From positions 33,809 to 97,808 of the forward strand of contig JAFXQV010000029.1 in assembly GCA_017526785.1 (NCBI GenBank): 64,000 nucleotides of DNA. The letters run 5' to 3'. The notes under the pieces are model-generated. The model worked only from the letters and a program-made list of their open reading frames with translations. It had not been told where the DNA came from and ran no database searches. The position numbers and the translations under genes are program-made. Numbering within the stretch: position 1 is the first letter of the stretch; every line of letters begins with the position of its first letter. Source of the DNA: Oscillibacter sp. (lineage in GTDB: Bacteria; Bacillota; Clostridia; Oscillospirales; Oscillospiraceae). Below are positions 1 through 64,000 of the stretch, piece after piece.

Positions 1-108
1 GAGTACGGTTTCGGCGTCGGCGCGGCGTGACAGGTTCGCGGCCTTGTCCAGCGCGGCCGGGTTCATCCGTGCCGCCCACGCCCCCGGAATGCCGTTATTG
101 TCCGTCAT
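1..108 (-). CDS. Unrecognised protein, N-terminal part only (runs off the left edge)
   Basis: The reading frame starts with ATG at 108, inside the last codons of thyX, and is open to the edge of the window (36 codons). The start is rich in Ala, Arg and Asn and reads MTDNNGIPGAWAARMNPAAL. A second ATG at 66 (MNPAALDKAANLSRR) is an equally possible start; neither has a clear Shine-Dalgarno sequence. The 14-base overlap with thyX suggests translational coupling at the end of the thyX transcript. There is too little sequence to name a family. Confidence 0.5.
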   Translation of the reverse strand, partial: MTDNNGIPGAWAARMNPAALDKAANLSRRADAETVL

Positions 109-730
109 AGGCCGCGATATCGTCGAAAATGACGGGTATCCGTGACCGGAAGTCGCGGAGAAGCGCGGCGGCGGTCTGCCTCATTTGGGGATGTGCGGCG
201 GCGGCCGTCCGGAGTTTGAAGAAGTGCCGCCACTCCCGGAGATTCATGGTCACGACGATTTCGGTTTTCAGACTGTTTGGTAAAACGCTCCGCGCCTCTT
301 GGGGCGTCGCGCCGAGTTCCAGAAGCCGGAAATAGTCGCGCTCCGCGGCCTCCATGGACGCTTTCCAGACCGCGAACGCCGGACTGTCCGCAGTCCAGAA
401 ACACGGCCGGATGAACGTCAGTTCGTTTCCGAACTTGTCCTGACTGTAGTTGCAGTAGCGCGTACTCTCCTGACTGTAGCTGGCAATCCGGTGGCGGACA
501 ATCTCGTGGCTTACGCCCCGGTCGCAGATAACCAGTACGCTGACTTTCCCGTGTTCAATGACGGATTCGTGTCCGCGTGAAATCAGATTTTGCAGGAATT
601 TCCGGTAGGACGTATCGGAGATGTTGCCCTCGCTCTTGTAGCAGATACGCCCCATGCGCTCAATGCTCTTAACCATTTCGAGGCCGTCGAACGCCTCCAA
701 AAATTCGTGGGATGGTTCGATAATTCGCAA
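95..730 (-). CDS. thyX: Flavin-dependent thymidylate synthase ThyX
   Basis: ThyX makes dTMP from dUMP, using FAD/NADPH and methylene-tetrahydrofolate, and replaces ThyA in many anaerobes. The family motif is visible as RHRIASYSQESTRY (around residues 80-95), the ThyX RHR...S...S.R signature; the overall length (about 211 residues) fits the family. The longest frame begins with GTG at 739, but the AAGGAG at about 739-744 touches that codon; the TTG at 730 has an 8-base spacing and is the better start. It lies downstream of the flavodiiron protein gene on the same strand and overlaps the next partial ORF. Confidence 0.95.
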   Translation of the reverse strand: MRIIEPSHEFLEAFDGLEMVKSIERMGRICYKSEGNISDTSYRKFLQNLISRGHESVIEHGKVSVLVICDRGVSHEIVRHRIASYSQESTRYCNYSQDKFGNELTFIRPCFWTADSPAFAVWKASMEAAERDYFRLLELGATPQEARSVLPNSLKTEIVVTMNLREWRHFFKLRTAAAAHPQMRQTAAALLRDFRSRIPVIFDDIAAYDGQ

Positions 731-752
731 CTGTGGCACTCCTTCCAGACAA

Positions 753-776
753 ACGGGGACGATTTCTCGTCCCCGT
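753..776 (-). terminator. Hairpin between the flavodiiron gene and thyX
   Basis: A perfect 9-bp stem (ACGGGGACG/CGTCCCCGT) with a 6-base loop lies between the two genes. On the minus strand it is followed by TTGTCTGG and not a full U-run, so it may be a weak terminator or a processing hairpin immediately ahead of the thyX ribosome site. Confidence 0.4.
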
Positions 777-795
777 CGGCGATATGATGTGGTAT

Positions 796-2007
796 TTACT
801 TGGACAGGTCCGCCGCGATAGCGTCGGCCAGCGCCTCCACGTCCGCCGCGTTCCGCTCACTGCAACCGGAAGTGACGGTCACGCTGACATCATCATGGAT
901 AATGGTCATGTTCTTCATGCCGGACAGCGCTTCCTTGATGAGTTTGCCGGACTGAATCGCCCACGAACCATTCTCGATAATGGCGCAGGTGCGGTTCTGG
1001 ACGTTCAGCGCCTTCATGTCCGCGAGGAAATCGTGCATGGGCGGGAAAACGCCCAGATTGTACGTCACCGACGCAAGCACGAGGTGACTGTACTTGAACA
1101 CGTCCGAAATCAGATAGCTGACATGCGTACTCGACACGTCGTAAAGGCGGGTGTTCGTGACGCCCTTTTCGGCTAATTTCGCGGCCAGAAGTTCGGCGGT
1201 GTTCTCCGTGTTGCCGTACATGGACGCGTATACAATCATGACGCCCTTTTCCTCCGGCGTGTACGTACTCCAAAGCTGGTGTTTGCCGACGATGTAGCCG
1301 AGGTCTTTTCGCCACACGGGGCCGTGAAGCGGGCAAATATACTTGATATCAATTTTCGCGGCCTTTTTCAAGACGGCCTGCACCTGCTGGCCGTACTTGC
1401 CGACGATGTTTGCATAGTAGCGGCGGGCGTCGTCAATCCACTCGCCGTCAAAGTCGAACTCGTCGGCGAAGAGCTTGCCGTCGAGGGAGCGGAACGAGCC
1501 GAACGCGTCCGCGCTGAACAGTACGCTGTTGGTGGTGTCGTAGGTCATCATGACCTCCGGCCAGTGTACCATGGCGGCCGTGATAAAGGTCACGCTGTGC
1601 CTGCCGAAAGAGGCCGTGTCGCCCTCCTTGACCTCCCGGACGTTGTCCTTGCCGATTTCGTAGCCGAAGTTCCGCAGGAACGCGGCGGCTTTCGGGGTCA
1701 TAATCATTTGCACGTCCGGCCAGCGCAACAGGATTTCTTCCAGCGACGCGGCGTGGTCGGGTTCCACATGGTGAATGACCAGATAATCCAGCGGCCGCCC
1801 GTTCAATACGGCCTTGACATTCTCGATAAACTGACGGCCTACCGCCCAGTCGGCGGTGTCGAAGAGGACGGTCTTTTCGTCCAGCAGGACATACGCGTTA
1901 TAGGACACGCCGTGGTAGAGGGGGTGGATGTTCTCGAACAGCGCCAGACGGCGGTCATTGCCCCCCACCCAGTACAGGTCGTCCGTTACTTTGCGATAAC
2001 AGTTCAT
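796..2007 (-). CDS. Flavodiiron protein (A-type flavoprotein, FprA family)
   Basis: A 403-residue cytoplasmic enzyme of the FprA/flavodiiron family, which reduces O2 (or NO) to protect anaerobes. Residues 1-245 are the metallo-beta-lactamase-like di-iron domain, with HHVEPDHAAS (around 79-88) as the H-x-E-x-D-H ligand motif, a later MVHWPEVMMTYD segment carrying a ligand His and Asp, and CPLHGPVWR near 230. Residues from about 255 form a flavodoxin-like FMN domain starting VMIVYASMYGNTENTA. There is no rubredoxin extension, so a separate donor is implied. The start has GGAGGAA 8-9 bases upstream. It lies 21 bases downstream of the RNHCP gene, suggesting a shared transcript. The substrate (O2 or NO) cannot be told from sequence. 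Confidence 0.93.
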   Translation of the reverse strand: MNCYRKVTDDLYWVGGNDRRLALFENIHPLYHGVSYNAYVLLDEKTVLFDTADWAVGRQFIENVKAVLNGRPLDYLVIHHVEPDHAASLEEILLRWPDVQMIMTPKAAAFLRNFGYEIGKDNVREVKEGDTASFGRHSVTFITAAMVHWPEVMMTYDTTNSVLFSADAFGSFRSLDGKLFADEFDFDGEWIDDARRYYANIVGKYGQQVQAVLKKAAKIDIKYICPLHGPVWRKDLGYIVGKHQLWSTYTPEEKGVMIVYASMYGNTENTAELLAAKLAEKGVTNTRLYDVSSTHVSYLISDVFKYSHLVLASVTYNLGVFPPMHDFLADMKALNVQNRTCAIIENGSWAIQSGKLIKEALSGMKNMTIIHDDVSVTVTSGCSERNAADVEALADAIAADLSK

Positions 2008-2028
2008 GAAAAGTTCCTCCGTTTCTTT

Positions 2029-2430
2029 TTACAGGCCGCTCATTTTCTCCATGTACTCCGGGGGGAAGGGCGGCTGTGCAATCGGCTTCATGGCAATGGA
2101 CATCAGCTTGAAGGGGTTATCGTCGGCCGCGACACGGTTCGACGAGAGCGCCCCGCAACGGCGGCAACGGTGGATTATCGCCCATTCGCCCCCCTTGCGC
2201 ACCCAGACCGCGACAGGCTCCATAATGCCGCCGCAGTCGGCGGCGCGGTCTCCCGGCTCCGTGTCCAAGTGGAGACTGTGCAGGCAGTTCGGGCAGTGAT
2301 TCCGGTGTCCGCTCCCGGCACCGTCCGGGGACACGTTCCGCCCGCACACCTTGCAGACAAACGGCTTGTTGCACGGATGGGTCTTGTAGTAACCCTTTTC
2401 ATACTGGATTCGTTTGTTTTCACGGTTCAT
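2029..2430 (-). CDS. RNHCP domain zinc-ribbon protein
   Basis: A 133-residue protein with the diagnostic RNHCPNC string (around 43-49) of the RNHCP family, whose function is not known. Cysteine pairs at CKVCGR, CPNC, a single C in DCGG and CRRC suggest two zinc ribbons. No membrane segment or signal peptide. An AGGAGG about 10 bases before the ATG supports the start. It heads the operon RNHCP - flavodiiron - thyX, so a role in redox or stress response is possible but is only inferred from context. Confidence 0.85.
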   Translation of the reverse strand: MNRENKRIQYEKGYYKTHPCNKPFVCKVCGRNVSPDGAGSGHRNHCPNCLHSLHLDTEPGDRAADCGGIMEPVAVWVRKGGEWAIIHRCRRCGALSSNRVAADDNPFKLMSIAMKPIAQPPFPPEYMEKMSGL

Positions 2431-2572
2431 TGGAAATTGTTCCTCCTGAAAGATGATTTTCGGGAGGTCTTGCGCGTACCTCCCGGTCAGCGCACAATTC
2501 CCAGACAGTTATTCGTGTTTTTCAAAAGGCATTCTCCTTAGATTTGTGAATCAGCCCCCAATGTCGTTGAGA

Positions 2573-2588
2573 AACTGTCCATAGCATA
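2573..2588 (-). promoter_or_regulatory. Promoter-like box repeated upstream of two genes
   Basis: AACTGTCCATAGCATA here is 15/16 identical to AACTGCCCATAGCATA at 5183-5198. Read on the minus strand both give TATGCTATGG(A/G)CAGTT, a -10 like TATGCT plus the start of the transcript. This copy precedes the RNHCP operon; the other precedes the Sel1 gene. No good -35 is visible for this copy, so a shared operator or an old duplication are both possible. Confidence 0.35.
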
Positions 2589-2610
2589 TTGTCGACGGAC
2601 ATTCCGTCCA

Positions 2611-5121
2611 TCAAAGCCCTAAACGCTCACGCGCTTTTTTGTGTCCCTGTTTCGCGGCGCGGCCGTACCATAAACGCGCCTTCGTTTTATCACGCGGCAG
2701 GCCTTTTCCGTTCTCATAACACCAGCCAAGGTTGTACTGCGCGTAGGCGTTGCCCTGTTCGGCGCTGAGTTGATACCATTTAACCGCTTCCCTATAATCC
2801 TGCGCCACGCCGTTGCCCATCTCATAGCAAAAGCCAAGATTGCCCTGGGCTCTTGCGTTGCCCTGTTCGGCGGAGCGGCGGTACCACTTGACCGCTTCGG
2901 TGTAGCTTTTGGCCACGCCGATTCCGGCATCATAGCAGTAAGCGAGATTGCACTGCGCTGTTGCGTCGCCCTGTTCGGCGGAGCGGCGGTACCACTTAAC
3001 CGCCTCGGCTTTATCCTGCGCCACGCCGTTGCCCATCTCATAGCACAAACCGAGATTGCACTGGGCTCTTGCGTTGCCCTGTTCGGCGGCGCGGTGGTAC
3101 CACTTGACGGCTTCGGTGTAGCTCTTGGCCACGCCGATTCCGGCCTCATAGCAGTAAGCGAGATTGCACTGCGCGGTGTCGTCGCCCTGTTCGGCGGAGC
3201 GGCGGTACCACTTAACCGCCTCGGCTTTATCCTGCGCCACGCCGTTGCCCATCTCATAGCACAAACCGAGATTGCACTGGGCTCTTGCGTTGCCCTGTTC
3301 GGCGGCGCGGTGGTACCATTTGACGGCTTCGGTGTAGCTTTGAGCCACGCCGATTCCGACCTCATAGCAGTAAGCGAGATTGCACTGCGCGGTGTCGTTG
3401 CCCTGTTCGGCAGCGCGGCGGTACCATTTGGCCGCCTCGGCTTTATTCTGCGCCACGCCGTTGCCCGCCTCGTAGCAATATCCGAGATTATTTTGCGCGT
3501 CCGGGTTGCCCTGTTCGGCGGCGCGGCGGTACCATTTGGCCGCTTCGGCGTAATCCTGCGCCACGCCCCGCCCGTTCTTATAGTAAACGCCCATTTGGAA
3601 TTGCGCGTCGGCGTCGCCCTGTTCGGCGGCGCGGCGGTACCATTGGAACGCTTCGGCGTAATCTTGCGCCACGCCCTGCCCATCCTGATAGCAAATGCCA
3701 AGATTGTACTGCGCTACCATGTCGCCCTGTTCGGCGGCGCGGCGGTACCATTTGACCGCTTCGGCGTCACTTTGCGCCACGCCCCTGCCTCTATCATAGT
3801 AAACACCGAGTTTCAGTTGCGCGTCCGGGTCGTCCTGTTCGGCGGCGCAGCGGAACCATTTGGCCGCTTCGGCGTAATCCTGCGCCACGCCTTCCCCATC
3901 TTCATAGCAAACGCCGAGATTAAACTGTGCTACTACGTCGCCCTGTTCGGCGGCGCGGCGGTACCATTTGGCCGCTTCGGCGTCATTCTGCGCCACGCCT
4001 CTGCCTCTGCCATAGTAGACGCCGAGTTTGCGTTGCGCGCGCGCGTTGTTCTGCTCAGCGGCACGGCGAAACCATTTGAAGGCTTCGGCGTAATCCTGTA
4101 TTACGCCCTCTCCTTCTTCATAGCAAACGCCGAGATTAAACTGTGCTACTACGTCGCCCTGTTCGGCGGCGCGGCGAAACCATTTGGCCGCTTCGGCGTC
4201 ATTCTGCGCCACGCCTCTGCCTCTGTCATAGTAGACGCCGAGTTTGCGTTGCGCATTGGCGTCGCCCTGCTCAGCGGCGCGGCGAAACCATTTGAAGGCT
4301 TCGGCGTAATCCTGTGTTACGCCCTCTCCTTCTTCATAGCTATAACCGAGATTAAACTGCGCTACTACGTCGCCCTGTTCGGCGGCGCGGCGAAACCATT
4401 TGGCCGCTTCGGCGTAATCTTGCGTCACGCCCTTGCCCTGCCGATAGCACCAGCCAAGGCTCGTCCTCGCGTTGGCGTTGCCCTGTTCGGCGGCGCGGCG
4501 GTACCATTTGGCCGCTTCGGCGTAATCTTGCGCCACGCCCTTGCCCTGCCTGTAGCGCCAGCCGAGACGCATTTGGGCGTCCGCGTCTCCGGCTTGCGCG
4601 GATTTTATCAGAGCCGCGACTTCAGGGCTGACGGACGGCGGCGGCGTCGGCTTTGTGACGGGAGCCGATTGCGCGGACGGTGCCTCGCGCGTGAAGTCCT
4701 GATAAACGCTGCTGTCCCATCCCAGCATGCCCGCCAGCCAAGACAGAACCATCCCGGCGACTTCTTGACTTATCCAGAGCCTGTCCATCAGTAATATACG
4801 GCAACGCTGAAGGCAGGCTGTTTTTTCCTGGTCGGATTTCTCATCCGCGTCGTACAGAGATTGACCAACTCCGAGATTCAGCGTATTTTTGACCAGTTCG
4901 CGCTCTTTCACAAATTCCGACGCGTAATCGCTAAGAATCGCGTAGAAACGCATGGGATTTGTCAAAATCTCTTTTCCATGCTGGGAAATCAACAGGGACA
5001 AGGCCGCTTCAATGCCTGTTTTCTCTGTAGTCTTTTCTTCCAGGAGGCTTGCGCCGCAAAAGGGGCAGATTGTCACTGTTTGCGCCGCGTTCCAAGACGC
5101 ACCGCATTTGGCGCATTTCAT
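2611..5121 (-). CDS. Zinc-ribbon protein with 18 Sel1-like repeats
   Basis: An 836-residue cytoplasmic protein. It begins with a CxxC...CxxC zinc ribbon (MKCAKCG ... CPFCG, residues 1-22), then a helical region to about residue 165, then 18 complete 36-residue Sel1-like (TPR-type) repeats and a short nineteenth, typically AEQGNxxAQxxLGxCYExGxGVAQDxAEAxKWYRRA. Sel1 solenoids are protein-binding scaffolds. The start is set at 5121 because AAAGGAG is 10 bases upstream; the ATG at 5130 is too close and longer frames lack a site. Repeats 3-8 and 12-17 alternate between two types, so the real duplication unit was 72 residues (216 bp). The partner is unknown. Confidence 0.85.
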   Translation of the reverse strand: MKCAKCGASWNAAQTVTICPFCGASLLEEKTTEKTGIEAALSLLISQHGKEILTNPMRFYAILSDYASEFVKERELVKNTLNLGVGQSLYDADEKSDQEKTACLQRCRILLMDRLWISQEVAGMVLSWLAGMLGWDSSVYQDFTREAPSAQSAPVTKPTPPPSVSPEVAALIKSAQAGDADAQMRLGWRYRQGKGVAQDYAEAAKWYRRAAEQGNANARTSLGWCYRQGKGVTQDYAEAAKWFRRAAEQGDVVAQFNLGYSYEEGEGVTQDYAEAFKWFRRAAEQGDANAQRKLGVYYDRGRGVAQNDAEAAKWFRRAAEQGDVVAQFNLGVCYEEGEGVIQDYAEAFKWFRRAAEQNNARAQRKLGVYYGRGRGVAQNDAEAAKWYRRAAEQGDVVAQFNLGVCYEDGEGVAQDYAEAAKWFRCAAEQDDPDAQLKLGVYYDRGRGVAQSDAEAVKWYRRAAEQGDMVAQYNLGICYQDGQGVAQDYAEAFQWYRRAAEQGDADAQFQMGVYYKNGRGVAQDYAEAAKWYRRAAEQGNPDAQNNLGYCYEAGNGVAQNKAEAAKWYRRAAEQGNDTAQCNLAYCYEVGIGVAQSYTEAVKWYHRAAEQGNARAQCNLGLCYEMGNGVAQDKAEAVKWYRRSAEQGDDTAQCNLAYCYEAGIGVAKSYTEAVKWYHRAAEQGNARAQCNLGLCYEMGNGVAQDKAEAVKWYRRSAEQGDATAQCNLAYCYDAGIGVAKSYTEAVKWYRRSAEQGNARAQGNLGFCYEMGNGVAQDYREAVKWYQLSAEQGNAYAQYNLGWCYENGKGLPRDKTKARLWYGRAAKQGHKKARERLGL

Positions 5122-5192
5122 ATGTTCCATACTCCTTTCGGTTATTAGGGCTGTCCAGAGCCTCGCGTATCCATCCACTGGCAACTGCCCAT

Positions 5193-5221
5193 AGCATAGC
5201 GGAAAATCACGGATTTGTCAA
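5193..5221 (-). promoter_or_regulatory. Sigma-A type promoter of the Sel1-repeat gene
   Basis: On the minus strand a consensus TTGACA (-35) is followed after 17 bases by TATGCT (-10). Transcription would start about 65 bases before the Sel1 gene start. Confidence 0.75.
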
Positions 5222-5338
5222 TCAAAATCGCAGAGAAAGCGTCAGCGCGGACAGCGTTTGACGGCATTCCGGCCGCCGCGTCCGGAATAATGACGGTTTT
5301 TCGCCCACGCCGCGCGCCGGATTCTGTACACTTTTTCA

Positions 5339-5367
5339 TTGCAAAGCGCGGACAAGCCTGTTATAAT
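5339..5367 (+). promoter_or_regulatory. Promoter of the aquaporin gene
   Basis: TTGCAA, 17-base spacer, TATAAT, ending 30 bases before the aquaporin ATG. Confidence 0.8.
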
Positions 5368-5397
5368 GGCCTTACTACGGAAAGGAGGCCTTGAAGC

Positions 5398-6084
5398 ATG
5401 AAGAAATACATTGCGGAAGGCATCGGGACTATGGTGCTGGTCGTTCTGGGTTGCGGTACGGCCATGCTCGTGGGCTGCGACGCCGCCAACGGCGGCGGCT
5501 ACATCCTCACGGCGCTGGCGTTCGGCCTGTCCATTGTCGCTATGGCCTACTCCATCGGCAACATCTCCGGCTGTCACATCAACCCGGCCGTGTCGCTCGG
5601 CGTCTACATGAGCGGCGGTCTGGACATGACGGACTTTGTCGGCTATGTCGTCTCGCAGTGCGTGGGCGCGCTGGTCGGCTCCGGCCTGCTGGCGGTGATT
5701 TTCGGTATGGGCGGCGTCGAGGACAAAACAGGCGGCCTCGGCACGAACGGCCTCGCGGGCGTCAGTGGCAACCCCGTCGCCGGACTGCTCGTCGAAATCG
5801 TGCTGACCTGCATTTTCCTCCTCTGCATTCTGGGCGTCACGTCCAAGAAGGCCAAGCACGGCTCTTTCGGCGGACTGGTCATCGGCCTGACGCTGACCGG
5901 CGTCCACATCCTCGGAATCGGCCTGACGGGTACTTCCGTCAACCCGGCGCGCAGTCTCGGCCCCGCGATTGTCGCGGCCATGACCGGTAACGCGGCTCCG
6001 TTGGGCAGTCTGTGGGTGTTCATCGTCGGCCCGCTGGTCGGCGCGGCGCTCGCGGCGGTTATCTACAAGGCGCTCGAAAACTGA
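5398..6084 (+). CDS. aqpZ: Aquaporin, AqpZ-like
   Basis: A 228-residue six-helix channel of the MIP family. Both half-helix motifs are present: HINPAV (around 60) and SVNPARS (around 180). The selectivity filter looks water-specific: Phe in ALAFGLS on helix 2, His in TGVHILG on helix 5, Thr in GTSV, and Arg of the second NPAR; glycerol facilitators have an Asp after NPAR and lack this His. It therefore probably moves water across the cell membrane. It has its own promoter and an AAAGGAGG ribosome site, so it is probably monocistronic or leads into acylphosphatase 73 bases downstream. Confidence 0.92.
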   Translation: MKKYIAEGIGTMVLVVLGCGTAMLVGCDAANGGGYILTALAFGLSIVAMAYSIGNISGCHINPAVSLGVYMSGGLDMTDFVGYVVSQCVGALVGSGLLAVIFGMGGVEDKTGGLGTNGLAGVSGNPVAGLLVEIVLTCIFLLCILGVTSKKAKHGSFGGLVIGLTLTGVHILGIGLTGTSVNPARSLGPAIVAAMTGNAAPLGSLWVFIVGPLVGAALAAVIYKALEN

Positions 6085-6157
6085 CGGACAGCGTGACGGC
6101 GGGACATTCTCCGGAATGTCCCGCTTCTTTGTACTTTTCGCGAAAGGATGAACCTGC

Positions 6158-6433
6158 ATGAAAGTCCGCCGACACTTTTACTTTTCCGGGCGCGTTCAGG
6201 GCGTCGGATTCCGCTACCGCGCCACGTACGCCGCCCGCGCCGCGAAACTCACCGGGTGGGTCAAGAATCTGTACGACGGCCGGGTGGAAATGGAAATTCA
6301 GGGCGACGACGCCCTCATTACGCGCCTGCTCTACGACCTCCGGAAAGACCGCTTTATCCGTATCACGGGCATCGAGAGCGAAGAACTGCCGCTGGTCGAC
6401 AACGAGCGCGATTTCCACCCAACCGGATACTGA
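6158..6433 (+). CDS. acyP: Acylphosphatase
   Basis: A 91-residue enzyme that hydrolyses acyl phosphates such as acetyl phosphate or carbamoyl phosphate. It has the family signature GRVQGVGFRYRA (residues 11-22) with the catalytic Arg, and GWVKNLYDGRVEMEIQGD with the catalytic Asn. The length is typical. The start is supported by GAAAGGA 9 bases upstream. It follows the aquaporin gene without a clear terminator. Confidence 0.95.
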   Translation: MKVRRHFYFSGRVQGVGFRYRATYAARAAKLTGWVKNLYDGRVEMEIQGDDALITRLLYDLRKDRFIRITGIESEELPLVDNERDFHPTGY

Positions 6434-6494
6434 ACGCCAGCACCACAAGCGGAAAATGTTTCCATGTTCTCCGAAAAATGTTACCAAATTGTAA

Positions 6495-6523
6495 TTTTCA
6501 TCCGGCCTGTCCTGTGGTATAAT
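6495..6523 (+). promoter_or_regulatory. Extended -10 promoter of the VanW gene
   Basis: TTTTCA, 17-base spacer, TATAAT with a TGTGG extension directly before the -10. It leaves a leader of about 95 bases before the VanW start. Confidence 0.7.
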
Positions 6524-6622
6524 GGAAGCGGTCGAAAAAGGGCAGGACGGACTTCCCTACAGGGGCGGTACGTTTTGTTCTCTGCTTTCATACTATCCTT
6601 GTGGTTCGGAAGGAGAATGTCT

Positions 6623-8272
6623 ATGGAAAATCAACTTTCTACAAACTCCGGCGCGGACGGTATCGGTACCCCCGACACGGTACCCGGCGGCGGTGCCGGG
6701 AGAACCGTGTTCGCCATTGTGCGTACGGTGCTTGCGGCGTTCATTATCGCGGGCGTGATTGTGTCCGCCGGGTACGCCGGGCTTTGCGCCTACGCCGCGA
6801 ACGGGAAAACCATCTGGCCGGGTATCAGCGTCATGGGCGTGGAACTCAGCGGGCTGACCGTCGAGGAGGCCGCCAAAAAACTTGACACTTTCATCGACAA
6901 GTCGCAGGTTGACCTCTACCTTTACTATATTCTGGACGAAGGGACTCACGTTGAGAACTACCGCCCCGACACCCCCGATTACTCATTCCCGCTCCGTGAC
7001 TTGGGCTTCTACCCCGACACCATGTCCATCGCGCAGGAAGCCTACGACATGAACGTGACAAACCCGGAATTCCTCTCGCTGGGCTGGCGCTACCTTACCG
7101 GGGAGGGCGAGACCGAGTACAGCCCCGAATTGTCCGTTGACCCCGAACAGGTCACCTTGCGCGCGCAGGAGGCCGCCGAGGCGCTCAGCTATGACCCCAC
7201 GCAGACCGAGTACGGCATTGAGGGCGACGCGCTCCGCGTGACGCTCCCAAAAAACGGCCGCTCCGTCCCCGCCGAACCCATTGCCGAGAAACTCCAAACC
7301 GTTATCCGGAACGCCCCGGATTTCGCGGTGGATATCCCGTATTCGGCGGTGCCGCATGAGGCCATGACGGTGGAGGAAATCCACGAAAAGGTTTACATTC
7401 CCGTTAAAAACGCGTGGTTTGACCCCCAAAAGTGGGAAGTCGCCCCCGGCGAAAACGGCATTGACTTCGACATGGAGACCCTCCGGACGCTCATGGAAGA
7501 GGCCGCCGCCGGGCAGACCGTCGAAACACAGCTCATCTACGGCGAACCCAAGCTCACCTACAACGATTTGAAAAACGTGGTATTCCGTGACCTGCTGGGC
7601 GAGGCCAGCACGAAAGTGTCCGGCACGGCCGCGCGCGTCAACAACGTGAAACTGGCCGCCAAGGCCATTAATAACGCGGTCGTCAACAGCGGCGAAACCT
7701 TCTCCTATAATGGCCGCGTCGGACGCCGCACAGCCGCCAAGGGCTATCAGGCCGCCCCGGCGTATATCCAAGGCCTCACCGTCGACGAAATCGGCGGCGG
7801 CGTCTGCCAGCCGTCCTCCACGCTCTACCTTGCCTGTCTGCGCTCCAACATGCAGATTACGGAGCGTTCCCCGCACCGCTATGTCCCGGCGTATATCCCG
7901 CCCGGCATGGACGCCACGGTTTCATGGGGCGGCCCCGATTACAAATTCACCAACAACACCCCCTATCCCATCATCATCAAAACCAAATACGCCGACGGCT
8001 ACTTGACCGTGCAGCTCATCGGCACCAAGACCAACAACAACACCGTCAAAATTACCAACGAGTTCATTTCGTCCACGCAGTGGAAGACCGAGTACAGAAC
8101 CGACCGCAGTCTCCCGAAGGGTACGCAGAAAGTCGAGGTCACGCCCTACACCGGAAAGACCTACAAGACCTACCGTAATATTTACGACGGCAACGGCAAG
8201 CTGATTTCCAGCAAGTTCGAGGCCACCAGCGTTTACAAAGTACGCAATCAGGTGATTGCGCGTAACCCGTGA
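6623..8272 (+). CDS. VanW family membrane-anchored cell-wall protein
   Basis: A 549-residue protein with one N-terminal membrane helix (about residues 25-55) and an extracellular remainder. Residues about 60-320 match the peptidoglycan-binding-like region that often precedes VanW domains (GISVMGVELSGLTVEEAAKKL is the usual opening). Residues about 331-470 are the VanW domain: SGETFSYN, GGGVCQPSSTLY, SPHRYVPAYIPPGMDATVS. The C-terminal 80 residues are basic and Thr/Lys-rich. The start at 6623 is chosen for AAGGAG 7-8 bases upstream; the frame is open further back. VanW is linked to glycopeptide resistance clusters by name, but its activity is unknown and no van genes are nearby. Confidence 0.9.
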   Translation: MENQLSTNSGADGIGTPDTVPGGGAGRTVFAIVRTVLAAFIIAGVIVSAGYAGLCAYAANGKTIWPGISVMGVELSGLTVEEAAKKLDTFIDKSQVDLYLYYILDEGTHVENYRPDTPDYSFPLRDLGFYPDTMSIAQEAYDMNVTNPEFLSLGWRYLTGEGETEYSPELSVDPEQVTLRAQEAAEALSYDPTQTEYGIEGDALRVTLPKNGRSVPAEPIAEKLQTVIRNAPDFAVDIPYSAVPHEAMTVEEIHEKVYIPVKNAWFDPQKWEVAPGENGIDFDMETLRTLMEEAAAGQTVETQLIYGEPKLTYNDLKNVVFRDLLGEASTKVSGTAARVNNVKLAAKAINNAVVNSGETFSYNGRVGRRTAAKGYQAAPAYIQGLTVDEIGGGVCQPSSTLYLACLRSNMQITERSPHRYVPAYIPPGMDATVSWGGPDYKFTNNTPYPIIIKTKYADGYLTVQLIGTKTNNNTVKITNEFISSTQWKTEYRTDRSLPKGTQKVEVTPYTGKTYKTYRNIYDGNGKLISSKFEATSVYKVRNQVIARNP

Positions 8273-8280
8273 CAAATTTC

Positions 8281-8306
8281 CCCGCCCGATTCCGGGCGGG
8301 ATTTTT
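8281..8306 (+). terminator. Intrinsic terminator after the VanW gene
   Basis: An 8-bp stem CCCGCCCG/CGGGCGGG with an ATTC loop is followed by ATTTTTA, 8 bases after the VanW stop codon. Confidence 0.9.
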
Positions 8307-8368
8307 ATCTGCCCCACCCGGCGCGTATCGCCGTAAGGCGGCAGAGGGGCGGAGCGCAAAATCACGGG

Positions 8369-8397
8369 TTGACTTTTCCGCGGGCATTGACTACAAT
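8369..8397 (+). promoter_or_regulatory. Promoter of proS
   Basis: TTGACT, 17-base spacer, TACAAT, 34 bases before the proS ATG. The leader is too short for a T-box. Confidence 0.8.
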
Positions 8398-8431
8398 AAG
8401 CGCGTATTTTCTCTTACGGAGGGCTTACCTT

Positions 8432-9871
8432 ATGGCAAAGGAACAGAAACAGGTCGACGCGATTACCGATATGGAGCGGGATTTCGCGCAGTGGTACACG
8501 GACGTCTGTACCAAGGCCGAACTGATTGGCTACACGAGCGTGAAGGGCATTTTCATCTTGCGCCCCTACGGCTACGCGATTTGGGAGAACATCCAGCAGG
8601 CACTCGACCAGAGATTCAAGGCCACCGGACACTGTAACGTGTCCATGCCCATGCTGATTCCGGAATCCCTGTTGCAGAAGGAGAAAGACCATATCGAGGG
8701 CTTCGCGCCGGAATGCGCGTGGGTCACAATGGGCGGCAGTGAGAAGTTAGAGGAACGTTTGTGCGTACGTCCCACGTCCGAAACTCTGTTCTGCGAGCAT
8801 TGGAGCAAGATTGTCCACTCGTGGCGGGACTTGCCCATGCTGTACAACCAGTGGTGCAGCGTCATGCGCTGGGAAAAGACGACGCGGCCTTTCTTACGGC
8901 ACCGGGAATTTCTGTGGCAGGAGGGTCACACACTCCACGCCACCCCGGAGGAGGCCATCGAGGAAACGGAACGGATGTTGGACATTTACGCCGATGTGTG
9001 CGAAAACCTGCTTGCAATGCCCGTCGTGAAGGGCGTCAAGACCGACAAGGAGAAGTTCGCGGGCGCGGAACGCACGTATACATTAGAGTGCATGATGCAC
9101 GACCGGAAGGCCTTGCAGAACGGCACAAGCCACTATTTCGGGGACGGCTTCGCCAAGGCGTTTGACATCAGCTTTTCCGACAGGGACAACCAGCGCCGGA
9201 CGCCCTACGAAACGTCGTGGGGCATTACCACGCGGACAATCGGCGGACTCATCATGACCCACGGCGACAATCACGGCCTTGTGTTGCCGCCGCGTGTCGC
9301 GCCGACGCAGGTTGTTGTGATTCCGGTCGCCCAGCACAAGCCCGGCGTGATTGACGCGGCGTCGGCGCTGTGCGGACGCCTCCAAGACGCCGGAATCCGC
9401 GTCAAGATGGACGCGTCCGACAACTCCCCCGGCTGGAAGTTCGCCGAGTACGAAATGAAGGGTGTCCCGCTCCGCGTGGAAATCGGCCCGAAAGACATGG
9501 ACAAGGCGCAGTGCGTGCTTGTGCGCCGCGACAACGGCGAGAAGACCTTTATACCGCTGTCCGGGCTGGAGGAAGCGGTAAAAAACTGTCTGGAGGAAAT
9601 CCAAGCGAACCTGTTCGCCAAGGCCAAGCGGAATCTCGACGAACACACGTTTGATATCTCGACGCCCGAAGAGGCCAAGGCGATTGTCGAGGGGGAAGGC
9701 GGCTTCCTGCGGTCGAAGTGGTGCGGCTCCCGCGAGTGCGAGGAGGCCATGAAGGAACGCGCCGGGGTTTCGTCGCGCTGTCTGCCGTTCGCGCAGAGCG
9801 GCACGGAGGGGACGTGTCCGGTGTGCGGAAAGAAGTGTACCACGGACATTTACTGGGGCGTTGCCTACTGA
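8432..9871 (+). CDS. proS: Prolyl-tRNA synthetase, archaeal/eukaryal type (ProRS type 3)
   Basis: Class II synthetase that charges tRNA-Pro. At 479 residues it lacks the roughly 180-residue editing insertion of the usual bacterial ProRS. Seen: IFILRPYGYAIWENIQ (motif 1 region), RPTSETLFCEHWSK and RWEKTTRPFLRHREFLWQEGHT (motif 2, with the Arg pair), GLIMTHGDNHGLVLPPRVAP (motif 3), an anticodon domain, and a C-terminal zinc-binding tail with CGSRECEE ... CPVCGKKC ending in Tyr, all typical of the archaeal/eukaryal form. The start at 8432 has ACGGAGGG upstream; the longer frame overlaps the promoter. Many Firmicutes and other bacteria carry this form instead of the bacterial one. Confidence 0.95.
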   Translation: MAKEQKQVDAITDMERDFAQWYTDVCTKAELIGYTSVKGIFILRPYGYAIWENIQQALDQRFKATGHCNVSMPMLIPESLLQKEKDHIEGFAPECAWVTMGGSEKLEERLCVRPTSETLFCEHWSKIVHSWRDLPMLYNQWCSVMRWEKTTRPFLRHREFLWQEGHTLHATPEEAIEETERMLDIYADVCENLLAMPVVKGVKTDKEKFAGAERTYTLECMMHDRKALQNGTSHYFGDGFAKAFDISFSDRDNQRRTPYETSWGITTRTIGGLIMTHGDNHGLVLPPRVAPTQVVVIPVAQHKPGVIDAASALCGRLQDAGIRVKMDASDNSPGWKFAEYEMKGVPLRVEIGPKDMDKAQCVLVRRDNGEKTFIPLSGLEEAVKNCLEEIQANLFAKAKRNLDEHTFDISTPEEAKAIVEGEGGFLRSKWCGSRECEEAMKERAGVSSRCLPFAQSGTEGTCPVCGKKCTTDIYWGVAY

Positions 9872-9946
9872 CTGTGTAGAAAATGCTGGAAAATCCGGTA
9901 TTTTCCGGAAAATCCATGGCGATTTGGGCGAAGCTGTCAAAATCTG

Positions 9947-9974
9947 TTGACATTCCGGGCAATCGGAGTATAAT
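9947..9974 (+). promoter_or_regulatory. Promoter of the NhaC-family gene and its leader RNA
   Basis: Perfect TTGACA and TATAAT boxes with a 16-base spacer. The transcript would start near 9981, leaving a leader of about 180 bases before the antiporter gene. Confidence 0.85.
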
Positions 9975-9980
9975 AAACAA

Positions 9981-10146
9981 GGCATGATAGAGGCGCGGGG
10001 CGATTGCTTCCAGACCCGCGCCAGTACGCAATTCCTGAAGCGTGGACAGATGGCGGAACGCTGTCATGATTTCATAAAGGCGCTTCCACGGGAGAAAGGC
10101 GTCTTTGCATGGTGAAGTCATGGCTCTGTCATGACTTCGTTTTTGT
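9981..10146 (+). promoter_or_regulatory. Structured attenuator leader (candidate riboswitch) of the antiporter gene
   Basis: Between the promoter and the gene lie: a perfect 8-bp hairpin GGCGCGGG/CCCGCGCC (about 9992-10022); a long-range stem CGTGGA (10041-10046) with TCCACG (10085-10090) enclosing GACAG/CTGTC (10045-10049/10061-10065); and a strong terminator, GAAGTCATG (10114-10122) with CATGACTTC (10130-10138) followed by GTTTTTG. The 5' arm of the terminator (10112-10122) can pair instead over 11 bp (with G-U pairs) with 10065-10075, whose sequence nearly repeats the terminator's 3' arm. That is an antiterminator switch. The start GATAGAGGCGCG, then AGTA and GAAAGGCG resemble marks of the lysine L-box, which does control some NhaC-type genes, but GCCGAAG and the closing P1 strand are missing, so the ligand is open. 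Confidence 0.7.
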
Positions 10147-10162
10147 TAAGGAGTGAGACGCA

Positions 10163-12160
10163 ATGAGAAAAGTGTCGCGGCGGCTCATGGCGCTGTTGCC
10201 CATGATGTTATTGCTTTGCGGCCTGCTGACGGTTCCCGCGTTCGCCGAGGGGGAGGAAGCGGCCACGAACGCGGCTCTTTACGGCACATGGTGGGCGCTT
10301 GTCCCGCCTGTCATCGCCATTTTTCTGGCGCTGGTCACGAAGGAGGCCTACGGCTCGCTGTTCATCGGCGTTGTGGCGGGGGCGTTTCTCGCCAGTGACT
10401 TCCACCCCGTCCGGACGCTCAACACTATCATTGAAGACGGGTTTATCGCGTCCGTGGAGAGCAACGCCGGAATTTTTATTTTCCTTGTCCTCTTGGGCGT
10501 TGTCGTGGCGCTGATGAACGCCGCTGGGGGTTCCGCCGCGTTCGGGCGCTGGGCGGAAAAAAATATCCACTCCCGCGTGGGCGTACAGCTCGCCACGTTC
10601 CTGCTGGGCATCCTGATTTTCATCGACGACTATTTCAACTGCCTGACCGTCGGCTCGGTCATGCGCCCGGTGACAGACCGCCAGCGCGTCAGCCGTACGA
10701 AGCTGGCCTACCTGATTGACGCGACCGCCGCCCCGGTGTGCATGATTGCGCCCGTGTCCTCATGGGCGGCGGCGGTGTCCGGCACCGCCGAGGACTTGGA
10801 TACCGGTATCAGCGGCTTGCAACTCTTTATACGCGCCATTCCCTACAACCTCTACTCCCTGCTGACGTTCCTGTTTATTCTCCTGCTGGTTCTGCTGGGG
10901 TTCGACTATGGCCCCATGCGCCGCTATGAGAAACTCGCCATTCGCAAGGGCGATTTGAGCGCCCTGCCGGGTTCCCTTGAGACCGAGGACAACCCCCGCG
11001 GGCGCGTCATTGACCTGCTTCTCCCGGTCGTACTCCTGATTATCACTTGTACGCTTGGCATGCTGTACGTGGGCGGCTTCTTCGGCGTGGACTGGTGGGG
11101 CGGCACGGACTACAAGTGGGACATTATCGGCGCGCTGAGCAATACGGACGCCTTTATCGGGCTTCCGTGGGGCAGTATTATCGCCTTGGTTCTGGTCGTG
11201 GCCTACATCGTCTTTCGCGGGTGCCTGAACTTTCAGGAGGCCATGTCCTGCGTGCCGAAGGGCTTTAACGCCATGGGTTCGCCCATTATCATCCTGACGC
11301 TCGCCGTCAGCCTCAAGACCATGACCAACGACAAGCTGGGCGCGGCGGAGTTCGTACGCGTCGCCATGGAGGGCGCGGCCGAACACCTTTACAGCATGCT
11401 CCCGGCCGTGATTTTCCTTGTCGCGTGCGTGCTGGCGTTCGCGTCGGGTACGTCGTGGGGAACGTTCGGTATCCTGATTCCGATTGTGACCGCAATGTTT
11501 CCGGAGAACAACCCCCTGATGATTATCGGCATTTCGGCCTGTCTGGCCGGCGCGGTGTGCGGCGACCACTGCTCCCCGATTTCCGACACCACCATTATGG
11601 CGTCCGCCGGAGCCCAAGTCGAACACATCAAGCACGTTTCGACGCAGTTGCCCTACGCGCTGACCGTCGCGGCGGTCAGTTTCGTGGGCTACATCGTCGC
11701 GGGCTTCTTCCAAGACTTATATTTAACATGGGGGATTAGCGCCATTGTCCTGATGGCCGTTCTGCTGATTCTGCGGATTGCGGTCTTTTTCATCGAACGC
11801 GTCGAGCGGAAGAGGGACGAGGACGAGGCGTTACGCGCCGCCGCTATACGCGCCGAGGAGGAGGCCAAACGCGCCGAGGAAAGTTACTCCCTGATATCGG
11901 AGGCCGAGGCCACGGCCGCGACCGCCGCGCGGGAGGAACCGCCCGCGACGTGGAATCCGCCGCCGTCTCTGACTGCGGAACCCGATTTGACCGAGGACGC
12001 GTCGCCCGTCGAGGAATCGTACGCGCCGCCACCCCAAGAAAATGAATCGGCCGGGGAAACCGCACTGCTGGACGACGCCGAACCGGAACCGGAAGCCGAA
12101 ACGGAATCAGACGTTGATTCCGAAGCGTCCGGGGACAAAATCGACCTCGCCAAGTCGTAA
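10163..12160 (+). CDS. NhaC-family Na+/H+ antiporter-like transporter
   Basis: A 665-residue membrane transporter. An N-terminal hydrophobic segment ending VPAFAEG looks like a cleavable signal peptide, followed by about ten membrane segments with the family hallmark FIDDYFNCLTVGSVMRPVTD (around 155-174), TAAPVCMIAPVSSW, and GDHCSPISDTTIM (around 470). Members of this family move Na+ and H+, and some are proposed amino-acid (for example lysine) carriers. The last 115 residues are an acidic, Glu/Ala/Pro-rich cytoplasmic tail starting with a charged helix (ERVERKRDEDEALR), not usual for the family. The AAGGAG ribosome site sits just after the leader's terminator, consistent with transcription attenuation. 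The substrate is not certain. Confidence 0.85.
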   Translation: MRKVSRRLMALLPMMLLLCGLLTVPAFAEGEEAATNAALYGTWWALVPPVIAIFLALVTKEAYGSLFIGVVAGAFLASDFHPVRTLNTIIEDGFIASVESNAGIFIFLVLLGVVVALMNAAGGSAAFGRWAEKNIHSRVGVQLATFLLGILIFIDDYFNCLTVGSVMRPVTDRQRVSRTKLAYLIDATAAPVCMIAPVSSWAAAVSGTAEDLDTGISGLQLFIRAIPYNLYSLLTFLFILLLVLLGFDYGPMRRYEKLAIRKGDLSALPGSLETEDNPRGRVIDLLLPVVLLIITCTLGMLYVGGFFGVDWWGGTDYKWDIIGALSNTDAFIGLPWGSIIALVLVVAYIVFRGCLNFQEAMSCVPKGFNAMGSPIIILTLAVSLKTMTNDKLGAAEFVRVAMEGAAEHLYSMLPAVIFLVACVLAFASGTSWGTFGILIPIVTAMFPENNPLMIIGISACLAGAVCGDHCSPISDTTIMASAGAQVEHIKHVSTQLPYALTVAAVSFVGYIVAGFFQDLYLTWGISAIVLMAVLLILRIAVFFIERVERKRDEDEALRAAAIRAEEEAKRAEESYSLISEAEATAATAAREEPPATWNPPPSLTAEPDLTEDASPVEESYAPPPQENESAGETALLDDAEPEPEAETESDVDSEASGDKIDLAKS

Positions 12161-12176
12161 CACAAACGGAAACCGT

Positions 12177-12206
12177 CACCGGAGAGGAAACGCCCCCTCT
12201 CCGGTG
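12177..12206 (+). terminator. Hairpin between the antiporter and lipoprotein genes
   Basis: A perfect 11-bp stem CACCGGAGAGG/CCTCTCCGGTG with an 8-base loop, followed by ATTGATTC. There is no proper U-tract, so termination may be partial and the lipoprotein gene may be read through. Confidence 0.5.
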
Positions 12207-12231
12207 ATTGATTCATGGAAAGGAGTACCGT

Positions 12232-14916
12232 ATGAAAAGAATCAGATGGAGCGCGTGTATTTTGTCGCTTGTCCTGCTTCTGTCGGCCTGCGGACAGAGC
12301 GCGGCACCCGCCGACGCGGACAAGGGCAGAGTGCCGAAAATTTCGGACAGCTTCGCGCAAACAGACCAAGCCCCGGCGGATATGTCGGACGTGGAGAACA
12401 ACGGCGGAGAGTACGTCCGCGTCGGGGAACGGGTCTATTTCCGCAAGTACGGCGCGGCGGCGTTCGACACGCTGGCGATGTTCGGGGAGTTCGTCGCGGG
12501 CTGGAACGCCGCTGGGAACGAATCCGAAATTGTGTTCCGTGACCTGAAAACCGGAGCCGTCAAGACCGCGTTCAAAGATACGGGTTACGGCGGCCTGTAC
12601 GTCGCGGACGGCGCTTTCTACCTGCAAGAGCGTATCAATAACCAAGATTACGTCGTCCGGTACAGTCCCGACGGCGCGACCTGCCAGACCGTCCGGCAAG
12701 GGACATTACTGGGTATCACGGACAGCGGCCTTTTGGCCGTTCAACAGTACGAGGGCGAAAGCACGTCCTTTTCCTTCTACCGCGACGGCACGGAAGTCGG
12801 AAGCTATCAGTCCGAGACGGGCTATCTGTACGCCGGACTTTCCGACGACGGCCTGTTTCTGCTGAACGTCGAGAACAAGCCCGAAACCGACGAGGGCGCG
12901 GTTTCTGTCTGCACGCTCTGGCAGTTGACGCCCGACGGTAAAACGCTTCTCTGTCTGGGAACCCTGCCCGAAACCGATTACATGTACGGCACGGAGCCGG
13001 AACAATTTGTAACGTCGGGCGCGCAAATCGGCCTTGTCGTCGGCTACTACGCCGGAACCGGACACTTCCTCAATGACCTTGCCGTGGTGACGGCGACGCC
13101 CGGCGCGGAAAACAGTCTGAGCTTGTTTGACACCAACGTGGATTCCGAAATCTATTTTCAAGAGGAGTATCTGCCGCGCCTGTCTGTCGGCGAGGGCGGA
13201 GACATTGTGTCCGTCCCGTACCTGCCCGGAGAGGTTCAAATCGGCTGGGAGGAGGAAAACAAAGGAGATTTGCGGGTCTACGACGGCGAAAAGTGGCAGA
13301 CGTTCGCTTGGGACTTCTTGCCGGAACGCCCCGACGGTTCCGGCTATCAGCGGGTTTCACAGCAACTGGAATGCGTCGGCGGCACCGTCTACGCGACGAT
13401 TGCCGACGCGTACGCCTCCCCGCTGGACGATATCGGCTGGCGGAGCGCGTTCCGGCTCCTGAACATGTCCTATACGGCGGTGTCCGCCGACGGCCAGCAA
13501 ACCGAACTTGCAAGCGTCGACTATGGCACCGTTATACAGGGAAACGCGTGGTTTATCGAGGGCGCGGAAACGCTCCTGCTACAGCAGAACACGTTCGAGG
13601 AGAACGTCTGGAAGTCCGAGACCGACGACGCCTTTATGATTCCGGTTGCCGCCAATGCCGAGTGGGACGACAAAGACGCGATTCTGTCGGAGGCGGTCTA
13701 TGTCGAGCCGATGAAATCCGAGTACGGCGCTTGGGAGTTGCCCGATACCGAGGGACAGTTCCTGTGTCTGCGCCTGAACCGCGACGGGGAGGCGGTCTTT
13801 CTCACGACAAAAGCCCCCAACGCGCTCTTGACTATTGATGTCGGCGTCGACGAGGCCGAACTGTCCGACGCCGTGGAGAAAATCAGCCCCGCGCCGCGCC
13901 CGTCCGACGAGGACACGCCGTGGTATTGGTCACGTCTGACCGCGCTGGAGGACGGCGTAACGCTCCTGATTGACCGTACCCCCGACGACGAAAGCGTAAC
14001 AGAGGAACTCGCCATGACGGGCGGGGAGTTCGTCCCGGGTTCGGTGCTGTTCCGGCGCGTGATGAAGCGCGGCGAGAGCGTCGGGCTGTACGCCTCCCTG
14101 CCGTGGCACCCCGAAATCCGGGTGTCCGTCACGCGGAACGGCGTTTACGGCGCGTACGCGTTCGGCGAGGACAATTACTTGCACGAGGAACCCGTCAACG
14201 GGCGTTACCCGCAAAAGATTCTGGCGGGCTACCCCGCGCCGAGTGAACCAAATGATTCCCTCACGGGTTCTTGGCTCTACCGCGACCCGGCCAGCGGCCA
14301 GCACACCGCGAAAGTCGACATTCTGAACGATGTTGCGGGCGTCAGTACCGGCGACAATTACCGCACTTTTCGGAGCGTTCTGGGGCATTTGTACACCGAC
14401 GAGTGGGAGCCGGTGGATTTACTCTCCCTCACCGCCGAGGACGCCGACACCGTGGCCGCCCTGCACGGCATGCAAGGCGGCGTCGGGGACTACTATATAG
14501 AGCGCTTCCAGACCGACGGGGAAGACATCCTGCACCTGTCGCAACTCAACAACGGCGACGCCGCGTTAGATATCCTGATTCCGCACCAGTCGGAATTTCT
14601 CTTTGATGTCGTCCTGCACAGTTACCACGGGGCGGCGGAACCCGTCGCGCCCCTCCGTAACGCCACACTCACGGCCAAAGTCGCCAAAGTCGAGCGTGAC
14701 CGAAACGTTATCTGGCTCCGGGAGGCGGAAGCCCACGAGTGGGACGAACTGGTGACGATGTACTGTGTGAAGCCGTATGCGGCCTGCGTGGCGTGTCCGC
14801 TGGCGTCGCCGGATTTGCTGTCGGCCTTCGACACGGAATACCCCATGAAAGCATTCCGTGTCACGATTGACCGCGACGGCCTTGTGACCGCGCTGGACGC
14901 GCCGGAATCGGACTGA
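12232..14916 (+). CDS. Large secreted lipoprotein of unknown function
   Basis: An 894-residue protein with a type II signal peptide: MKRIRW, a hydrophobic core, then the lipobox LLSAC with Cys near residue 21, so it is anchored in the outer face of the membrane. The mature part is acidic and contains many short beta-rich stretches with DG and GY turns (for example DGTEVGSYQSETGYLYAGLSDDGLFLLN), which suggests a beta-propeller-like fold, but no family was recognised. Start at 12232 is fixed by GAAAGGAG 6 bases upstream. It ends 14 bases from the convergent gerQ-like gene. Confidence 0.75.
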   Translation: MKRIRWSACILSLVLLLSACGQSAAPADADKGRVPKISDSFAQTDQAPADMSDVENNGGEYVRVGERVYFRKYGAAAFDTLAMFGEFVAGWNAAGNESEIVFRDLKTGAVKTAFKDTGYGGLYVADGAFYLQERINNQDYVVRYSPDGATCQTVRQGTLLGITDSGLLAVQQYEGESTSFSFYRDGTEVGSYQSETGYLYAGLSDDGLFLLNVENKPETDEGAVSVCTLWQLTPDGKTLLCLGTLPETDYMYGTEPEQFVTSGAQIGLVVGYYAGTGHFLNDLAVVTATPGAENSLSLFDTNVDSEIYFQEEYLPRLSVGEGGDIVSVPYLPGEVQIGWEEENKGDLRVYDGEKWQTFAWDFLPERPDGSGYQRVSQQLECVGGTVYATIADAYASPLDDIGWRSAFRLLNMSYTAVSADGQQTELASVDYGTVIQGNAWFIEGAETLLLQQNTFEENVWKSETDDAFMIPVAANAEWDDKDAILSEAVYVEPMKSEYGAWELPDTEGQFLCLRLNRDGEAVFLTTKAPNALLTIDVGVDEAELSDAVEKISPAPRPSDEDTPWYWSRLTALEDGVTLLIDRTPDDESVTEELAMTGGEFVPGSVLFRRVMKRGESVGLYASLPWHPEIRVSVTRNGVYGAYAFGEDNYLHEEPVNGRYPQKILAGYPAPSEPNDSLTGSWLYRDPASGQHTAKVDILNDVAGVSTGDNYRTFRSVLGHLYTDEWEPVDLLSLTAEDADTVAALHGMQGGVGDYYIERFQTDGEDILHLSQLNNGDAALDILIPHQSEFLFDVVLHSYHGAAEPVAPLRNATLTAKVAKVERDRNVIWLREAEAHEWDELVTMYCVKPYAACVACPLASPDLLSAFDTEYPMKAFRVTIDRDGLVTALDAPESD

Positions 14917-14930
14917 CACGCGCCGTTTCA

Positions 14931-15653
14931 TCACTGCCGCTGGGCGTTGCCGGACGGCTCCTGCTGTGTCAGCAGGGAGTCGCACAACTCCCGGCGGCGC
15001 GTGTCGTAGAACTCCACATATTTCAGCGAGTACAGGTCACTGACAATGTACTGGTCACGCCCGGATTGATAAATTGCAAGATAGTCATTTCCAACGTCAT
15101 AGAGAATCCCTTCCCATGAAACCGTGGTCTGTGTGCCTATCAGGAACGTGGCCACGACATAGTTTCCGACGTTCCGCAAGAGCAACGCCTTCATGGAACC
15201 CCGGTAGACTTCGTCCATGGTCGTGGGGGCTTCTATCTCCTCGTTGGACATGTGATTTTCGATATTCGGCCACATCTGACTGAGTTCCTGTCCGCTGACG
15301 GTGCGCGGCTCCATGCCGTTCCACTGTCCGCCGGGTTCCGGCGCGGAAAGCGCGCTGTCGTCCGCAAACCACTCGTCTTGCGTCCCGGTGACGCTTTGCG
15401 GGTCGCCACGCCACGATTCCTGTTCCATGCCCCGCGACGCGGTGCCGTTTCGCGGGTTCGATTCCATGCCCCGCGACATGTTGCCGTTTTGCAAATTCGA
15501 TTCCATGCCCCGCGACATGTTGCCGTTTTGCGGGTTCGATTCCGCGTCCCGCTCCATGCCGCCGCGCCCGGTGTCCGACGCCGCGCGCGTCGACTTGACT
15601 TCCGAGCTCCAGTCCGTCCGGGTCTTGCCATAAGTAGCGGATTGGCCTTTCAT
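14931..15653 (-). CDS. gerQ: GerQ-like spore coat protein
   Basis: A 240-residue protein. The C-terminal part (about 150-225: SMKALLLRNVGNYVVATF ... WEGILYDVGNDYLAIY ... VSDLYSLKYVEFYD) matches the pattern of the GerQ core, which in Bacillus is a transglutaminase-crosslinked coat protein needed to place CwlJ. The N-terminal half is a low-complexity Asn/Met/Arg/Glu-rich region with about three 13-residue (39-bp) tandem repeats, MESNPQNGNMSRG. The start at 15653 has GAGG 9-10 bases upstream. It follows cwlJ by 31 bases, the same order as the Bacillus cwlJ-gerQ operon, which supports the weak sequence match. Confidence 0.7.
   Translation of the reverse strand: MKGQSATYGKTRTDWSSEVKSTRAASDTGRGGMERDAESNPQNGNMSRGMESNLQNGNMSRGMESNPRNGTASRGMEQESWRGDPQSVTGTQDEWFADDSALSAPEPGGQWNGMEPRTVSGQELSQMWPNIENHMSNEEIEAPTTMDEVYRGSMKALLLRNVGNYVVATFLIGTQTTVSWEGILYDVGNDYLAIYQSGRDQYIVSDLYSLKYVEFYDTRRRELCDSLLTQQEPSGNAQRQ
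15455..15571 (-). repeat. 39-bp tandem repeats in the gerQ-like gene
   Basis: Units built on TCCATGCCCCGCGACATGTT (plus strand) recur about three times with small changes, coding for MESN(P/L)QNGNMSRG. The count could vary between strains. Confidence 0.7.
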
Positions 15654-15684
15654 AAATAATACGCCTCGTTTCTCATTGATGTTT

Positions 15685-16125
15685 TCAGGTTCGATAATAC
15701 GCGTTGGTAGGATTATAAAAACAGTGGTCGCCGATACGCGTCTGCCAGTAGCCCACCTCCGACGGGAAAAAGGAGCGGCATGTCGGGCCGTAGGGATTGT
15801 AGAACCACATGGACTCGGCAACGTCGGCAAGCCGATTCCCGGCTATCGCCCAATCGGCAATGTCGTAATGTATCTGTTCCGGCCTCATGTTGTAGATGTT
15901 CTGCGGGTTGTAGACGCCGCCCTCCATTTCGCTGGCACAGACAAACTGGTAAGGCTGAAATATAATGTTGCGAATGCTCCCGCGCCCCGTGCGGGCGTAC
16001 TCGCCGCCCCGCGCGTGTACGCGGTTCATGACCACGCCCGCCACGGCTTTCATGCCGTTTTCGCCCTCTCCGCCCGCCTCGCATTGTATCAGACGCGCCA
16101 ACAGTTCACGGTCGGAAAAACTCAT
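15685..16125 (-). CDS. cwlJ: Spore cortex-lytic cell wall hydrolase CwlJ
   Basis: A 146-residue protein of the SleB/CwlJ hydrolase_2 family, which opens the spore cortex peptidoglycan during germination. Visible family features: LARLIQCEAGGEGENGMKAVAGVVMNRV (catalytic Glu in CEAGGE), FQPYQF and WFYNPYGPTCRSFFP near the C-terminus. There is no signal peptide and no peptidoglycan-binding domain, which separates CwlJ from SleB. A GGAGGG site precedes the ATG. It is followed by the gerQ-like gene, whose Bacillus counterpart is needed for CwlJ function. Confidence 0.92.
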   Translation of the reverse strand: MSFSDRELLARLIQCEAGGEGENGMKAVAGVVMNRVHARGGEYARTGRGSIRNIIFQPYQFVCASEMEGGVYNPQNIYNMRPEQIHYDIADWAIAGNRLADVAESMWFYNPYGPTCRSFFPSEVGYWQTRIGDHCFYNPTNAYYRT

Positions 16126-16218
16126 GGTACCTCCCTCCTTCGCTTCCTCATCCTATGCGCCTGCGCGGCAAACGGTGTGGCGCGAACACCAAAACAGTGT
16201 CCGCGCCGTTTTGCGCTT

Positions 16219-16449
16219 TTATGACGCTTTCGCGTAATTCACGACTGTGACTTCCTGCACCAGTTCCTCCGCCCGCGCGGTCAGAGCTTCCAGACGCGTT
16301 ACAACGTCCCCGGCGTAGAGAACCTCCCCGCAGTGTCCGCAACGGTAACAAGGAATGTGTCGCACAACCAACACGCCGCCATTCCCTAACTCCACGGCCT
16401 CAGTCGTCAGCCCCGCCGACGCTTCCGCTCCGCACCTCACGCATTTCAT
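16219..16449 (-). CDS. YgiT-type zinc finger protein (MqsA-like antitoxin N-domain)
   Basis: A 76-residue protein with two CxxC pairs, MKCVRCG (3-6) and CYRCGHCGEVLY (34-39), as in YgiT/MqsA N-terminal zinc domains, followed by a short helix and ending in an alkaline tail. Such proteins are usually antitoxins next to a DUF4258 or MqsR-like toxin; none is visible on either side here. The start has GGAGG 7 bases upstream. A strong promoter lies 40 bases upstream, back to back with that of the neighbouring toxin-antitoxin pair. It may be an orphan antitoxin or regulator. Confidence 0.75.
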   Translation of the reverse strand: MKCVRCGAEASAGLTTEAVELGNGGVLVVRHIPCYRCGHCGEVLYAGDVVTRLEALTARAEELVQEVTVVNYAKAS

Positions 16450-16491
16450 AATACCGCCTCCGTCCCGTCCGGCTGATTTTGTGTGCCGCCT

Positions 16492-16520
16492 ATTATACCA
16501 CATGGGACGCCCGATATCAA
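16492..16520 (-). promoter_or_regulatory. Promoter of the YgiT-type gene
   Basis: On the minus strand TTGATA, 17-base spacer ending TGTGG, then TATAAT. It faces away from the plus-strand promoter at 16539-16567, only about 20 bases away. Confidence 0.75.
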
Positions 16521-16538
16521 AATTCGTGCGCGAACCCG

Positions 16539-16567
16539 TTGCAATTTCGCGCCGGATGTGGTAGGAT
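16539..16567 (+). promoter_or_regulatory. Promoter of the toxin-antitoxin pair
   Basis: TTGCAA, 17-base spacer ending TGTGG, then TAGGAT; 39 bases before the antitoxin ATG. Confidence 0.65.
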
Positions 16568-16606
16568 ATCATCACGAACCGCGTACATGACGAAAGGAGT
16601 ACCCGT

Positions 16607-16816
16607 ATGAGCGAAAGAGAATTTGCAAAAAACTTGATTGACCAAATTCCGGAAAGTCGCTTGTACTATGTCATTGCCTACTTGCAAGGGGCAATGATTC
16701 CAGACGAAACGCCGAACGCCGAAACGCTGGAAGCGTTCGAGGAACTGGAAAGCGGTAACGGACATCATTTCAGCGGAACCACAGATGAACTTTTCGCTGA
16801 ATTGTTGGAGGATTGA
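16607..16816 (+). CDS. RelB/DinJ-type antitoxin
   Basis: A 69-residue acidic protein directly upstream of a YafQ-type toxin, with 3 bases between stop and start. The C-terminal half (PNAETLEAFEELESG ... TTDELFAELLED) has the Asn-Ala-Glu-Thr and terminal Leu/Glu pattern common in antitoxins that wrap RelE-fold toxins. The N-terminal helical part probably dimerises and may bind its own promoter. The start has GAAAGGAG upstream. Confidence 0.8.
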   Translation: MSEREFAKNLIDQIPESRLYYVIAYLQGAMIPDETPNAETLEAFEELESGNGHHFSGTTDELFAELLED

Positions 16817-16819
16817 CGC

Positions 16820-17098
16820 GTGCTTGATGTCGAATACTCCACACGTTTCAAGAAGGATATCAAAAACTGCAAGAAACGTCACAATAATATTGAACAGTTA
16901 AAACGGATAGTTGATATTCTCCGAATACCGGAGGTATTGCCGTTCAAAAATTTTGACCATATCTTGACTGGTGATTATATCGGCTATCGAGAATGCCATA
17001 TCGCCCCCGATTGGTTGCTGATATACCGCTATCGCGGAAATAAGTTGTTCTTATTTCGTACCGGCACACACGCGGATTTATTTGGGCATAACAAATAA
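16820..17098 (+). CDS. YafQ/RelE-family mRNA interferase toxin
   Basis: A 92-residue basic toxin that would cut mRNA on the ribosome. The C-terminal core is typical of YafQ: HILTGDYIGYRECHIAPDWLLIYRY (with the conserved His, Glu-Cys-His and Asp) and RTGTHADLFG, including the catalytic His near the end. It starts with GTG at 16820, with GGAGGA 8 bases upstream inside the antitoxin's end. The base composition is more AT-rich than its neighbours, which fits acquisition by transfer. Confidence 0.9.
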   Translation: MLDVEYSTRFKKDIKNCKKRHNNIEQLKRIVDILRIPEVLPFKNFDHILTGDYIGYRECHIAPDWLLIYRYRGNKLFLFRTGTHADLFGHNK

Positions 17099-17125
17099 TC
17101 GGGTATTTTTATAGGAGGGCTGTTT

Positions 17126-18064
17126 ATGAAAAAGTACGGTTACGGGGTAGACCTCGGCGGGACGACCTGTAAATTAGGCCTGTTCGAGACCAACGGCACA
17201 CTCGTGGAAAAGTGGGAAATCCCGACGGATGTTTCCGAAGGCGGCGTGCGGATTCTGCCGGATATCGCCGCCGCCATTCGGGGCAACATGACAGCCCACG
17301 ACATTTCCGAAAGCGACGTGTGCGGCGTGGGAATCGGCGTGCCGGGCGCGGTGAACGCCGACGGCGTGGTGAACCGCTGCGTGAATCTGGGCTGGGGCGT
17401 CGTGGACGTACGCGGGGAGTTGTCGAAGCTGTCGGGGCTTCCGGTGCGCGTGGCCAATGACGCGAACATCGCCGCGCTCGGCGAGGCGTGGATGGGTGCC
17501 GGACAGGGCTTTAACAGTATTGTCATGGTGACACTCGGCACGGGCGTCGGCGGCGGAATCGTCCTTGACGGCAAAATCCTCAACGGAAGCACCGGAGCCG
17601 CCGGGGAAATGGGACATATCCGCGTCAACCCGAAGGAGACCGTACCGTGCAACTGCGGCAACCGGGGCTGTCTGGAGCAGTACGCGTCGGCGACTGGCGT
17701 CGTGCGCGTGGCGAAAATGCGCATGGAGCAATACAAAAAGGAAACGTCCCTGAAAAAGTTCGAGCCTCTGACGGCTAAGGACGTTTTCGACGAGGCAAAA
17801 GCCGGGGACGCCTTAGCGGGTGACGTGGTCAAAGAGGTGTGTACGCTCTTGGGCGGCGCGATTGCGACGGTCTGCAACGTGGTCAACCCGGAGGCGGTAC
17901 TGCTGGGCGGCGGCGTCTCGAAGGCCGGACTGATTCTCGTGAGCGCGCTTGAAGAGGGATTCCATCAGGGCGTGTTCCACGCCTGCCGGGATACGAAGAT
18001 TCTGCTTGCCACGCTCGGCAATGACGCCGGAATCTATGGCGGTGTGCGGCTGACGCTCGACTAA
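17126..18064 (+). CDS. glcK: ROK-family glucokinase
   Basis: A 312-residue cytoplasmic sugar kinase that phosphorylates glucose with ATP. It has the ROK signs: GVDLGGTTCKLG (ATP phosphate loop), GIGVPGAVN, NDANIAALGEAWMGAG, TLGTGVGGGIVLDGKI, the zinc ligands EMGHIRV and CNCGNRGCLEQYAS, and VLLGGGVS. Length and the zinc motif fit Firmicute GlcK better than a ROK repressor; there is no N-terminal helix-turn-helix. AGGAGGG lies upstream of ATG. Confidence 0.93.
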   Translation: MKKYGYGVDLGGTTCKLGLFETNGTLVEKWEIPTDVSEGGVRILPDIAAAIRGNMTAHDISESDVCGVGIGVPGAVNADGVVNRCVNLGWGVVDVRGELSKLSGLPVRVANDANIAALGEAWMGAGQGFNSIVMVTLGTGVGGGIVLDGKILNGSTGAAGEMGHIRVNPKETVPCNCGNRGCLEQYASATGVVRVAKMRMEQYKKETSLKKFEPLTAKDVFDEAKAGDALAGDVVKEVCTLLGGAIATVCNVVNPEAVLLGGGVSKAGLILVSALEEGFHQGVFHACRDTKILLATLGNDAGIYGGVRLTLD

Positions 18065-18114
18065 GAAAGTGTGTCTGACGCTTGATTTAAGGGGGCATAA
18101 AGGAAGTGTATAAC

Positions 18115-18381
18115 GTGACAATGGCGGTTGGCCTGCCCGACGAACTGCAAAGCGCTTACGAAGCCGCGAACCGTGTGCCGCTGGGACTGGGCGTTTTCGC
18201 GTTCCTTGTTATGTGTGCGCTGGGTGCGTTGTGCCTGCTGAAACCGGATATCGTGTGGCAGGTTCGGCACCTCTGGACGGTCAGCGGCGGGGAACCGACA
18301 ACGTATTACATGGTAACTACCAGAATCATAGGCGTTATCTGTATTGTCGCGGGCGCTGTCTGTCTGGCGGCGGCACTGTAA
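18115..18381 (+). CDS. Small membrane protein, two helices (DUF6199-like)
   Basis: About 88 residues with two membrane helices (LGVFAFLVMCALGALCLL and IIGVICIVAGAVCLAAAL) and a short loop carrying WQVRHLWTVSGGEPTTYY, a pattern seen in DUF6199 proteins. Function unknown. Start choices are GTG 18106 (touches the AAGGA site), GTG 18115 (10 bases away, chosen) and ATG 18121. Its stop codon directly abuts the ATG of the comF-like gene, so the two are translationally coupled. Confidence 0.65.
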   Translation: MTMAVGLPDELQSAYEAANRVPLGLGVFAFLVMCALGALCLLKPDIVWQVRHLWTVSGGEPTTYYMVTTRIIGVICIVAGAVCLAAAL

Positions 18382-19056
18382 ATGAAATCCCGCGCCGTGA
18401 CGCTCTGGAACGGGTTTCTTGACCTGCTGTTTCCGCCGAAATGCCCCTTTTGCGGCGCTGTCCGGACGCGTCCGGGAATCTGCGGCGACTGTGCCGACGC
18501 GCTCCCGTGGGTTCCCGACGGGGAGGCGTTCCGCACTGTGCGGGGGCTGTCCTGTACCGCGCCCTTGTTCTACGGGGGCGCGGTGCGCGACACGCTGTTA
18601 AAGTTCAAATTTCACGGCTATGTCGCGGCGGCGGAACCGCTGGGCGCGTTGCTGGCCACTTGCGCGGCGGAGCGCCTGTCGGGGCTGTTCGACACCGTGA
18701 CCTATGTCCCCATCAGCCGCGAGAGGCGGCGTCAGCGCGGCTACAATCAAGCGCAACTGTTGGCGGACGCCGCCTGCCGCCGCTGGGATGTCCGCCCGCA
18801 AGCGCTGCTCGTCAAGGTCATGGACAACCCGCCGCAGTCGGGCATTTCCGACGCGGCGGGGCGCTGGGCGAATGTCGCGGGCGTGTACAGGCTTGCACCC
18901 GGCCAAAGCGTGTCGGGGCGGCGCGTCCTGCTGATTGACGATATCTGCACCAGCGGCGCGACGTTCTGCGAGTGCGCCCGCGTGCTTCACGAGAGCGGCG
19001 CGGCGGCGATATACGGCTTATCGGTTGCGCGGGCGCGGGAAAAATCCGGCCAATAA
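18382..19056 (+). CDS. ComF-family phosphoribosyltransferase
   Basis: A 224-residue ComF/ComFC-like protein. An N-terminal zinc ribbon (CPFCG ... CGDCADALPW) is followed by a type I phosphoribosyltransferase domain with VTYVPISRERRRQRGYNQAQLLA and the PRPP loop VLLIDDICTSGAT. Such proteins take part in DNA uptake in competent bacteria, but they are also common in non-competent species with unknown substrate. It starts immediately after the stop of the small membrane protein and is followed by the mreB promoter. Confidence 0.9.
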   Translation: MKSRAVTLWNGFLDLLFPPKCPFCGAVRTRPGICGDCADALPWVPDGEAFRTVRGLSCTAPLFYGGAVRDTLLKFKFHGYVAAAEPLGALLATCAAERLSGLFDTVTYVPISRERRRQRGYNQAQLLADAACRRWDVRPQALLVKVMDNPPQSGISDAAGRWANVAGVYRLAPGQSVSGRRVLLIDDICTSGATFCECARVLHESGAAAIYGLSVARAREKSGQ

Positions 19057-19130
19057 AGTGTCAAGAGAACGCAAAGAAAGACAAAACGGAAAAAAAGAAA
19101 TACAATTCGGTAAAAATAGGAAAAAGGCAC

Positions 19131-19159
19131 TTGCATTCCTGATTCCTTGCCGTTATAAT
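19131..19159 (+). promoter_or_regulatory. Promoter of mreB
   Basis: TTGCAT, 17-base spacer, TATAAT. The leader of about 95 bases contains a small hairpin GCGCGT/ACGCGC followed by CTTTTG around 19199-19223. Confidence 0.8.
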
Positions 19160-19257
19160 AAAACCGCTGACTGTAGAGGGGATGTTTTCTCCTTTTAAGC
19201 GCGTTCGCGGGGACGCGCCTTTTGAGACAGGCAAAGAATTTTGGATGAGGTGGCAGT

Positions 19258-20277
19258 ATGTCTAAAGATATTGGTATTGACCTCGGCACGGCGTCGGTAC
19301 TCGTCTACGTCAAGGGCAAGGGCATTGTCCTGAATGAGCCTTCTGTCGTGGCGCTCGACAAAAATACCGGAAAATTACTGCGCGTGGGCGCGGAAGCCCA
19401 GAATATGCTTGGACGCACCCCTGGCAACATCGTCGCCATTCGGCCGCTCCGGGACGGCGTCATCTCTGACTACGATATGACCGAGCGCATGTTGCGCGAG
19501 TTTATCCACAAAGTGTCCGGCTTCTCGATTTTCAAGCCGCGTGTCATTATCTGTGTGCCGTCGGGCATTACGGAAGTGGAGGAACGCGCCGTCGTCGACG
19601 CCGGAATTCAGGCCGGGGCGCGGAAAGTGTACCTGATTGAGGAACCCGTCGCCGCCGCAATCGGCGCGGGCGTCGACATCTCCCGCCCCGACGGCCACAT
19701 GATGGTCGATATCGGCGGCGGTACGGCGGATATCGCGGTTATTTCGCTCTCCGGCGTGGTGGAATCGGCGTCGATTAAGATTGCCGGAGACCAATTTAAT
19801 GAAGCGGTCGTCAAGTACATGCGCCGGAATCACAATCTGCTCGTGGGCGAACGCACCGCCGAGGACATGAAAAAGAAAATCGGCTGCGTGTTCCCGAAGG
19901 AAGTAGAGGAGAGCATGGAAGTCAAAGGCCGCTGTCTGCTGACCGGACTGCCGCGTACCGTGACCGTTTCCTCTGCGGAGATGATGGACGCTTTCGAGGA
20001 ACCCGTGGAACGGATTCTGGAAGCGGTTCACGCCGTACTCGAACGTACGCCCCCGGAACTCGTGGCCGACATTTCGCTGAACGGAATCATCATGACGGGC
20101 GGCGGAAGTCTCGTGGACGGCTTCGACAAACTCCTGACCGCCCGAACGGGCATTCATACGGTAGTCGCCGACGACGCGATTTCCTGCGTGGCGCTGGGAA
20201 CCGGAAAAAGCCTCGATTCCCTCAACACCATGATGGACGGCACCATGAACATTTCCCGCCGCCGCCAGATGAGCTGA
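19258..20277 (+). CDS. mreB: Rod-shape actin homologue MreB/Mbl
   Basis: A 339-residue actin-fold ATPase that forms membrane-bound filaments guiding lateral cell-wall synthesis. Phosphate-1 (IGIDLGTASVLVYVKGKGIVLNEPSVVA), connect and phosphate-2 (MMVDIGGGTADIAVISL) and adenosine (IIMTGGGSLVDGFDKLL) motifs are intact. There is no mreC/mreD next to it, so it is a stand-alone copy like Mbl or MreBH of Bacillus. It has a GAGGTGG site and its own promoter. Confidence 0.93.
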   Translation: MSKDIGIDLGTASVLVYVKGKGIVLNEPSVVALDKNTGKLLRVGAEAQNMLGRTPGNIVAIRPLRDGVISDYDMTERMLREFIHKVSGFSIFKPRVIICVPSGITEVEERAVVDAGIQAGARKVYLIEEPVAAAIGAGVDISRPDGHMMVDIGGGTADIAVISLSGVVESASIKIAGDQFNEAVVKYMRRNHNLLVGERTAEDMKKKIGCVFPKEVEESMEVKGRCLLTGLPRTVTVSSAEMMDAFEEPVERILEAVHAVLERTPPELVADISLNGIIMTGGGSLVDGFDKLLTARTGIHTVVADDAISCVALGTGKSLDSLNTMMDGTMNISRRRQMS

Positions 20278-20280
20278 GCC

Positions 20281-20315
20281 AAAGGGGTTGTCTCAAAATG
20301 CGAGGCAGCCCCTTT
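20281..20315 (+). terminator. Long hairpin after mreB
   Basis: A 14-bp stem (AAAGGGGTTGTCTC with GAGGCAGCCCCTTT, three G-U pairs) with a 7-base loop starts 4 bases after the mreB stop. It has no U-tract; the GGGGTTGTCTCA text resembles ends of some insertion sequences. Confidence 0.55.
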
Positions 20316-20533
20316 CCGGAAATATCATGGAAAATCAGAAAAAATTACGACGGGTCTGATGAAAGCGAACATCCCAAGCCGTGTCTCGCTCGCGACCATT
20401 AAATACGAAAATCAGAAGTTTTCTAATGTTATCTTTCTGAAAAAAGCTCTGTAGCGTGTAATTTATTCGATGATGAATCCGAAAGGTTTTTTAGATTAGT
20501 CAGTAATTTCTATAAAATCCCTTATGCCATCAT
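20316..20533. other. AT-rich intergenic region without a gene
   Basis: About 220 bases of AT-rich sequence between mreB and the following terminator. No reading frame, promoter pair or clear repeat could be supported. Confidence 0.5.
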
Positions 20534-20573
20534 GTCCTGTCGGGCATTGCGCCGCCCGACAGGACGCCTTTTT
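20534..20573 (+). terminator. Strong intrinsic terminator
   Basis: A perfect 12-bp stem GTCCTGTCGGGC/GCCCGACAGGAC is followed by GCCTTTTTGTTTT. It ends plus-strand transcripts just before the convergent gene ending at 20577. Confidence 0.9.
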
Positions 20574-20576
20574 GTT

Positions 20577-20921
20577 TTATGTGCCGCAAGATTCCGCCAG
20601 CGTGTAGCCGGGGAACAACTGTTCAATGACGGCTTTCAGGTGCCGCCGATTCTCCCGGCGCTCCGCCTCCGTGCATTCCTGCTGGACGTTGTAGGTCAGG
20701 GACAGCCCCATCACACCGCCGTCCCATGTCTCGGAACGCGTCACGCGCCACACCTCCCGCCCGTCATCGAGCATATGGACGCCCTTCCAGGCCGTGACCG
20801 TCGCCGTGACGGGTTTGCCGCGATACTTCGCGCTTTCCGTGTGGGTCTCCACCTCCACCGGACAACCGTCCAGCGTCCAGCGTCGGCACATCTGGCCGCA
20901 GTTCCGGAAGCTCTCTTCCAT
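20577..20921 (-). CDS. Unrecognised small protein in the recombinase-linked accessory segment
   Basis: A 114-residue soluble protein, MEESFRNCGQMCRRWTLDG..., with an all-beta-looking middle (VTATVTAWKGVHMLDDGREVWRVTR) and a C-terminal helix (CTEAERRENRRHLKAVIEQLF). No family was recognised. AGGAG lies 9 bases before ATG 20921; the GTG at 20930 is adjacent to that site and so rejected. It is the second gene of a two-gene minus-strand unit next to a serine recombinase, which suggests a prophage or integrative-element origin. Confidence 0.7.
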   Translation of the reverse strand: MEESFRNCGQMCRRWTLDGCPVEVETHTESAKYRGKPVTATVTAWKGVHMLDDGREVWRVTRSETWDGGVMGLSLTYNVQQECTEAERRENRRHLKAVIEQLFPGYTLAESCGT

Positions 20922-20964
20922 AACAATCACCTCCTATGAAAGCCTATTACTGGCGTCTCGTCCG

Positions 20965-21111
20965 TCATTCCGTCCCGACGCCGATTCTCCGCAGGACTTG
21001 TTCGAGACGCTCCGCTTTTGTAAACGCCGCGTCCAGTTCCGTCGTGTCAACGTGAAGCAAGACCGTGACTTCTCCCAGTCTGCCACGCGGTTTCTCCCGC
21101 TCCGAGACCAT
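20965..21111 (-). CDS. 48-residue phage-type small protein
   Basis: A short gene with ATG at 21111 preceded by GGGAGG at 8 bases. It reads MVSEREKPRGRLGEVTVLLH, then VDTTELDAAFTKAERLEQVLRRIGVGTE. The pattern beta-strand, VDT-ELD, then one amphipathic helix is common in small phage and element proteins such as those with the text VDTSELDKAIEKAxRL. Function unknown. It is 43 bases upstream of the 114-residue gene on the same strand and probably shares its transcript. Confidence 0.65.
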   Translation of the reverse strand: MVSEREKPRGRLGEVTVLLHVDTTELDAAFTKAERLEQVLRRIGVGTE

Positions 21112-21480
21112 GCGGAACGCCTCCCGACCTCACCGTGCGGTTTATCGAGTACCAAGCTCCATTCGTAGAGATATCGGCGTGTCCCAAAAGAGGGTAAAAT
21201 AGCGAACAAGGAGCCAGAAGCATAAAATGCCCCTACAGGCATTTTGATTTCCAGAATATGTCATTCCGGCGTATTGTTCTTTTTCCTTATGATAACAGGT
21301 ATGATATACTCGTAAGCGGTAAGATTTGCCATTCGGCAGTCTGAATCCCACTTGCCACAAGCGCGGCAAATTTCAACGCTCATGAGTATAATGCGGCAAA
21401 TCTTTTCGCTCATGAGTATCATCCGAAAACCGAAATGCAATCCAATGGTTCCATTGTCCTGTAATTGCGACATCAAGCAA
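21112..21480. other. Region upstream of the recombinase with no firm gene
   Basis: About 370 bases. On the minus strand a short frame (ATG near 21411, MSEKICRIILMSVEICRACG..., about 50 residues to 21261) is possible, and two imperfect direct copies of ACTCATGAGCG-(4-5 bases)-GATTTGCCGC/AATTTGCCGC lie side by side near 21365-21415. Neither can be given a function. Confidence 0.35.
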
Positions 21481-21515
21481 AGCCGGACGGGGCGTTTTCC
21501 GTCCGGCTGATTTTT
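21481..21515 (+). terminator. Terminator hairpin directly ahead of recombinase 1
   Basis: A perfect 10-bp stem AGCCGGACGG/CCGTCCGGCT with an 8-base loop is followed by GATTTTT, 22 bases before the recombinase start. It may insulate the gene, regulate it, or terminate a transcript from the other side of an attachment site. Confidence 0.8.
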
Positions 21516-21536
21516 CATAGGGGGATGTGTGACGGT

Positions 21537-23021
21537 ATGGACTTAAACGGCATGGCGGCGGCGGTGTACCTGCGCAAGAGCCGCGCCGAGGACGGATTGA
21601 GCGTCGAAGAGGTGCTGTCGCGTCACCGGGAGGCGCTGGAACGCTACGCGGCGGAACAGGGCATATGTATTGTGGAGACTTACCCGGAAGTGGCCAGCGG
21701 CGAGAGCCTGTACGCCCGTCCAAAAATGCTGAAGCTCTTGGAGGACGTGGAAGCGGGGAAGTTCGACTGCGTGCTGTGCATGGACATGGACAGGCTGAGC
21801 CGTGGGAGCATGCGCGACCAAGGCATGGTGTTGGACGCGTTCAAGGCGTCCGGGACGCTGATTGTCACGCCGGAAAAGGTGTACGACCTGACCGACGAGG
21901 CCGACGAGGAGTACGCGGAGCTGAAAACGTTCATGTCCCGGCGTGAGTACAAGATTATTAACAAGCGTCTGCGGCGGGGTCTGCAACAGTCCATAGCGGA
22001 CGGGTGCTACGTCGCCAACGCGCCGTACGGCTACCGCCGCGCTTTCGTGGGACGCAAGCCGACATTAGAGATTTACGAACCGGAAGCGAAATTCGTACGG
22101 ATGATGTTTGAGCTGTACGCGGCGGGCTATGGGTGCGTGTCTGTGGCGCGGCAGGTCAACGCGCTGGGGGCGCGTCCGCACAGGACGCGGGAGTTTTCCC
22201 GGAACAGCGTCAAGAAGATACTGGACAATCCGGTATACATCGGGAAAGTGGTCTGGAACCAGAAAAGCCATATCCGGAAGGGCGTCAAGCATGTTACGGT
22301 TTACAACCCGAAAGAAAAGTGGCTGATTGTGGACGCCCTCCACCCGGCGATTGTAAGCCGCGAACTGTGGGACAAGGTGCAGTCTATCGCCGGGGGGAGA
22401 TACTCCCCCTCAAAGAACGATGGAACCGTGAAAAGTCCGCTGGCGGGATTGCTTCTCTGCGAGAACTGCGGCGGACATATGCAGCGGCTGACGTTCGCCA
22501 AGGGCGGCTCGTACTTAATTTGTATGCGTCCGGGCTGTTGCGCGTCGGCGAAGTACGAACTGCTCGAGGAACGGATTTTGGGTACGCTGGCGGAGATGTT
22601 GCGGGGAATGACGCTGAACCTGTCGCGGACGGAACCGGAAGCGAATACCGCGCTGGAAATCGCGCTGGAATCGGTACGGGCGGAACTGGCGGCGGCGGAA
22701 CAGGCCAAGGCGCGTCTTTATGATTTGGTGGAGGCCGGAGCGTACAGCGTGGAGGAGTTCCGGGGACGGATGCACCACGCCAAGGCGCGGATTACGGAGT
22801 TAGAGCGTCGGGAGACGGAAGCGCGGAGGGCGTTGGAACACGCGGAACACCGGGACGTTGCGCGTCGGGCGGCGGCGATACAGACAGTATTGGAGGAGTA
22901 CCCGTCACAGGACATTCCGGGCAAAAACGCGCTTCTGAAAAGCGTGATTTCCTGTATCTGGTACACGAAGGCGAAAAAAACAAAACCCGCTGATTTTCAT
23001 TTGCGGGTCTTGTTGAAGTAA
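21537..23021 (+). CDS. Large serine recombinase 1
   Basis: A 494-residue site-specific recombinase of the resolvase/invertase superfamily. The catalytic Ser15 sits in AVYLRKSRAED; DMDRLSRGSMRDQG carries the conserved Asp-Arg-Leu-Ser-Arg; FMSRREYKIINKRLRRG precedes the recombinase (DNA-binding) domain. A zinc-ribbon CENCGG ... CMRPGCC lies near residues 306-332, then a coiled coil (about 380-450). Such enzymes integrate and excise phages and mobile elements. The start at 21537 is taken from GGGGG 10-11 bases upstream. Its N-terminal half is clearly like recombinase 3 at 36.2 kb. Confidence 0.92.
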   Translation: MDLNGMAAAVYLRKSRAEDGLSVEEVLSRHREALERYAAEQGICIVETYPEVASGESLYARPKMLKLLEDVEAGKFDCVLCMDMDRLSRGSMRDQGMVLDAFKASGTLIVTPEKVYDLTDEADEEYAELKTFMSRREYKIINKRLRRGLQQSIADGCYVANAPYGYRRAFVGRKPTLEIYEPEAKFVRMMFELYAAGYGCVSVARQVNALGARPHRTREFSRNSVKKILDNPVYIGKVVWNQKSHIRKGVKHVTVYNPKEKWLIVDALHPAIVSRELWDKVQSIAGGRYSPSKNDGTVKSPLAGLLLCENCGGHMQRLTFAKGGSYLICMRPGCCASAKYELLEERILGTLAEMLRGMTLNLSRTEPEANTALEIALESVRAELAAAEQAKARLYDLVEAGAYSVEEFRGRMHHAKARITELERRETEARRALEHAEHRDVARRAAAIQTVLEEYPSQDIPGKNALLKSVISCIWYTKAKKTKPADFHLRVLLK

Positions 23022-23189
23022 TCGGGCATGAAATAGTTTCACAGTCAGCTATGAAAGCAAGTGGGCTTATGGTATACTTTGGAGGCGGGATAAAGTCGAT
23101 ATACATCCCTCTTTACAAGCCGCGTGGCAGGGGATTGTCGCCCGACACGCGCCGCTGTGGCGCTTTCATGGACGGGTCGTCCTGATTTG

Positions 23190-23735
23190 AAAAAGTCCAA
23201 AGAGGGCTTGAAAATGCCGGGGGTAAAGCGGCTCAAACGGGAATCGGAAACGCAAAGCAAAGCGGCCTGTTTTTACGGACATTTCTGGGGCTGCGTAGGA
23301 ATTGGGGCAAAACTGGCTGTTTCCCCTTGCTTTTGCGCCTGCACGATGGTCTGCGAGAACTGGCGGACTGGGACGAATCGGAGGAAACCGGGGAGGGGCA
23401 TATCACGCGTCTGGTCTCCGAGGCCTGCCGCTGCGCCGCTCCGTTCGGCTCAGCCCTGCTCCTTTTAGACCGCCTTTACCCGTCTGTGGACGCCTTGCGC
23501 GTTCTCAACGCTTTCAACGCCGCGCATTCCGCGTCGGTAGACATCGTTTCCAGAATGAAGCGCAACGCCATCGCGTGGACGGAGCCTCCGGAACGCAAAC
23601 CCGGACGGGCGGGACGCTCTCGCAAGAAGGGGGATAAGGTCAGGCTCTGGGAACTTTTTGAGACGAAATGGGCGGAATTTACAAAAGAAAACGTTAAAAT
23701 TCGTGGAAAAGACACAGTGGAAACGCGGGACGACC
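23190..23735 (+). pseudogene. Frameshifted DDE transposase fragment
   Basis: Pieces of one transposase appear in successive frames: MPGVKRLKRESETQSKAACF-YGHFWGCVG (from about 23214), then a switch to LRLHDGLRELADWDESE, then ALLLLDRLYPSVDALRVLNAFNAAHSASVDIVSRMKRN (to about 23710). The order and content match a DDE-type transposase middle section with the LLLDR acidic strand. N- and C-terminal parts are missing, so it is dead. The third piece is fused in frame to the GH3 fragment. Confidence 0.75.
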
Positions 23736-25147
23736 CCGTAAACGGCTCCTTCAAGCACTTTCCCGGAGCGGGGGACGGCAGTGATTATCCCACTTCCATC
23801 AAAATGACGCTGGAACAGTTAGAATGTGGCGGTCTGTTCGCTTTCAATACAGCGATTGCGAACGGCGCGGAAATGATTATGACTTCGGCCACGACGTTTC
23901 CGCTCATCGACGAGAAAGTTTTTATGGCGGACGGTGAAACAAAGGGATACTATCCCGCTACGCTGTCGCCCAAAATCGTCATGCATATGCTTCGGGAGGG
24001 TCTCGCTTTTGACGGCGTGATTATCACCGACGCCCTTGAAATGGAACAGTTTGTCATTGAACCCGACAATCGAAAGGCATTGTTTTCAGGAAGCGGCGGC
24101 TCTATCAAACATGACCTTCAGGTAGCGGAACGGGCTATCAACGTTGGCTGTGACATTCTGCTTATCCCTACGGATTTGAACGATAAAGAAGCCGCGAAAT
24201 ATTATGACGATTACATTGCAGGTATCGTCAGGCTGGTGGAAGAGGGCGCAATCAGTGCGGAGCGTATCAATGAATCCGTGAGGCGCATATTAGAATTGAA
24301 ATACCGTCACGGATTCTTCGACATGGATACGAGCGGGGCGGACTTGGATGACAAGATTGAGACCGCGAAACAAACGGTCGGCTCTGCGGAACATCACGCG
24401 ATAGAAATGGATATGGCGTCGAAAGCCATTACTCTGCTCAAAAATGACGGCGTTCTCCCGCTATCTGGAGAGGGGAAACGGATTGTTATCATTGGCCGTA
24501 CTAATTACGACAGTACGCCTATCGTCTACGCCTTGAAGCGACTGATGCGCGACGGATTCCTTGGCGCGGAAACGCGAATCGAAAACCATATCACCGGAGA
24601 AAATCAGGGCGACACGGACGCGGCGACGAACATTGTGATTGACCGCTATTATAACTCCAGTCAAGGCGGCTCGCTCATGTATTCCAAAGCGCTCTCGTCA
24701 GCAATCAGGAAAGCGGACGCGGTTGTATGTCTCAGCGCGGTCTCCGCAGGCTTGGATACGCTTCAGGACAAAAAACCCGCCATGATTGGCGTCAATCGGG
24801 CGCTTTCCGAGGCGCACGAGGCCGGCGCAAAATTTGTTTTGCTCAGCGACAATCTGCCCGTTGACGCGGCGCGCTTCCGGAACGCAGACGCAATTGTGTG
24901 CGCTTACCTGTCCGCCGGGTTTGGAATCGACCCCACCGCCCGTACAAGCGGTTCCGAAAATGTCGGCGCGTTTAACGCAAATGTCCCCGCCGCGATTTAC
25001 GCCATCTTCGGAGCGGCTGACATGCCGGGAAAACTGCCCATTCGGATTCCATTCCTTGTCAAAGGGGCGGACGGCGCGTGGACGTACAGCGACGAAATCC
25101 TGTATGAGCGCGGATATTCGGCGTCGGGCGAACAGCCGCCGGAATAA
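23327..25147 (+). CDS. In-frame fusion of a transposase piece with a headless GH3 glycosidase
   Basis: One open frame of 606 codons whose first 130-135 residues are transposase (see the fragment at 23190-23735) and whose rest is a glycoside hydrolase family 3 protein. The GH3 part begins abruptly at about residue 140 with KHFPGAGDGSDYPT, the family's conserved KHFPG(H/A)G loop, then GLAFDGVIITDALEM (the catalytic nucleophile Asp is in TDALEM), and a C-terminal GH3 domain (AITLLKNDGVLPL ... IVIIGRTNYD). The N-terminal third of the TIM barrel, which carries part of the active site, is gone. It starts with TTG and has no good ribosome site. Probably a pseudogene of a beta-N-acetylhexosaminidase or beta-glucosidase. 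Confidence 0.8.
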   Translation: MLLRLHDGLRELADWDESEETGEGHITRLVSEACRCAAPFGSALLLLDRLYPSVDALRVLNAFNAAHSASVDIVSRMKRNAIAWTEPPERKPGRAGRSRKKGDKVRLWELFETKWAEFTKENVKIRGKDTVETRDDPVNGSFKHFPGAGDGSDYPTSIKMTLEQLECGGLFAFNTAIANGAEMIMTSATTFPLIDEKVFMADGETKGYYPATLSPKIVMHMLREGLAFDGVIITDALEMEQFVIEPDNRKALFSGSGGSIKHDLQVAERAINVGCDILLIPTDLNDKEAAKYYDDYIAGIVRLVEEGAISAERINESVRRILELKYRHGFFDMDTSGADLDDKIETAKQTVGSAEHHAIEMDMASKAITLLKNDGVLPLSGEGKRIVIIGRTNYDSTPIVYALKRLMRDGFLGAETRIENHITGENQGDTDAATNIVIDRYYNSSQGGSLMYSKALSSAIRKADAVVCLSAVSAGLDTLQDKKPAMIGVNRALSEAHEAGAKFVLLSDNLPVDAARFRNADAIVCAYLSAGFGIDPTARTSGSENVGAFNANVPAAIYAIFGAADMPGKLPIRIPFLVKGADGAWTYSDEILYERGYSASGEQPPE

Positions 25148-25182
25148 GACCTCATACGCATAGAAACCTTGGAAGAGGTAAA

Positions 25183-25287
25183 ATGATTGTTGACAAAACC
25201 CGGAGCGGACGCGTTCTCATGCGAAAAGAGGTCAGGGAATACTATCAGACGGAAGATGTCAACTGGATGACGCGACGCTCCGAATGA
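25183..25287 (+). CDS. Possible 34-residue ORF or gene remnant
   Basis: ATG at 25183 with AGAGG 5 bases upstream, reading MIVDKTRSGRVLMRKEVREY and ending at TGA 25287. It lies 35 bases after the GH3 fragment. It is too short to place; it may be a broken gene end. Confidence 0.3.
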   Translation: MIVDKTRSGRVLMRKEVREYYQTEDVNWMTRRSE

Positions 25288-26023
25288 GCCGGTCTCAAAA
25301 GCATCGGCATGGAAAAAAAGACGCTGGAGCGGAAGGACGGAAGCGTGTCCGTATGCCCGTCGCCGGAGGCCTCAACCGGACAAAACGTCAAGTTTACAAG
25401 GCGCGCCTGATACTTTGAGAAGCCCCGAAAACATTCATAAAAATCAAGGAATACGCACGTAACACTTTCAAGCGCTCAATCGTTATGCGTACTTGAAAAA
25501 TCTTCAATCAGGTCAGAGATTGGTTTTATATTACCTGAATCCGTTAAACTTGCATCGGCCTTTGAATAAGCCGTCTTGTAGCGGGCTTTTTGACAGATAA
25601 ACTCCCCGAATTGTCCTGATTGGGCTGATTTTCATGCAATTTTGCCGTTTTGTAGCGGCATAAGCGCTATGAGAGCAAGGCCTCTGATAACGCTTGTCAA
25701 ACCATGTGAGTTTTTCACCCCTTGGGTGAAAATTCCGAATGCTTCGGCAGGAGTCATCAGTGCGCCTACTTAAATGGCAATTATTGCATGAATGCAGTCT
25801 CTAATAACGTGAAAACGAGAAATATGAAAGGATTTCAGCATTTTTGGCTGGAAAACAAGAAGTATCACATATTTTATCCCATTGCCTCGTATAAGCGAGC
25901 AACGGCTTTGAGTTTAACGGATTCAGGTTTTATTTTATTCTACCTTTGTTTTCATTGCAAGACCTTGTATCTTATTTCATGATAAATCCCTTTATGAGGT
26001 CTGTTTCTTCACCACGCTATTAA
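25288..26023. other. Gene-poor region with remnants
   Basis: Apart from the inverted-repeat element at 25533-25928 there are only short open stretches, for example a 33-codon frame from 25309 (MEKKTLERKDGSV...). The base composition is more AT-rich than the flanking chromosome. No promoter or RNA gene could be supported. Confidence 0.45.
25533..25928. mobile_element. MITE-like element with 18-bp terminal inverted repeats
   Basis: ACCTGAATCCGTTAAACT (25533-25550) recurs as its exact reverse complement at 25911-25928, enclosing 396 bp. The inside is AT-rich and has no convincing transposase frame, so it is either a miniature element moved by another transposase or the shell of a deleted insertion sequence. 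No clear target duplication was found directly outside the repeats. Confidence 0.65.
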
Positions 26024-26181
26024 CTATCGTGTTTGCGGACGGGCGGACAACGTACTTTCTCAGATTATCCTTGATACCACTGCCGCCGCAGACCAGATTC
26101 CCAAAGACGCAAAGGGACGGTTCCTGCTTCATCTTTCAAGGCTACTGGCTGGCAGAAAAAGCGCAATTTTCCCCGCATAAC
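26024..26181 (+). other. Open reading-frame fragment upstream of recombinase 2
   Basis: A frame reading ...DNVLSQIILDTTAAADQIPK, then DAKGRFLLHLSRLLAGRKSA and ending at TAA 26181 has a protein-like composition but no start or ribosome site. It is probably the 3' end of a truncated gene. Not recognised. Confidence 0.3.
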
Positions 26182-26199
26182 GGACAAGACTGCCGGAAT

Positions 26200-26286
26200 A
26201 TGTTTGAGACTGGAAAGACAGAGGAATATATGGACTGCCGCATTACAAAGCGGCATCGCAAAAAAGAAGGTGAACGCCTGTGGTAG
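26200..26286 (+). CDS. Possible 28-residue ORF coupled to the next gene
   Basis: ATG at 26200 gives MFETGKTEEYMDCRITKRHR followed by KKEGERLW. Its stop codon overlaps the GTG start of the next small gene by a few bases, which is a sign of coupling, but its own ribosome site is weak. Very basic. Confidence 0.3.
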   Translation: MFETGKTEEYMDCRITKRHRKKEGERLW

Positions 26287-26444
26287 CGGCATATCAAATG
26301 GAAACTCACATTAGGCGGTATGAAGGCCGCGCCTTTGTGGTAGAAAACCGAACGCCCGCATACAGACGGGAAGAACGCGATACCATCAAAAAAGACATCG
26401 AGAGACGGCTTTACGAGGTTTTCCGCAAATATGCGTCGGCGTAA
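26280..26444 (+). CDS. 54-residue protein upstream of recombinase 2
   Basis: GTG at 26280, with GAAGG 9-10 bases upstream, opens a frame VVAAYQMETHIRRYEGRAFV, then VENRTPAYRREERDTIKKDI, then ERRLYEVFRKYASA, stop at 26444. The arrangement of a short beta-hairpin (RRYEGRAFVVENRT) and a charged helix ending in FRKY resembles small proteins often found next to serine recombinases, of unknown role. It precedes recombinase 2 by 150 bases. Confidence 0.55.
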   Translation: MVAAYQMETHIRRYEGRAFVVENRTPAYRREERDTIKKDIERRLYEVFRKYASA

Positions 26445-26516
26445 TAAATTCCGTATAATACTGACTACGGTCTCAATCCTTTGTTGGGTATTTGTCTAAA
26501 TTATACGGAACTGTCC

Positions 26517-26545
26517 TTGCATTTTCGGAGCTACTGCCTTATAAT
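26517..26545 (+). promoter_or_regulatory. Promoter of recombinase 2
   Basis: TTGCAT, 17-base spacer, TATAAT, 49 bases before the GTG start. Confidence 0.75.
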
Positions 26546-26594
26546 TAAGAGGTCAGTAGCTCCGTTTCTTTCTTTGCGAAGAAGGGAGCGTTTC

Positions 26595-28100
26595 GTGAAC
26601 CTTTTCGATGCAATTTATACGCGACAGTCGGTGAACCGCGCCGACAGCATCTCCGTGGAGAGCCAGGCCGAATTTTGCAAACGGGAGGTGACGGACGGAA
26701 AGAACGTCAAAACCTATACGGACAAGGGGTATAGCGGGAAAAACATCGACCGTCCCGCCTTTCAGGAACTTCTGCGCGACATTGAGACGGGGCAGGTTCG
26801 CCGGGTTATTGTTTACCGTCTCGACCGAATCAGCCGTTCTGTGTTGGATTTCGCCAATCTGATTGACGTTTTCCAGAAGCATAACGTGGATTTCGTCAGC
26901 ACGATGGAAAAATTCGACACGGCGACGCCCGTGGGAAAAGCCATGCTGATGATTGTCATGATTTTCGCTCAGTTGGAGCGGGAGACGATTCAACAGAGGG
27001 TCATTGACGCTTACAGTTCCCGGAGTAAGCGGGGGTTCTACATGGGCGGGCCGATTCCCTACGGATTTCGGCTGACGGACACCGTAATTGACGGGGTGCG
27101 GACAAAGATGTATGAGCCAATTCCCGAAGAGGCGGAAGTGGTTCGGGAGATGTTCGAGCTGTACGCCAGCCCCCAAACCTCACTGGGAGACGTTGCCCGG
27201 TACATGCACCAAAAGCAGGTTAAGAAACGGGACGGAAGCGGATTTTCCCGTGGGCGGATTCGGGACTTGCTGGTCAATCCGGTCTATGTGCGGGCGGATT
27301 ACAGGCTCTATGAGTTCTTCAAGGCGCAGGGAAGCAATATTATAAACACCTTGGAGGATTTCATCGGCGTAAACGGAGCTTATCTCTATTCCGGGAATCC
27401 GGAAACGCGTAAGACCGCCTCCTTGGAAGGTCACACTCTGGTATTGGCTCCTCATGAAGGACTGGTGTCTTCTGACACATGGATTCAGTGCCGGAACAAG
27501 TGCCTCAACAACAACCAGATAGCAAAGCCCGTCAAGGCCAGAGTGACATGGCTGGCGGGAAAAATCAAGTGTGCAAAGTGCGGCTATGCGCTCTCCGCCA
27601 AAATCTACCACTGCAAGACTAAGGCGGACAACCGTTATTATCTTTGTAGTAATAAGTACAACTCCGGCGGCTGCTCTTTCGGCTCGCTTAACGCGGACGC
27701 GGTGGACAGCATCGTGTTTGAGGAGATGCAAAAGAAACTGGCTGAGTTTCAGACGCTTTCCCGGCAACAGGAGGAATATAATCCCCGGACGCTTCGTTTG
27801 AAAAGCCGTCTGGAAGAGATTGACCGGGAGATTACGGCTCTTCTGGAAAAGATTCCTCAGGCCAACGGCGCTGTAATGGCGTACATTAACGAACGGGTCG
27901 CCGCGCTGGACGCGGAAAAACGGGAACTGTACGCTGAGTCCGTTCGTCAGGAGAAGGTCGGACACAGCGTACAGGAGATTAGCGGCTATCTGGAGCAGTG
28001 GGAGAATATCTCCATCAGCGACAAAATCACGGTGGTGGACTGTCTGATTCAGAGCGTCCACGCCTCGGAGGAGAAAATCGAAATCCAGTGGAAAATCTGA
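26595..28100 (+). CDS. Large serine recombinase 2
   Basis: A 501-residue site-specific recombinase. The catalytic Ser12 is in AIYTRQSVNR; VESQAEFCKRE, YTDKGYSGKNIDRPAFQELL, VYRLDRISRSVLDFA and MIFAQLERETIQQRV are typical of transposon-type large serine recombinases. A zinc ribbon (CAKCGYAL ... C ... C) lies near residues 326-350, followed by a coiled coil and a C-terminal EKIEIQWKI. It belongs to a different branch from recombinases 1 and 3. The GTG at 26595 has AAGGGAG upstream; longer frames lack a site. Confidence 0.92.
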   Translation: MNLFDAIYTRQSVNRADSISVESQAEFCKREVTDGKNVKTYTDKGYSGKNIDRPAFQELLRDIETGQVRRVIVYRLDRISRSVLDFANLIDVFQKHNVDFVSTMEKFDTATPVGKAMLMIVMIFAQLERETIQQRVIDAYSSRSKRGFYMGGPIPYGFRLTDTVIDGVRTKMYEPIPEEAEVVREMFELYASPQTSLGDVARYMHQKQVKKRDGSGFSRGRIRDLLVNPVYVRADYRLYEFFKAQGSNIINTLEDFIGVNGAYLYSGNPETRKTASLEGHTLVLAPHEGLVSSDTWIQCRNKCLNNNQIAKPVKARVTWLAGKIKCAKCGYALSAKIYHCKTKADNRYYLCSNKYNSGGCSFGSLNADAVDSIVFEEMQKKLAEFQTLSRQQEEYNPRTLRLKSRLEEIDREITALLEKIPQANGAVMAYINERVAALDAEKRELYAESVRQEKVGHSVQEISGYLEQWENISISDKITVVDCLIQSVHASEEKIEIQWKI

Positions 28101-28430
28101 CCTCGTAATCTCATAGAATCTACACTCGCAAAATCCATTCCACCCTGTCCGTATGGCCTCGCCGAAGCGGGCAATTTAAGTAACGCCCCGGAAGCCTTGA
28201 TTTTCAAAGTTTCCGGGGGCGTTTTGTCCTCTTTTCACCGCTTCTCTGAAAACAGGAATGGCGTCCGTTTCTTTCCGGCAGGGATAGCGGACGGGCGGTT
28301 TCGATACGCTGTCCGTCGCCGTGACGGACGCCCGAACGCCCAACGTTTTGGTGATTTTGCACAAAGAAAAACATAATATATCATTGAGGCAATTTTTATG
28401 CACATTGTACACAAATCCGCAGAAACGCCC
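28101..28430. other. Intergenic region after recombinase 2
   Basis: About 330 bases holding a terminator at 28182-28225 and otherwise no supported gene. If recombinase 2 is at the edge of an element, its attachment site is likely to lie here. Confidence 0.4.
28182..28225 (+). terminator. Terminator after recombinase 2
   Basis: AACGCCCCGGAA pairs with TTCCGGGGGCGTT (one bulged G) across a 17-base loop, followed by TTTTGTCC. Confidence 0.65.
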
Positions 28431-28458
28431 TTGACATGTACGTGAGAAATCGTATAAT
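28431..28458 (+). promoter_or_regulatory. Strong promoter of the accessory three-gene cassette
   Basis: Exact consensus TTGACA and TATAAT with a 16-base spacer. The next gene starts 236 bases downstream, leaving a long leader with no clear hairpin. Confidence 0.85.
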
Positions 28459-28694
28459 GCCCCTATAATTGTTCCTCCGTCTTTTCAGGGACGAGGTCAG
28501 AGGAAAGAGAACTCCGTCCATCCGTACAGGTAGAAACTTGTGCCTGAAAAAGTACCTTTATAGGTAGTGTAAAAAGTATCGTTAAAAGGAATCTTAAAAA
28601 ATCCTTGGCAATATTTGATTTCAGATATTGAGTGCTTGTAAAATGAGAGTGGGTTATACTTGTGCGAAATGGAATGATTTGGGAGGCAACGATT

Positions 28695-29036
28695 GTGATT
28701 ACACTTGACTTGGATAACTCGACCGATGAAGCCGTCTATGAGGCTTTTGGAGTGGACGGAAACGAGAGCGAGGCTCTGAACGATAACTACCTTGAACTCT
28801 TTGAGTTGATTGGTCGTGACGGTATGCTGAAACTTTTCAAGTATTTCCGTGGCGACAAGATTGACTGTCCCATGCGTCTGTATCGCCCGGAGTTTATCGC
28901 GGACTTGGCGAAGCAGACCGCAGACCGCCGCGAACGCGCTAAAATCGCCCGCGCCGGGGGATACACCGTCAAATTCATTGAGGGTATCCTTCGGAAACGA
29001 CGCGCCGAGGGAGAAAACGAACCGGACAACCAGTAG
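28695..29036 (+). CDS. Small regulator-like protein (possible Mor-type DNA-binding fold)
   Basis: A 113-residue protein. The C-terminal half (LELFELIGRDGMLKLFKYFR, then GDKIDCP, then a basic helix pair ERAKIARAGGYTVKFIEGILRKRR) follows the outline of Mor-type phage transcription activators: an IG-D-LKL-F-G box, a Pro-containing turn and a C-terminal helix-turn-helix. The match is by pattern only. GTG 28695 with GGGAGG 8 bases before is preferred; an upstream ATG frame from 28662 lacks a site. It is the first gene behind the promoter at 28431. Confidence 0.5.
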   Translation: MITLDLDNSTDEAVYEAFGVDGNESEALNDNYLELFELIGRDGMLKLFKYFRGDKIDCPMRLYRPEFIADLAKQTADRRERAKIARAGGYTVKFIEGILRKRRAEGENEPDNQ

Positions 29037-29096
29037 CGTTTCCCTTATCATGGATTTCATTCCACGGACAAGCCGTCAATCAAGAGGAGGCTACAA

Positions 29097-30290
29097 ATGG
29101 ACATCAGAAGTTTACTTCAAAAACTATTCCACTGGATGACCATTCGTCCCACTTCCGAAAGCACTGATGGCAACAATGACTTCACAGGAGGAATTTGTAT
29201 GAATGAAGAAAAGACGATTCGTTTGAATTTCGGAGACAAAGAATGCCTAATTGCTCCGTATGAATATCCGGTTACGCCGGAAATCCTGCGGCATTATAAA
29301 AAACTGGAACTTTCTCCTTCCGAAAAGAACCAGATGTCCCAATTTGTCAAGCACATTTCCTCCGCGATGGAAAACGAGGAATCAAACCAGTCTTTCTATG
29401 CCGTCAAATGGCCTGACGGATTGCCCAATATGCTGACCCCTTTCACGGACGGGAGCAGTTATATGGGTACGTTGCTCAATGAAAGCGGAAAAATCGCCGC
29501 TCAGACCCGTCTTATGCCGTTAAATCCGTATTTGCTGATTCGGGCAGGATTCTCGTTGCTGGCGCTCATCTCGCAGATTTTCCTGTGGTCAGTTCATCAG
29601 AAGCTGAACGTCATCAACCAGAAAATTGACGAGATTCTGGAGTTTCTTTACGGAGACAAAAAAGCCGAGCTTCTTGCCGCAATTAGCTTTACACGTTATG
29701 CCTATGAGAATTTCTCTTCCATCATGGAGCATGACGGACAGCGGAACGCGACAATTCAAAGCCTTCAAAGCGCACGGATGACCGCTATGCAGGATGTGGA
29801 ATTTTATCTTTCGGATTTGCATTCCAGAGTATCCGTAGGCAAAGACAAACGCTTTCCAGACAGAGTTTCTGAAATGGGGCGGATTGTCTCAAAGGCTATC
29901 CAATCTTCCGACTGTCTTGACTTGTCCATTCAGCTCTGCATGACCGCGAATTTGCTGGAGATTTACTACTCGCAAAATTACGACCCCAAGTATCTGCGGT
30001 ATGTGGAAAATGATGTGGGAAGCTACATCAGCCGCTGTGAAAAGCAGATGATTGGCGATTTTAACGCGCTGAAAGCTAATCTTGAAACTCAGGAACGGAA
30101 GAAATACGATAAGGAAAAGAAGCAAGTAGGCGAGATGATTCAACAGGTTGAACAAAAACTCGCCCCGCTGATGAATGACAAGGGCGACGAACTGAAAGCG
30201 AAATTAGCGACAGCTTTACGTTTTCTTGACAAGGAGACAGAATGCTGTATTGGCACGGACGGAACGACCTATTTGAAAACCGAGAATTGA
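29097..30290 (+). CDS. Unrecognised membrane-attached helical protein of the accessory cassette
   Basis: A 397-residue protein without a recognised family. Residues about 36-140 look globular (KTIRLNFGDKECLIAPYEYP...), one hydrophobic segment lies at about 143-170 (PYLLIRAGFSLLALISQIFLW, shown in part), and the rest is mainly alpha-helical with a Lys/Glu coiled coil near 330-370 (KKYDKEKKQVGEMIQQVEQK). AGGAGG sites precede both ATG 29097 and ATG 29199, so a form shorter by 34 residues may also be made. It is 60 bases after the regulator-like gene and 33 before the next gene. Possible roles in defence, immunity or element maintenance are only guesses from location. Confidence 0.7.
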   Translation: MDIRSLLQKLFHWMTIRPTSESTDGNNDFTGGICMNEEKTIRLNFGDKECLIAPYEYPVTPEILRHYKKLELSPSEKNQMSQFVKHISSAMENEESNQSFYAVKWPDGLPNMLTPFTDGSSYMGTLLNESGKIAAQTRLMPLNPYLLIRAGFSLLALISQIFLWSVHQKLNVINQKIDEILEFLYGDKKAELLAAISFTRYAYENFSSIMEHDGQRNATIQSLQSARMTAMQDVEFYLSDLHSRVSVGKDKRFPDRVSEMGRIVSKAIQSSDCLDLSIQLCMTANLLEIYYSQNYDPKYLRYVENDVGSYISRCEKQMIGDFNALKANLETQERKKYDKEKKQVGEMIQQVEQKLAPLMNDKGDELKAKLATALRFLDKETECCIGTDGTTYLKTEN

Positions 30291-30323
30291 CGATAGCTTT
30301 TCGGAAGTGGAAAGGAGGCCGCC

Positions 30324-30638
30324 ATGCGCAAGAAGCTGAAAAAGATTCCGTATGATTTGGTTTCCTATATCCAGATTGAGACGGAAGCAATCCGGGACGC
30401 CAACGACAAGATGATGATTTCGTCTTACTGCCTCGCAAAACTGGAACTCGTCAACTGGTATCTGGAACTGCTGGAAGTCGGCTCTAAAAAGTACATCGTC
30501 CCGCAGAGCAAGGCACATCTGGAAATGGTCAGAGACCAGCTTATGGCCTGTCATAAGGCTATCATGAGCGTGAAAATCACCCCGCCGAATGAGCGTCCGC
30601 TGATTCGCGTAACCTATCCGAAAGGATACGAAGGATAG
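30324..30638 (+). CDS. Unrecognised 104-residue protein of the accessory cassette
   Basis: MRKKLKKIPYDLVSYIQIET and onward: a basic N-terminus, a long helical middle (KLELVNWYLELLEV) and a short C-terminal strand region ending YPKGYEG. No family recognised. AAAGGAGG lies 6 bases before ATG. It follows the membrane-attached protein by 33 bases and probably shares its transcript. Confidence 0.7.
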   Translation: MRKKLKKIPYDLVSYIQIETEAIRDANDKMMISSYCLAKLELVNWYLELLEVGSKKYIVPQSKAHLEMVRDQLMACHKAIMSVKITPPNERPLIRVTYPKGYEG

Positions 30639-30844
30639 GGGATATTACAAGAGGCGGTTGTCGTTGCGGGTTATACGCTACGGGTGAATGTCGGCGTAAA
30701 ATTTCCGTTGGGGGCGGTCGGGGGGCGTTCCGTAGGCGCACCGAAGGCCTTGCGCGGAGCCGGGACTGATTGAAAGTGGGTGATAAACGGAATTTGCTGA
30801 GATTAGAGTACAAGCCATGTTGCTAAAGAGAAAGCGAGGACTTT

Positions 30845-32185
30845 ATGAAGCGTATCCTAATGAAATTGGCACGGCGGACAGTTCCGCTTGCGTTTCTGTG
30901 CGCTTTCCTGTGCGTAAGCGCGGCGGCCTTGGAAAATCCGTTTTCCGATGTCCGCAGAGACGCGCCCTACTATGACGCGGTGATGTGGGCGCTGGAAACC
31001 GGCGTGACCGCCGGAACCAGCTCGACCGCGTTCTCTCCCGCCGCGACTTGCAATCGCGGTCAGGTGGTGACGTTCCTTTGGAGGATGGCCGGACAGCCGG
31101 AACCTGCCTCGGACTACAATCCCTTTTCTGATGTCGGACGCTCATCGTTTTGCTACAAGGCCGTGCTGTGGGCGGTTCAACAGGAGATTACCAACGGCAC
31201 GACCGATTTCACATTCTCTCCGGGCAACCTCTGCACGTATGCCCATGTGCTGACGTTCCTCTGGCGCTACATGGGTACACCCGAAGCGGCGGGAAGCGGC
31301 GCGTACGCGGGCGCATGGTATGCCGACGCGCTGGCGTGGGCGAACGAGAACGGGATTCTCAAAGGCGCGTCCTTTACGCCCACGAATCCCTGTCCGCGTT
31401 CGGACATTGTCTCGTTCCTCTACCGCTGGGCGCGTCCGGCGGAACTGTCGCGGTATCCGGAACTGACCGTGGACTTGACCCCCATCCCGGAAAGCGAACT
31501 GGGCGGAGGAACCTATCGGGACGGAAACTTTGAGTTTATCATAGAGCTTCAGGGCGACGGCGAAAGCCGGGACGAGCTTTTGTTCCTGATTCAAGACGCC
31601 GACACCGGAGATTTCATCGGGGGATGTGAACGCGTCGGGGTGAACTTCTACAAGAGCAATGTCGATTCGTCTGGCGAATTTGCAGTTGGTTTCTCCCGCG
31701 TGGACGGCGTGATTTATCTGGACTACTACCGCAACAATGTTCACATGAATAAGATTCCCTGCGATTCCTATGAGGACGTGTTCAACGATTCCGACGAGGA
31801 GGATATCTGGATAGGGGATTACGTCGGCTCATGGATTGGCGCGGACGGCGACGCGCGCTATGAACTGACCATCGACTTCGCGGGTCTGCGGGATGATGTG
31901 GAGTATTGCAAGTTCCATCTGGACTACCGGAGTCGCCTCCACTGGGACGCCCTGTGCGCCTTTAACAGCGCCCGTGGTGGGCTTGTGATTTCCGGCGTTG
32001 AGGAAACCGATGAGCATTTCAACAAGTACACCGGGGAATCCAATCCGGAAACCGTCACGCGGAACTGTCAGGGCGTTATCGCCTTGCAGGACGACGGCAG
32101 TCTCTGGATAAATGTAACGGCGGACGACGGGAGTTTGAAAGACTTTCTGGAAGACATTGACGGAAGGTTCGTAAGAAACCTGTAA
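30845..32185 (+). CDS. Secreted protein with three S-layer homology repeats
   Basis: A 446-residue exported protein. It has a signal peptide (basic start, hydrophobic core, cleavage near SAAALE, about residue 29) and three SLH repeats at about 32-85, 92-145 and 150-198, seen as PFSDVRRDAPYYDAVMWALETGV, PFSDVGRSSFCYKAVLWAVQQEI and AWYADALAWANENGI (each followed by a TFSP/PRSDIVSFLYR box). SLH domains bind pyruvylated secondary wall polymers. The C-terminal 245 residues are acidic, beta-rich and unrecognised. Presumably a cell-surface protein. GCGAGG precedes the ATG. Confidence 0.88.
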   Translation: MKRILMKLARRTVPLAFLCAFLCVSAAALENPFSDVRRDAPYYDAVMWALETGVTAGTSSTAFSPAATCNRGQVVTFLWRMAGQPEPASDYNPFSDVGRSSFCYKAVLWAVQQEITNGTTDFTFSPGNLCTYAHVLTFLWRYMGTPEAAGSGAYAGAWYADALAWANENGILKGASFTPTNPCPRSDIVSFLYRWARPAELSRYPELTVDLTPIPESELGGGTYRDGNFEFIIELQGDGESRDELLFLIQDADTGDFIGGCERVGVNFYKSNVDSSGEFAVGFSRVDGVIYLDYYRNNVHMNKIPCDSYEDVFNDSDEEDIWIGDYVGSWIGADGDARYELTIDFAGLRDDVEYCKFHLDYRSRLHWDALCAFNSARGGLVISGVEETDEHFNKYTGESNPETVTRNCQGVIALQDDGSLWINVTADDGSLKDFLEDIDGRFVRNL

Positions 32186-32210
32186 GAGTTTGTTCAAGGA
32201 GGAACACATT

Positions 32211-33944
32211 ATGAAAAAACACTGGCTGGCATGGCTTCTGGCATTCTGTCTGATGGCGTCGCCGCTGGCTGGACTGGTGCCGGAGGCGAACGCGGCGGGC
32301 GTGTCCGTCTGGGACGGCACGGCGGCGACGGAGTTCGCCGGAGGCAAAGGAACGCAGGAAAAGCCGTATCTCATCGAGACGGCGCAACAACTCGCGTATT
32401 TGGCGCAAAGCGTCAATAGCGGCACGAGTTACGGCGGGGAGTACATTTCCCTGCAAGCGGACTTGGACTTGTCGCGCCTGCCGTGGACGCCTATCGGAAC
32501 AGAAAAAAAGTATTTCTCCGGCACGTTCCTCGGCAACGCCCACACCATCTCCAATCTGTATGTCAACGCGCCGTCCGCTAATAATCAAGGACTGTTTGGT
32601 TATTGCAACAGTTCCAAGATTTCCAATCTGCGCCTAACGGACATTTCTGTTACGGGCAACACAGACGTAGGCGGCGTTACGGGGTATCTCTATTACGGAA
32701 CTATTCAGGACTGTAACGTGTCCGGCTCTATCTCCGGCGCAGAGTTCGTGGGCGGAATTGTGGGTTACGACTACTATGGTTCTATTTACAGATGTATCAA
32801 TAACGCCTCTGTGTTGGCGAATCAGAATTACGCGGGCGGAATCGTTGGATATGGATATTTTTCTTCTTATATAAGCCTGTGCGTCAACAACGGGGCGGTG
32901 GATTCCTATGGCGATTACGTGGGCGGAATTTCGGGGCTGTATGGCACGATTTCTGACTGTATCAATACAGGTGCCATCGGCGGCAACGCGACGGGGGCTG
33001 TAGCCGGCATTGGTTGCGGTGGCTCTAACACAAACTGCGCAAATATGGGAACTGTGACCTCAAAAGGCTCCGCATACGGCATTGGAGGTAGCGCGACAAA
33101 CTGCTACAACGTCGGCATGGTGTCCACAACTGATAAAAGCGCTGATGTTTACAGCGTCACAAAAACTAAAAAGAACTGTTACACGTTGCGCGCCGTCGCG
33201 GAAGAGCTGGACGAATCCGACGGCAACGGCTTGACTATTCTGGACGAGATGAATACCCCGGCTTTCGCCGCTACCCTCAATCGCAACATCGACACGCAGA
33301 AGTATTCCACATGGCTACAGGACGCCAACGTATACGGCGGCTTGCCCTATTTCGAGCCGCGCAAGGTGTCCAAAATCGCCGTCACGACGCCCCCGACGAA
33401 AAGCCTCTACGCCCCCGGCGATACGTTCGACCCCTCCGGCATGACGGTCACGGCGTCTTGCACGGACGGCTCCAGTTATGAGTTGTCCCACAACGCGCTG
33501 ACGTTCTTCCCCAATACGCCGATGGCCGAAGGAACGTCTTCCGTAACGGTCTTTTACGGCTCCATGAGTACAACCTGCGCCGTTACAGTTTTGCCGGAAC
33601 ACGCTCAAAATTCGCCGGAATATGACATCGAGAGCCTCACTGTCAAGACTACTTCCGGCGTCGCGCTGTCCGCGATTCCTAACGGTCAATTCCTCGCCAC
33701 AATTGCCGTCAAGCGAAGTGTCCCGGGCGACAATACGATGGTTGTTTTAGCCTCTTATACGACGGCGGGACAGTTCCGGGGATTGCTGTATGTGCAGGTA
33801 GAGGAACCTGTAGGCGCGACAACGTACCTGACACTCCCGATTGACAATGCTTCCGGCTCTATCGGACAACTCAAGGCGTTCGTCATTCACTCTCTTGACG
33901 ACCCGCGGCCTTTGGGCGACCCTGTATCGTTTCCTGCGGCGTGA
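32211..33944 (+). CDS. Secreted GLUG-repeat protein with an Ig-like domain
   Basis: A 577-residue exported protein with a signal peptide ending around EANAA. Residues about 30-320 hold a beta-helix of GLUG-like repeats (NNQGLFGYCNSSKISNLRLTD, VGGVTGYLYYGTIQDCNVSG, VGGIVGYDYYGSIYRCINN). Residues about 385-470 are a bacterial Ig-like domain (KIAVTTPPTKSLYAPGDTFD ... TVFYGSMSTTCAVTV). There is no LPXTG or SLH anchor in it; the SLH protein encoded just upstream may be its partner. The start has AAGGAGG 8 bases before ATG, 26 bases after the previous stop, so the two form an operon. Confidence 0.85.
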   Translation: MKKHWLAWLLAFCLMASPLAGLVPEANAAGVSVWDGTAATEFAGGKGTQEKPYLIETAQQLAYLAQSVNSGTSYGGEYISLQADLDLSRLPWTPIGTEKKYFSGTFLGNAHTISNLYVNAPSANNQGLFGYCNSSKISNLRLTDISVTGNTDVGGVTGYLYYGTIQDCNVSGSISGAEFVGGIVGYDYYGSIYRCINNASVLANQNYAGGIVGYGYFSSYISLCVNNGAVDSYGDYVGGISGLYGTISDCINTGAIGGNATGAVAGIGCGGSNTNCANMGTVTSKGSAYGIGGSATNCYNVGMVSTTDKSADVYSVTKTKKNCYTLRAVAEELDESDGNGLTILDEMNTPAFAATLNRNIDTQKYSTWLQDANVYGGLPYFEPRKVSKIAVTTPPTKSLYAPGDTFDPSGMTVTASCTDGSSYELSHNALTFFPNTPMAEGTSSVTVFYGSMSTTCAVTVLPEHAQNSPEYDIESLTVKTTSGVALSAIPNGQFLATIAVKRSVPGDNTMVVLASYTTAGQFRGLLYVQVEEPVGATTYLTLPIDNASGSIGQLKAFVIHSLDDPRPLGDPVSFPAA

Positions 33945-33948
33945 GCGC

Positions 33949-34172
33949 AAAATTTAGACCTGTGCGGTAAACACGTCATTGAGAATGGTCGTTTTACCCC
34001 CTCCGGCTCTTACGAACTACCTCCCCCACGATGTGGGGGAGGCTTTTTTGTAAACCGGACAGCTTTCTTACCTACCCCGCCGAGCGGGGGAGGTGTCGCG
34101 CAGCGACGGAGAGGGGAAAACGAACCTTGCGACGATTCCTTTACGCATATTTCACCGCACAGGTCGAGATTT
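33949..34172. repeat. Inverted-repeat element, arms related to a third copy at 41.4 kb
   Basis: The left end AAAATTTAGACCTGTGCGGT (33949 on) and the right end, read in reverse from 34172 (AAATCTCGACCTGTGCGGTG), are inverted copies. Both continue into TTCGTTTT or TCGTTTTACC and a (CCTCC)-rich hairpin section. A further plus-strand copy starts near 41434. The unit encloses the terminator at 34020-34049 and has no gene; it is a dispersed intergenic repeat. Confidence 0.75.
34020..34049 (+). terminator. Intrinsic terminator after the GLUG protein gene
   Basis: A 10-bp stem CCTCCCCCAC/GTGGGGGAGG with a GAT loop is followed by CTTTTTTG. It lies inside the inverted-repeat element. Confidence 0.9.
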
Positions 34173-34240
34173 ATTGAGTGTCATTGAGGCGGAACTGGAC
34201 AAGCGCTTTTACGGCGTGGAGTTTGTTCCGAGCGGGCAGG

Positions 34241-34466
34241 CCGGATTTCGACGAAAGAGTACCTGCAATTCCAAAAGGATAAGCTGGCCTTGTATGAGCG
34301 CATAGAGGATTTGAAAAGCTGTGGGGATGAAACAAGCGTCGTTGTGAATCTGTCGAAGTCTTGGAAGAACGCCGATTACCAGCGCAAGAAAGCCGTCGCC
34401 ATGATTATGATACATAGAATCATAATCACGGAGGACGGCTCCGCTAAAATCGAGTGGAATATATAA
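34241..34466 (+). pseudogene. C-terminal remnant of a fourth serine recombinase
   Basis: The frame ending at TAA 34466 reads GRISTKEYLQFQKDKLALYE ... NADYQRKKAVAMIMIHRIII-TEDGSAKIEWNI, which is the coiled coil and final strand of a large serine recombinase (compare EKIEIQWKI in recombinase 2). The catalytic and DNA-binding parts are absent. It abuts the inverted-repeat element, which may have caused the deletion. Confidence 0.75.
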
Positions 34467-34494
34467 TAGCGTCGGGGCGTCTGCCCTGACGCTA
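34467..34494 (+). terminator. Terminator-like hairpin after the recombinase remnant
   Basis: A 12-bp stem TAGCGTCGGGGC/GCCCTGACGCTA (one G-U pair) directly follows the stop codon; a related hairpin lies at 35806-35836. Confidence 0.65.
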
Positions 34495-34503
34495 TTGCTT
34501 GCG

Positions 34504-35718
34504 TTAAGTCCAGTCTGATTGCGTCAGAAAGTCCCGGATGTTCCGGTGTTTGATTCCGTTCCGGCTAAAGTCCATTTCATCCATGGTAACAACGTATTTC
34601 GGGAAATTGTCACGGATTCCGTCGTATGCTCCGAACTCTCTGCGGATAGTTTCATCTGACGCGAGCAAATAGGCCGCTTGCACGTAGAGTTTCTCCCCGC
34701 GCTTTTCACAGACAAAATCTATCTCCCGTTCGCCGAGTTTCCCTACTGTCACTTTGTAGCCCCGGCGCAACATCTCCATGTAGAGAATGTTTTCCAGTAC
34801 GAGGTTAATATCCTTCCTGTTGGCTCCGAAGACAGCTTCCCGTAGGCCATGGTCGGCGATATAGTATTTCTCGTTCGTGGATAAAATCTGTTTTCCCTGC
34901 AAGTCCTCCCGGCTGGCCTGATAGACCAAATAAGCGTCCTTGCAGTATTTGACGTAGTTTAATACCGTATCTGTAGATACCGTCCGGCGTTCGTTTTTCA
35001 GGAATTTTGCGATAGAGGTCGCCGAAAAGACCGTTCCGGTGTTCGCCATCACATAGGCGATAATTCGCTCCAACAAATCCACGTCCCGGACATGGTTCCG
35101 CTTCACAACGTCTTTCAGCACCACGGAATTACACAAATCCTCCAAGTATCTTAGGCACGGTTCCGTCTCGTATCTTAAATTGCCAAGGTACGGCATACCC
35201 CCGACTGTGAGATACGTTTGAAACATCTGTGGTTGTGAAGCGTCGGGAAAGATTTGCTTGTAGAGTTCCGAAAACTCCGAAAAGGAAAACGGATAAATGA
35301 CAAACTCCACATAGCGACCGCCCAAATAGGTAGCCAGTTCTCCGGACAGTAGCTTTGCGTTTGAGCCAGTCAAATAGATGTCACAGTCTAAGGTAGCGCG
35401 TAAGGAATTGACGCATTTTTCCCAGTCGGTAACTTCCTGAATCTCGTCAAAGAATAGGTACGTTTTGCCATGGATTACAGAAGCCCGTTTCAGGATTTCA
35501 CGGTGCAATGTTTCAGCGGCGCAAAGTCCGGCGTTTTCCATCTTCTCAAAGTTGAGGATGATAAACTGTTCGGGACGAATACCAGAAGCAAGGAGTTCCT
35601 GTTGAATGAGTTCCAGCATGACGGACTTGCCGCTACGACGAATGCCTGTCAGGACTTTAACCAGTTCCCCGTTGATGAAAGGCCGGATTTGCTGCATATA
35701 GGATTCCCGTTGAATCAT
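34504..35718 (-). CDS. AAA ATPase with DUF4143 domain
   Basis: A 404-residue protein of the AAA_14/DUF4143 family: Walker A GIRRSGKSVML (around 25-35), Walker B YLFFDEIQEV (around 92), sensor ITLTGSNAKLL-like text (YLTGSNAKLLS), and a C-terminal DUF4143 domain with ADHGLREAVFG and a nuclease-like EIDFVCEKRGEKLYVQAAYLL. Members are common in anaerobes in variable gene regions; their role is not established. It has its own promoter and no partner gene. Confidence 0.88.
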   Translation of the reverse strand: MIQRESYMQQIRPFINGELVKVLTGIRRSGKSVMLELIQQELLASGIRPEQFIILNFEKMENAGLCAAETLHREILKRASVIHGKTYLFFDEIQEVTDWEKCVNSLRATLDCDIYLTGSNAKLLSGELATYLGGRYVEFVIYPFSFSEFSELYKQIFPDASQPQMFQTYLTVGGMPYLGNLRYETEPCLRYLEDLCNSVVLKDVVKRNHVRDVDLLERIIAYVMANTGTVFSATSIAKFLKNERRTVSTDTVLNYVKYCKDAYLVYQASREDLQGKQILSTNEKYYIADHGLREAVFGANRKDINLVLENILYMEMLRRGYKVTVGKLGEREIDFVCEKRGEKLYVQAAYLLASDETIRREFGAYDGIRDNFPKYVVTMDEMDFSRNGIKHRNIRDFLTQSDWT

Positions 35719-35742
35719 GACGCGTCACTCTCCCTTACGGGT

Positions 35743-35771
35743 AGTATAGCACATCTATGGAAGATAAACAA
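35743..35771 (-). promoter_or_regulatory. Promoter of the DUF4143 ATPase gene
   Basis: On the minus strand TTGTTT, 17-base spacer, TATACT, about 24 bases before the ATG. Confidence 0.7.
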
Positions 35772-35774
35772 GTG

Positions 35775-36224
35775 TTAAGTCGAAAATTTATCGACTGTAA
35801 TCGACAAAAATACGTCGGGACAGCTTGCCCCGACGCTTGCTTTGTGGTAAAATCCACTTAACTTGTTATGGTTTGTATCGCCGAAGCGCTGGAAGTGTAC
35901 GATTTCCCGCGCGCGCAGGAAGCGGATAACGTCGTTCACATCCGGGTCGTCCGATAACCTTAAAATGTTATCGTACGTTACCCGCGCCTTTTGTTCGGCG
36001 GCGAGGTCTTCCGTCAGGTCGGCGATAAGGTCGCCCTTGACCTGCATGGACGCGGCACTCCACGGGAATCCGGACGCGGCGGTCGGATACACGCCTGTGG
36101 TATGGTCTACGAAATACGTGTCAAACCCGGCCTGCTTGATTTGTTCTTCCGAGAGATTCCGGGTCAACTGGTGTACGATAGTCCCCACCATTTCCAGATG
36201 TCCTAACTCGTTCGCGCCAGTACC
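35775..36224 (-). pseudogene. cotJC: cotJC-like manganese catalase fragment, cut by a recombinase gene
   Basis: From the codon after the recombinase 3 stop, the frame reads GTGANELGHLEMVGTIVHQL ... YFVDHTTGVYPTAASGFPWS ... KGDLIADLTEDLAAEQKART-YDNIL ... FLRAREIVHFQRFG, the C-terminal half of the CotJC/manganese-catalase family, including the metal-ligand ELGHLE and DLAAEQKAR segments. The N-terminal roughly 60-70 residues, with the remaining ligands, are missing; homology also ends after QRFG (about 35880), and the frame then runs through a terminator. An ATG at 36191 lets a 138-residue ORF be called, but it cannot be functional alone. In intact form this would be a spore coat protein. Confidence 0.75.
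35806..35836 (-). terminator. Terminator inside the 3' end of the cotJC fragment frame
   Basis: On the minus strand CGTCGGG/CCCGACG with a 9-base loop is followed by TATTTTTG. Its place inside the reading frame shows that the last codons of that frame are not native. Confidence 0.7.
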
Positions 36225-37826
36225 TTAGAAATCTTCCCCAATCTGGGGGATTTTCGGAAATAAGTCAATACTGAAATGGTCGGGATTGCTCCAGCGGTTG
36301 TGTAGTTCTTTCCGGTAGACGACTTTTTCCAATACCTCTTTCAGCATGAAATTTTTTCCGGACGGCGTGAGGGTGTCATAGACATCAAGCAGATGTTCGA
36401 TTTTGGGGATAATATTTTCGCGGCTCACTTCGCGCTGTTGTTCCTTGCGCAGTTCCGCCATGATGCTCACCCTGTCCGATTCCGCCTGTTTCAGTCTTGC
36501 GGCGATAATCCGGCTTCGGTCAAGGAAGGTATCCGTATCATAGACGCCGCGTTCCAGCAGGTCATGCAGATTTTCACGCTGTTTTTCCAGATTTGTGATT
36601 TCCCTGTCCAGTTTCGCGGCGGCTTTTTTGTGAAAATTGACCGATTCGCTGTGATGTTCCGTTTCCTGTCCCCACGTCAGGCGGTAATCCTCCAGCCATT
36701 GACGCAACGAAGAGAGAATACTGGCCTCCACTTTCGCAAGGTCGGAACTCACGTTGTCACAAGCGGTGTTGGTACATATCAAAGACGGCGGAAGCCCTTG
36801 CTTCAGATACGGGCGTCTTTGCATACGACGCCCGCATTTCCCGCAGACAACCAGTCCGGCCAGCGGATTTTGTATGACGCCCTTTTCTCTGACGGACGGG
36901 GCGTTCTTTGCCGCCAAATATTCCTGCGCGGCGTAGAAGATATCCGGCGTGATAATCGGCTCATGGCGGCCTGATGCAAGCAACAGATTTTCGACGGAGC
37001 GCGGACGGGAAATGACAATGTCGCCGTTATCCCTGCGCTTGACGCTTTTCCGCCAGTTCCAGCGCAGTTTCCCGATGTAGACCGGATTTTTGAGCATATC
37101 CCGCACAGATGGCGGCGTCCAGACATCCCCTCTCTGCGGCGGGATTTTCAAATCGTTCAAACGGCGGACAATTCGTGACACGCCGAGGCGCTCCCGCGTT
37201 CCGTCCGGTCTTTCTTCGCCTGACGTATAGAGCGTGAAAATCATCTTCACGACTTGCGCCTCTTCCGGATTCGGCGTGAGGACATAGCCCTTGTCGTGTT
37301 CCAGTTTTTGACGGCTGTAGCCGTAAGGCGGCGTGGAAGCAACATATTTGCCTTCTTTGACGGAAGCGACGCGCCCGCGTTGTAAGCGTCTGTTGATGGT
37401 CTTGTATTCGCGGCGGCTCATGAAAAGCCCAAACTCGAAATATTCCTCGTCAAACTCGTTGTCCGGGTCATATGTCTTGGACGGCGTGATAATTTTCGTC
37501 CCTGAAAATTTGAACGCCTGCGCCACAATACCTTGGTCGATGGTGTCTCCACGGGCGAGGCGTTCCACCTCCATGACGAGAACGCCCGCCCAAAGACCGG
37601 CTTCCACTTCCGAGAGAAGTTTCTGCATAACCGGACGCGCCGCGATGCTTTCACCGGAGGCGACTTCTCTGTAGATGTCCAGCGGATTGAGTTGCAGGCG
37701 GTTGGCAAGTTCCAACAACGCGTGTTCGTGACGCGCCAGCGTTTCTCCTTCGCCGCGCTGTTCCGCCTCCAAATCCGCGCGGGACTTGCGGAGGTACATT
37801 ACATAGTTGCCCGAACCGTCCGCCAT
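36225..37826 (-). CDS. Large serine recombinase 3, inserted in cotJC
   Basis: A 533-residue site-specific recombinase. Catalytic Ser15 in VMYLRKSRAD; EVASGESIAARPVMQKLL, MEVERLARGDTIDQG and FMSRREYKTINRRLQRG follow, as in recombinase 1. Zinc ribbon CGKCGRRMQRR ... C near residues 324-355; coiled coil about 395-470. Start at 37826 is preferred (GAGGGGG about 8 bases upstream) over ATG 37847. The stop codon TAA is directly followed by GGT ACT GGC of the cotJC fragment, so the gene end is the edge of an insertion. The branch is the same that excises intervening elements from sporulation genes in some spore-formers. Confidence 0.92.
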   Translation of the reverse strand: MADGSGNYVMYLRKSRADLEAEQRGEGETLARHEHALLELANRLQLNPLDIYREVASGESIAARPVMQKLLSEVEAGLWAGVLVMEVERLARGDTIDQGIVAQAFKFSGTKIITPSKTYDPDNEFDEEYFEFGLFMSRREYKTINRRLQRGRVASVKEGKYVASTPPYGYSRQKLEHDKGYVLTPNPEEAQVVKMIFTLYTSGEERPDGTRERLGVSRIVRRLNDLKIPPQRGDVWTPPSVRDMLKNPVYIGKLRWNWRKSVKRRDNGDIVISRPRSVENLLLASGRHEPIITPDIFYAAQEYLAAKNAPSVREKGVIQNPLAGLVVCGKCGRRMQRRPYLKQGLPPSLICTNTACDNVSSDLAKVEASILSSLRQWLEDYRLTWGQETEHHSESVNFHKKAAAKLDREITNLEKQRENLHDLLERGVYDTDTFLDRSRIIAARLKQAESDRVSIMAELRKEQQREVSRENIIPKIEHLLDVYDTLTPSGKNFMLKEVLEKVVYRKELHNRWSNPDHFSIDLFPKIPQIGEDF

Positions 37827-37859
37827 AGCGAACGCCCCCTCACTCATACGGATACATAC

Positions 37860-37888
37860 ACGTTATCACACGCGCGCGATAATGTCAA
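37860..37888 (-). promoter_or_regulatory. Probable promoter of recombinase 3
   Basis: TTGACA, 17-base spacer, TAACGT on the minus strand, 33 bases before the chosen start. Confidence 0.5.
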
Positions 37889-38111
37889 CAGAAATGCGCG
37901 CGGGTCGGTGTCAAGTTTTTGTAGGATTTTTTGGGAAGCCCCACATCCAGACAGCGAAGTAAGGAAACTTTTGGGCGCATATTGCGGCGTGTTTTTGGGC
38001 GCAAGCACCTGTTTAGCGTCTATTTGAAATTTCTAAAATATGGAAACCAGAAAGTCCTGCAATTATTTTACACCGACAGTAAACTTGACACCGACTTTCG
38101 TTGGATGGTGC
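37889..38111. other. Intergenic region between recombinase 3 and lrgA
   Basis: About 220 bases with no supported gene. It contains two near copies of TTTTGGGCGCA (around 37969 and 37993). The missing 5' part of cotJC is not here. Confidence 0.4.
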
Positions 38112-38140
38112 TTGACACGCCGTTTATTTCATGATACCCT
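38112..38140 (+). promoter_or_regulatory. Probable promoter of lrgAB with a hairpin leader
   Basis: TTGACA, 17-base spacer, TACCCT (weak -10). A 9-bp hairpin CCGTGTTCC/GGAACACGG (38143-38172) lies at the start of the transcript, 17 bases before the ribosome site. Confidence 0.5.
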
Positions 38141-38198
38141 GTCCGTGTTCCGTGGCTCACCCGGGAACACGGAAACTTTGTCGTGTGGGAGGCCTTTT

Positions 38199-38579
38199 AT
38201 GAGTTACATCTTTCAGTTTTGCCGCATTCTGGCGGTCTGTTTTCTGGGAGAAATCCTCGCAAACCTGCTTCCGCTCCCGATTCCCGCCAGCGTGTACGGA
38301 CTTGTCCTGCTGTTGGTTGCCCTGAAAATCGGTATCTTTCGGCTCGAACAGGTGCGCGACGCCGGAAAATTCCTTATTTCCATTATGTCCATGCTCTTTA
38401 TTCCCGCCGCCGTGGGCGTCATGGAACTCTGGGACGACCTCGGCACCATGCTGATTCCCTGTATCATTGCCACTGTCCCGATTACCATGTTTGTCATGGG
38501 CGTGACGGGTATCGTCACGCAGAACGTACAGCGCCGTATCGGCAAGGGAGGAACCAAACATGACAGAGTTACTCGCTAA
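38199..38579 (+). CDS. lrgA: LrgA/CidA-family holin-like protein
   Basis: A 126-residue membrane protein with four helices. The family text IPASVYGLVLLLVALKIG (around 27-44) and FIPAAVGVMELWDDLG (around 66-81) is clear. LrgA/CidA proteins modulate murein hydrolase activity or export of small acids together with LrgB. Start at 38199 has GGGAGG 6 bases upstream. It overlaps lrgB by 20 bases. Confidence 0.93.
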   Translation: MSYIFQFCRILAVCFLGEILANLLPLPIPASVYGLVLLLVALKIGIFRLEQVRDAGKFLISIMSMLFIPAAVGVMELWDDLGTMLIPCIIATVPITMFVMGVTGIVTQNVQRRIGKGGTKHDRVTR

Positions 38580-39255
38580 ATTCGCCACATGGGGCGTACT
38601 GCTCTCGATTGCCGCCTACGGCCTCGGACTGTACATCCAGCGCAAGACCCGCCGCCCGTGGTTACATCCACTGCTGTTGAGCAGTATTCTGATTATCGTG
38701 CTGTTGAGCGGCCTGCGTGTACCCTATCCGGACTTCAAGGCCAGTGCCTCGCCCGTGGCGTACCTGTTACTGCCCGCGACGGTAAGCCTGGCCATCCCGC
38801 TGTACGAGCAGTGGGAACTCCTGAAAAAGAACACCACCGCCATTTTGATTGGCTGTTTCTCCGGCGTCCTCGCCAGCCTCGGGAGCATTGCCGTCATGGC
38901 GTGGATTCTGCGCATGGAACGCGTACACGCCGCGACCCTCCTGCCAAAGTCCGTCACGACCGCCATTGGAATGGACGTGGCGAAAACGCTGGGCGGCATG
39001 GCTCCCTTAGCGGCGGCGGCCATTATCCTGACGGGTATCGCCGGGAATCTGATTGCCGAATGGCTCCTGAAGGCCTTGAAGATAGAAGAACCGCTTGCCC
39101 GGGGAATCGCAATCGGCACGTCCTCCCACGCAATCGGCACCGCCAAGGCGCTGGAACTGGGCGAAGTCGAGGGCGCGATGAGTGGCCTTGCCATTGCCGT
39201 GGCGGGCGTGATGACCGCCGTACTGGCTCCGGTCGTGGCGGTTCTGCTGCCCTGA
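38560..39255 (+). CDS. lrgB: LrgB-family membrane protein
   Basis: A 231-residue membrane protein with 6-7 helices; TLLPKSVTTAIGMDVAKTLGG and GTSSHAIGTAKALELGEVEGAMSGLA are the LrgB/YohK signatures. It acts with LrgA at the cell membrane, in the control of autolysis or pyruvate-type solute uptake. Its ATG, with GGGAGG upstream, is inside lrgA, so the two are translated together. No LytTR-type regulator is nearby. Confidence 0.95.
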   Translation: MTELLAKFATWGVLLSIAAYGLGLYIQRKTRRPWLHPLLLSSILIIVLLSGLRVPYPDFKASASPVAYLLLPATVSLAIPLYEQWELLKKNTTAILIGCFSGVLASLGSIAVMAWILRMERVHAATLLPKSVTTAIGMDVAKTLGGMAPLAAAAIILTGIAGNLIAEWLLKALKIEEPLARGIAIGTSSHAIGTAKALELGEVEGAMSGLAIAVAGVMTAVLAPVVAVLLP

Positions 39256-39321
39256 TTTCCCGCGACGCGGCCGACTGTGGAAACGGTCAGCCGCCTTTCG
39301 ATATTGCCCGACACATATCGG

Positions 39322-39348
39322 TTGACGGAACGCCGCAAATGGTATAAT
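39322..39348 (+). promoter_or_regulatory. Probable promoter of mrp
   Basis: TTGACG and TATAAT (with TGG before it) separated by only 15 bases; the extended -10 may compensate. Confidence 0.55.
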
Positions 39349-39412
39349 ATATAAAAAAACGCCGCCCCGGTGAATCGGGAAGCGGGATTTAGAAACGAGG
39401 TTGAAAAGCGCA

Positions 39413-40237
39413 ATGGCAGAATGTACTAACAATTGTTCGACCTGCGGTCAGGACTGCGCCCAGCGGAGCGCGCCGCAAAGCATGTTAAAGGAACTCAGCG
39501 CGGAAGCGCGTGTCGAGAAGGTGTACGGCGTTGTATCGGGCAAGGGCGGCGTGGGAAAGTCGATGGTCACAAGCCAGTTGGCCGTCATGACCCGCCGCCG
39601 CGGCTACAAGGTCGGTGTCATGGACGCCGACATTACAGGCCCGTCGATTCCAAAATGTTTCGGGGTCAAGGAAGAGGTCTTCGGCACCAGCGACGGAAAA
39701 ATGATGCCCGTCCACACCCGAACCGGAATTCAAATGATGTCGGTGAACCTGCTGCTGCCGGACGAGACCGACCCGGTTGTGTGGCGAGGGCCGATTATCT
39801 CCGGCATGGTGCAGCAGTTCTGGACGGATGTCATGTGGGACTGTGACTATCTGTTTGTGGACATGCCGCCGGGGACAGGGGATGTGTCGTTATCGGTGTT
39901 CCAGTCGATTCCGCTGGACGGTATCTTCATTGTCACGTCGCCGCAGGAACTCGTGTCGATGGTCGTCGAAAAGGCCGTCAAAATGGCCGAGATGATGGAA
40001 GTCCCCATTGTCGGACTGATTGAGAACATGAGTTACGTTACCTGCCCGGACTGCGGGAAGAAAATCCGCCTGTTCGGGGAGGGCAAAACGTCCGAGGCCG
40101 CCGCGCGGCATGAACTCCCCGTACTGGCCGAAATGCCCATTGTCCCCGCGCTCGCCTCCCTCATGGACAGCGGCGACATGGAATCTTTCGAGGGCGACTG
40201 GCTCGAAAACGCCGTCAACGCCATTGACCCCCAGTGA
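39413..40237 (+). CDS. mrp: Mrp/NBP35-family iron-sulfur carrier ATPase
   Basis: A 274-residue P-loop ATPase that carries Fe-S clusters to apo-proteins. The N-terminus has a Cys motif CTNNCSTCGQDC (residues 4-15) typical of the NBP35-like members. Then the deviant Walker A GKGGVGKSMV (around 43-52), GVMDADITGPSIPKCFG, DYLFVDMPPGTGDVSLS and the C-terminal CPDC pair (YVTCPDCGKK) that binds the bridging cluster. A TTG at 39401 is in frame but touches the GAGG site, so ATG 39413 is chosen. Confidence 0.92.
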   Translation: MAECTNNCSTCGQDCAQRSAPQSMLKELSAEARVEKVYGVVSGKGGVGKSMVTSQLAVMTRRRGYKVGVMDADITGPSIPKCFGVKEEVFGTSDGKMMPVHTRTGIQMMSVNLLLPDETDPVVWRGPIISGMVQQFWTDVMWDCDYLFVDMPPGTGDVSLSVFQSIPLDGIFIVTSPQELVSMVVEKAVKMAEMMEVPIVGLIENMSYVTCPDCGKKIRLFGEGKTSEAAARHELPVLAEMPIVPALASLMDSGDMESFEGDWLENAVNAIDPQ

Positions 40238-40310
40238 CGCCACGCCGCGCTGTGGCGCGGCTGTCAATATTTTCACGGGACAAGCCGCTAAATTTCGTGG
40301 AAAACGGTAC

Positions 40311-40339
40311 TTGTAAAACTTCCCGCAATTGTGGATAAT
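40311..40339 (+). promoter_or_regulatory. Probable promoter of guaA
   Basis: TTGTAA, 17-base spacer ending TGTG, GATAAT; 48 bases before guaA. No purine riboswitch is visible in the leader. Confidence 0.6.
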
Positions 40340-40386
40340 AGGACAATCTTTCCAACAACGTCAATCAGAAACGGAGGGTTTCCATA

Positions 40387-41367
40387 ATGTCCAACAATGT
40401 ACGTCCCGAAAGTATGGAGCGTATCACCACGCCCGCACTCGCAGAGGCGTTTATCGCGGAACAGTGTCAACTCCTCAAAGAACAAATCGGGGACAAGCAG
40501 GTTTTATTAGCCCTGTCCGGCGGCGTGGATTCCTCCGTCGTGGCGGCTCTGCTGATTCGCGCCGTGGGGCGGCAACTGGTCTGCGTCCACGTCAACCACG
40601 GCCTGTTGCGCAAGGGTGAGCCGGAACAGGTGATACGCGTATTCCGCGACCAGATGAACGCGAACTTGATTTATGTCGACGCCGTCGACCGCTTCCTTGA
40701 CAAACTCGCGGGCGTCTCCGAACCCGAGACGAAACGGAAAATTATCGGCGCGGAGTTCATCCGCGTCTTTGAAGAGGAAGCCCGCAAATTGGACTGTATC
40801 GCCTTCCTCGCCCAAGGCACCATTTACCCCGACATTCTGGAAAGCGGCCCCGTTAAGGCTCACCACAACGTCGGCGGCCTCCCCGCAGACCTGCGCTTTG
40901 CACTCGTCGAGCCGCTCAAATTCCTGTTCAAAGACGAAGTGCGCGTTGTCGGCACGGCCTTAGGCCTGCCGGATTCCATGGTCTACCGCCAGCCGTTCCC
41001 GGGTCCCGGACTGGGCGTCCGGTGTCTGGGCGCGATTACGCGCGACCGTCTCGAAGCACTCCGCGAGGCTGACGCCATTCTCCGCGAGGAGTTCGACGCC
41101 GCTGGTCTCGCCGGGAAAGTCTGGCAGTATTTCGCGGTCGTGCCGGATATCAAGTCAACAGGCGTCCGCGACGGCAAGCGTACCTTTGACTGGCCTGTGA
41201 TTCTCCGCGCCGTCAATACCCGCGACGCCATGACCGCTACCGTCGAGGAACTCCCGTGGCCTCTGCTCCACAAACTGACGGCGCGGATTACGTCGGAAGT
41301 CCCCGGCGTCAACCGGGTTCTGTACGACCTCACGCCCAAGCCCTCCGGAACTATTGAGTGGGAGTAA
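40387..41367 (+). CDS. guaA: GMP synthase ATP-pyrophosphatase subunit (no glutaminase domain)
   Basis: A 326-residue protein that matches the C-terminal two thirds of GuaA: P-loop LLALSGGVDSSVVAALL (around 40-56), HVNHGLLRKGEPEQV, the substrate-binding KAHHNVGGLP and the dimerisation domain ending VLYDLTPKPSGTIEWE. GuaA normally has a 190-residue glutamine amidotransferase domain first; here the start (GGAGGG before ATG) leads almost straight into the synthetase. It would need ammonia or a separate GATase subunit, as in archaeal GuaAa/GuaAb. No such subunit is in the window. Confidence 0.92.
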   Translation: MSNNVRPESMERITTPALAEAFIAEQCQLLKEQIGDKQVLLALSGGVDSSVVAALLIRAVGRQLVCVHVNHGLLRKGEPEQVIRVFRDQMNANLIYVDAVDRFLDKLAGVSEPETKRKIIGAEFIRVFEEEARKLDCIAFLAQGTIYPDILESGPVKAHHNVGGLPADLRFALVEPLKFLFKDEVRVVGTALGLPDSMVYRQPFPGPGLGVRCLGAITRDRLEALREADAILREEFDAAGLAGKVWQYFAVVPDIKSTGVRDGKRTFDWPVILRAVNTRDAMTATVEELPWPLLHKLTARITSEVPGVNRVLYDLTPKPSGTIEWE

Positions 41368-41433
41368 GTAACGCGCCGTAAAGAATGGCTCAATCACGCG
41401 GTTTTGCGGGCTTTGGCTATCGGGTCTGATAGC

Positions 41434-41520
41434 AAAAATTTCGACCTGTGCGGTGAAGTATACTGAAAGGATTTGTTGGCAAGGTTCGTTTTGCCCCTTC
41501 TGCCGCTACGCGGCACCTCC
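41434..41520 (+). repeat. Third copy of the intergenic repeat
   Basis: AAAATTTCGACCTGTGCGGT followed by GAAGTATACTGAAAGG, GGCAAGGTTCGTTTTGCCCC and a CCTCC-rich stretch is a diverged copy of the arms at 33949-34172, closest to the right arm. It lies between guaA and the giant gene. The region 41368-41666 holds nothing else that could be supported. Confidence 0.7.
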
Positions 41521-41666
41521 TCCGCCGTACGGGGAAGGCACAAAGTCTGACATTTCCCGTGGAATTGCCACGTTTTCCCCGTCGGCAGTCCCGCGCCGGG
41601 TGGGGGCTTTCAAGTTTATGACATCTTTATCACTTACAAATTTTCCACTGTCCAGTATAAACGCAG

Positions 41667-41703
41667 CGACACCCCCGACTCCGTGAAAGAGTTGGGGGTG
41701 TCG
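41667..41703. terminator. Terminator hairpin between guaA and the giant gene
   Basis: A 15-bp stem CGACACCCCCGACTC/GAGTTGGGGGTGTCG with one G-U pair and a 7-base loop. On the plus strand it is followed by TGTTTGTTG. It sits 10 bases beyond the stop of the giant minus-strand gene and probably serves both directions. Confidence 0.8.
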
Positions 41704-41712
41704 TGTTTGTTG

Positions 41713-44700
41713 TCACGGCGCTGTCGGCTCCGCGTTCGGAGGCACTGTGGGTTCTGCGTTCAGAGGCTCCGGGGCAGAGGCTCCGTCTGCGGTAACAGTA
41801 AATCGGTACCAGTTTTCGGTTGTTCCCGGCAGTTTGGCATAATCAGTCGGCACATTTTTCTCGTGCAGATAATATATTCCGTACGGGAGTTTCCCGACCC
41901 AGAATACGCCATTCGGCTGAGAAGTTCCGCTTGCAAACAGTTCCTTATTCCAGTACAGGATATCAAACTCGACGCCTGCAAGAGATTCATAATCGCCGTT
42001 CCCGGTCTCGCCAATCTTGCGCAGAATGACCAGACTTTCGGCTTCTGAAACGTTCATGATAGAACGGGAGCCGTTGATATCCGGCGTGGGTTGCACCTTT
42101 CCGTCTTTCAGCACAGCGTTTCCGGCAGAGTCTCGCAGGATTTGAACCTTTCCGGCACCGTCCAGCAGGAAAATAGCTACATCTACATCTCCCTCCGGGC
42201 GCGTGACATTGGACAGTGTTTCTTGCGACACACTATCCCACGCGTCAGCGCCGACAAGGACAAGGTACTTGTTATCATCCGATGTGGGAGCATATCCCGT
42301 GGGAGCCTTGTCTTCTTTCATGCAGTAGACACCGGAAGGAACATTCTGGAAGCAGTAATAGCCCCCGCCAATATGGGTTGCCTGTGCCTCATTATCAAGG
42401 GCTTGTACCCGCTGGGTACAGTCTTTATCGGTATAAAGCGTAAACTCGGCGTCGGTGACAGTATCTCCTATAGCCTTGCCGAAACCATCCACTTTCGTGA
42501 AGCTGAAATCTATACTGTCGAGATTATCCGGCATTTTTCGCTTATTGATGAACGTGACCTCGGACGTTTCACCCTGATTGATAGTCCCTGTCCGCGTCGC
42601 GCCTTGGGTAGTCACGCCTTTGACTGTGACAGTTGGCGTCAAGCCGTGAGTCTCGGTTTCCTCCACGGTATAGCTGTCTTTAAGGTCTATGAGAAGGTCT
42701 ATGGGCAAATTTGTCGCGGTTTTGCTCTCGCCGTCTTTCAGTTGGAACGTTGCGACGCTCGTGCCGTCTTTCGGCGTGAACGTCATAGCGGTATCGCCCT
42801 CGCCATATTCTTTGTTGATGGTGGGGTCATACAGCGTTACCGTAAATGTATACGTGGCTTCCAAGTCCTCATACAGAGAGCTATCTACATGCTTGCTGAC
42901 CTTCAAGCCGCCTACAAACGGAATCCAGTAAATTTCGCTTTCGCCGTCCTTGCTTGTGCCGTAGAGGTGTTCGTTCCGGTCATTTTGGAACACATCCGCT
43001 TTCTTGTGGCCTGTGTCGCCGAATGTGCCGAAAGGCGTGTCCTGACGGCCGTGATTCTGGAACAGGTCGCCGAACAAGTCTCCGGCTACATATACGCCAA
43101 TCGTGCCGCCAGTCAGTCCGCCCTCTGTGGTACGAATGACTTCGTTGACTTCGTTGGAATGCACATCAAGAACAACATTTTTCTGCTTGCCGCCGCTTTT
43201 ATTATTATACACGGTGGGACTGCCGCCGAAGGAAAGCCGGGCGGTGGCGTTCTCCACATTGACAGCGCCGCCGTTTTCTGCGCCCGCGCTGTTGCCGGAA
43301 ATGGTGCCGCCCGTAATGGTAACGTTGACATTTTCCCCGGCGTAAATCGCGCCGCCCTTATTCGTCGCTGTGTTGTTCTTTATAGTTTTTTGCAAAAGCG
43401 TCAGACTGCCATTGCTTTCCACGTTGAATGCGCCGCCGTTGTTCGCGCTGTTCCCTGTAATCTCTCCCGCTCCTTGAAGCGTTAGACTTCCGCCGCTTCC
43501 GACATTAACGGCACCGCCGTTGCCTGTCGCACGGTTCGAGGTCATACTGCCGCCTTGAAGCGTCATACTGCCGCCGCTCCCGACATACACGGCACCGCCG
43601 TTGCCTGTCGCTTGGTTTGACGTAAAGACCGCGTTCGTAAGCGTTACGGGGATGTTCGGCACGTCGACCGCGCCGCCGTTGCCCGTGGCGGTGTTGTTTT
43701 TAAACTGCGCGTTGCTGATGTTGACCGTACAAGCCTCGCTGAGAGACAGCGCGCCGCCATTCCCCGCCTCATTGTAGGAAAATTGAGCCGTCGAGTCTGT
43801 GCGGGGGTCTCCCGCGATATTCAACGTTGTTCCGCTTTCCATCCGCACAGCGCCGCCGTCGCCTTCCGTCTTGAAATTCTGTATCAAGGTATAGCTCTTG
43901 ACGTTCAGCGTACCGGACACAACCCGCAGCGCCCGCCCGGAATAGCTTGACTTCTGACCGTTGAGGTCGATTTTTTCCAGTGTCAGGCTTGCGCCCTCGT
44001 CGACCGTGATAAGTGCGCCGTTGTCGGCAGTCTCCTTGTAGTCGCGCTTGATTTCCGCTATTAACGCCCTGTCGCCGGTACGGGTTGTGACAAAGTGATA
44101 CTTGTCCTGCGGCGTCGAATAGGTTGCGGCTGTGGTAAAGGTCAGCGCGCGCGGGCTGTTATAGGTTATGGGTTTCGTCAGCGTGAAATCTTTGAGTACC
44201 ATCAGTTTCAGCGCGGGATTCAGGCTGTCGTTAGCCACCTCATCCCTGTTCGCGTTGCGCAGTACGTGACGTTGTACGGCTTCAAAGCCTTCTTCCAGTG
44301 TCGCGTAAACCGCGGGAATCAGGGTGACACCATCGTGTCCGAGTTCATAGAGCAGATGATTGTACTCGTCCGTCAGTTTGCATACGGCTTCCGTATTGCG
44401 CACGACGTAGAGATTATCGGATGTTTTTTCGCTCTCCGTGTAGTCCTTGGTGTCGGCGTTCCACTCGCTCAGGGTAAATCCGTCGTCGCCTTTGATTTCC
44501 AGCCGGAAAACGCGGTCACTCTCCACATAGAATGTCTGCTTGTCACTGCCGTTTCTGACAGGATACTCGGTTTCTTTGAGATAATAGGTGCCTTTGGGCA
44601 GTTCGCGGAAATAGACAAGGCCTCGAGCGGAATCTCTGCCGTTGTAGTTGCGCCCGGCGGACGTGGCGGACGTAGCGGCGTCGTCGGCGTCGCGCTTCCA

Positions 44701-47700
44701 CTCGGTCAGTTTCGGATAGCGGTTTTCATAGGTGGCGGGATTGCCGTCCTCATCCAGCGTCTGGGTATAGAGCGTAAATGTCGCGTCGGGCAGGGCGAGA
44801 CCCAAACGGTCAACCTTCATGAAAGAGGCCTCGTAATCGTTCCGGATGTTGCCGATACCGTCACTGGTAAAGGCAAGATTTGCGTTGAGAATCGCCTTGT
44901 TGTTTTCGTCCAGCGCGAAAAGACCGTAACCTTTTCCGGCGATTGTGGTGAGTCTCAACACACGGTTTTGCGCGTTGTTCACCTGAAGCGGACCGTTTGT
45001 CCAAAGTTCTTGGTAGATGGGAGTCGTAGAATCCAGCGCCGGAGTGCCGACCAGAAACAGATAAGTGGTGTTGTTTTCTTTGAATCCGTCCGGCGTCTGC
45101 GTCTCCCGCATATAATAGACGCCGATGGGAACGGTGGTAAAGTAGACTTCACCCTTGGCGAGGAAATTGCCCTGTGCGTCCGTGTCCGTTTCCTCTTGCG
45201 CGGAGACGGTAGAAGCAATCGGGTCACCAGTACAATCAAGGTCGCGGTAAAGACTGAACCCGGCACCGGGAAGCCCCTCTTTCGTCTTGCCGTCGGTTTT
45301 CTTGAAGGAGATGTTGTACATCTTATCCCAGTAAGCGCGGGAGAAAACTTGTTTGCTGTTGGTTCCCTCAATATACTTTCCGGTATCCCCGCGCACGCCC
45401 GCCAGATATTCGCCGTTGGAACACTTGGTATCATCATCGGAAAGCGCGTTACGGAATTTGCTCAGCGTCGCGTCGCTGATAGAATCGTAATCAACTACCG
45501 CGAACTGCTGGCTGTGGAGTCTGTGCGGGTCGCATTCAGGCCAGACCCAGATGGTATCTCCCGTAAGTTCGCCCGCGATATGAATGGACTGTGCCTGATT
45601 ATCGTTAGCATATCCGGCAAGATAGATATCCTGTAGCGCATAGTCCGTAATACTGCCGTTCTGCACTCGCTTTCCTGTAATGATGTTACGGCTGAACTTC
45701 GGACTGCCTTCGTTGAGATACAGACTGCTCTCTTGCGCAAGGTAGAAGCACGCGCCTTCCGTGGCGTTGACTGTCGCGTGATAGCCGTTTTGCGTAAATT
45801 CCGGACTGCCCGCGAGATACATTTTGACGCCGCTTTTCAGATAAACCGCGCCGCCCTTGTCGGCGGAACAACCGCTGATTTTCGTGTTACCGGAGATGTT
45901 CAGCGTACTTTTGTCCGTCTCCATGTACACGGCTCCGCTGTACTGCGGCGCGGTGCAGGCGTTGATGACGCTGTTCTTACCGCCTTCGTCGTCCTGAATC
46001 GTAAGCGCCTTGCCCTTGCTGTAAATCGCGCCGCCTATGCCGTCCGAACGGGTAACGGAGCAGTTATCAAAGCTGGTGCCGGAAATGGTGGCCGAGGAAA
46101 CGTTGTTGCTGTTAAAGCAGTACAGCGCCCCGCCGTAGTTGTAGGCCGTGCTGTCCTTCACCGTACAGCGGGTGATTTCCACTGCTATGGCTTGCGTGTA
46201 CACAGAGCCGCCGTAGCCGTAATCGTTATTGGTTCCGGTGGTTTTACATCCGGTAAACGTTGTGTCGGAAATCGTTGTTTTGACCCTGTCATTATTCTCC
46301 GAACCGTGGTTGATTGCGCCGCCGTTGGACTTGGCGGAGCAGTTGTTAAATTGACTGCTCTCAACGGTCAGCGTCCCGGCCTTGGAATTGGCCGCGCCGC
46401 CGTAAGACAAATGCTCGTCATACAGGGTGTAGCAGTCCGTGAATACGCTGTTTTGAATCTTCGTGTAGGCCGCATCTTTGTTGTTGTTGTTATGGTACAG
46501 TGCGCCTCCCTCGAACTCACTGTGGCACTCGCTAAATTCCGTGCCGTCTATGTCCACGTTCACATTAGCGTCGTTTTTATCCACCATCACCGCGCCGCCT
46601 CGCGGAGCCGTGCAGTTTGTAAAGCGCGTCACGCCGTTTCCCTCGCGGGTTATGGTTACGCCACACTTGGCATAGATTGCGCCGCCGCCGGTTTTGCCGC
46701 TGTTGCACACGCAACGGTCAAACAGGACATTGCTTCCCGTCTTGCTGTTGATTGTCAGTCTTGCGGTATCCGCCGCATAGACCGCGCCGCCGTTGTCCGC
46801 TTTGCCGTATTGCAACGTGGTGCCGTCGTCGATGATTAAGGAGCCGTTGACCGCCTCAATCAGCCTGTAAGCGCCTTCAGTCTCCGTTGCCGGATTTTTG
46901 CGTCCGTCCAGCGTGATGTTCTCCAACTGAAACACAGTCTCCGCGTTGTTGAGCTTAAAGAGTTGACCATCCTTGGGATAGAGTGTGCAGACTGTGCCTT
47001 CCGTTCCTCTGTAGGGGTGCTTGCCGTCATACTTGCCCGTTACGGCTTCGTCGCCTTTATACGTCTCTGTGGTCAGCGTAACCTTAGCCGCCGGGAAAGC
47101 CTCTATCTTTTTTTCACAATGGCTTTCCACCAGCATTTTCACGTAGACCGCGTCTCCGGTAACGCTTGTAAAGTCGTTAAAGGCAAGGCTGATACTCTGG
47201 TAAACGGCGTCCTTGCCGTTCGGACGCGTGAGCGTGTTTCCGTCCGCGTCCGTAATCTTGCAGACGTAGGAACCCCAGTAAATTTTATTATCGGTCTTCT
47301 GATAGCCGTACAGCATTTCGTCCCGGTCGTTTAAGAAGTTTTCCAGATAGGCGTTGCCGTTTTCGGCACCGTATGTGCCGAAATCTTTTCCCTCCGTGCC
47401 GCGATTGGCATAGGCGGAATTGGAATCCGCCACATACACGCGGACTACGGCGTTTTTGTCAAGCCCCGCTTCCGTCGTGCGAATGCTGGTATTGTTATTG
47501 ACGTTCAGGACAACGTTGTGTTGTACGGTGCTGTCGCCGCTGTAAGTGTTGTCCTTTACGGTCACAAGGCCTTCAAAGTACATCGTTCCGCCCGCAATGG
47601 CACCGCCGTTGGCGTCGGTGGCGACATTTCCCGTGACGGTTGCGCCGGAATAGGTGGCTTTGTCCTCCTGATAGACCGCACTGCCGTTTGTCGCCTGACA

Positions 47701-50700
47701 GCCCGTAATGGTGCCGCCGCTGATGGTTCCGTTGGACGGATTATTGCCGTTCTTGGCGAGATACACGCCGCCGCCGTTGTTCGCCGCTGTACATTTGTCG
47801 ATTGTACATCCTGTGATTGCCACAGTCTTTGCCCGAGTCCAGACCGCGCCGCCTTTTACGGCGTTGCAGCCGCTCTCGGACTCAGAGGCGGGGCTAAATA
47901 TACAGTTGGTGATGGTTGTACTATTCTGGGTCGAGTCATTTCTGCTGTTTCTGTTATGGCATACGGCACCGCCGCGGTCTGTAAGTGCGCTACAGCCATA
48001 AAATTTAGAATTGCTGATAGTCAGACTTTCGTTGGAGGCCATCAAGGCGCCGCCGCTTATTTTGGCCTCGCAGTTTTTGAAAGTGCTACCTTCGACAATT
48101 GCCTGACTGCCGTCGTTCATGCCGCAGAAGTGCAACGCGCCGCCCTCTCTTAAGGTGGAGACACAATCTTCAAAGTAACTGTCTTTTACTTCCGCTCGCA
48201 CCACCTTCGTATTGATTCCGCCGCCGTAATGAATCAGCTTGTCCCTCTCTGAATTGTCCTTTAAACGGTCCTCTGCGCGACAGCGGATAAAATGGCAATT
48301 TGTGACTTTCATATAGGAAGTTGGCCACATTTCGCCGATGCTATTGCCGAAGTAGTTGTTGACCGCGCCGCCCTCCTTGCCGGCCCAGCAGTCGATAAAT
48401 TTGCTGTCCGTAAATTCCATGCACGGCACATAGGACTGAATCGCGCCGCCACTGCCGTTTTCGGTGCCAGAGGAACAGTTATTAAAGTCACACCCTGTGA
48501 TAATCAATGTCGTCGTGCTGGTCGTGTTGCCATTATTGTCCTGATAGACCGATAGCGCGCCGCCCTGCGCCTTGCAGTTACAACTGTCAAAGGAGCAATC
48601 GGAGATAGAGATTGATTCATTGGTCTTTACATACGCCATCACAGCGCCGCCGCCACGCAAAGTGTCGCAGGCGGTAAACGCGCATTGCGAAACCGTCACG
48701 CTCTTTACGTTCTTTGCGCCGATTCCGCCGCCGCCGAATCCGGTGGTTGAGCCCCCGGTATTGTTCTTTGCGCTACACTCGGTAAACGCACAGCCAGAAA
48801 TCGAGATGTTGAAAGAGCCGGTAGCGTAAATCGCGCCGCCGTCGCCGTTTGCACTCGAAGCTACGCAGGAAGTGAACACAATACCGGGATTTTCCCTGTT
48901 CGTGCCGCCGTTAATGGTAAGATTATTCGACGAACTGTAGTAAATCGCGCCGCCGTCCTCGGTTGCCGCGACACAGTTTTCAAAGCGTGTGCCGCCGTTG
49001 GTTCCTTTGAGGTTCAAAACAGCCGTTCCGGTCGCCGCGATTGCGCCGCCCCGGTTGGCGCGGAGATTGGAAAATATTCCGGCGTCTATATTCAACGTCC
49101 CGTTGTTGACGTAAATCGCGCCGCCGTAATCGGCATTGGTGTTTGAATTGCGCAAAACCGCGCCTTCGGTAATGTTCAGTTGCGCTCCGGCATAATTGAG
49201 GTAGATTAGGCTCCCATTAATATTATTCAGTATGTCGCGTCCGTCCAGAATGATGTTTTTCAGCGTGACGCTCGTCGCGGAGGCCTGATGCGTAAACAGG
49301 CCGTTTGTGAAACCTGAATCCCTGTAGAGCGTGGCGTGTTCGCGTACGCCCACATAGGGGAAGTCCGCGTCGTTCTTGCCCGCCGTCGTCACCGTCACAT
49401 CTTTTCTCGGGAAAGCGGTATTTGCCGTGATAGGGTACTCCTCCACAAGCATTTTCACCGCCGCGGGCGTGGCCGCTTGCGTGTGTGCCGCCGTTGTGTA
49501 AAGCGTGCTGACATAGGCTGTGAAAGCGTCCGAAAGTTTCATATACACGGCGGGTTTGCCGTTGGCGTCATAGAGCGTGTTGCCGTCGGCGTCCGTGATT
49601 TTGCAGACGCCGTCTATAAAGGCGATTGTCCCGCTCTGCTCGACGGAATCAATGGTAAATCCGGCCGTTCCCGTCTTGTTGTTCACCGTCGGGAACTCTG
49701 TGGAATACGAGAAAGCGGAGCCAGTCCATGTGACCGCCAGTTTCGCGCCGTTAGAGACGGTCCGATTTTTCGTTTCGCCGGGTTTAAGGGTGAAATTGGT
49801 TTGCGTCAAAGTGTCATCGTCGGGAATAACCGTCACGTCCACATCCTCATTGACGCCGTTTTTCAGCGTGACAATATGCTGTCCGCTCTGGACATTCTTC
49901 CAGACCGCGTAAAGGGTCACGGGTTCCGTCACGGGCGTGTTGTCGAAGTCGTAATACGGGGTGGGATTGCTCAAATCCCGTGTCCAGCCGAGGAAGCTCA
50001 CGCCCGACGCGGCATAAACCGGCTCCGGCGGGACAGGGGCTTTGGGGGCTTTGTCGGCGACGTTCACGGCGTACTGGTAGATTTTACGGTTGCCGTTTTT
50101 GTCATGATAGCCGTCCATTTCCGTTGTCCACGCGCCGCCGTTGACATCATAGCTGACAAGGGGCTGTTCGCTGAAAGTAACCGTGGAGTCAGCGGGGCCG
50201 TAGCGGAGGTTGCCCTGCACGCTGAAAGAACCTGTATTGTAAACGCGCATAATGGCCGGTTTCGCGTCCTCGTGATAGGCTGGCTCGTTTACGATGGTAT
50301 AAAGGTACCCCTCAGCGGGAGTGTTGCCTGAGACTGTGTAGGTTTGATTTTCTGTATATTCGACCTCCAGAGTGGCGGTCTTTCCCGCGTCAACGCTCAC
50401 TTTGGCGGTTCTATTTTTTAAGATTACTTCCTCCTGTCCGGTACCCGCGTCATTGACGCGGTACATTTTTTGGGACGTGCTGACATAGACGCTTACATCC
50501 GTAATCTCCGACGAACATTTGTTGTCCAGTATCAGATTGATAAGCTGTGTGTTCGTGAAATTGAGCGTTTCATCTTTCGTCACGACAAACTCTGTCGCAT
50601 TCGTCACCGTATTATTTATCTTGGTTTCGTAGCCGACAATAAAGGTCTCGGCGACGTTCAGGGTCTCGCCATAGGGTACGGTCAGCGCTTTACTTTGACC

Positions 50701-53700
50701 TGTCGATAGTTTAAAGGTCTGGACGCCGTTCGTAAAACCGTTGCTGTTATAGCCCTCCCCGTCTGCCACGGTCGCGGTAAAGGTAAAGGGTTCTGTGTTG
50801 CCGGAATAGCCGCTGACGGTGTTTTTCACTGTGACCGTCTGCGTCTTGCGCGTGTTGGTGAAAACAATGCTACTGTCATTCTCGGTAACTCTTTGAATTT
50901 CAGCCTTTAAGCCGCTTCTCGCGTCGCCGCCGTTGATAAAGTATTTCGTGTCGTAAATGGGCTGTTCCGTGCCGTCGACGTTCTTTTTCACTTCGGCTTC
51001 CTCGACGGTCAGCTTTGTGCCTTCGGGAACGTTCAGGAGAATACTCTGAGAAGTCGCACTATCCGGGAAGTCAAAGGGAATGACCGCCGTCCCGTTTTCA
51101 TCGGTGGAAATGTTCTTCTCCGGGTGTTCCGCGTCCACATAATAAATGGGATAGTTTGCCGCGTTGGTTCCATTCTCATTCGTTAGCGTGACCGTGAACT
51201 CAAATTTTTCCGTCGTCGAAACCTTGCCGACCAGTTTCTTGCGCAACTCAATTGTTGCCATCTTGCGCACATTGGAAAACGTGACGCTGGCTCCGTCGTC
51301 CGTCACAGGGAACGCAAACACGTTTCCGCTCGCGGTGTTCTCAATGGCGACGCCCTCTCCTTCCGGGGGCATGGTACGGCCGGAGGCCGTGATTTGGTAA
51401 TCCGGGTTCGACGTTTCCGTGATGTTCAGCGTCGCGCCGACTGGTGCGCGGAACGACAGTTCAACAGGTTCATTGTGCTTCGGGGAAAGCGTCGTGGACA
51501 CCGCGCCTTCCGTATTCTTGGTGAGCGGGTCAGTGAGCGGGAAGCCGGAAACGGGCGTCCCGTTCGCCTCTGTCAATGTCAGCGTAAACGGAAAATCTAC
51601 AGAATTGTCTCCCGCCAGCGGGTCAAACAATGTCTTTGTCAGCTTGACATCTGCCAGTCTGCGGGTGTGCGTCACGGTGAGGACGCTGTTTTCTTCCAGC
51701 GGAAAATTACCGTCCTCGTCAATGTTTATGGGTTCGTCGGTTTCGCTGTTGGTTCCGGTGCGGGTCGTGGCGTAATTGGAGGCTGTTTCTGTAATCGTGT
51801 AGTCTCCCACTGGAAGCGGGGAAATGCGGATTTCATCATTGTTCGTCAAATTCCGAAGAACAATTTTGCCGGGTATGGTTCGCTTCGCGGCTGTAACGCT
51901 GTAATTCAGGGTGCCGTCAATTGTATAGTTGCTCTTTCGGATGGAGGCGGAGGAAAGCGTAAGGGTAAAGGTGTCGTTTGGATTTGCGCCCAGAGGGGCA
52001 ACCACATTTTTTACGGTCAGCGTCAGACCGTCCCATACAATGTTGGTGGATGTGCCTTCTTTGAGTTTGGCTCGGTAGTAGTACAAATCATTGATAAAGC
52101 GGTCAAGATTGGCTGTCGTCCCGTATTCGGCAATGCCGAACTGCTCGGCAATCTCTCGGTGTGTCTCCATGGCCGTGACGCCAATTTTGGCAGTGTCAGC
52201 GAGACCGGGTTTAACTACGTTGAGAATATTGTCGCTGTCCGCGCCAATGTAGAGGTTGGCCTGCTCCCCCTGCGCGTTCTTATTGTCATAGATGAACGGA
52301 TTCTCGGAGAGATTGATTCTGCTTTCCGTGTCCTCGACCGTCACCGCGCCGTCGGACGTGTCGACGTTCTCCGTAATGCGTCCCCCCGTGATGTTCATCT
52401 TGCCTCCGGCCAGATAAACGGCGGAACCGCTCCCGGCGGCGTTGCCCGTAATTTCGGCACCGTCAACCATATTCACAACGCCCGCGCTGTAGACTGCGCC
52501 GCCCTTTCCGCTTGTCTTGGAGTTGCGAAGCGTCGCGCCGTCCTTCAGGTTCAGAATGCCCGTATTGTTGACAAGGCCGCCGTCGGACGTGGCCGTGAAG
52601 CTGTCCTTTGCGCCGTCCAGACAGACATTTTCGAGTGTCAGCGTACCCGCGTTTACAAGCAGACTGCCGCCCTCCCCGGCACGGGTGATAATCGCCGTGC
52701 CTGTATTCTCTGTCCTGTCGGTCTGGAAATGGAACTGCATACTTTTGTCGGTCTCCGCCGTGGTCAGGGTGATATTCTCCCCCTCCTGAATATTAAATTC
52801 GTCCGTCGCGGGCATGGAGTAGTCTTCCAGCATTTGGATAGTCGCTGTTCCGTTGAATATAGCAGGCTTGGAGCGAATATAGGTCAGTGCGCTTTGCAGG
52901 GATTCATAGGGATGGTCGCCGCCGACCGCGTCCGTCACCTTGCAGATGACGCGCAAGGTGTTGGTAAAGGTAATCGTGACGGGGGTTTTCGCTTTCGTCT
53001 CATAAGAGAAGGCGTTTTCCGCCGCGTCCAAGTCCGTGACATCTGTTGCCGCTGTCGCCGTTTCCCGATACTGCGGGTTCGTGTCCTCTGTGACGGTCGC
53101 GGTGACGCCTGCGGGAAGCGTCAGCTCAATGGAATGTTCCGGCTTCAAGGTAAAGCGTACTTTGCCGTCCCAATCCGTGGTAAGCGTACTGCCCTCGATG
53201 TTATAGACTTGATAATTCCGTATGGGGTGTGTTCCCTTGGTCAGAGCTAGCGTAAAGCCGAAGTCTGTGTTGACAGCATCCTCACGGGGGTCGTCCACCA
53301 ACTTGGCCTTTTTCACTGTAAGCGTTGTAGTCGTGGGCAGGACTTGGTTCCGGATAGTGATTTCGCCGTCAGCCAGTTCGTAAACCTCATCCCCGAAAGA
53401 AGGCACGGTTTCGAGAACATAGTAATAATAGGCTTGTCCCGTATCATCCTTTTTTTCAAGGTCTTTGACGGTCATTTGCCAGCCGCCCGAATCACCGAAA
53501 CTTAAACCATCGCGTTCCCCGTCGCGTACTTTTTGCATACCGCCGACTAAGGCCGTCATTTTGTCATTTGTGATTCCGTCGCCGTAAATGTCTTCCGGAA
53601 TCGGTTGTGTCGAACGGTACACATCAAACTTGATATCCGGCTGAGCCGCCAAAGTTTCATCAGCCGTAATTTGGATTCCGTCGGAATCCTGCCATTCTTT

Positions 53701-56700
53701 GACAACCGTCAGAGAAGTGGCTTCCTTGTTGCGTATGATGTACACCCCGGAACCGGAGACGCCGTACTGCTGGACATAACTTTCCAGTATATCCTCGCCA
53801 CTCGCCGTATAGATATGCTCCTCTTTGACGGAATAAGTAATCGTGCGGTCTTGCTCGTCTCTGGTGCGCAGATTCTTGAAAGCGTTGTTGTTATACGGCG
53901 CGTGTTTGGTCAAAACTACGGTTTTATCTGTCTCGTCTTCATTCTTGACAGGCTGGGTCTGGCCATCAACGGATTGATACAGCCCGACTACCACATGGTC
54001 TACATTATCAGGCCAAGTGTTGCCCTCCCAGATTTGCATGACGGGAATGGTACGGGTTTTGCTCTGGTTATCCATGGTCACACTGTCGTAGGTCTCCCAC
54101 AGATTCACCGCCGTTTCGCCGTTGGGCAAAGAGGAAAGAATGCCCGGAATCAGATAACTGTCATTGCAGAAGTAGAAATAGACTTTCTGGGGTACCAGAG
54201 GCAACAGATAACCTTCGGGTGCCTTGGTCTCGACGATATAGTAGAGCGTATCCAATTCATAGTCCGCTCCGCCGCTGATTTCCAACACGCCATTGGCGTC
54301 CGTGGTGTACGTCTTTACTTCCGCGTCATTCGCGGCTTTTTTGACGGTGAACTCGGCACCGGGCAGCCGATGTCCCGTTTCCTTCTCCATTTTGGTAATC
54401 GTCAGCTTGTGTTCCTCGTACTCGTTGCTGATGATGATATTGAAACTGCTGTCCTTATTCTCGTCCGTCACATCGAACTCCGGCGGTTCCGGGAGTGGGT
54501 CGGAACTCCCCGGACCGATGACCCGATAATAGGAAGTGGTAAGATTAATGATGTCTGGCACATCCAAAGGACGCTCATTTTCCTCAATGACGCGATAGTG
54601 TCCGCCGACTTCCAATCCCCCGCCGAACGTGAAAGAGCCGTAACTGAATTCGGACACGGTGTGGCGCTCCACTTCCTCCCATGTGCCGTCCTCCTCTGTC
54701 CGCTTCTGGAGAATAACGGCTATGGCGTTTTTCTGGTCGTCCCGCAAGGCATAATTGCCGGAGAAGCGCATGCAGACATTTAAGCCGGGCGCTTCCGGCT
54801 GGAGGCGTACTTTCAGAATGTCCCGGTTACGGTAAGCCCGTACGCCGCCGGAATCGTAGTCCGCGTTATCCGTAATCATGAAGTTGTAGAGCGTGTTGTC
54901 CTTTTTGAAGCCCCGCGGAGCCTGAATCATTTCGAGGTAATAGCTTGTGTTTTTCTGAATGGGCGCGTTTCCGGATTCCTCGTCAATCTGTATATCCGCG
55001 TATCCATTTTCACCTGTCGTAAAGGTCACGGGGTCTCCCTTGTTGGGGTCTTTCTTGCGGGTCATGGGGCGCTGATTCTCGTCCAAGAGGATAAACTGCG
55101 CCCCGGAAATGCCCTCGCGCATGTTATTGTTGCCATAGACAAAGAGCCTCAGCATGTAGACGCCCGCATTGTCGGCGGCCTCGGACGCGCTGGGGTAGAT
55201 TGTTTCCGTTTTGGAAAGTGTGACCTCGGCGATTTGTTCCCCGCTGTCCTTTTTTGTCAGTACGGCGGTATTGCCGAAGGTTGCGACTTCAACCGACTGA
55301 ACCGCGATGAGGGTGCGGTAGGTGATTGTCACATGGGTTTTATCCGGTATGGTATACGTCCCGGTGTTGCCTCTGTAATCATAAGTAACGCGCTCTGCGG
55401 CGGGTTCCTCTGGGTCTGTGCTGACGACTTCCGTTACCAATACACTGGAATAATCAATGGATTGCCCATCCGTAAACGTGTCCGCAAGGGTAAGCGGCTT
55501 GCCGTCATTGAGCGCATGTTCTCCCGAATTCACGTCAATTTTCCACGTCGCCCAGTTGCCCTCTAAAGAGGTGAGTTCTTTTTTCAGCGCTTCCTCGACG
55601 TGGACAATTGTCAATGTACCAGTTTGATAGGTTACATGATAGTTGTCCTTTTCCTCCGCGCCGGACGGCGTTATAGTGTACGTTCCGACAGTCTCGCCCG
55701 GTTCGCGGCTCAACGTATAGGAAATGGTATCTTCACCCGAAAGCCCCTCCACAGTTGCCGTCAGTGTGGGGTCGGGCGCGCCCTCGACTTTCGTTTTGTC
55801 GTCCGCCTTTATGGTTACTTCGCCCGGTTGGTCTTCCGGGTTCGGTTCCGTGTCGTCCCCCTGTTGGCCGCCCGGGTTCGGTTCCGTGTTGTCTCCCTGT
55901 TGGCCGCCCGGGTCATTTCCTGTGTTGTCTCCCTGTTGACCGTCCGGGTCATTTCCTGTGTCGTCTCCCTGTTGACCGTCCGGGTCATTTCCTGTGTCGT
56001 CTCCCTGTTGACCGCCCGGGTCATTTCCTGTGTCGTCTCCCTGTTGGCCGCCCGGGTTCTGTTCCGTGTCGTCTCCCTGTTGGCCGCCCGGGTCATTTCC
56101 AGTGTCGTCTCCCTGTTGGCCGCCCGGGTCATTTCCCGTGTCGTCTCCCTGTTGGCCGCCCGGGTCATTTCCCGTGTCGTCTCCCTGTTGGTCTCCCGGG
56201 TTCTGTCCCGGTTCCTGCACCGGGTCATTTTCCGGTTCCTCGCCCTCCAAAAGGTAGGCCGGGAAAAGGTCTGTTGTAAAGTCTATAAACTTTTCACTGA
56301 CGGTCAGCGGGGCAGATATCGGTTCCGTCTCGACAACTGCGTACACGGAGAAAGAATCCGTCTCGATATTCAGCGCGCCCCCGCCGCCCTTTTGCGGGGA
56401 CGGCGCAGTGACGCCGCCTCCGTCCAAAAAGTGCAGAATGCGCGCCGCCCCGCTTCCGGGCAGGCGAAACGCCACTTTCACGGGTGCCGCGGGTTCAATC
56501 TCGCTCCCGTCGGGTGCCAGACAGCGGATGTCAAACGCCCGCATACGCTCAAAGCGTCCCAGCTCCGCTACGGCGCGGTCATAGTAGCTCTGATAGCGCG
56601 CGCCCGACAGTTCCGAAACTTCCAGCGACGACCCCGCCGGAATCCGCGCCGAAGCGCCGTACGTCACGGCAATTTCATAACTCGCGCCGTCGGAGGCCGT

Positions 56701-56802
56701 CAACGTCTTGGAGGCACTAAGAGCCAGTGCCAGCAAAGCAAACACTGCCACACAGAAAAGCGGAATCCATACTTTTCGCTTTCTATTGAAACTTCTGTAC
56801 AT
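41713..56802 (-). CDS. Giant secreted multidomain surface protein (about 5,029 residues)
   Basis: One uninterrupted frame. Signal peptide or membrane anchor at about 8-33, then an N-terminal domain to 165; a 12-residue tandem repeat (about 192-329); an MBG-like domain (330-400); a Cna-A-like segment (404-510); several SpaA/Cna-B-like domains (545-1270), with E-boxes such as YYIVETKAPEGYLLP; beta-helix A (about 1284-1584); four to five repeated Thr-rich fibre domains (1590-2100); an InlB-type repeat (2207-2307, FLGWTRD ... YAVWK); beta-helix B (2394-3180) and C (3184-3800), rich in F-x-x-C...GGA repeats; two SpaA domains (3830-4100); beta-helix D (4134-4624); another fibre domain (4627-4754); and two SpaA domains (4764-5007). 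It ends in a Pro/Glu/Ala tail with no LPXTG, hydrophobic tail or SLH. Start 56802 has GAGGTG 7 bases upstream. Likely an adhesin. Confidence 0.88.
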   Translation of the reverse strand: MYRSFNRKRKVWIPLFCVAVFALLALALSASKTLTASDGASYEIAVTYGASARIPAGSSLEVSELSGARYQSYYDRAVAELGRFERMRAFDIRCLAPDGSEIEPAAPVKVAFRLPGSGAARILHFLDGGGVTAPSPQKGGGGALNIETDSFSVYAVVETEPISAPLTVSEKFIDFTTDLFPAYLLEGEEPENDPVQEPGQNPGDQQGDDTGNDPGGQQGDDTGNDPGGQQGDDTGNDPGGQQGDDTEQNPGGQQGDDTGNDPGGQQGDDTGNDPDGQQGDDTGNDPDGQQGDNTGNDPGGQQGDNTEPNPGGQQGDDTEPNPEDQPGEVTIKADDKTKVEGAPDPTLTATVEGLSGEDTISYTLSREPGETVGTYTITPSGAEEKDNYHVTYQTGTLTIVHVEEALKKELTSLEGNWATWKIDVNSGEHALNDGKPLTLADTFTDGQSIDYSSVLVTEVVSTDPEEPAAERVTYDYRGNTGTYTIPDKTHVTITYRTLIAVQSVEVATFGNTAVLTKKDSGEQIAEVTLSKTETIYPSASEAADNAGVYMLRLFVYGNNNMREGISGAQFILLDENQRPMTRKKDPNKGDPVTFTTGENGYADIQIDEESGNAPIQKNTSYYLEMIQAPRGFKKDNTLYNFMITDNADYDSGGVRAYRNRDILKVRLQPEAPGLNVCMRFSGNYALRDDQKNAIAVILQKRTEEDGTWEEVERHTVSEFSYGSFTFGGGLEVGGHYRVIEENERPLDVPDIINLTTSYYRVIGPGSSDPLPEPPEFDVTDENKDSSFNIIISNEYEEHKLTITKMEKETGHRLPGAEFTVKKAANDAEVKTYTTDANGVLEISGGADYELDTLYYIVETKAPEGYLLPLVPQKVYFYFCNDSYLIPGILSSLPNGETAVNLWETYDSVTMDNQSKTRTIPVMQIWEGNTWPDNVDHVVVGLYQSVDGQTQPVKNEDETDKTVVLTKHAPYNNNAFKNLRTRDEQDRTITYSVKEEHIYTASGEDILESYVQQYGVSGSGVYIIRNKEATSLTVVKEWQDSDGIQITADETLAAQPDIKFDVYRSTQPIPEDIYGDGITNDKMTALVGGMQKVRDGERDGLSFGDSGGWQMTVKDLEKKDDTGQAYYYYVLETVPSFGDEVYELADGEITIRNQVLPTTTTLTVKKAKLVDDPREDAVNTDFGFTLALTKGTHPIRNYQVYNIEGSTLTTDWDGKVRFTLKPEHSIELTLPAGVTATVTEDTNPQYRETATAATDVTDLDAAENAFSYETKAKTPVTITFTNTLRVICKVTDAVGGDHPYESLQSALTYIRSKPAIFNGTATIQMLEDYSMPATDEFNIQEGENITLTTAETDKSMQFHFQTDRTENTGTAIITRAGEGGSLLVNAGTLTLENVCLDGAKDSFTATSDGGLVNNTGILNLKDGATLRNSKTSGKGGAVYSAGVVNMVDGAEITGNAAGSGSAVYLAGGKMNITGGRITENVDTSDGAVTVEDTESRINLSENPFIYDNKNAQGEQANLYIGADSDNILNVVKPGLADTAKIGVTAMETHREIAEQFGIAEYGTTANLDRFINDLYYYRAKLKEGTSTNIVWDGLTLTVKNVVAPLGANPNDTFTLTLSSASIRKSNYTIDGTLNYSVTAAKRTIPGKIVLRNLTNNDEIRISPLPVGDYTITETASNYATTRTGTNSETDEPINIDEDGNFPLEENSVLTVTHTRRLADVKLTKTLFDPLAGDNSVDFPFTLTLTEANGTPVSGFPLTDPLTKNTEGAVSTTLSPKHNEPVELSFRAPVGATLNITETSNPDYQITASGRTMPPEGEGVAIENTASGNVFAFPVTDDGASVTFSNVRKMATIELRKKLVGKVSTTEKFEFTVTLTNENGTNAANYPIYYVDAEHPEKNISTDENGTAVIPFDFPDSATSQSILLNVPEGTKLTVEEAEVKKNVDGTEQPIYDTKYFINGGDARSGLKAEIQRVTENDSSIVFTNTRKTQTVTVKNTVSGYSGNTEPFTFTATVADGEGYNSNGFTNGVQTFKLSTGQSKALTVPYGETLNVAETFIVGYETKINNTVTNATEFVVTKDETLNFTNTQLINLILDNKCSSEITDVSVYVSTSQKMYRVNDAGTGQEEVILKNRTAKVSVDAGKTATLEVEYTENQTYTVSGNTPAEGYLYTIVNEPAYHEDAKPAIMRVYNTGSFSVQGNLRYGPADSTVTFSEQPLVSYDVNGGAWTTEMDGYHDKNGNRKIYQYAVNVADKAPKAPVPPEPVYAASGVSFLGWTRDLSNPTPYYDFDNTPVTEPVTLYAVWKNVQSGQHIVTLKNGVNEDVDVTVIPDDDTLTQTNFTLKPGETKNRTVSNGAKLAVTWTGSAFSYSTEFPTVNNKTGTAGFTIDSVEQSGTIAFIDGVCKITDADGNTLYDANGKPAVYMKLSDAFTAYVSTLYTTAAHTQAATPAAVKMLVEEYPITANTAFPRKDVTVTTAGKNDADFPYVGVREHATLYRDSGFTNGLFTHQASATSVTLKNIILDGRDILNNINGSLIYLNYAGAQLNITEGAVLRNSNTNADYGGAIYVNNGTLNIDAGIFSNLRANRGGAIAATGTAVLNLKGTNGGTRFENCVAATEDGGAIYYSSSNNLTINGGTNRENPGIVFTSCVASSANGDGGAIYATGSFNISISGCAFTECSAKNNTGGSTTGFGGGGIGAKNVKSVTVSQCAFTACDTLRGGGAVMAYVKTNESISISDCSFDSCNCKAQGGALSVYQDNNGNTTSTTTLIITGCDFNNCSSGTENGSGGAIQSYVPCMEFTDSKFIDCWAGKEGGAVNNYFGNSIGEMWPTSYMKVTNCHFIRCRAEDRLKDNSERDKLIHYGGGINTKVVRAEVKDSYFEDCVSTLREGGALHFCGMNDGSQAIVEGSTFKNCEAKISGGALMASNESLTISNSKFYGCSALTDRGGAVCHNRNSRNDSTQNSTTITNCIFSPASESESGCNAVKGGAVWTRAKTVAITGCTIDKCTAANNGGGVYLAKNGNNPSNGTISGGTITGCQATNGSAVYQEDKATYSGATVTGNVATDANGGAIAGGTMYFEGLVTVKDNTYSGDSTVQHNVVLNVNNNTSIRTTEAGLDKNAVVRVYVADSNSAYANRGTEGKDFGTYGAENGNAYLENFLNDRDEMLYGYQKTDNKIYWGSYVCKITDADGNTLTRPNGKDAVYQSISLAFNDFTSVTGDAVYVKMLVESHCEKKIEAFPAAKVTLTTETYKGDEAVTGKYDGKHPYRGTEGTVCTLYPKDGQLFKLNNAETVFQLENITLDGRKNPATETEGAYRLIEAVNGSLIIDDGTTLQYGKADNGGAVYAADTARLTINSKTGSNVLFDRCVCNSGKTGGGAIYAKCGVTITREGNGVTRFTNCTAPRGGAVMVDKNDANVNVDIDGTEFSECHSEFEGGALYHNNNNKDAAYTKIQNSVFTDCYTLYDEHLSYGGAANSKAGTLTVESSQFNNCSAKSNGGAINHGSENNDRVKTTISDTTFTGCKTTGTNNDYGYGGSVYTQAIAVEITRCTVKDSTAYNYGGALYCFNSNNVSSATISGTSFDNCSVTRSDGIGGAIYSKGKALTIQDDEGGKNSVINACTAPQYSGAVYMETDKSTLNISGNTKISGCSADKGGAVYLKSGVKMYLAGSPEFTQNGYHATVNATEGACFYLAQESSLYLNEGSPKFSRNIITGKRVQNGSITDYALQDIYLAGYANDNQAQSIHIAGELTGDTIWVWPECDPHRLHSQQFAVVDYDSISDATLSKFRNALSDDDTKCSNGEYLAGVRGDTGKYIEGTNSKQVFSRAYWDKMYNISFKKTDGKTKEGLPGAGFSLYRDLDCTGDPIASTVSAQEETDTDAQGNFLAKGEVYFTTVPIGVYYMRETQTPDGFKENNTTYLFLVGTPALDSTTPIYQELWTNGPLQVNNAQNRVLRLTTIAGKGYGLFALDENNKAILNANLAFTSDGIGNIRNDYEASFMKVDRLGLALPDATFTLYTQTLDEDGNPATYENRYPKLTEWKRDADDAATSATSAGRNYNGRDSARGLVYFRELPKGTYYLKETEYPVRNGSDKQTFYVESDRVFRLEIKGDDGFTLSEWNADTKDYTESEKTSDNLYVVRNTEAVCKLTDEYNHLLYELGHDGVTLIPAVYATLEEGFEAVQRHVLRNANRDEVANDSLNPALKLMVLKDFTLTKPITYNSPRALTFTTAATYSTPQDKYHFVTTRTGDRALIAEIKRDYKETADNGALITVDEGASLTLEKIDLNGQKSSYSGRALRVVSGTLNVKSYTLIQNFKTEGDGGAVRMESGTTLNIAGDPRTDSTAQFSYNEAGNGGALSLSEACTVNISNAQFKNNTATGNGGAVDVPNIPVTLTNAVFTSNQATGNGGAVYVGSGGSMTLQGGSMTSNRATGNGGAVNVGSGGSLTLQGAGEITGNSANNGGAFNVESNGSLTLLQKTIKNNTATNKGGAIYAGENVNVTITGGTISGNSAGAENGGAVNVENATARLSFGGSPTVYNNKSGGKQKNVVLDVHSNEVNEVIRTTEGGLTGGTIGVYVAGDLFGDLFQNHGRQDTPFGTFGDTGHKKADVFQNDRNEHLYGTSKDGESEIYWIPFVGGLKVSKHVDSSLYEDLEATYTFTVTLYDPTINKEYGEGDTAMTFTPKDGTSVATFQLKDGESKTATNLPIDLLIDLKDSYTVEETETHGLTPTVTVKGVTTQGATRTGTINQGETSEVTFINKRKMPDNLDSIDFSFTKVDGFGKAIGDTVTDAEFTLYTDKDCTQRVQALDNEAQATHIGGGYYCFQNVPSGVYCMKEDKAPTGYAPTSDDNKYLVLVGADAWDSVSQETLSNVTRPEGDVDVAIFLLDGAGKVQILRDSAGNAVLKDGKVQPTPDINGSRSIMNVSEAESLVILRKIGETGNGDYESLAGVEFDILYWNKELFASGTSQPNGVFWVGKLPYGIYYLHEKNVPTDYAKLPGTTENWYRFTVTADGASAPEPLNAEPTVPPNAEPTAP
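55815..56225 (-). repeat. 36-bp tandem repeats in the giant gene
   Basis: About ten copies of a 36-bp unit coding for (G/D)QQGDDTGNDPG with few changes. The array encodes an acidic, flexible spacer near the N-terminus and is close enough in sequence to change length by slippage. Confidence 0.9.
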
Positions 56803-56942
56803 TTTATTCACCTCGTTGTTTCGCCGCGCAAAAACACGCCGCGCCTCGTTACAATACGACACAATGACATCCTGTGTAGAAAGCCGTTATTCTCCTGCCA
56901 ACTTTTGTGCAATTTGACTAAATTTCTCATCTGTACAATGTT

Positions 56943-56971
56943 ATTATATCAAAATGAGGCACATTTTTCAA
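56943..56971 (-). promoter_or_regulatory. Promoter of the giant gene
   Basis: On the minus strand TTGAAA, 17-base spacer, TATAAT; the leader is about 130 bases. Confidence 0.8.
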
Positions 56972-57222
56972 GAGAAAAACAGCGACTGGCCAGTATCTCG
57001 GCATGGAGCAGGAAGGCTTTTATTTTCTTTGCCATTTACCCCATGATTTTATCATAAAATTTTATCACAAGTTTTCGGAATAGATGTGAATTTTTTGTAA
57101 ATTTTAACTTTTGTTGTCTCTTTCCATGGGATAAATATTACAAAACCATCCGGTGTACTGTGGCAAACTGACCTACAGCAGACGCAAAAACAAGAGCGTC
57201 TCTGGCATATCATCTGAAAGTT
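56972..57222. other. AT-rich intergenic region
   Basis: About 250 bases of AT-rich sequence between the giant gene's promoter and the dpaB terminator. A small hairpin GACGC/GCGTC at 57181-57200 is the only structure noticed; no gene. Confidence 0.5.
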
Positions 57223-57257
57223 AAAATCCCCTCTCCTGTTATCGGGAGGGGGATTTT
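57223..57257 (-). terminator. Terminator after dpaB
   Basis: AAAATCCCC and GGGGATTTT flank a CT/GA-rich hairpin; on the minus strand the stem ends GGGGATTTTAA. It lies 58 bases beyond the dpaB stop. Confidence 0.65.
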
Positions 57258-57315
57258 ATATGGCTCGTAAAGGATAACGGATTTATGACCCATTCACATG
57301 AGATTTCGTTATCCG

Positions 57316-57897
57316 TCATTCGCCGCACAGTAGAAGCGGCTGAATCTGTCTGCCGCGGAGTGCCGCGTCCACGGTCTCCGGCAGGCGCGAAAAGTCCGCC
57401 ACTAATGAAGTCGGCTTGGCGGCGGCGTTGTCCTGTCCGAACGGCACAAAGTAATAGTTTTTGCGTACGAGCAGTTCCCCGATGTTTTTCGCCCCGGCGG
57501 ACAGTCCGTCGTTGCTGGATACCGCGATAATGACAGGCCTGTCGTTGCGCAAATGTGCCTTGGCCGCCATGGTCACGGCGCTGTCCGTGACGCCGTGGGC
57601 GAGTTTGGCAATAGTATTCCCGGTCGCGGGCGCGATAATCAGCGCGTCCAAGAGTTTTTTTGGCCCAATGGGTTCCACGTCCGGAATTGTCCGGAGTGCG
57701 TCGCGTCCGGTCAAGGCGCGGACTTGTTCCAGCAGGCTTTCGGCGGTTCCGAAACGCGTGTCAGACGCCGCGCTGATTTCCGACACAATCGGAATTATCG
57801 TCTGGTAGATTTCGGCCAACGTTTTGAGCGCCTTTAAGACGGCCTCATGTGTGCAGAAGGAGCCGCAGAGGGCAAAACCAATCCGTTCCTGTCTCAT
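57316..57897 (-). CDS. spoVFB: Dipicolinate synthase subunit B
   Basis: A 193-residue flavoprotein-fold subunit (DpaB) that works with DpaA to make dipicolinic acid, the Ca2+-chelate of the spore core, in the mother cell during sporulation. RIGFALCGSFCTHEAVLKAL opens the fold; DALIIAPATGNTIAKLAHGVTDSAVTMAAKAHLR and VIIAVSSNDGLSAGAKNIGELL follow the family closely, as does YYFVPFGQDNA. The start at 57897 lies 8 bases after the dpaA stop; longer frames overlap dpaA. The last gene of the run HAD - cyclo-ligase - dpaA - dpaB. Confidence 0.95.
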   Translation of the reverse strand: MRQERIGFALCGSFCTHEAVLKALKTLAEIYQTIIPIVSEISAASDTRFGTAESLLEQVRALTGRDALRTIPDVEPIGPKKLLDALIIAPATGNTIAKLAHGVTDSAVTMAAKAHLRNDRPVIIAVSSNDGLSAGAKNIGELLVRKNYYFVPFGQDNAAAKPTSLVADFSRLPETVDAALRGRQIQPLLLCGE

Positions 57898-57905
57898 GCA
57901 GGAAG

Positions 57906-58844
57906 TCACCCCAATTCCCTGAGAAGTTGGCACACCGTATCCCGGAGAATCGCCGCCGCGCCGCGCGGGACAATGCGCCCCGGCAGTCCCCGCGCCCACA
58001 GGTACGCCACCCCGTGGCGGGATACCGCCTCCGTATCGACGCACGGCCTTGACGCCAAGTCCATGAGGAAGCAGTCGTCGGGGAGTTCCCGGAGCAATTC
58101 CGAATCCAGTAACGGTGCCGGAATCGTATTGTATACAATGTGGAAGGGGCTAAGGGAACCCGCGAGGCAGGCCGTGTCGAGGGCATGGAGGCCGAACACG
58201 CGTATCCAAGCGCGGTCATTCGGGTTACGCGCCGCCGCCGTGACTTCCGCGCCCATGCCGCGCAGACGCTGACACAACAGTTTCCCGATACGCCCGAAGC
58301 CCAGCACCAGACAGCGTTTCCCGGCTAAGGTCTCGCGGGTTCGCGTGACCGTCAGGCACAAGGCCGCGTCGGCGGTGGCGGCGGCGTTCTCAATGGCCAT
58401 GGGTTCCTGCTTCATGTAATCGGCCATGGAAACGCCCGCGCGCCGCGCCTGACTCGCGACATCTTCGGGAATCAGTCCGGCAAAGACGGCTTGCCCCGCC
58501 CGGAAATGTGACAGCAGTTCCCCGGCGGTCAGCGACGCGCCCGGACAGTGAAATTTCCCGTCCGCGCCGAAAAGGGGAACGGGCAAAATTACGGCGTCGG
58601 CGCTTAGAACCTGTTCCAGTGTTCCGACGCTTTCGGGCGCTTGTTTTGGCGTTCCGGCGCTTTCCAGCGGCTGTCCCGGCGTTCTGACACTTTCCGGCGG
58701 TTGTTCCAGCGTTTCGGCACTTTCCGGCGGCTGTTCCAGTGTTGCGACGCCGTAAGCGGAGACTGTGTACCCGTCCTGTTTGAGTAACCGGACTAACTCG
58801 GCGGCTCTCTGCCCGCCGCCCGCCACCCCAAATGTTTTCTTCAT
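57906..58844 (-). CDS. spoVFA: Dipicolinate synthase subunit A with a repeat insertion
   Basis: A 312-residue NAD(P)-dependent dehydrogenase-fold subunit. N-terminal Rossmann part: FGVAGGGQRAAELVRLLKQDGYTVSAYG; second domain: LVLGFGRIGKLLCQRLRGMGAEV; YNTIPAPLLDSELL, FLMDLASRPCVDTE and LWARGLPGRIVPRGAA are typical of DpaA. Between the third strand of domain 1 and ADAVILPVPLFG lie four 10-residue repeats of the type TLEQPPESAE (residues about 35-78) that DpaA does not normally have. GGGAGG precedes the ATG. In other spore-formers the pair is expressed late in the mother cell; no sigma-K promoter could be fixed by eye. Confidence 0.93.
   Translation of the reverse strand: MKKTFGVAGGGQRAAELVRLLKQDGYTVSAYGVATLEQPPESAETLEQPPESVRTPGQPLESAGTPKQAPESVGTLEQVLSADAVILPVPLFGADGKFHCPGASLTAGELLSHFRAGQAVFAGLIPEDVASQARRAGVSMADYMKQEPMAIENAAATADAALCLTVTRTRETLAGKRCLVLGFGRIGKLLCQRLRGMGAEVTAAARNPNDRAWIRVFGLHALDTACLAGSLSPFHIVYNTIPAPLLDSELLRELPDDCFLMDLASRPCVDTEAVSRHGVAYLWARGLPGRIVPRGAAAILRDTVCQLLRELG
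58621..58740 (-). repeat. 30-bp tandem repeats inside dpaA
   Basis: Four consecutive 30-bp units beginning GTT(C/T)(C/T)G(A/G)C(A/G)CTTTC on the plus strand, at 58621, 58651, 58681 and 58711, with a partial unit on each side. They keep the reading frame. Confidence 0.9.
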
Positions 58845-58882
58845 CTACAATACGCCTCCCGTATCATGCTATGGGGAAGCGG

Positions 58883-59467
58883 TCAGAGTTGTGACAGCGT
58901 GCCGTCCCTGTAAAGCCCCCGTTCCGATAAAACCAGTGACGGGGCGACATCGTGCGCCTCCATGGGAATGGAATCCTGTATCAGCGCCTCCCGGCACACC
59001 AAAACCGCCGCGCCGTGGTACTCCGGCAGGAAGCGGTCATAGTAGCCGCCGCCGCGCCCCAGACGGTTCCCGGCGCGGTCGCAGGCCAGACAGGGTATCA
59101 CCAAGAAATCAATCTCCGCCGGGGAGACGCGCGGGGCGTCCGCCGACGGTTCCGGAATGCCAAACAGGCCGGGGGCGAGGTCGTCCGGCGACGATATCCG
59201 CCGCGTTTCCATGACGCCCCGCCCCGTACACAGCGGCACACAGACGCGTTTCCCCGCCGAAAGCGCGTCCTCTAACAGCGGGCGCGTGTCGATTTCCGCC
59301 CCGGTTCCCACGAAACAGCAAAGGCATTTTGCCTTACAGTAAGCGTCCATGCGCCGCAGCGCTTCCACGATAGCACGCCCGGACGCGTCGCGGTAATCGG
59401 CCGACAGGGACTTTTCCAGTACGCGCAGGCGCTGACGCAGGACGCGTTTTTCCTCGGCAACGGTCAT
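58883..59467 (-). CDS. 5-formyltetrahydrofolate cyclo-ligase
   Basis: A 194-residue enzyme that converts 5-formyl-THF to 5,10-methenyl-THF with ATP. The active-site loop GNRLGRGGGYYDRFL (around 132-146) and the N-terminal K/R-rich RQRLRVLEK are characteristic. The ATG is 3 bases after the HAD gene's stop with GAGGAC as ribosome site, so the two are coupled; dpaA follows after 38 bases. Confidence 0.95.
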   Translation of the reverse strand: MTVAEEKRVLRQRLRVLEKSLSADYRDASGRAIVEALRRMDAYCKAKCLCCFVGTGAEIDTRPLLEDALSAGKRVCVPLCTGRGVMETRRISSPDDLAPGLFGIPEPSADAPRVSPAEIDFLVIPCLACDRAGNRLGRGGGYYDRFLPEYHGAAVLVCREALIQDSIPMEAHDVAPSLVLSERGLYRDGTLSQL

Positions 59468-59470
59468 GTG

Positions 59471-60127
59471 TCAGTCCTCTAAAATAGCGGCTTCGAGTTC
59501 CGGCACCGTCCGGACGACGCGCACCGCTCCGGCGGCTTGCAGTTCGCCCGGCTCGGCGTAACCGAAAAACTCCACGCCGATACAGTCCAAGCCGCGCCGC
59601 GCCGCGCCCTCCACGTCGTACTTTCTATCGCCGACCATGACCGTGACGGGCTTTTCGGCGTCGCCGATTCCAAGCCGCGCCATGGTTTCCTGTATGACGC
59701 GGGCTTTGTCCCAGTCCTCGGCAAGCGAACTGCCCACAATTACGCGCAGATACGGCGTGAATCCGAAGCGGTTACAGACCTGTTCACACATGCCTTGGGG
59801 TTTCGACGACGCTACCGCCAGCGTGACGCCGCGCTCCGTGAGGCGTCGGAACATGTCGACGACGCCGGGCGCGGGGGTGTTCTCGTAGACGCCTATGGGG
59901 GCATAGCGTTCGCGGAAGGTGTCCACGGCGAGACGGGTTCTTGCCCTGTCGTAGCCGCAGTAGAGCGGGAAGGAAACCTCCATCGGGGGGCCTATAAACT
60001 TTAACAGCGTGTCATAGTCCGGCACGGGGTCGCCCAACTTCTCAAAAGCGTAAATCAGACTGTTTACGATTCCCTCTTTGGAATCGGTCAATGTGCCGTC
60101 CAAGTCGAAAAGCGCGTACTGGTACAT
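59471..60127 (-). CDS. HAD-family phosphatase (phosphoglycolate phosphatase-like)
   Basis: A 218-residue cytoplasmic hydrolase. Motif I ALFDLDGTLTDS (residues 4-15) with the nucleophile Asp, motif II VASSKP, motif III Lys region (DWDKARVIQE), motif IV VMVGDRKYDVEGA. The helical cap between residues 15 and 90 makes it a subfamily IA enzyme of the Gph/PgmB kind; the exact substrate is uncertain. ATG at 60127 has AAAGGA upstream; longer frames have none. Coupled to the cyclo-ligase gene. Confidence 0.88.
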   Translation of the reverse strand: MYQYALFDLDGTLTDSKEGIVNSLIYAFEKLGDPVPDYDTLLKFIGPPMEVSFPLYCGYDRARTRLAVDTFRERYAPIGVYENTPAPGVVDMFRRLTERGVTLAVASSKPQGMCEQVCNRFGFTPYLRVIVGSSLAEDWDKARVIQETMARLGIGDAEKPVTVMVGDRKYDVEGAARRGLDCIGVEFFGYAEPGELQAAGAVRVVRTVPELEAAILED

Positions 60128-60152
60128 GTCATCACGTCCTTTCAAATCTGAA

Positions 60153-60182
60153 ACGCGGCTCCGGTATCCGCCGAAGCCGCGT
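60153..60182 (-). terminator. Hairpin between the flavoprotein and HAD genes
   Basis: An 8-bp stem ACGCGGCT/AGCCGCGT with a 14-base loop, followed on the minus strand by TTCAGATTTG. It may partly terminate the flavoprotein transcript. Confidence 0.5.
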
Positions 60183-60221
60183 AATTTGCCTTGCCTGCCG
60201 CAATTCGTCGCGGCGTTTTGC

Positions 60222-62360
60222 TTACTTGTCGCAGTATTCCACGGCGCTTTCGCTGGCAATCGTGCCGAAAACCACGATGTCCGTTACGGCCGTGCCGCCG
60301 ATACGGTTGCCGCCGTGGACGCCGCCCGTCACCTCTCCGGCCGCGAACAGTCCCGGAATGGGCTTGTTTTCCGTGCTGATGACCTCGGCCTCGGTGTCAA
60401 TCTTCACGCCGCCCATGGTGTGGTGGATGCCCGGGGCAATCTTAATGGCATAGTAGGGGGCTTCGCTGAGGTCGGCTTCCATGCCGGTTGTGCGCCCGAA
60501 ATCGGGGTCTTTCTTGTCCGCCACATATTTGTTCCAGTTCGTGACGGTCTCGGCGAGCGTGGCGGGGTCAATGCCCAGCTTCTCGGCCAGTTCCTCCACG
60601 GTGTCGGCCTGCGTGGTAATGCCGATGGAAACATACTTTTCCGTGGCCTTGAGGCCGTCGCGGAGGTGCTGGTCAAAGATGAGGTAGGCGTAACTGCCCT
60701 CCTCGGCGAGTTCGGCGGCGGAGACCACGTCACGCGTCAGCAGTTCGTCAATGAAGCGCTTGCCGCTCTGGTTGACCAGAATCGCGCCGTCGCCGCGTAC
60801 ACCCTCCGTAATCAGCATGCTTGTATTCTGCTCGACGGTCGGGTGCAACTGAATCTGGTCAATGTCCACGAGTGCCGCGCCGACCGCCTCGGCCATGACA
60901 ATGCCATCGCCAGTCGCGCCCGGGGAACCCGTTTTGACGGTGCCTTTCAGTTCGGGCTTGTACTTGACAATCATCTCTTCGTTGCTTCCGAATCCCCCGG
61001 TTGTCAGGATAACGGCCTTGGCGTTGATGGTGTACAGCGCGGTCTTGCCCTCGGCCTTGACGCCGACAATAGTGCCGTGGTCGTCAATCAGTTCCGTGGC
61101 CTTGGTGTCGTACATGACATTCACTTTGAGTTCGTCCAGCTTCTTGCGGAATGCCGTCACCAGATACGCGCCCACGCCGGAACCGTCCTCGGGGGAGTGA
61201 ATGCGGGCGTTCGTCGCGCCGCCGGAGAAGGAGACCTTGGGAAGCGGGGCGTCAATGCTGTCGAGCCAGTCAATTCCGGCGGCGGAGTTTTCCGCCATGA
61301 CCTTGACCAAATCGGGGTCGTTGAGATTGTGGCCGCCCTTGATGGTGTCGTCGATAAACTGCTGTATGGTGTCCTGAATGCCCTGTTCTTTCTGGTAATG
61401 GGTTTCAGCGGCGTTCATGCCTCCGGTGGCCTTGGTGGTGTTGCCGCCGACGTAGGGCATTTTCTCCAGCAGAATAACGTCTTTTCCGGCCTGCGTGGCT
61501 CTGATAGCCGCAGTCATGCCCGCGCCGCCCGCGCCGATAATCACGATGTCGGTTTCCAGTGTTTCCTCGGGCTTGTCGGCGGTGTCAATTTCGGGTTCGT
61601 GGGCGTCTGGGAACTTGGACAAGTCCGCGCCCGCCTCGGTGAAGGCCTGCTGCAAGGCGCGGATAATCGCGCCGCTGGTGACGGTCGCGCCCGTCAACGC
61701 GTCGATGTTGGGGCTTTGGGCGCTCATAATCCGGTCGCCCAGCATTTCCACGGCGAAAGAGCCGATGTTCTCGGTCTCGTGGTCGCCGTTGATTTCGACG
61801 GAATCAATGGCTTTCTCGGAGACGTTGACGGTCACGGTCACATCTCCGCCGAAGCCCTTGGAGGAGCCGGTATAGGTGCCGGGAATGAAAAGGTTGTCCC
61901 CCTCGGCCTTGGGGGCGGAGACGACTTCCAGACTGGACGCTTCCGCAAGCGCGGCGGTCGCGGCCTCCTTGACGGCACCCGTTGTCAGGGACGCGCCGGA
62001 GACGCCGTCAATCTCGGCGCTCTGCGCGGAAAGCAGTTGCGCGGACAAATCCGGAATCGCGGCACCGCCGACATCCGGCGTCTCGCTCGCGCCCACGATA
62101 TCCGCCTTGGTGATGCCGCCGTTTTCGCCGACGGTCAGCGTGACCTCGACGGGGCCGCCGAAGCCGTTGGCGCTGGCGGTGTAAGTACCGGGCTGGTACG
62201 CGCCCTCGATATCGGCGCTGACGCTCATGGCCTCTGCGGCGGCGTCTGTTCTCTCTGGAAGGCCGCGCTCAATGGCTTCCAGTCCCAGCAGAATGGCGAA
62301 CGCCGCGACAGCGGCTATCACGCCCCGCCAAAACTCCTTTTTTGTTATCGCGTCTTTCAT
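60222..62360 (-). CDS. Membrane-anchored fumarate-reductase-like flavoprotein with two FMN domains
   Basis: A 712-residue exported oxidoreductase. One N-terminal membrane segment or signal (about 11-30), then two FMN-binding domains whose flavinylation sites are visible as DGVSGASLTTGA (around 118) and DALTGATVTSGA (around 220): ApbE would attach FMN to the Thr/Ser. From about 268 (DIVIIGAGGAGMTAAIRATQ) runs an FAD flavocytochrome-c/fumarate reductase domain with PYVGGNTTKATGG, HPTVEQ and the active-site text GIHHTMGGVKID and GGNRIGGTAV. Relatives reduce fumarate, urocanate, methacrylate or similar acceptors outside the membrane; the substrate is not identifiable. No apbE is in the window. 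AAGGAGGG precedes ATG. Confidence 0.92.
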   Translation of the reverse strand: MKDAITKKEFWRGVIAAVAAFAILLGLEAIERGLPERTDAAAEAMSVSADIEGAYQPGTYTASANGFGGPVEVTLTVGENGGITKADIVGASETPDVGGAAIPDLSAQLLSAQSAEIDGVSGASLTTGAVKEAATAALAEASSLEVVSAPKAEGDNLFIPGTYTGSSKGFGGDVTVTVNVSEKAIDSVEINGDHETENIGSFAVEMLGDRIMSAQSPNIDALTGATVTSGAIIRALQQAFTEAGADLSKFPDAHEPEIDTADKPEETLETDIVIIGAGGAGMTAAIRATQAGKDVILLEKMPYVGGNTTKATGGMNAAETHYQKEQGIQDTIQQFIDDTIKGGHNLNDPDLVKVMAENSAAGIDWLDSIDAPLPKVSFSGGATNARIHSPEDGSGVGAYLVTAFRKKLDELKVNVMYDTKATELIDDHGTIVGVKAEGKTALYTINAKAVILTTGGFGSNEEMIVKYKPELKGTVKTGSPGATGDGIVMAEAVGAALVDIDQIQLHPTVEQNTSMLITEGVRGDGAILVNQSGKRFIDELLTRDVVSAAELAEEGSYAYLIFDQHLRDGLKATEKYVSIGITTQADTVEELAEKLGIDPATLAETVTNWNKYVADKKDPDFGRTTGMEADLSEAPYYAIKIAPGIHHTMGGVKIDTEAEVISTENKPIPGLFAAGEVTGGVHGGNRIGGTAVTDIVVFGTIASESAVEYCDK

Positions 62361-62404
62361 AAAGTCCCTCCTTAAGTTCCATGGTGACGCGGTTCAATAT
62401 TTTC

Positions 62405-62433
62405 ATTATAGCATACCGCAAAAGCCGTTGTAA
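62405..62433 (-). promoter_or_regulatory. Promoter of the FMN/FAD reductase gene
   Basis: On the minus strand TTACAA, 17-base spacer, TATAAT; about 38 bases of leader. Confidence 0.7.
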
Positions 62434-62442
62434 AGTGTGTTT

Positions 62443-62829
62443 TTAGAAAAACAGCTCTGACGAGAGAAGAAAATGCACCTTGAAAACTTGATATAGGCGG
62501 TTGCGGGAAGAACTGAATGACGAGAACCAAGTCTGACCTTTCCCGCGTAAAATATCAAAGGTATCAAGCATGAAAACGCTTTGCTTTGATATGTAGCCGT
62601 GCGCCGTCAGCATATCGACGTTTTTCTTATCCAGCGGACGCGAGAGCGCTTCCGGCGTGTGAAACCCTGTCCGGACGACGCCGCCCCCGCGCAAAAATTC
62701 GGATAAGCCGCGTTTTTGCGCGTCCTTGACAGCGTTTCCTAATCCCAACGAAACAAGCCCGGCCTCCGAAAACCGGAAGCCGCGCTTTGCTGTGATAGTT
62801 TCCGCGTATAGGCGGGGGTTAGGGCGCAT
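62443..62829 (-). CDS. Unrecognised protein coupled to a small secreted protein
   Basis: 128 codons, starting with an ATG that shares one base with the stop codon of the gene before it (TAATG). It is basic and aromatic-rich, has no signal peptide, and ends VHFLLSSELFF. No family recognised; the composition is not strongly protein-like, so it could be a chance frame kept open by the coupling. Confidence 0.45.
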   Translation of the reverse strand: MRPNPRLYAETITAKRGFRFSEAGLVSLGLGNAVKDAQKRGLSEFLRGGGVVRTGFHTPEALSRPLDKKNVDMLTAHGYISKQSVFMLDTFDILRGKGQTWFSSFSSSRNRLYQVFKVHFLLSSELFF

Positions 62830-63200
62830 TAATAGCCGTTCTTGATTGTGAAATTCACGGTGGCGCTACCGCTACCCGAAGCACTTTGCACGCTCAAAGT
62901 ATGGGCTTTCCCGTTTGCTTTCAAGGAAAGCGACTTGGACTTCCCCGGACGAATGTCGCCCAGAACCGCATTATTCTGATATAAGGTAATCGTGCGGGTG
63001 CTACTGGTATTTTTGACCTCAACCTTCGTTTTTTGCAGCCCAAGAAAGCTCTTGTTCGTGTGGATTGTGACATCTTCCCAAGTGTGACCATAGCCAACTG
63101 TAGCTTTCTTGTCCGCTGCTTTCGCCGGAATGACCAGCATAGACACCAAAAGCGAAAGCACGAACATCAGAGACAAACCGCGTTTCATGGTCTTTACCAT
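62829..63200 (-). CDS. Small secreted protein
   Basis: A 123-residue exported protein with a clear signal peptide (MVKTMKRGLSLMFVLSLLVS, cleavage near AKA-AD, residue 28). The mature part, about 95 residues, is beta-rich and Lys/Ser/Thr-rich (VTIHTNKSFLGLQKTKVEVK ... VNFTIKNGY) without cysteine. Function unknown; it looks like a one-domain Ig-like or wall-associated protein. AAAGGAGG lies 9 bases before the ATG. Confidence 0.8.
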   Translation of the reverse strand: MVKTMKRGLSLMFVLSLLVSMLVIPAKAADKKATVGYGHTWEDVTIHTNKSFLGLQKTKVEVKNTSSTRTITLYQNNAVLGDIRPGKSKSLSLKANGKAHTLSVQSASGSGSATVNFTIKNGY

Positions 63201-63410
63201 TGTTTTTTTCCTCCTTTCCGGTCAGAATCCTGTAGCTACTTTCCAATGCCTGTTTCCTCTTACTGTCTATCAGTCCTCCCGCGGTGAAAGGCGCGCACTC
63301 TCATTCGGGAAGTCCTGCCGAACAAAAACAAGCGGTGCCGAGCGTGAACTCAACACCGCTTGTGAAAATACAAGCCCAATACACAACGATTCCACACCCA
63401 TTTTTTCCCA
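63201..63410. other. Intergenic region with no gene seen
   Basis: About 210 bases. An imperfect hairpin, AAGCGGTG (from 63329) with CACCGCTT (to 63361), encloses a 17-base loop and may be a terminator for a transcript in either direction. No reading frame could be supported. Confidence 0.4.
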
Positions 63411-63439
63411 TTGTAAATTTCAGGAAAAACGGGTATACT
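63411..63439 (+). promoter_or_regulatory. Promoter of a candidate small RNA
   Basis: TTGTAA, 17-base spacer, TATACT on the plus strand, facing a stretch with no protein gene. Confidence 0.65.
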
Positions 63440-63444
63440 ACGCC

Positions 63445-63549
63445 TGCGGTTCAGGCATAAATCGTCTGTTGTGTTGAGTGATACGACCACTCATCATAAG
63501 GGTTGCGCGGTGCTGGTAACACTGCGCGGCCTACCGCTTATTTTGTTTT
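63445..63549 (+). ncRNA. Candidate small RNA of about 100 nt
   Basis: Downstream of the promoter at 63411-63439 are three hairpins: GCCTG/CAGGC (63442-63456, overlapping the start), GAGTG/CACTC (63476-63492), and GCGCGGTG/CACTGCGC (63505-63527), which extends through G-U pairs and is followed by CTTATTTTGTTTTA. No start codon with a ribosome site lies inside. It is not 6S, SRP or tmRNA by sequence. Unknown role. Confidence 0.5.
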
Positions 63550-63551
63550 AC

Positions 63552-63586
63552 AGCGTCCGGCGCTCCGAAAACACGCTCCGGACGCT
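63552..63586. terminator. Bidirectional hairpin between the small RNA and the DUF3298 gene
   Basis: A 9-bp stem AGCGTCCGG/CCGGACGCT surrounds a second inner pairing. It follows the stop of the minus-strand gene by about 45 bases and could end transcripts from both sides. Confidence 0.55.
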
Positions 63587-63632
63587 ATATTATGATTATA
63601 ACAGATATGTTTCCGTTTTGCAAGGGCTTTTT

Positions 63633-64000
63633 TCAAATTTCCCCAAATTTTTTTAGTGGCGGGTCGCTGTCCCACGGGTACAGGAAGCACGGGATTCCCT
63701 CCGCCGCCGGGGCGAGTGCGTACATGGGATAGTAAAACGTCACGCCCCCGGCGGTTACGTAATAGTTCGCGGGATTGAAGTACCGCCGTACACGCCGCCG
63801 CCAGTCGGGGTGATACTGCGCGAGGCCGCGCTTCTCCTGACGCTCGATTTCGTCGGCCACCACGCGCAAGAGGATTTGTTTCCAGCGCGTACGCGGCGGG
63901 AAGAAGTCGGACAGCGCCACGGGGAACCCTGTCACGATATCCCAAGTGTCGCCCCAGCGGCGGCGGAACGTCGCGCCGGGCGCGGCGTTTTCCTTTAACT
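63633..64000 (-). CDS. DUF3298/RsiV-like protein, C-terminal part (runs off the right edge)
   Basis: The frame is open to the window edge. The visible 122 residues end in the C-terminal domain seen in RsiV and other DUF3298 proteins: a helix with ILLRVVADEIERQEKRGLAQ, YFNPANYYVTAGGVTFYYPM and YALAPAAEGIPCFLYPW. In Bacillus RsiV this domain is the extracellular lysozyme sensor of an anti-sigma factor; many others are stand-alone secreted proteins. The N-terminus, which would decide, is outside the window. Confidence 0.75.
   Translation of the reverse strand, partial: LKENAAPGATFRRRWGDTWDIVTGFPVALSDFFPPRTRWKQILLRVVADEIERQEKRGLAQYHPDWRRRVRRYFNPANYYVTAGGVTFYYPMYALAPAAEGIPCFLYPWDSDPPLKKFGEI

Follow-up and report, generated by a model that had tools for sequence, protein, structure and literature searches.

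What does the leader ahead of an nhaC-type transporter gene in this stretch of Oscillibacter DNA (64,000 nucleotides, hereafter the window) respond to, if it combines a terminator with a competing antiterminator and yet matches no family in Rfam? A sequence-only reading had seen in it either a very diverged lysine riboswitch (L-box) or a riboswitch not yet described, with Na+, Li+, lysine or another ion or amine as its ligand. We propose instead that it is probably a decayed L-box, with its aptamer lost and its attenuator retained. The features that bear on this question are listed below; the window's clade comprises six genomes, the window genome itself (G000) and G003, G009, G019, G052 and G054.

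9947–9974, + strand: sigma-70-type promoter TTGACA-16-TATAAT, 12/12 consensus positions, both hexamers invariant in 6/6 clade leaders.
9983–9990, + strand: 5′ strand of helix P1, CATGATAG, of L-box heritage; pairs with 10061–10068.
9992–10022, + strand: local hairpin GGCGCGGG/CCCGCGCC at the place of L-box P2, 8 bp in the fold.
10030–10061, + strand: remaining ex-aptamer region, from the clade alignment.
10061–10068, + strand: 3′ strand of P1, CTGTCATG, with which the antiterminator also begins; seen in folds and homologous to CTGTCGTG of canonical leaders.
10063–10074, + strand: antiterminator 5′ arm, pairing in the fold with 10113–10124.
10079–10103, + strand: hairpin specific to the clade (z −2.4) that caps the antiterminator; its GGGAG is invariant.
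10113–10144, + strand: intrinsic terminator, 10114–10122 × 10130–10138 (9 bp), then a U-run.
10148–10153, + strand: ribosome site AAGGAG, read from the sequence; AAGGAGTGAG is invariant in 6/6 clade leaders.
10163–12160, + strand: nhaC/lysW-type gene of the Na+/H+ antiporter family, 665 aa (PF03553, 155 bits; cut-off 23).

Much of the anatomy described in the sequence-only reading stands: the consensus promoter, the structured leader, the 9-bp terminator with its U-run before the ribosome site, the local hairpin where L-boxes have P2 and the NhaC-type transporter downstream, the product of which scores 36.5 bits against the TIGR00931 NhaC model, under that model's cut-off of 370. The leader as a whole folds with z −3.4, none of 200 shuffles being as stable, and the same z of −4.6, again with 0/200 shuffles as good, is reached both by the terminator stretch (10105–10146, −16.1 kcal/mol) and by the antiterminator stretch (10060–10125, −28.2 kcal/mol), which contains the competing 11-bp pairing of the terminator 5′ arm that had been described (10112–10122 × 10065–10075). 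A terminator scan returned a single terminator, at 10111–10141 with 14 pairs counted (shuffle mean 0.4), a result that taken alone proves little. By the same measure the 5′ part of the leader (9981–10072) is unremarkable, with z −1.1 and 25/200 shuffles equalling it. Within it, however, lies the P1 helix whose partner strand had been held to be lacking: CATGATAG (9983–9990) pairs with CTGTCATG (10061–10068) over 8 bp, including one G-U, in the fold of 9981–10072, and the 3′ strand of this helix is common to the antiterminator (10063–10074/10113–10124), as is characteristic of L-boxes. The aptamer-like stem proposed earlier (10041–10046/10085–10090) comes down to six complementary bases, which are not kept in the clade leaders compared by eye. 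We also note that 10030–10061 holds GACAG, complementary to CTGTC at 10061–10065, so a local hairpin could hide the antiterminator strand.

Covariance-model searches give this leader no family. At gathering scores no Rfam family matches in the window, and when all 4227 families were taken up to E 10 over 9881–10300, four evidently spurious matches appeared, none of them to the lysine, Na+ (DUF1646), Li+ (nhaA) or T-box (RF00230) families; the L-box, Na+ and Li+ scans that the earlier reading had suggested as a check thus find nothing at the leader even at this permissive threshold.

The orthologous leaders of the genus are more informative. The transporter is present in 78/86 same-genus genomes searched, and an L-box (RF00168) lies upstream of the orthologous nhaC/lysW gene at 44/60 loci scanned, in 44 genomes and at 75–109 bits (9/20, 20/20 and 15/20 loci in the three scan batches), compared with 0/6 genomes of the window's clade at the gathering score of 30 bits. 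Lysine riboswitches ahead of lysW, which belongs to the nhaC superfamily, are described in an earlier study (PMC5584792). Seven of the 16 loci without RF00168 are those of the clade (G003 contributing two). The other nine are L066–L070 (G006, G089, G093, G020 and G022), whose transporters are relatives at about 50% identity; L021 (G071), with a very short leader; L053 (G078), with a short leader that lacks the module; L023 (G047); and L074 (G087). The locus scan covered neither L071, L072, L073 and L078 nor L077 (G048), at the last of which a separate RF00168 genome search places an L-box. In an NhaC tree the window's clade is monophyletic with support 100/100 and is placed among L-box species; this tree leaves out G019, in which the gene is broken up across contigs, and it counts two changes and not one solely since L079, a sheep-rumen Oscillibacter MAG record identical to G054, is unlabelled. 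Judged by their sequences, the orthologous leaders of the genus are canonical lysine riboswitches with an expression platform common to the window.

Two of these leaders are unusual in themselves. Before nhaC in G047 the L-box gives way to an apparent single long hairpin, in which the 5′ side of P1 is joined to the 3′ side of the terminator and after which comes a T-run, and a profile built from the 44 canonical leaders finds no match in it; this is apparently another L-box loss, outside the clade. In G070 (L019, 3253–3462, minus strand) the L-box before nhaC is enlarged to 210 bases, most being about 175.

Searched against the window leader, the same profile of 44 canonical leaders matches 10050–10144 at 35.6 bits (E 4.8e-12, seven leaders making up the search set) and 9980–9998 at 7.0 bits, with nothing between 9998 and 10050. 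What is homologous is the platform and the P1 5′ strand, and what is missing is the lysine-binding core. The platform is also seen in G052 (42 bits), G003 (39), G054 (33) and G009 (12), which with the window makes five of six clade genomes, and G019 yields 6.8 bits at the end only. As exact words, the core motifs GCCGAGG/GCCGAAG, AAAGGGG, GCCGGGC and GACTGTC occur in 0/6 clade leaders, which bears out the earlier remark that GCCGAAG is missing; among the 44 canonical leaders GCCGAGG differs by 0.006 and GCATGATAGAGG by just 0.044. GATAGAGG is intact in the window alone of the six clade leaders. The short texts that had been read as shared with L-boxes fare unevenly: AGAGGCGCG alone sits in the homologous place, AGTA is absent from 3/6 clade leaders, and GAAAGGCG is not the GAAAGG of L-boxes because it lies downstream of the P1 3′ strand, in the antiterminator cap. 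The idea of a very diverged L-box is thus right as to descent, given the canonical orthologous leaders and the common platform, but the lysine core is gone and not just diverged.

How the segments of the leader diverge within the clade separates what was kept from what was not, with the proviso that the segments are short and the comparisons rest on five or six sequences, all from draft MAGs. Mean pairwise differences are 0.04 and 0.08 in the terminator arms, 0.12 in the ribosome-site region, 0.16 in the promoter (0.28 in its spacer) and 0.17 in the antiterminator 5′ arm, and they rise to 0.42 in the P1 5′ strand (9981–9993) and 0.47 in the aptamer region (9994–10048), where 277/550 cells are gapped and both length and sequence vary from species to species; that region is closer between the window and G054 (7/28 differ) and between the window and G052 (20/55). 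The gene itself, in the five clade members where it is usable, shows pS 0.42–0.52 and dN 0.09–0.14 and is therefore under purifying selection. The 9992–10022 hairpin is unaligned in most clade leaders, and 10030–10061 is partly deleted in G054 and not kept in G003, G009 and G019. Such a pattern points to a platform still in use behind a sensor that has ceased to count.

A new riboswitch class, the second of the two earlier proposals, would call for an aptamer conserved among relatives, and is rejected on the clade alignment and on this divergence of 9994–10048. A covariance model built from five clade modules and searched over 86 genomes ranked those five first, followed for the most part by the platforms of canonical L-boxes at nhaC and by weak matches; it missed G019, where the terminator 5′ arm is absent. 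Its best match away from the nhaC locus was G093:C34 (E 6.5e-4), and the six clade genomes hold no second copy at E < 0.01 (best other match G000:C30, 0.015). A regulon of a new module is likewise rejected, the module being single-copy in clade genomes.

In two clade members, G019 and G009 (L075 and L076), the nhaC leader is down to about 75–95 bases. The G009 leader, which lies at a contig end, repeats CATGACTTCA with one copy on each side of the capping hairpin; in G019 both arms of this type are gone, and hence the terminator 5′ arm too, and the capping hairpin is kept.

The loss extends to a second gene. The other L-box of the genus precedes dapA-dapB-dapD and is intact in G003, G009 and G019 (75–84 bits) and in G070 and G071 (69 and 54 bits), and the dapA leaders of the window genome (L198) and of G052 (L199) give no match to it. 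By eye, L198 (minus strand) keeps a promoter and a terminator-like hairpin and misses part of the aptamer of G003, and the G052 leader holds little beyond the terminator hairpin, its contig starting 240 bases before the gene; in G054 the sole dapA found is a 47%-identical relative. A genome search with stricter filters finds no RF00168 match anywhere in the window genome (94.6% complete), G052 or G054. General riboswitch decay was considered and rejected: in the ten genomes examined, TPP riboswitch matches occur in 10/10 (9/10 over cut-off) and T-box matches in 10/10 (8/10 over cut-off), and the loss therefore looks lysine-specific, as far as two compared classes can tell.

The retained platform can be followed across 50 homologous 3′ modules, namely the window, four clade members and 45 others, one of which (L095) stands outside the set scanned for L-boxes. 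The earlier reading had suggested looking for compensatory changes in the stems. The terminator is paired in 98.4% of cells and changes on both sides at 4/10 pairs, which only 2/500 shuffles reach. The antiterminator is paired in 89.6% of cells, compared with 26–48% when slid, and its covariation is not above shuffles, as is perhaps expected because each strand must fit two partners. In a consensus fold of five clade sequences, a small number, no pair of the cap changed on both sides. For whole lysine riboswitches together with their platforms, covariation is modelled in PMC13273304. A pseudoknot between the GGGAG loop and upstream pyrimidines, and a short ORF spanning the terminator, were each dropped since by eye they seemed inconsistent among relatives.

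We also calculated the balance between the read-through (ON) and termination (OFF) folds with the core helices enforced, at equilibrium and with neither kinetics nor ligand. In this calculation the window leader prefers ON by 3.9 kcal/mol, the second lowest value of the 50, and termination is favoured in the 45 other leaders by a median of 3.5 kcal/mol (quartiles at 1.8 and 5.2, extremes at −3.7 and +12.6). G009 is window-like at −4.1, and G003 (+1.1), G054 (+2.6) and G052 (+5.4) lie inside the canonical range; the modelled ON bias is thus not common to the whole clade. We suggest that the window is tilted ON because the antiterminator with its clade-specific cap, which is absent from canonical leaders, out-competes the terminator. 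Once set free in the ON fold, the 5′ strand of P1 (9983–9990) pairs with the terminator 3′ arm (10130–10138), which resembles the P1 3′ strand. A canonical leader, that of G053, shows the same pairing, and the switch may exchange four strands as two pairs.

In standard L-box control, bound lysine lets P1 form and with it the terminator, and without lysine the antiterminator forms and transcription reads through. The ancestor of the clade presumably ran nhaC/lysW in this usual way: with lysine bound, P1 would hold 10061–10068 and the terminator would form, and in the lysine-free state 10061–10068 would pair with the terminator 5′ arm and transcription would continue. We hypothesize that the window's clade then lost the lysine-binding domain enclosed by the P1 strands, with unrelated and mostly unconserved hairpins coming to stand in its place, and that the promoter, antiterminator and terminator were kept through this loss. 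The present leader is accordingly predicted to be blind to lysine, with a fixed level of read-through that is tilted ON in the window genome, and nhaC expression there would be lysine-independent and, on the modelled energies, mostly on. What can be said plainly is that the leader shares descent with canonical L-box leaders, lacks their conserved core and retains their platform, and that the second L-box, before dapA, is lost from the same genome. Several points count against decay: the window keeps P1 exactly, which is unexpected for a fully dead element, the cap persists in 6/6 clade leaders, 10030–10061 is nearly identical in G052, and the ON bias is not common to the clade.

The alternative that survives best, although we consider it improbable, is that the attenuator has been re-fitted, its terminator and antiterminator now serving a new signal (a protein, a small RNA or a ligand) received through the cap at 10079–10103 or through 10030–10061. 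The cap core CGC...GGGAG...GCG is found in 6/6 clade leaders, including the two that are otherwise nearly deleted, and the cap differs by 0.20 where the gene's pS is 0.42–0.52; 10030–10061 shows 3/32 differences from G052 by eye, a segment chosen after the fact as near-identical. A new constraint on the leader is possible on these grounds. Against this, no cap pair has changed on both sides, the module lacks a second site in the clade genomes, the aptamer region varies between species, and G019 keeps the hairpin though its terminator 5′ arm is lost. This improbable reading would mean a riboswitch in the course of exchanging one sensor for another: the aptamer for lysine would have been discarded, the L-box terminator and antiterminator kept, and the clade-specific hairpin would now take a different signal.

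Less likely again is a lysine riboswitch that has diverged greatly and still works with a minimal aptamer. P1 is intact and competes properly with the antiterminator, and the gene is the same as in L-box species; yet RF00168 is unmatched even at E 10, the core words are absent from all six leaders, sister species have let the 5′ strand of P1 drift, and the window genome is also without its dapA L-box. That another known class (Na+, Li+ or T-box) took the place of the L-box, as membership of the gene in the Na+/H+ antiporter family and the T-boxes elsewhere in the window genome might suggest, is the least probable of all, no Rfam family reaching its gathering score in the window or at the clade loci and no such class turning up at the leader even when matches as weak as E 10 are admitted.

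A decayed L-box remains our preferred reading, on which the window leader would illustrate a way in which riboswitches may be lost and would not represent a new kind. Riboswitch loss seems little documented in the best-ranked open-access literature, and among the best-ranked open-access matches on degenerate or lost riboswitches or on Oscillibacter lysine riboswitches this case was not found. Before the same gene, one genus offers working L-boxes, a platform without its aptamer, near-nothing leaders (G009 and G019) and leaders with neither, a series that allows us to ask whether the aptamer is the first part to go and why the terminator stays. There is a warning here too: where a leader has a convincing terminator and antiterminator but no Rfam match, it may be the remnant of a known class instead of a new one.

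The closest known system is the RF00168 L-box before nhaC-type lysW genes, to which the window leader is homologous in sequence and which it resembles in the gene, the promoter-to-gene layout, P1, the antiterminator and the terminator; in contrast, the window leader has neither the aptamer core nor a covariance-model match. In the vanishing of one riboswitch class from several genes of a lineage, the case also resembles the loss of TPP riboswitches in Saccharomycetaceae, as reported in PMC5997356. The clade described here differs in that sister species show intermediates and in that the platform is constrained after the aptamer has been lost.
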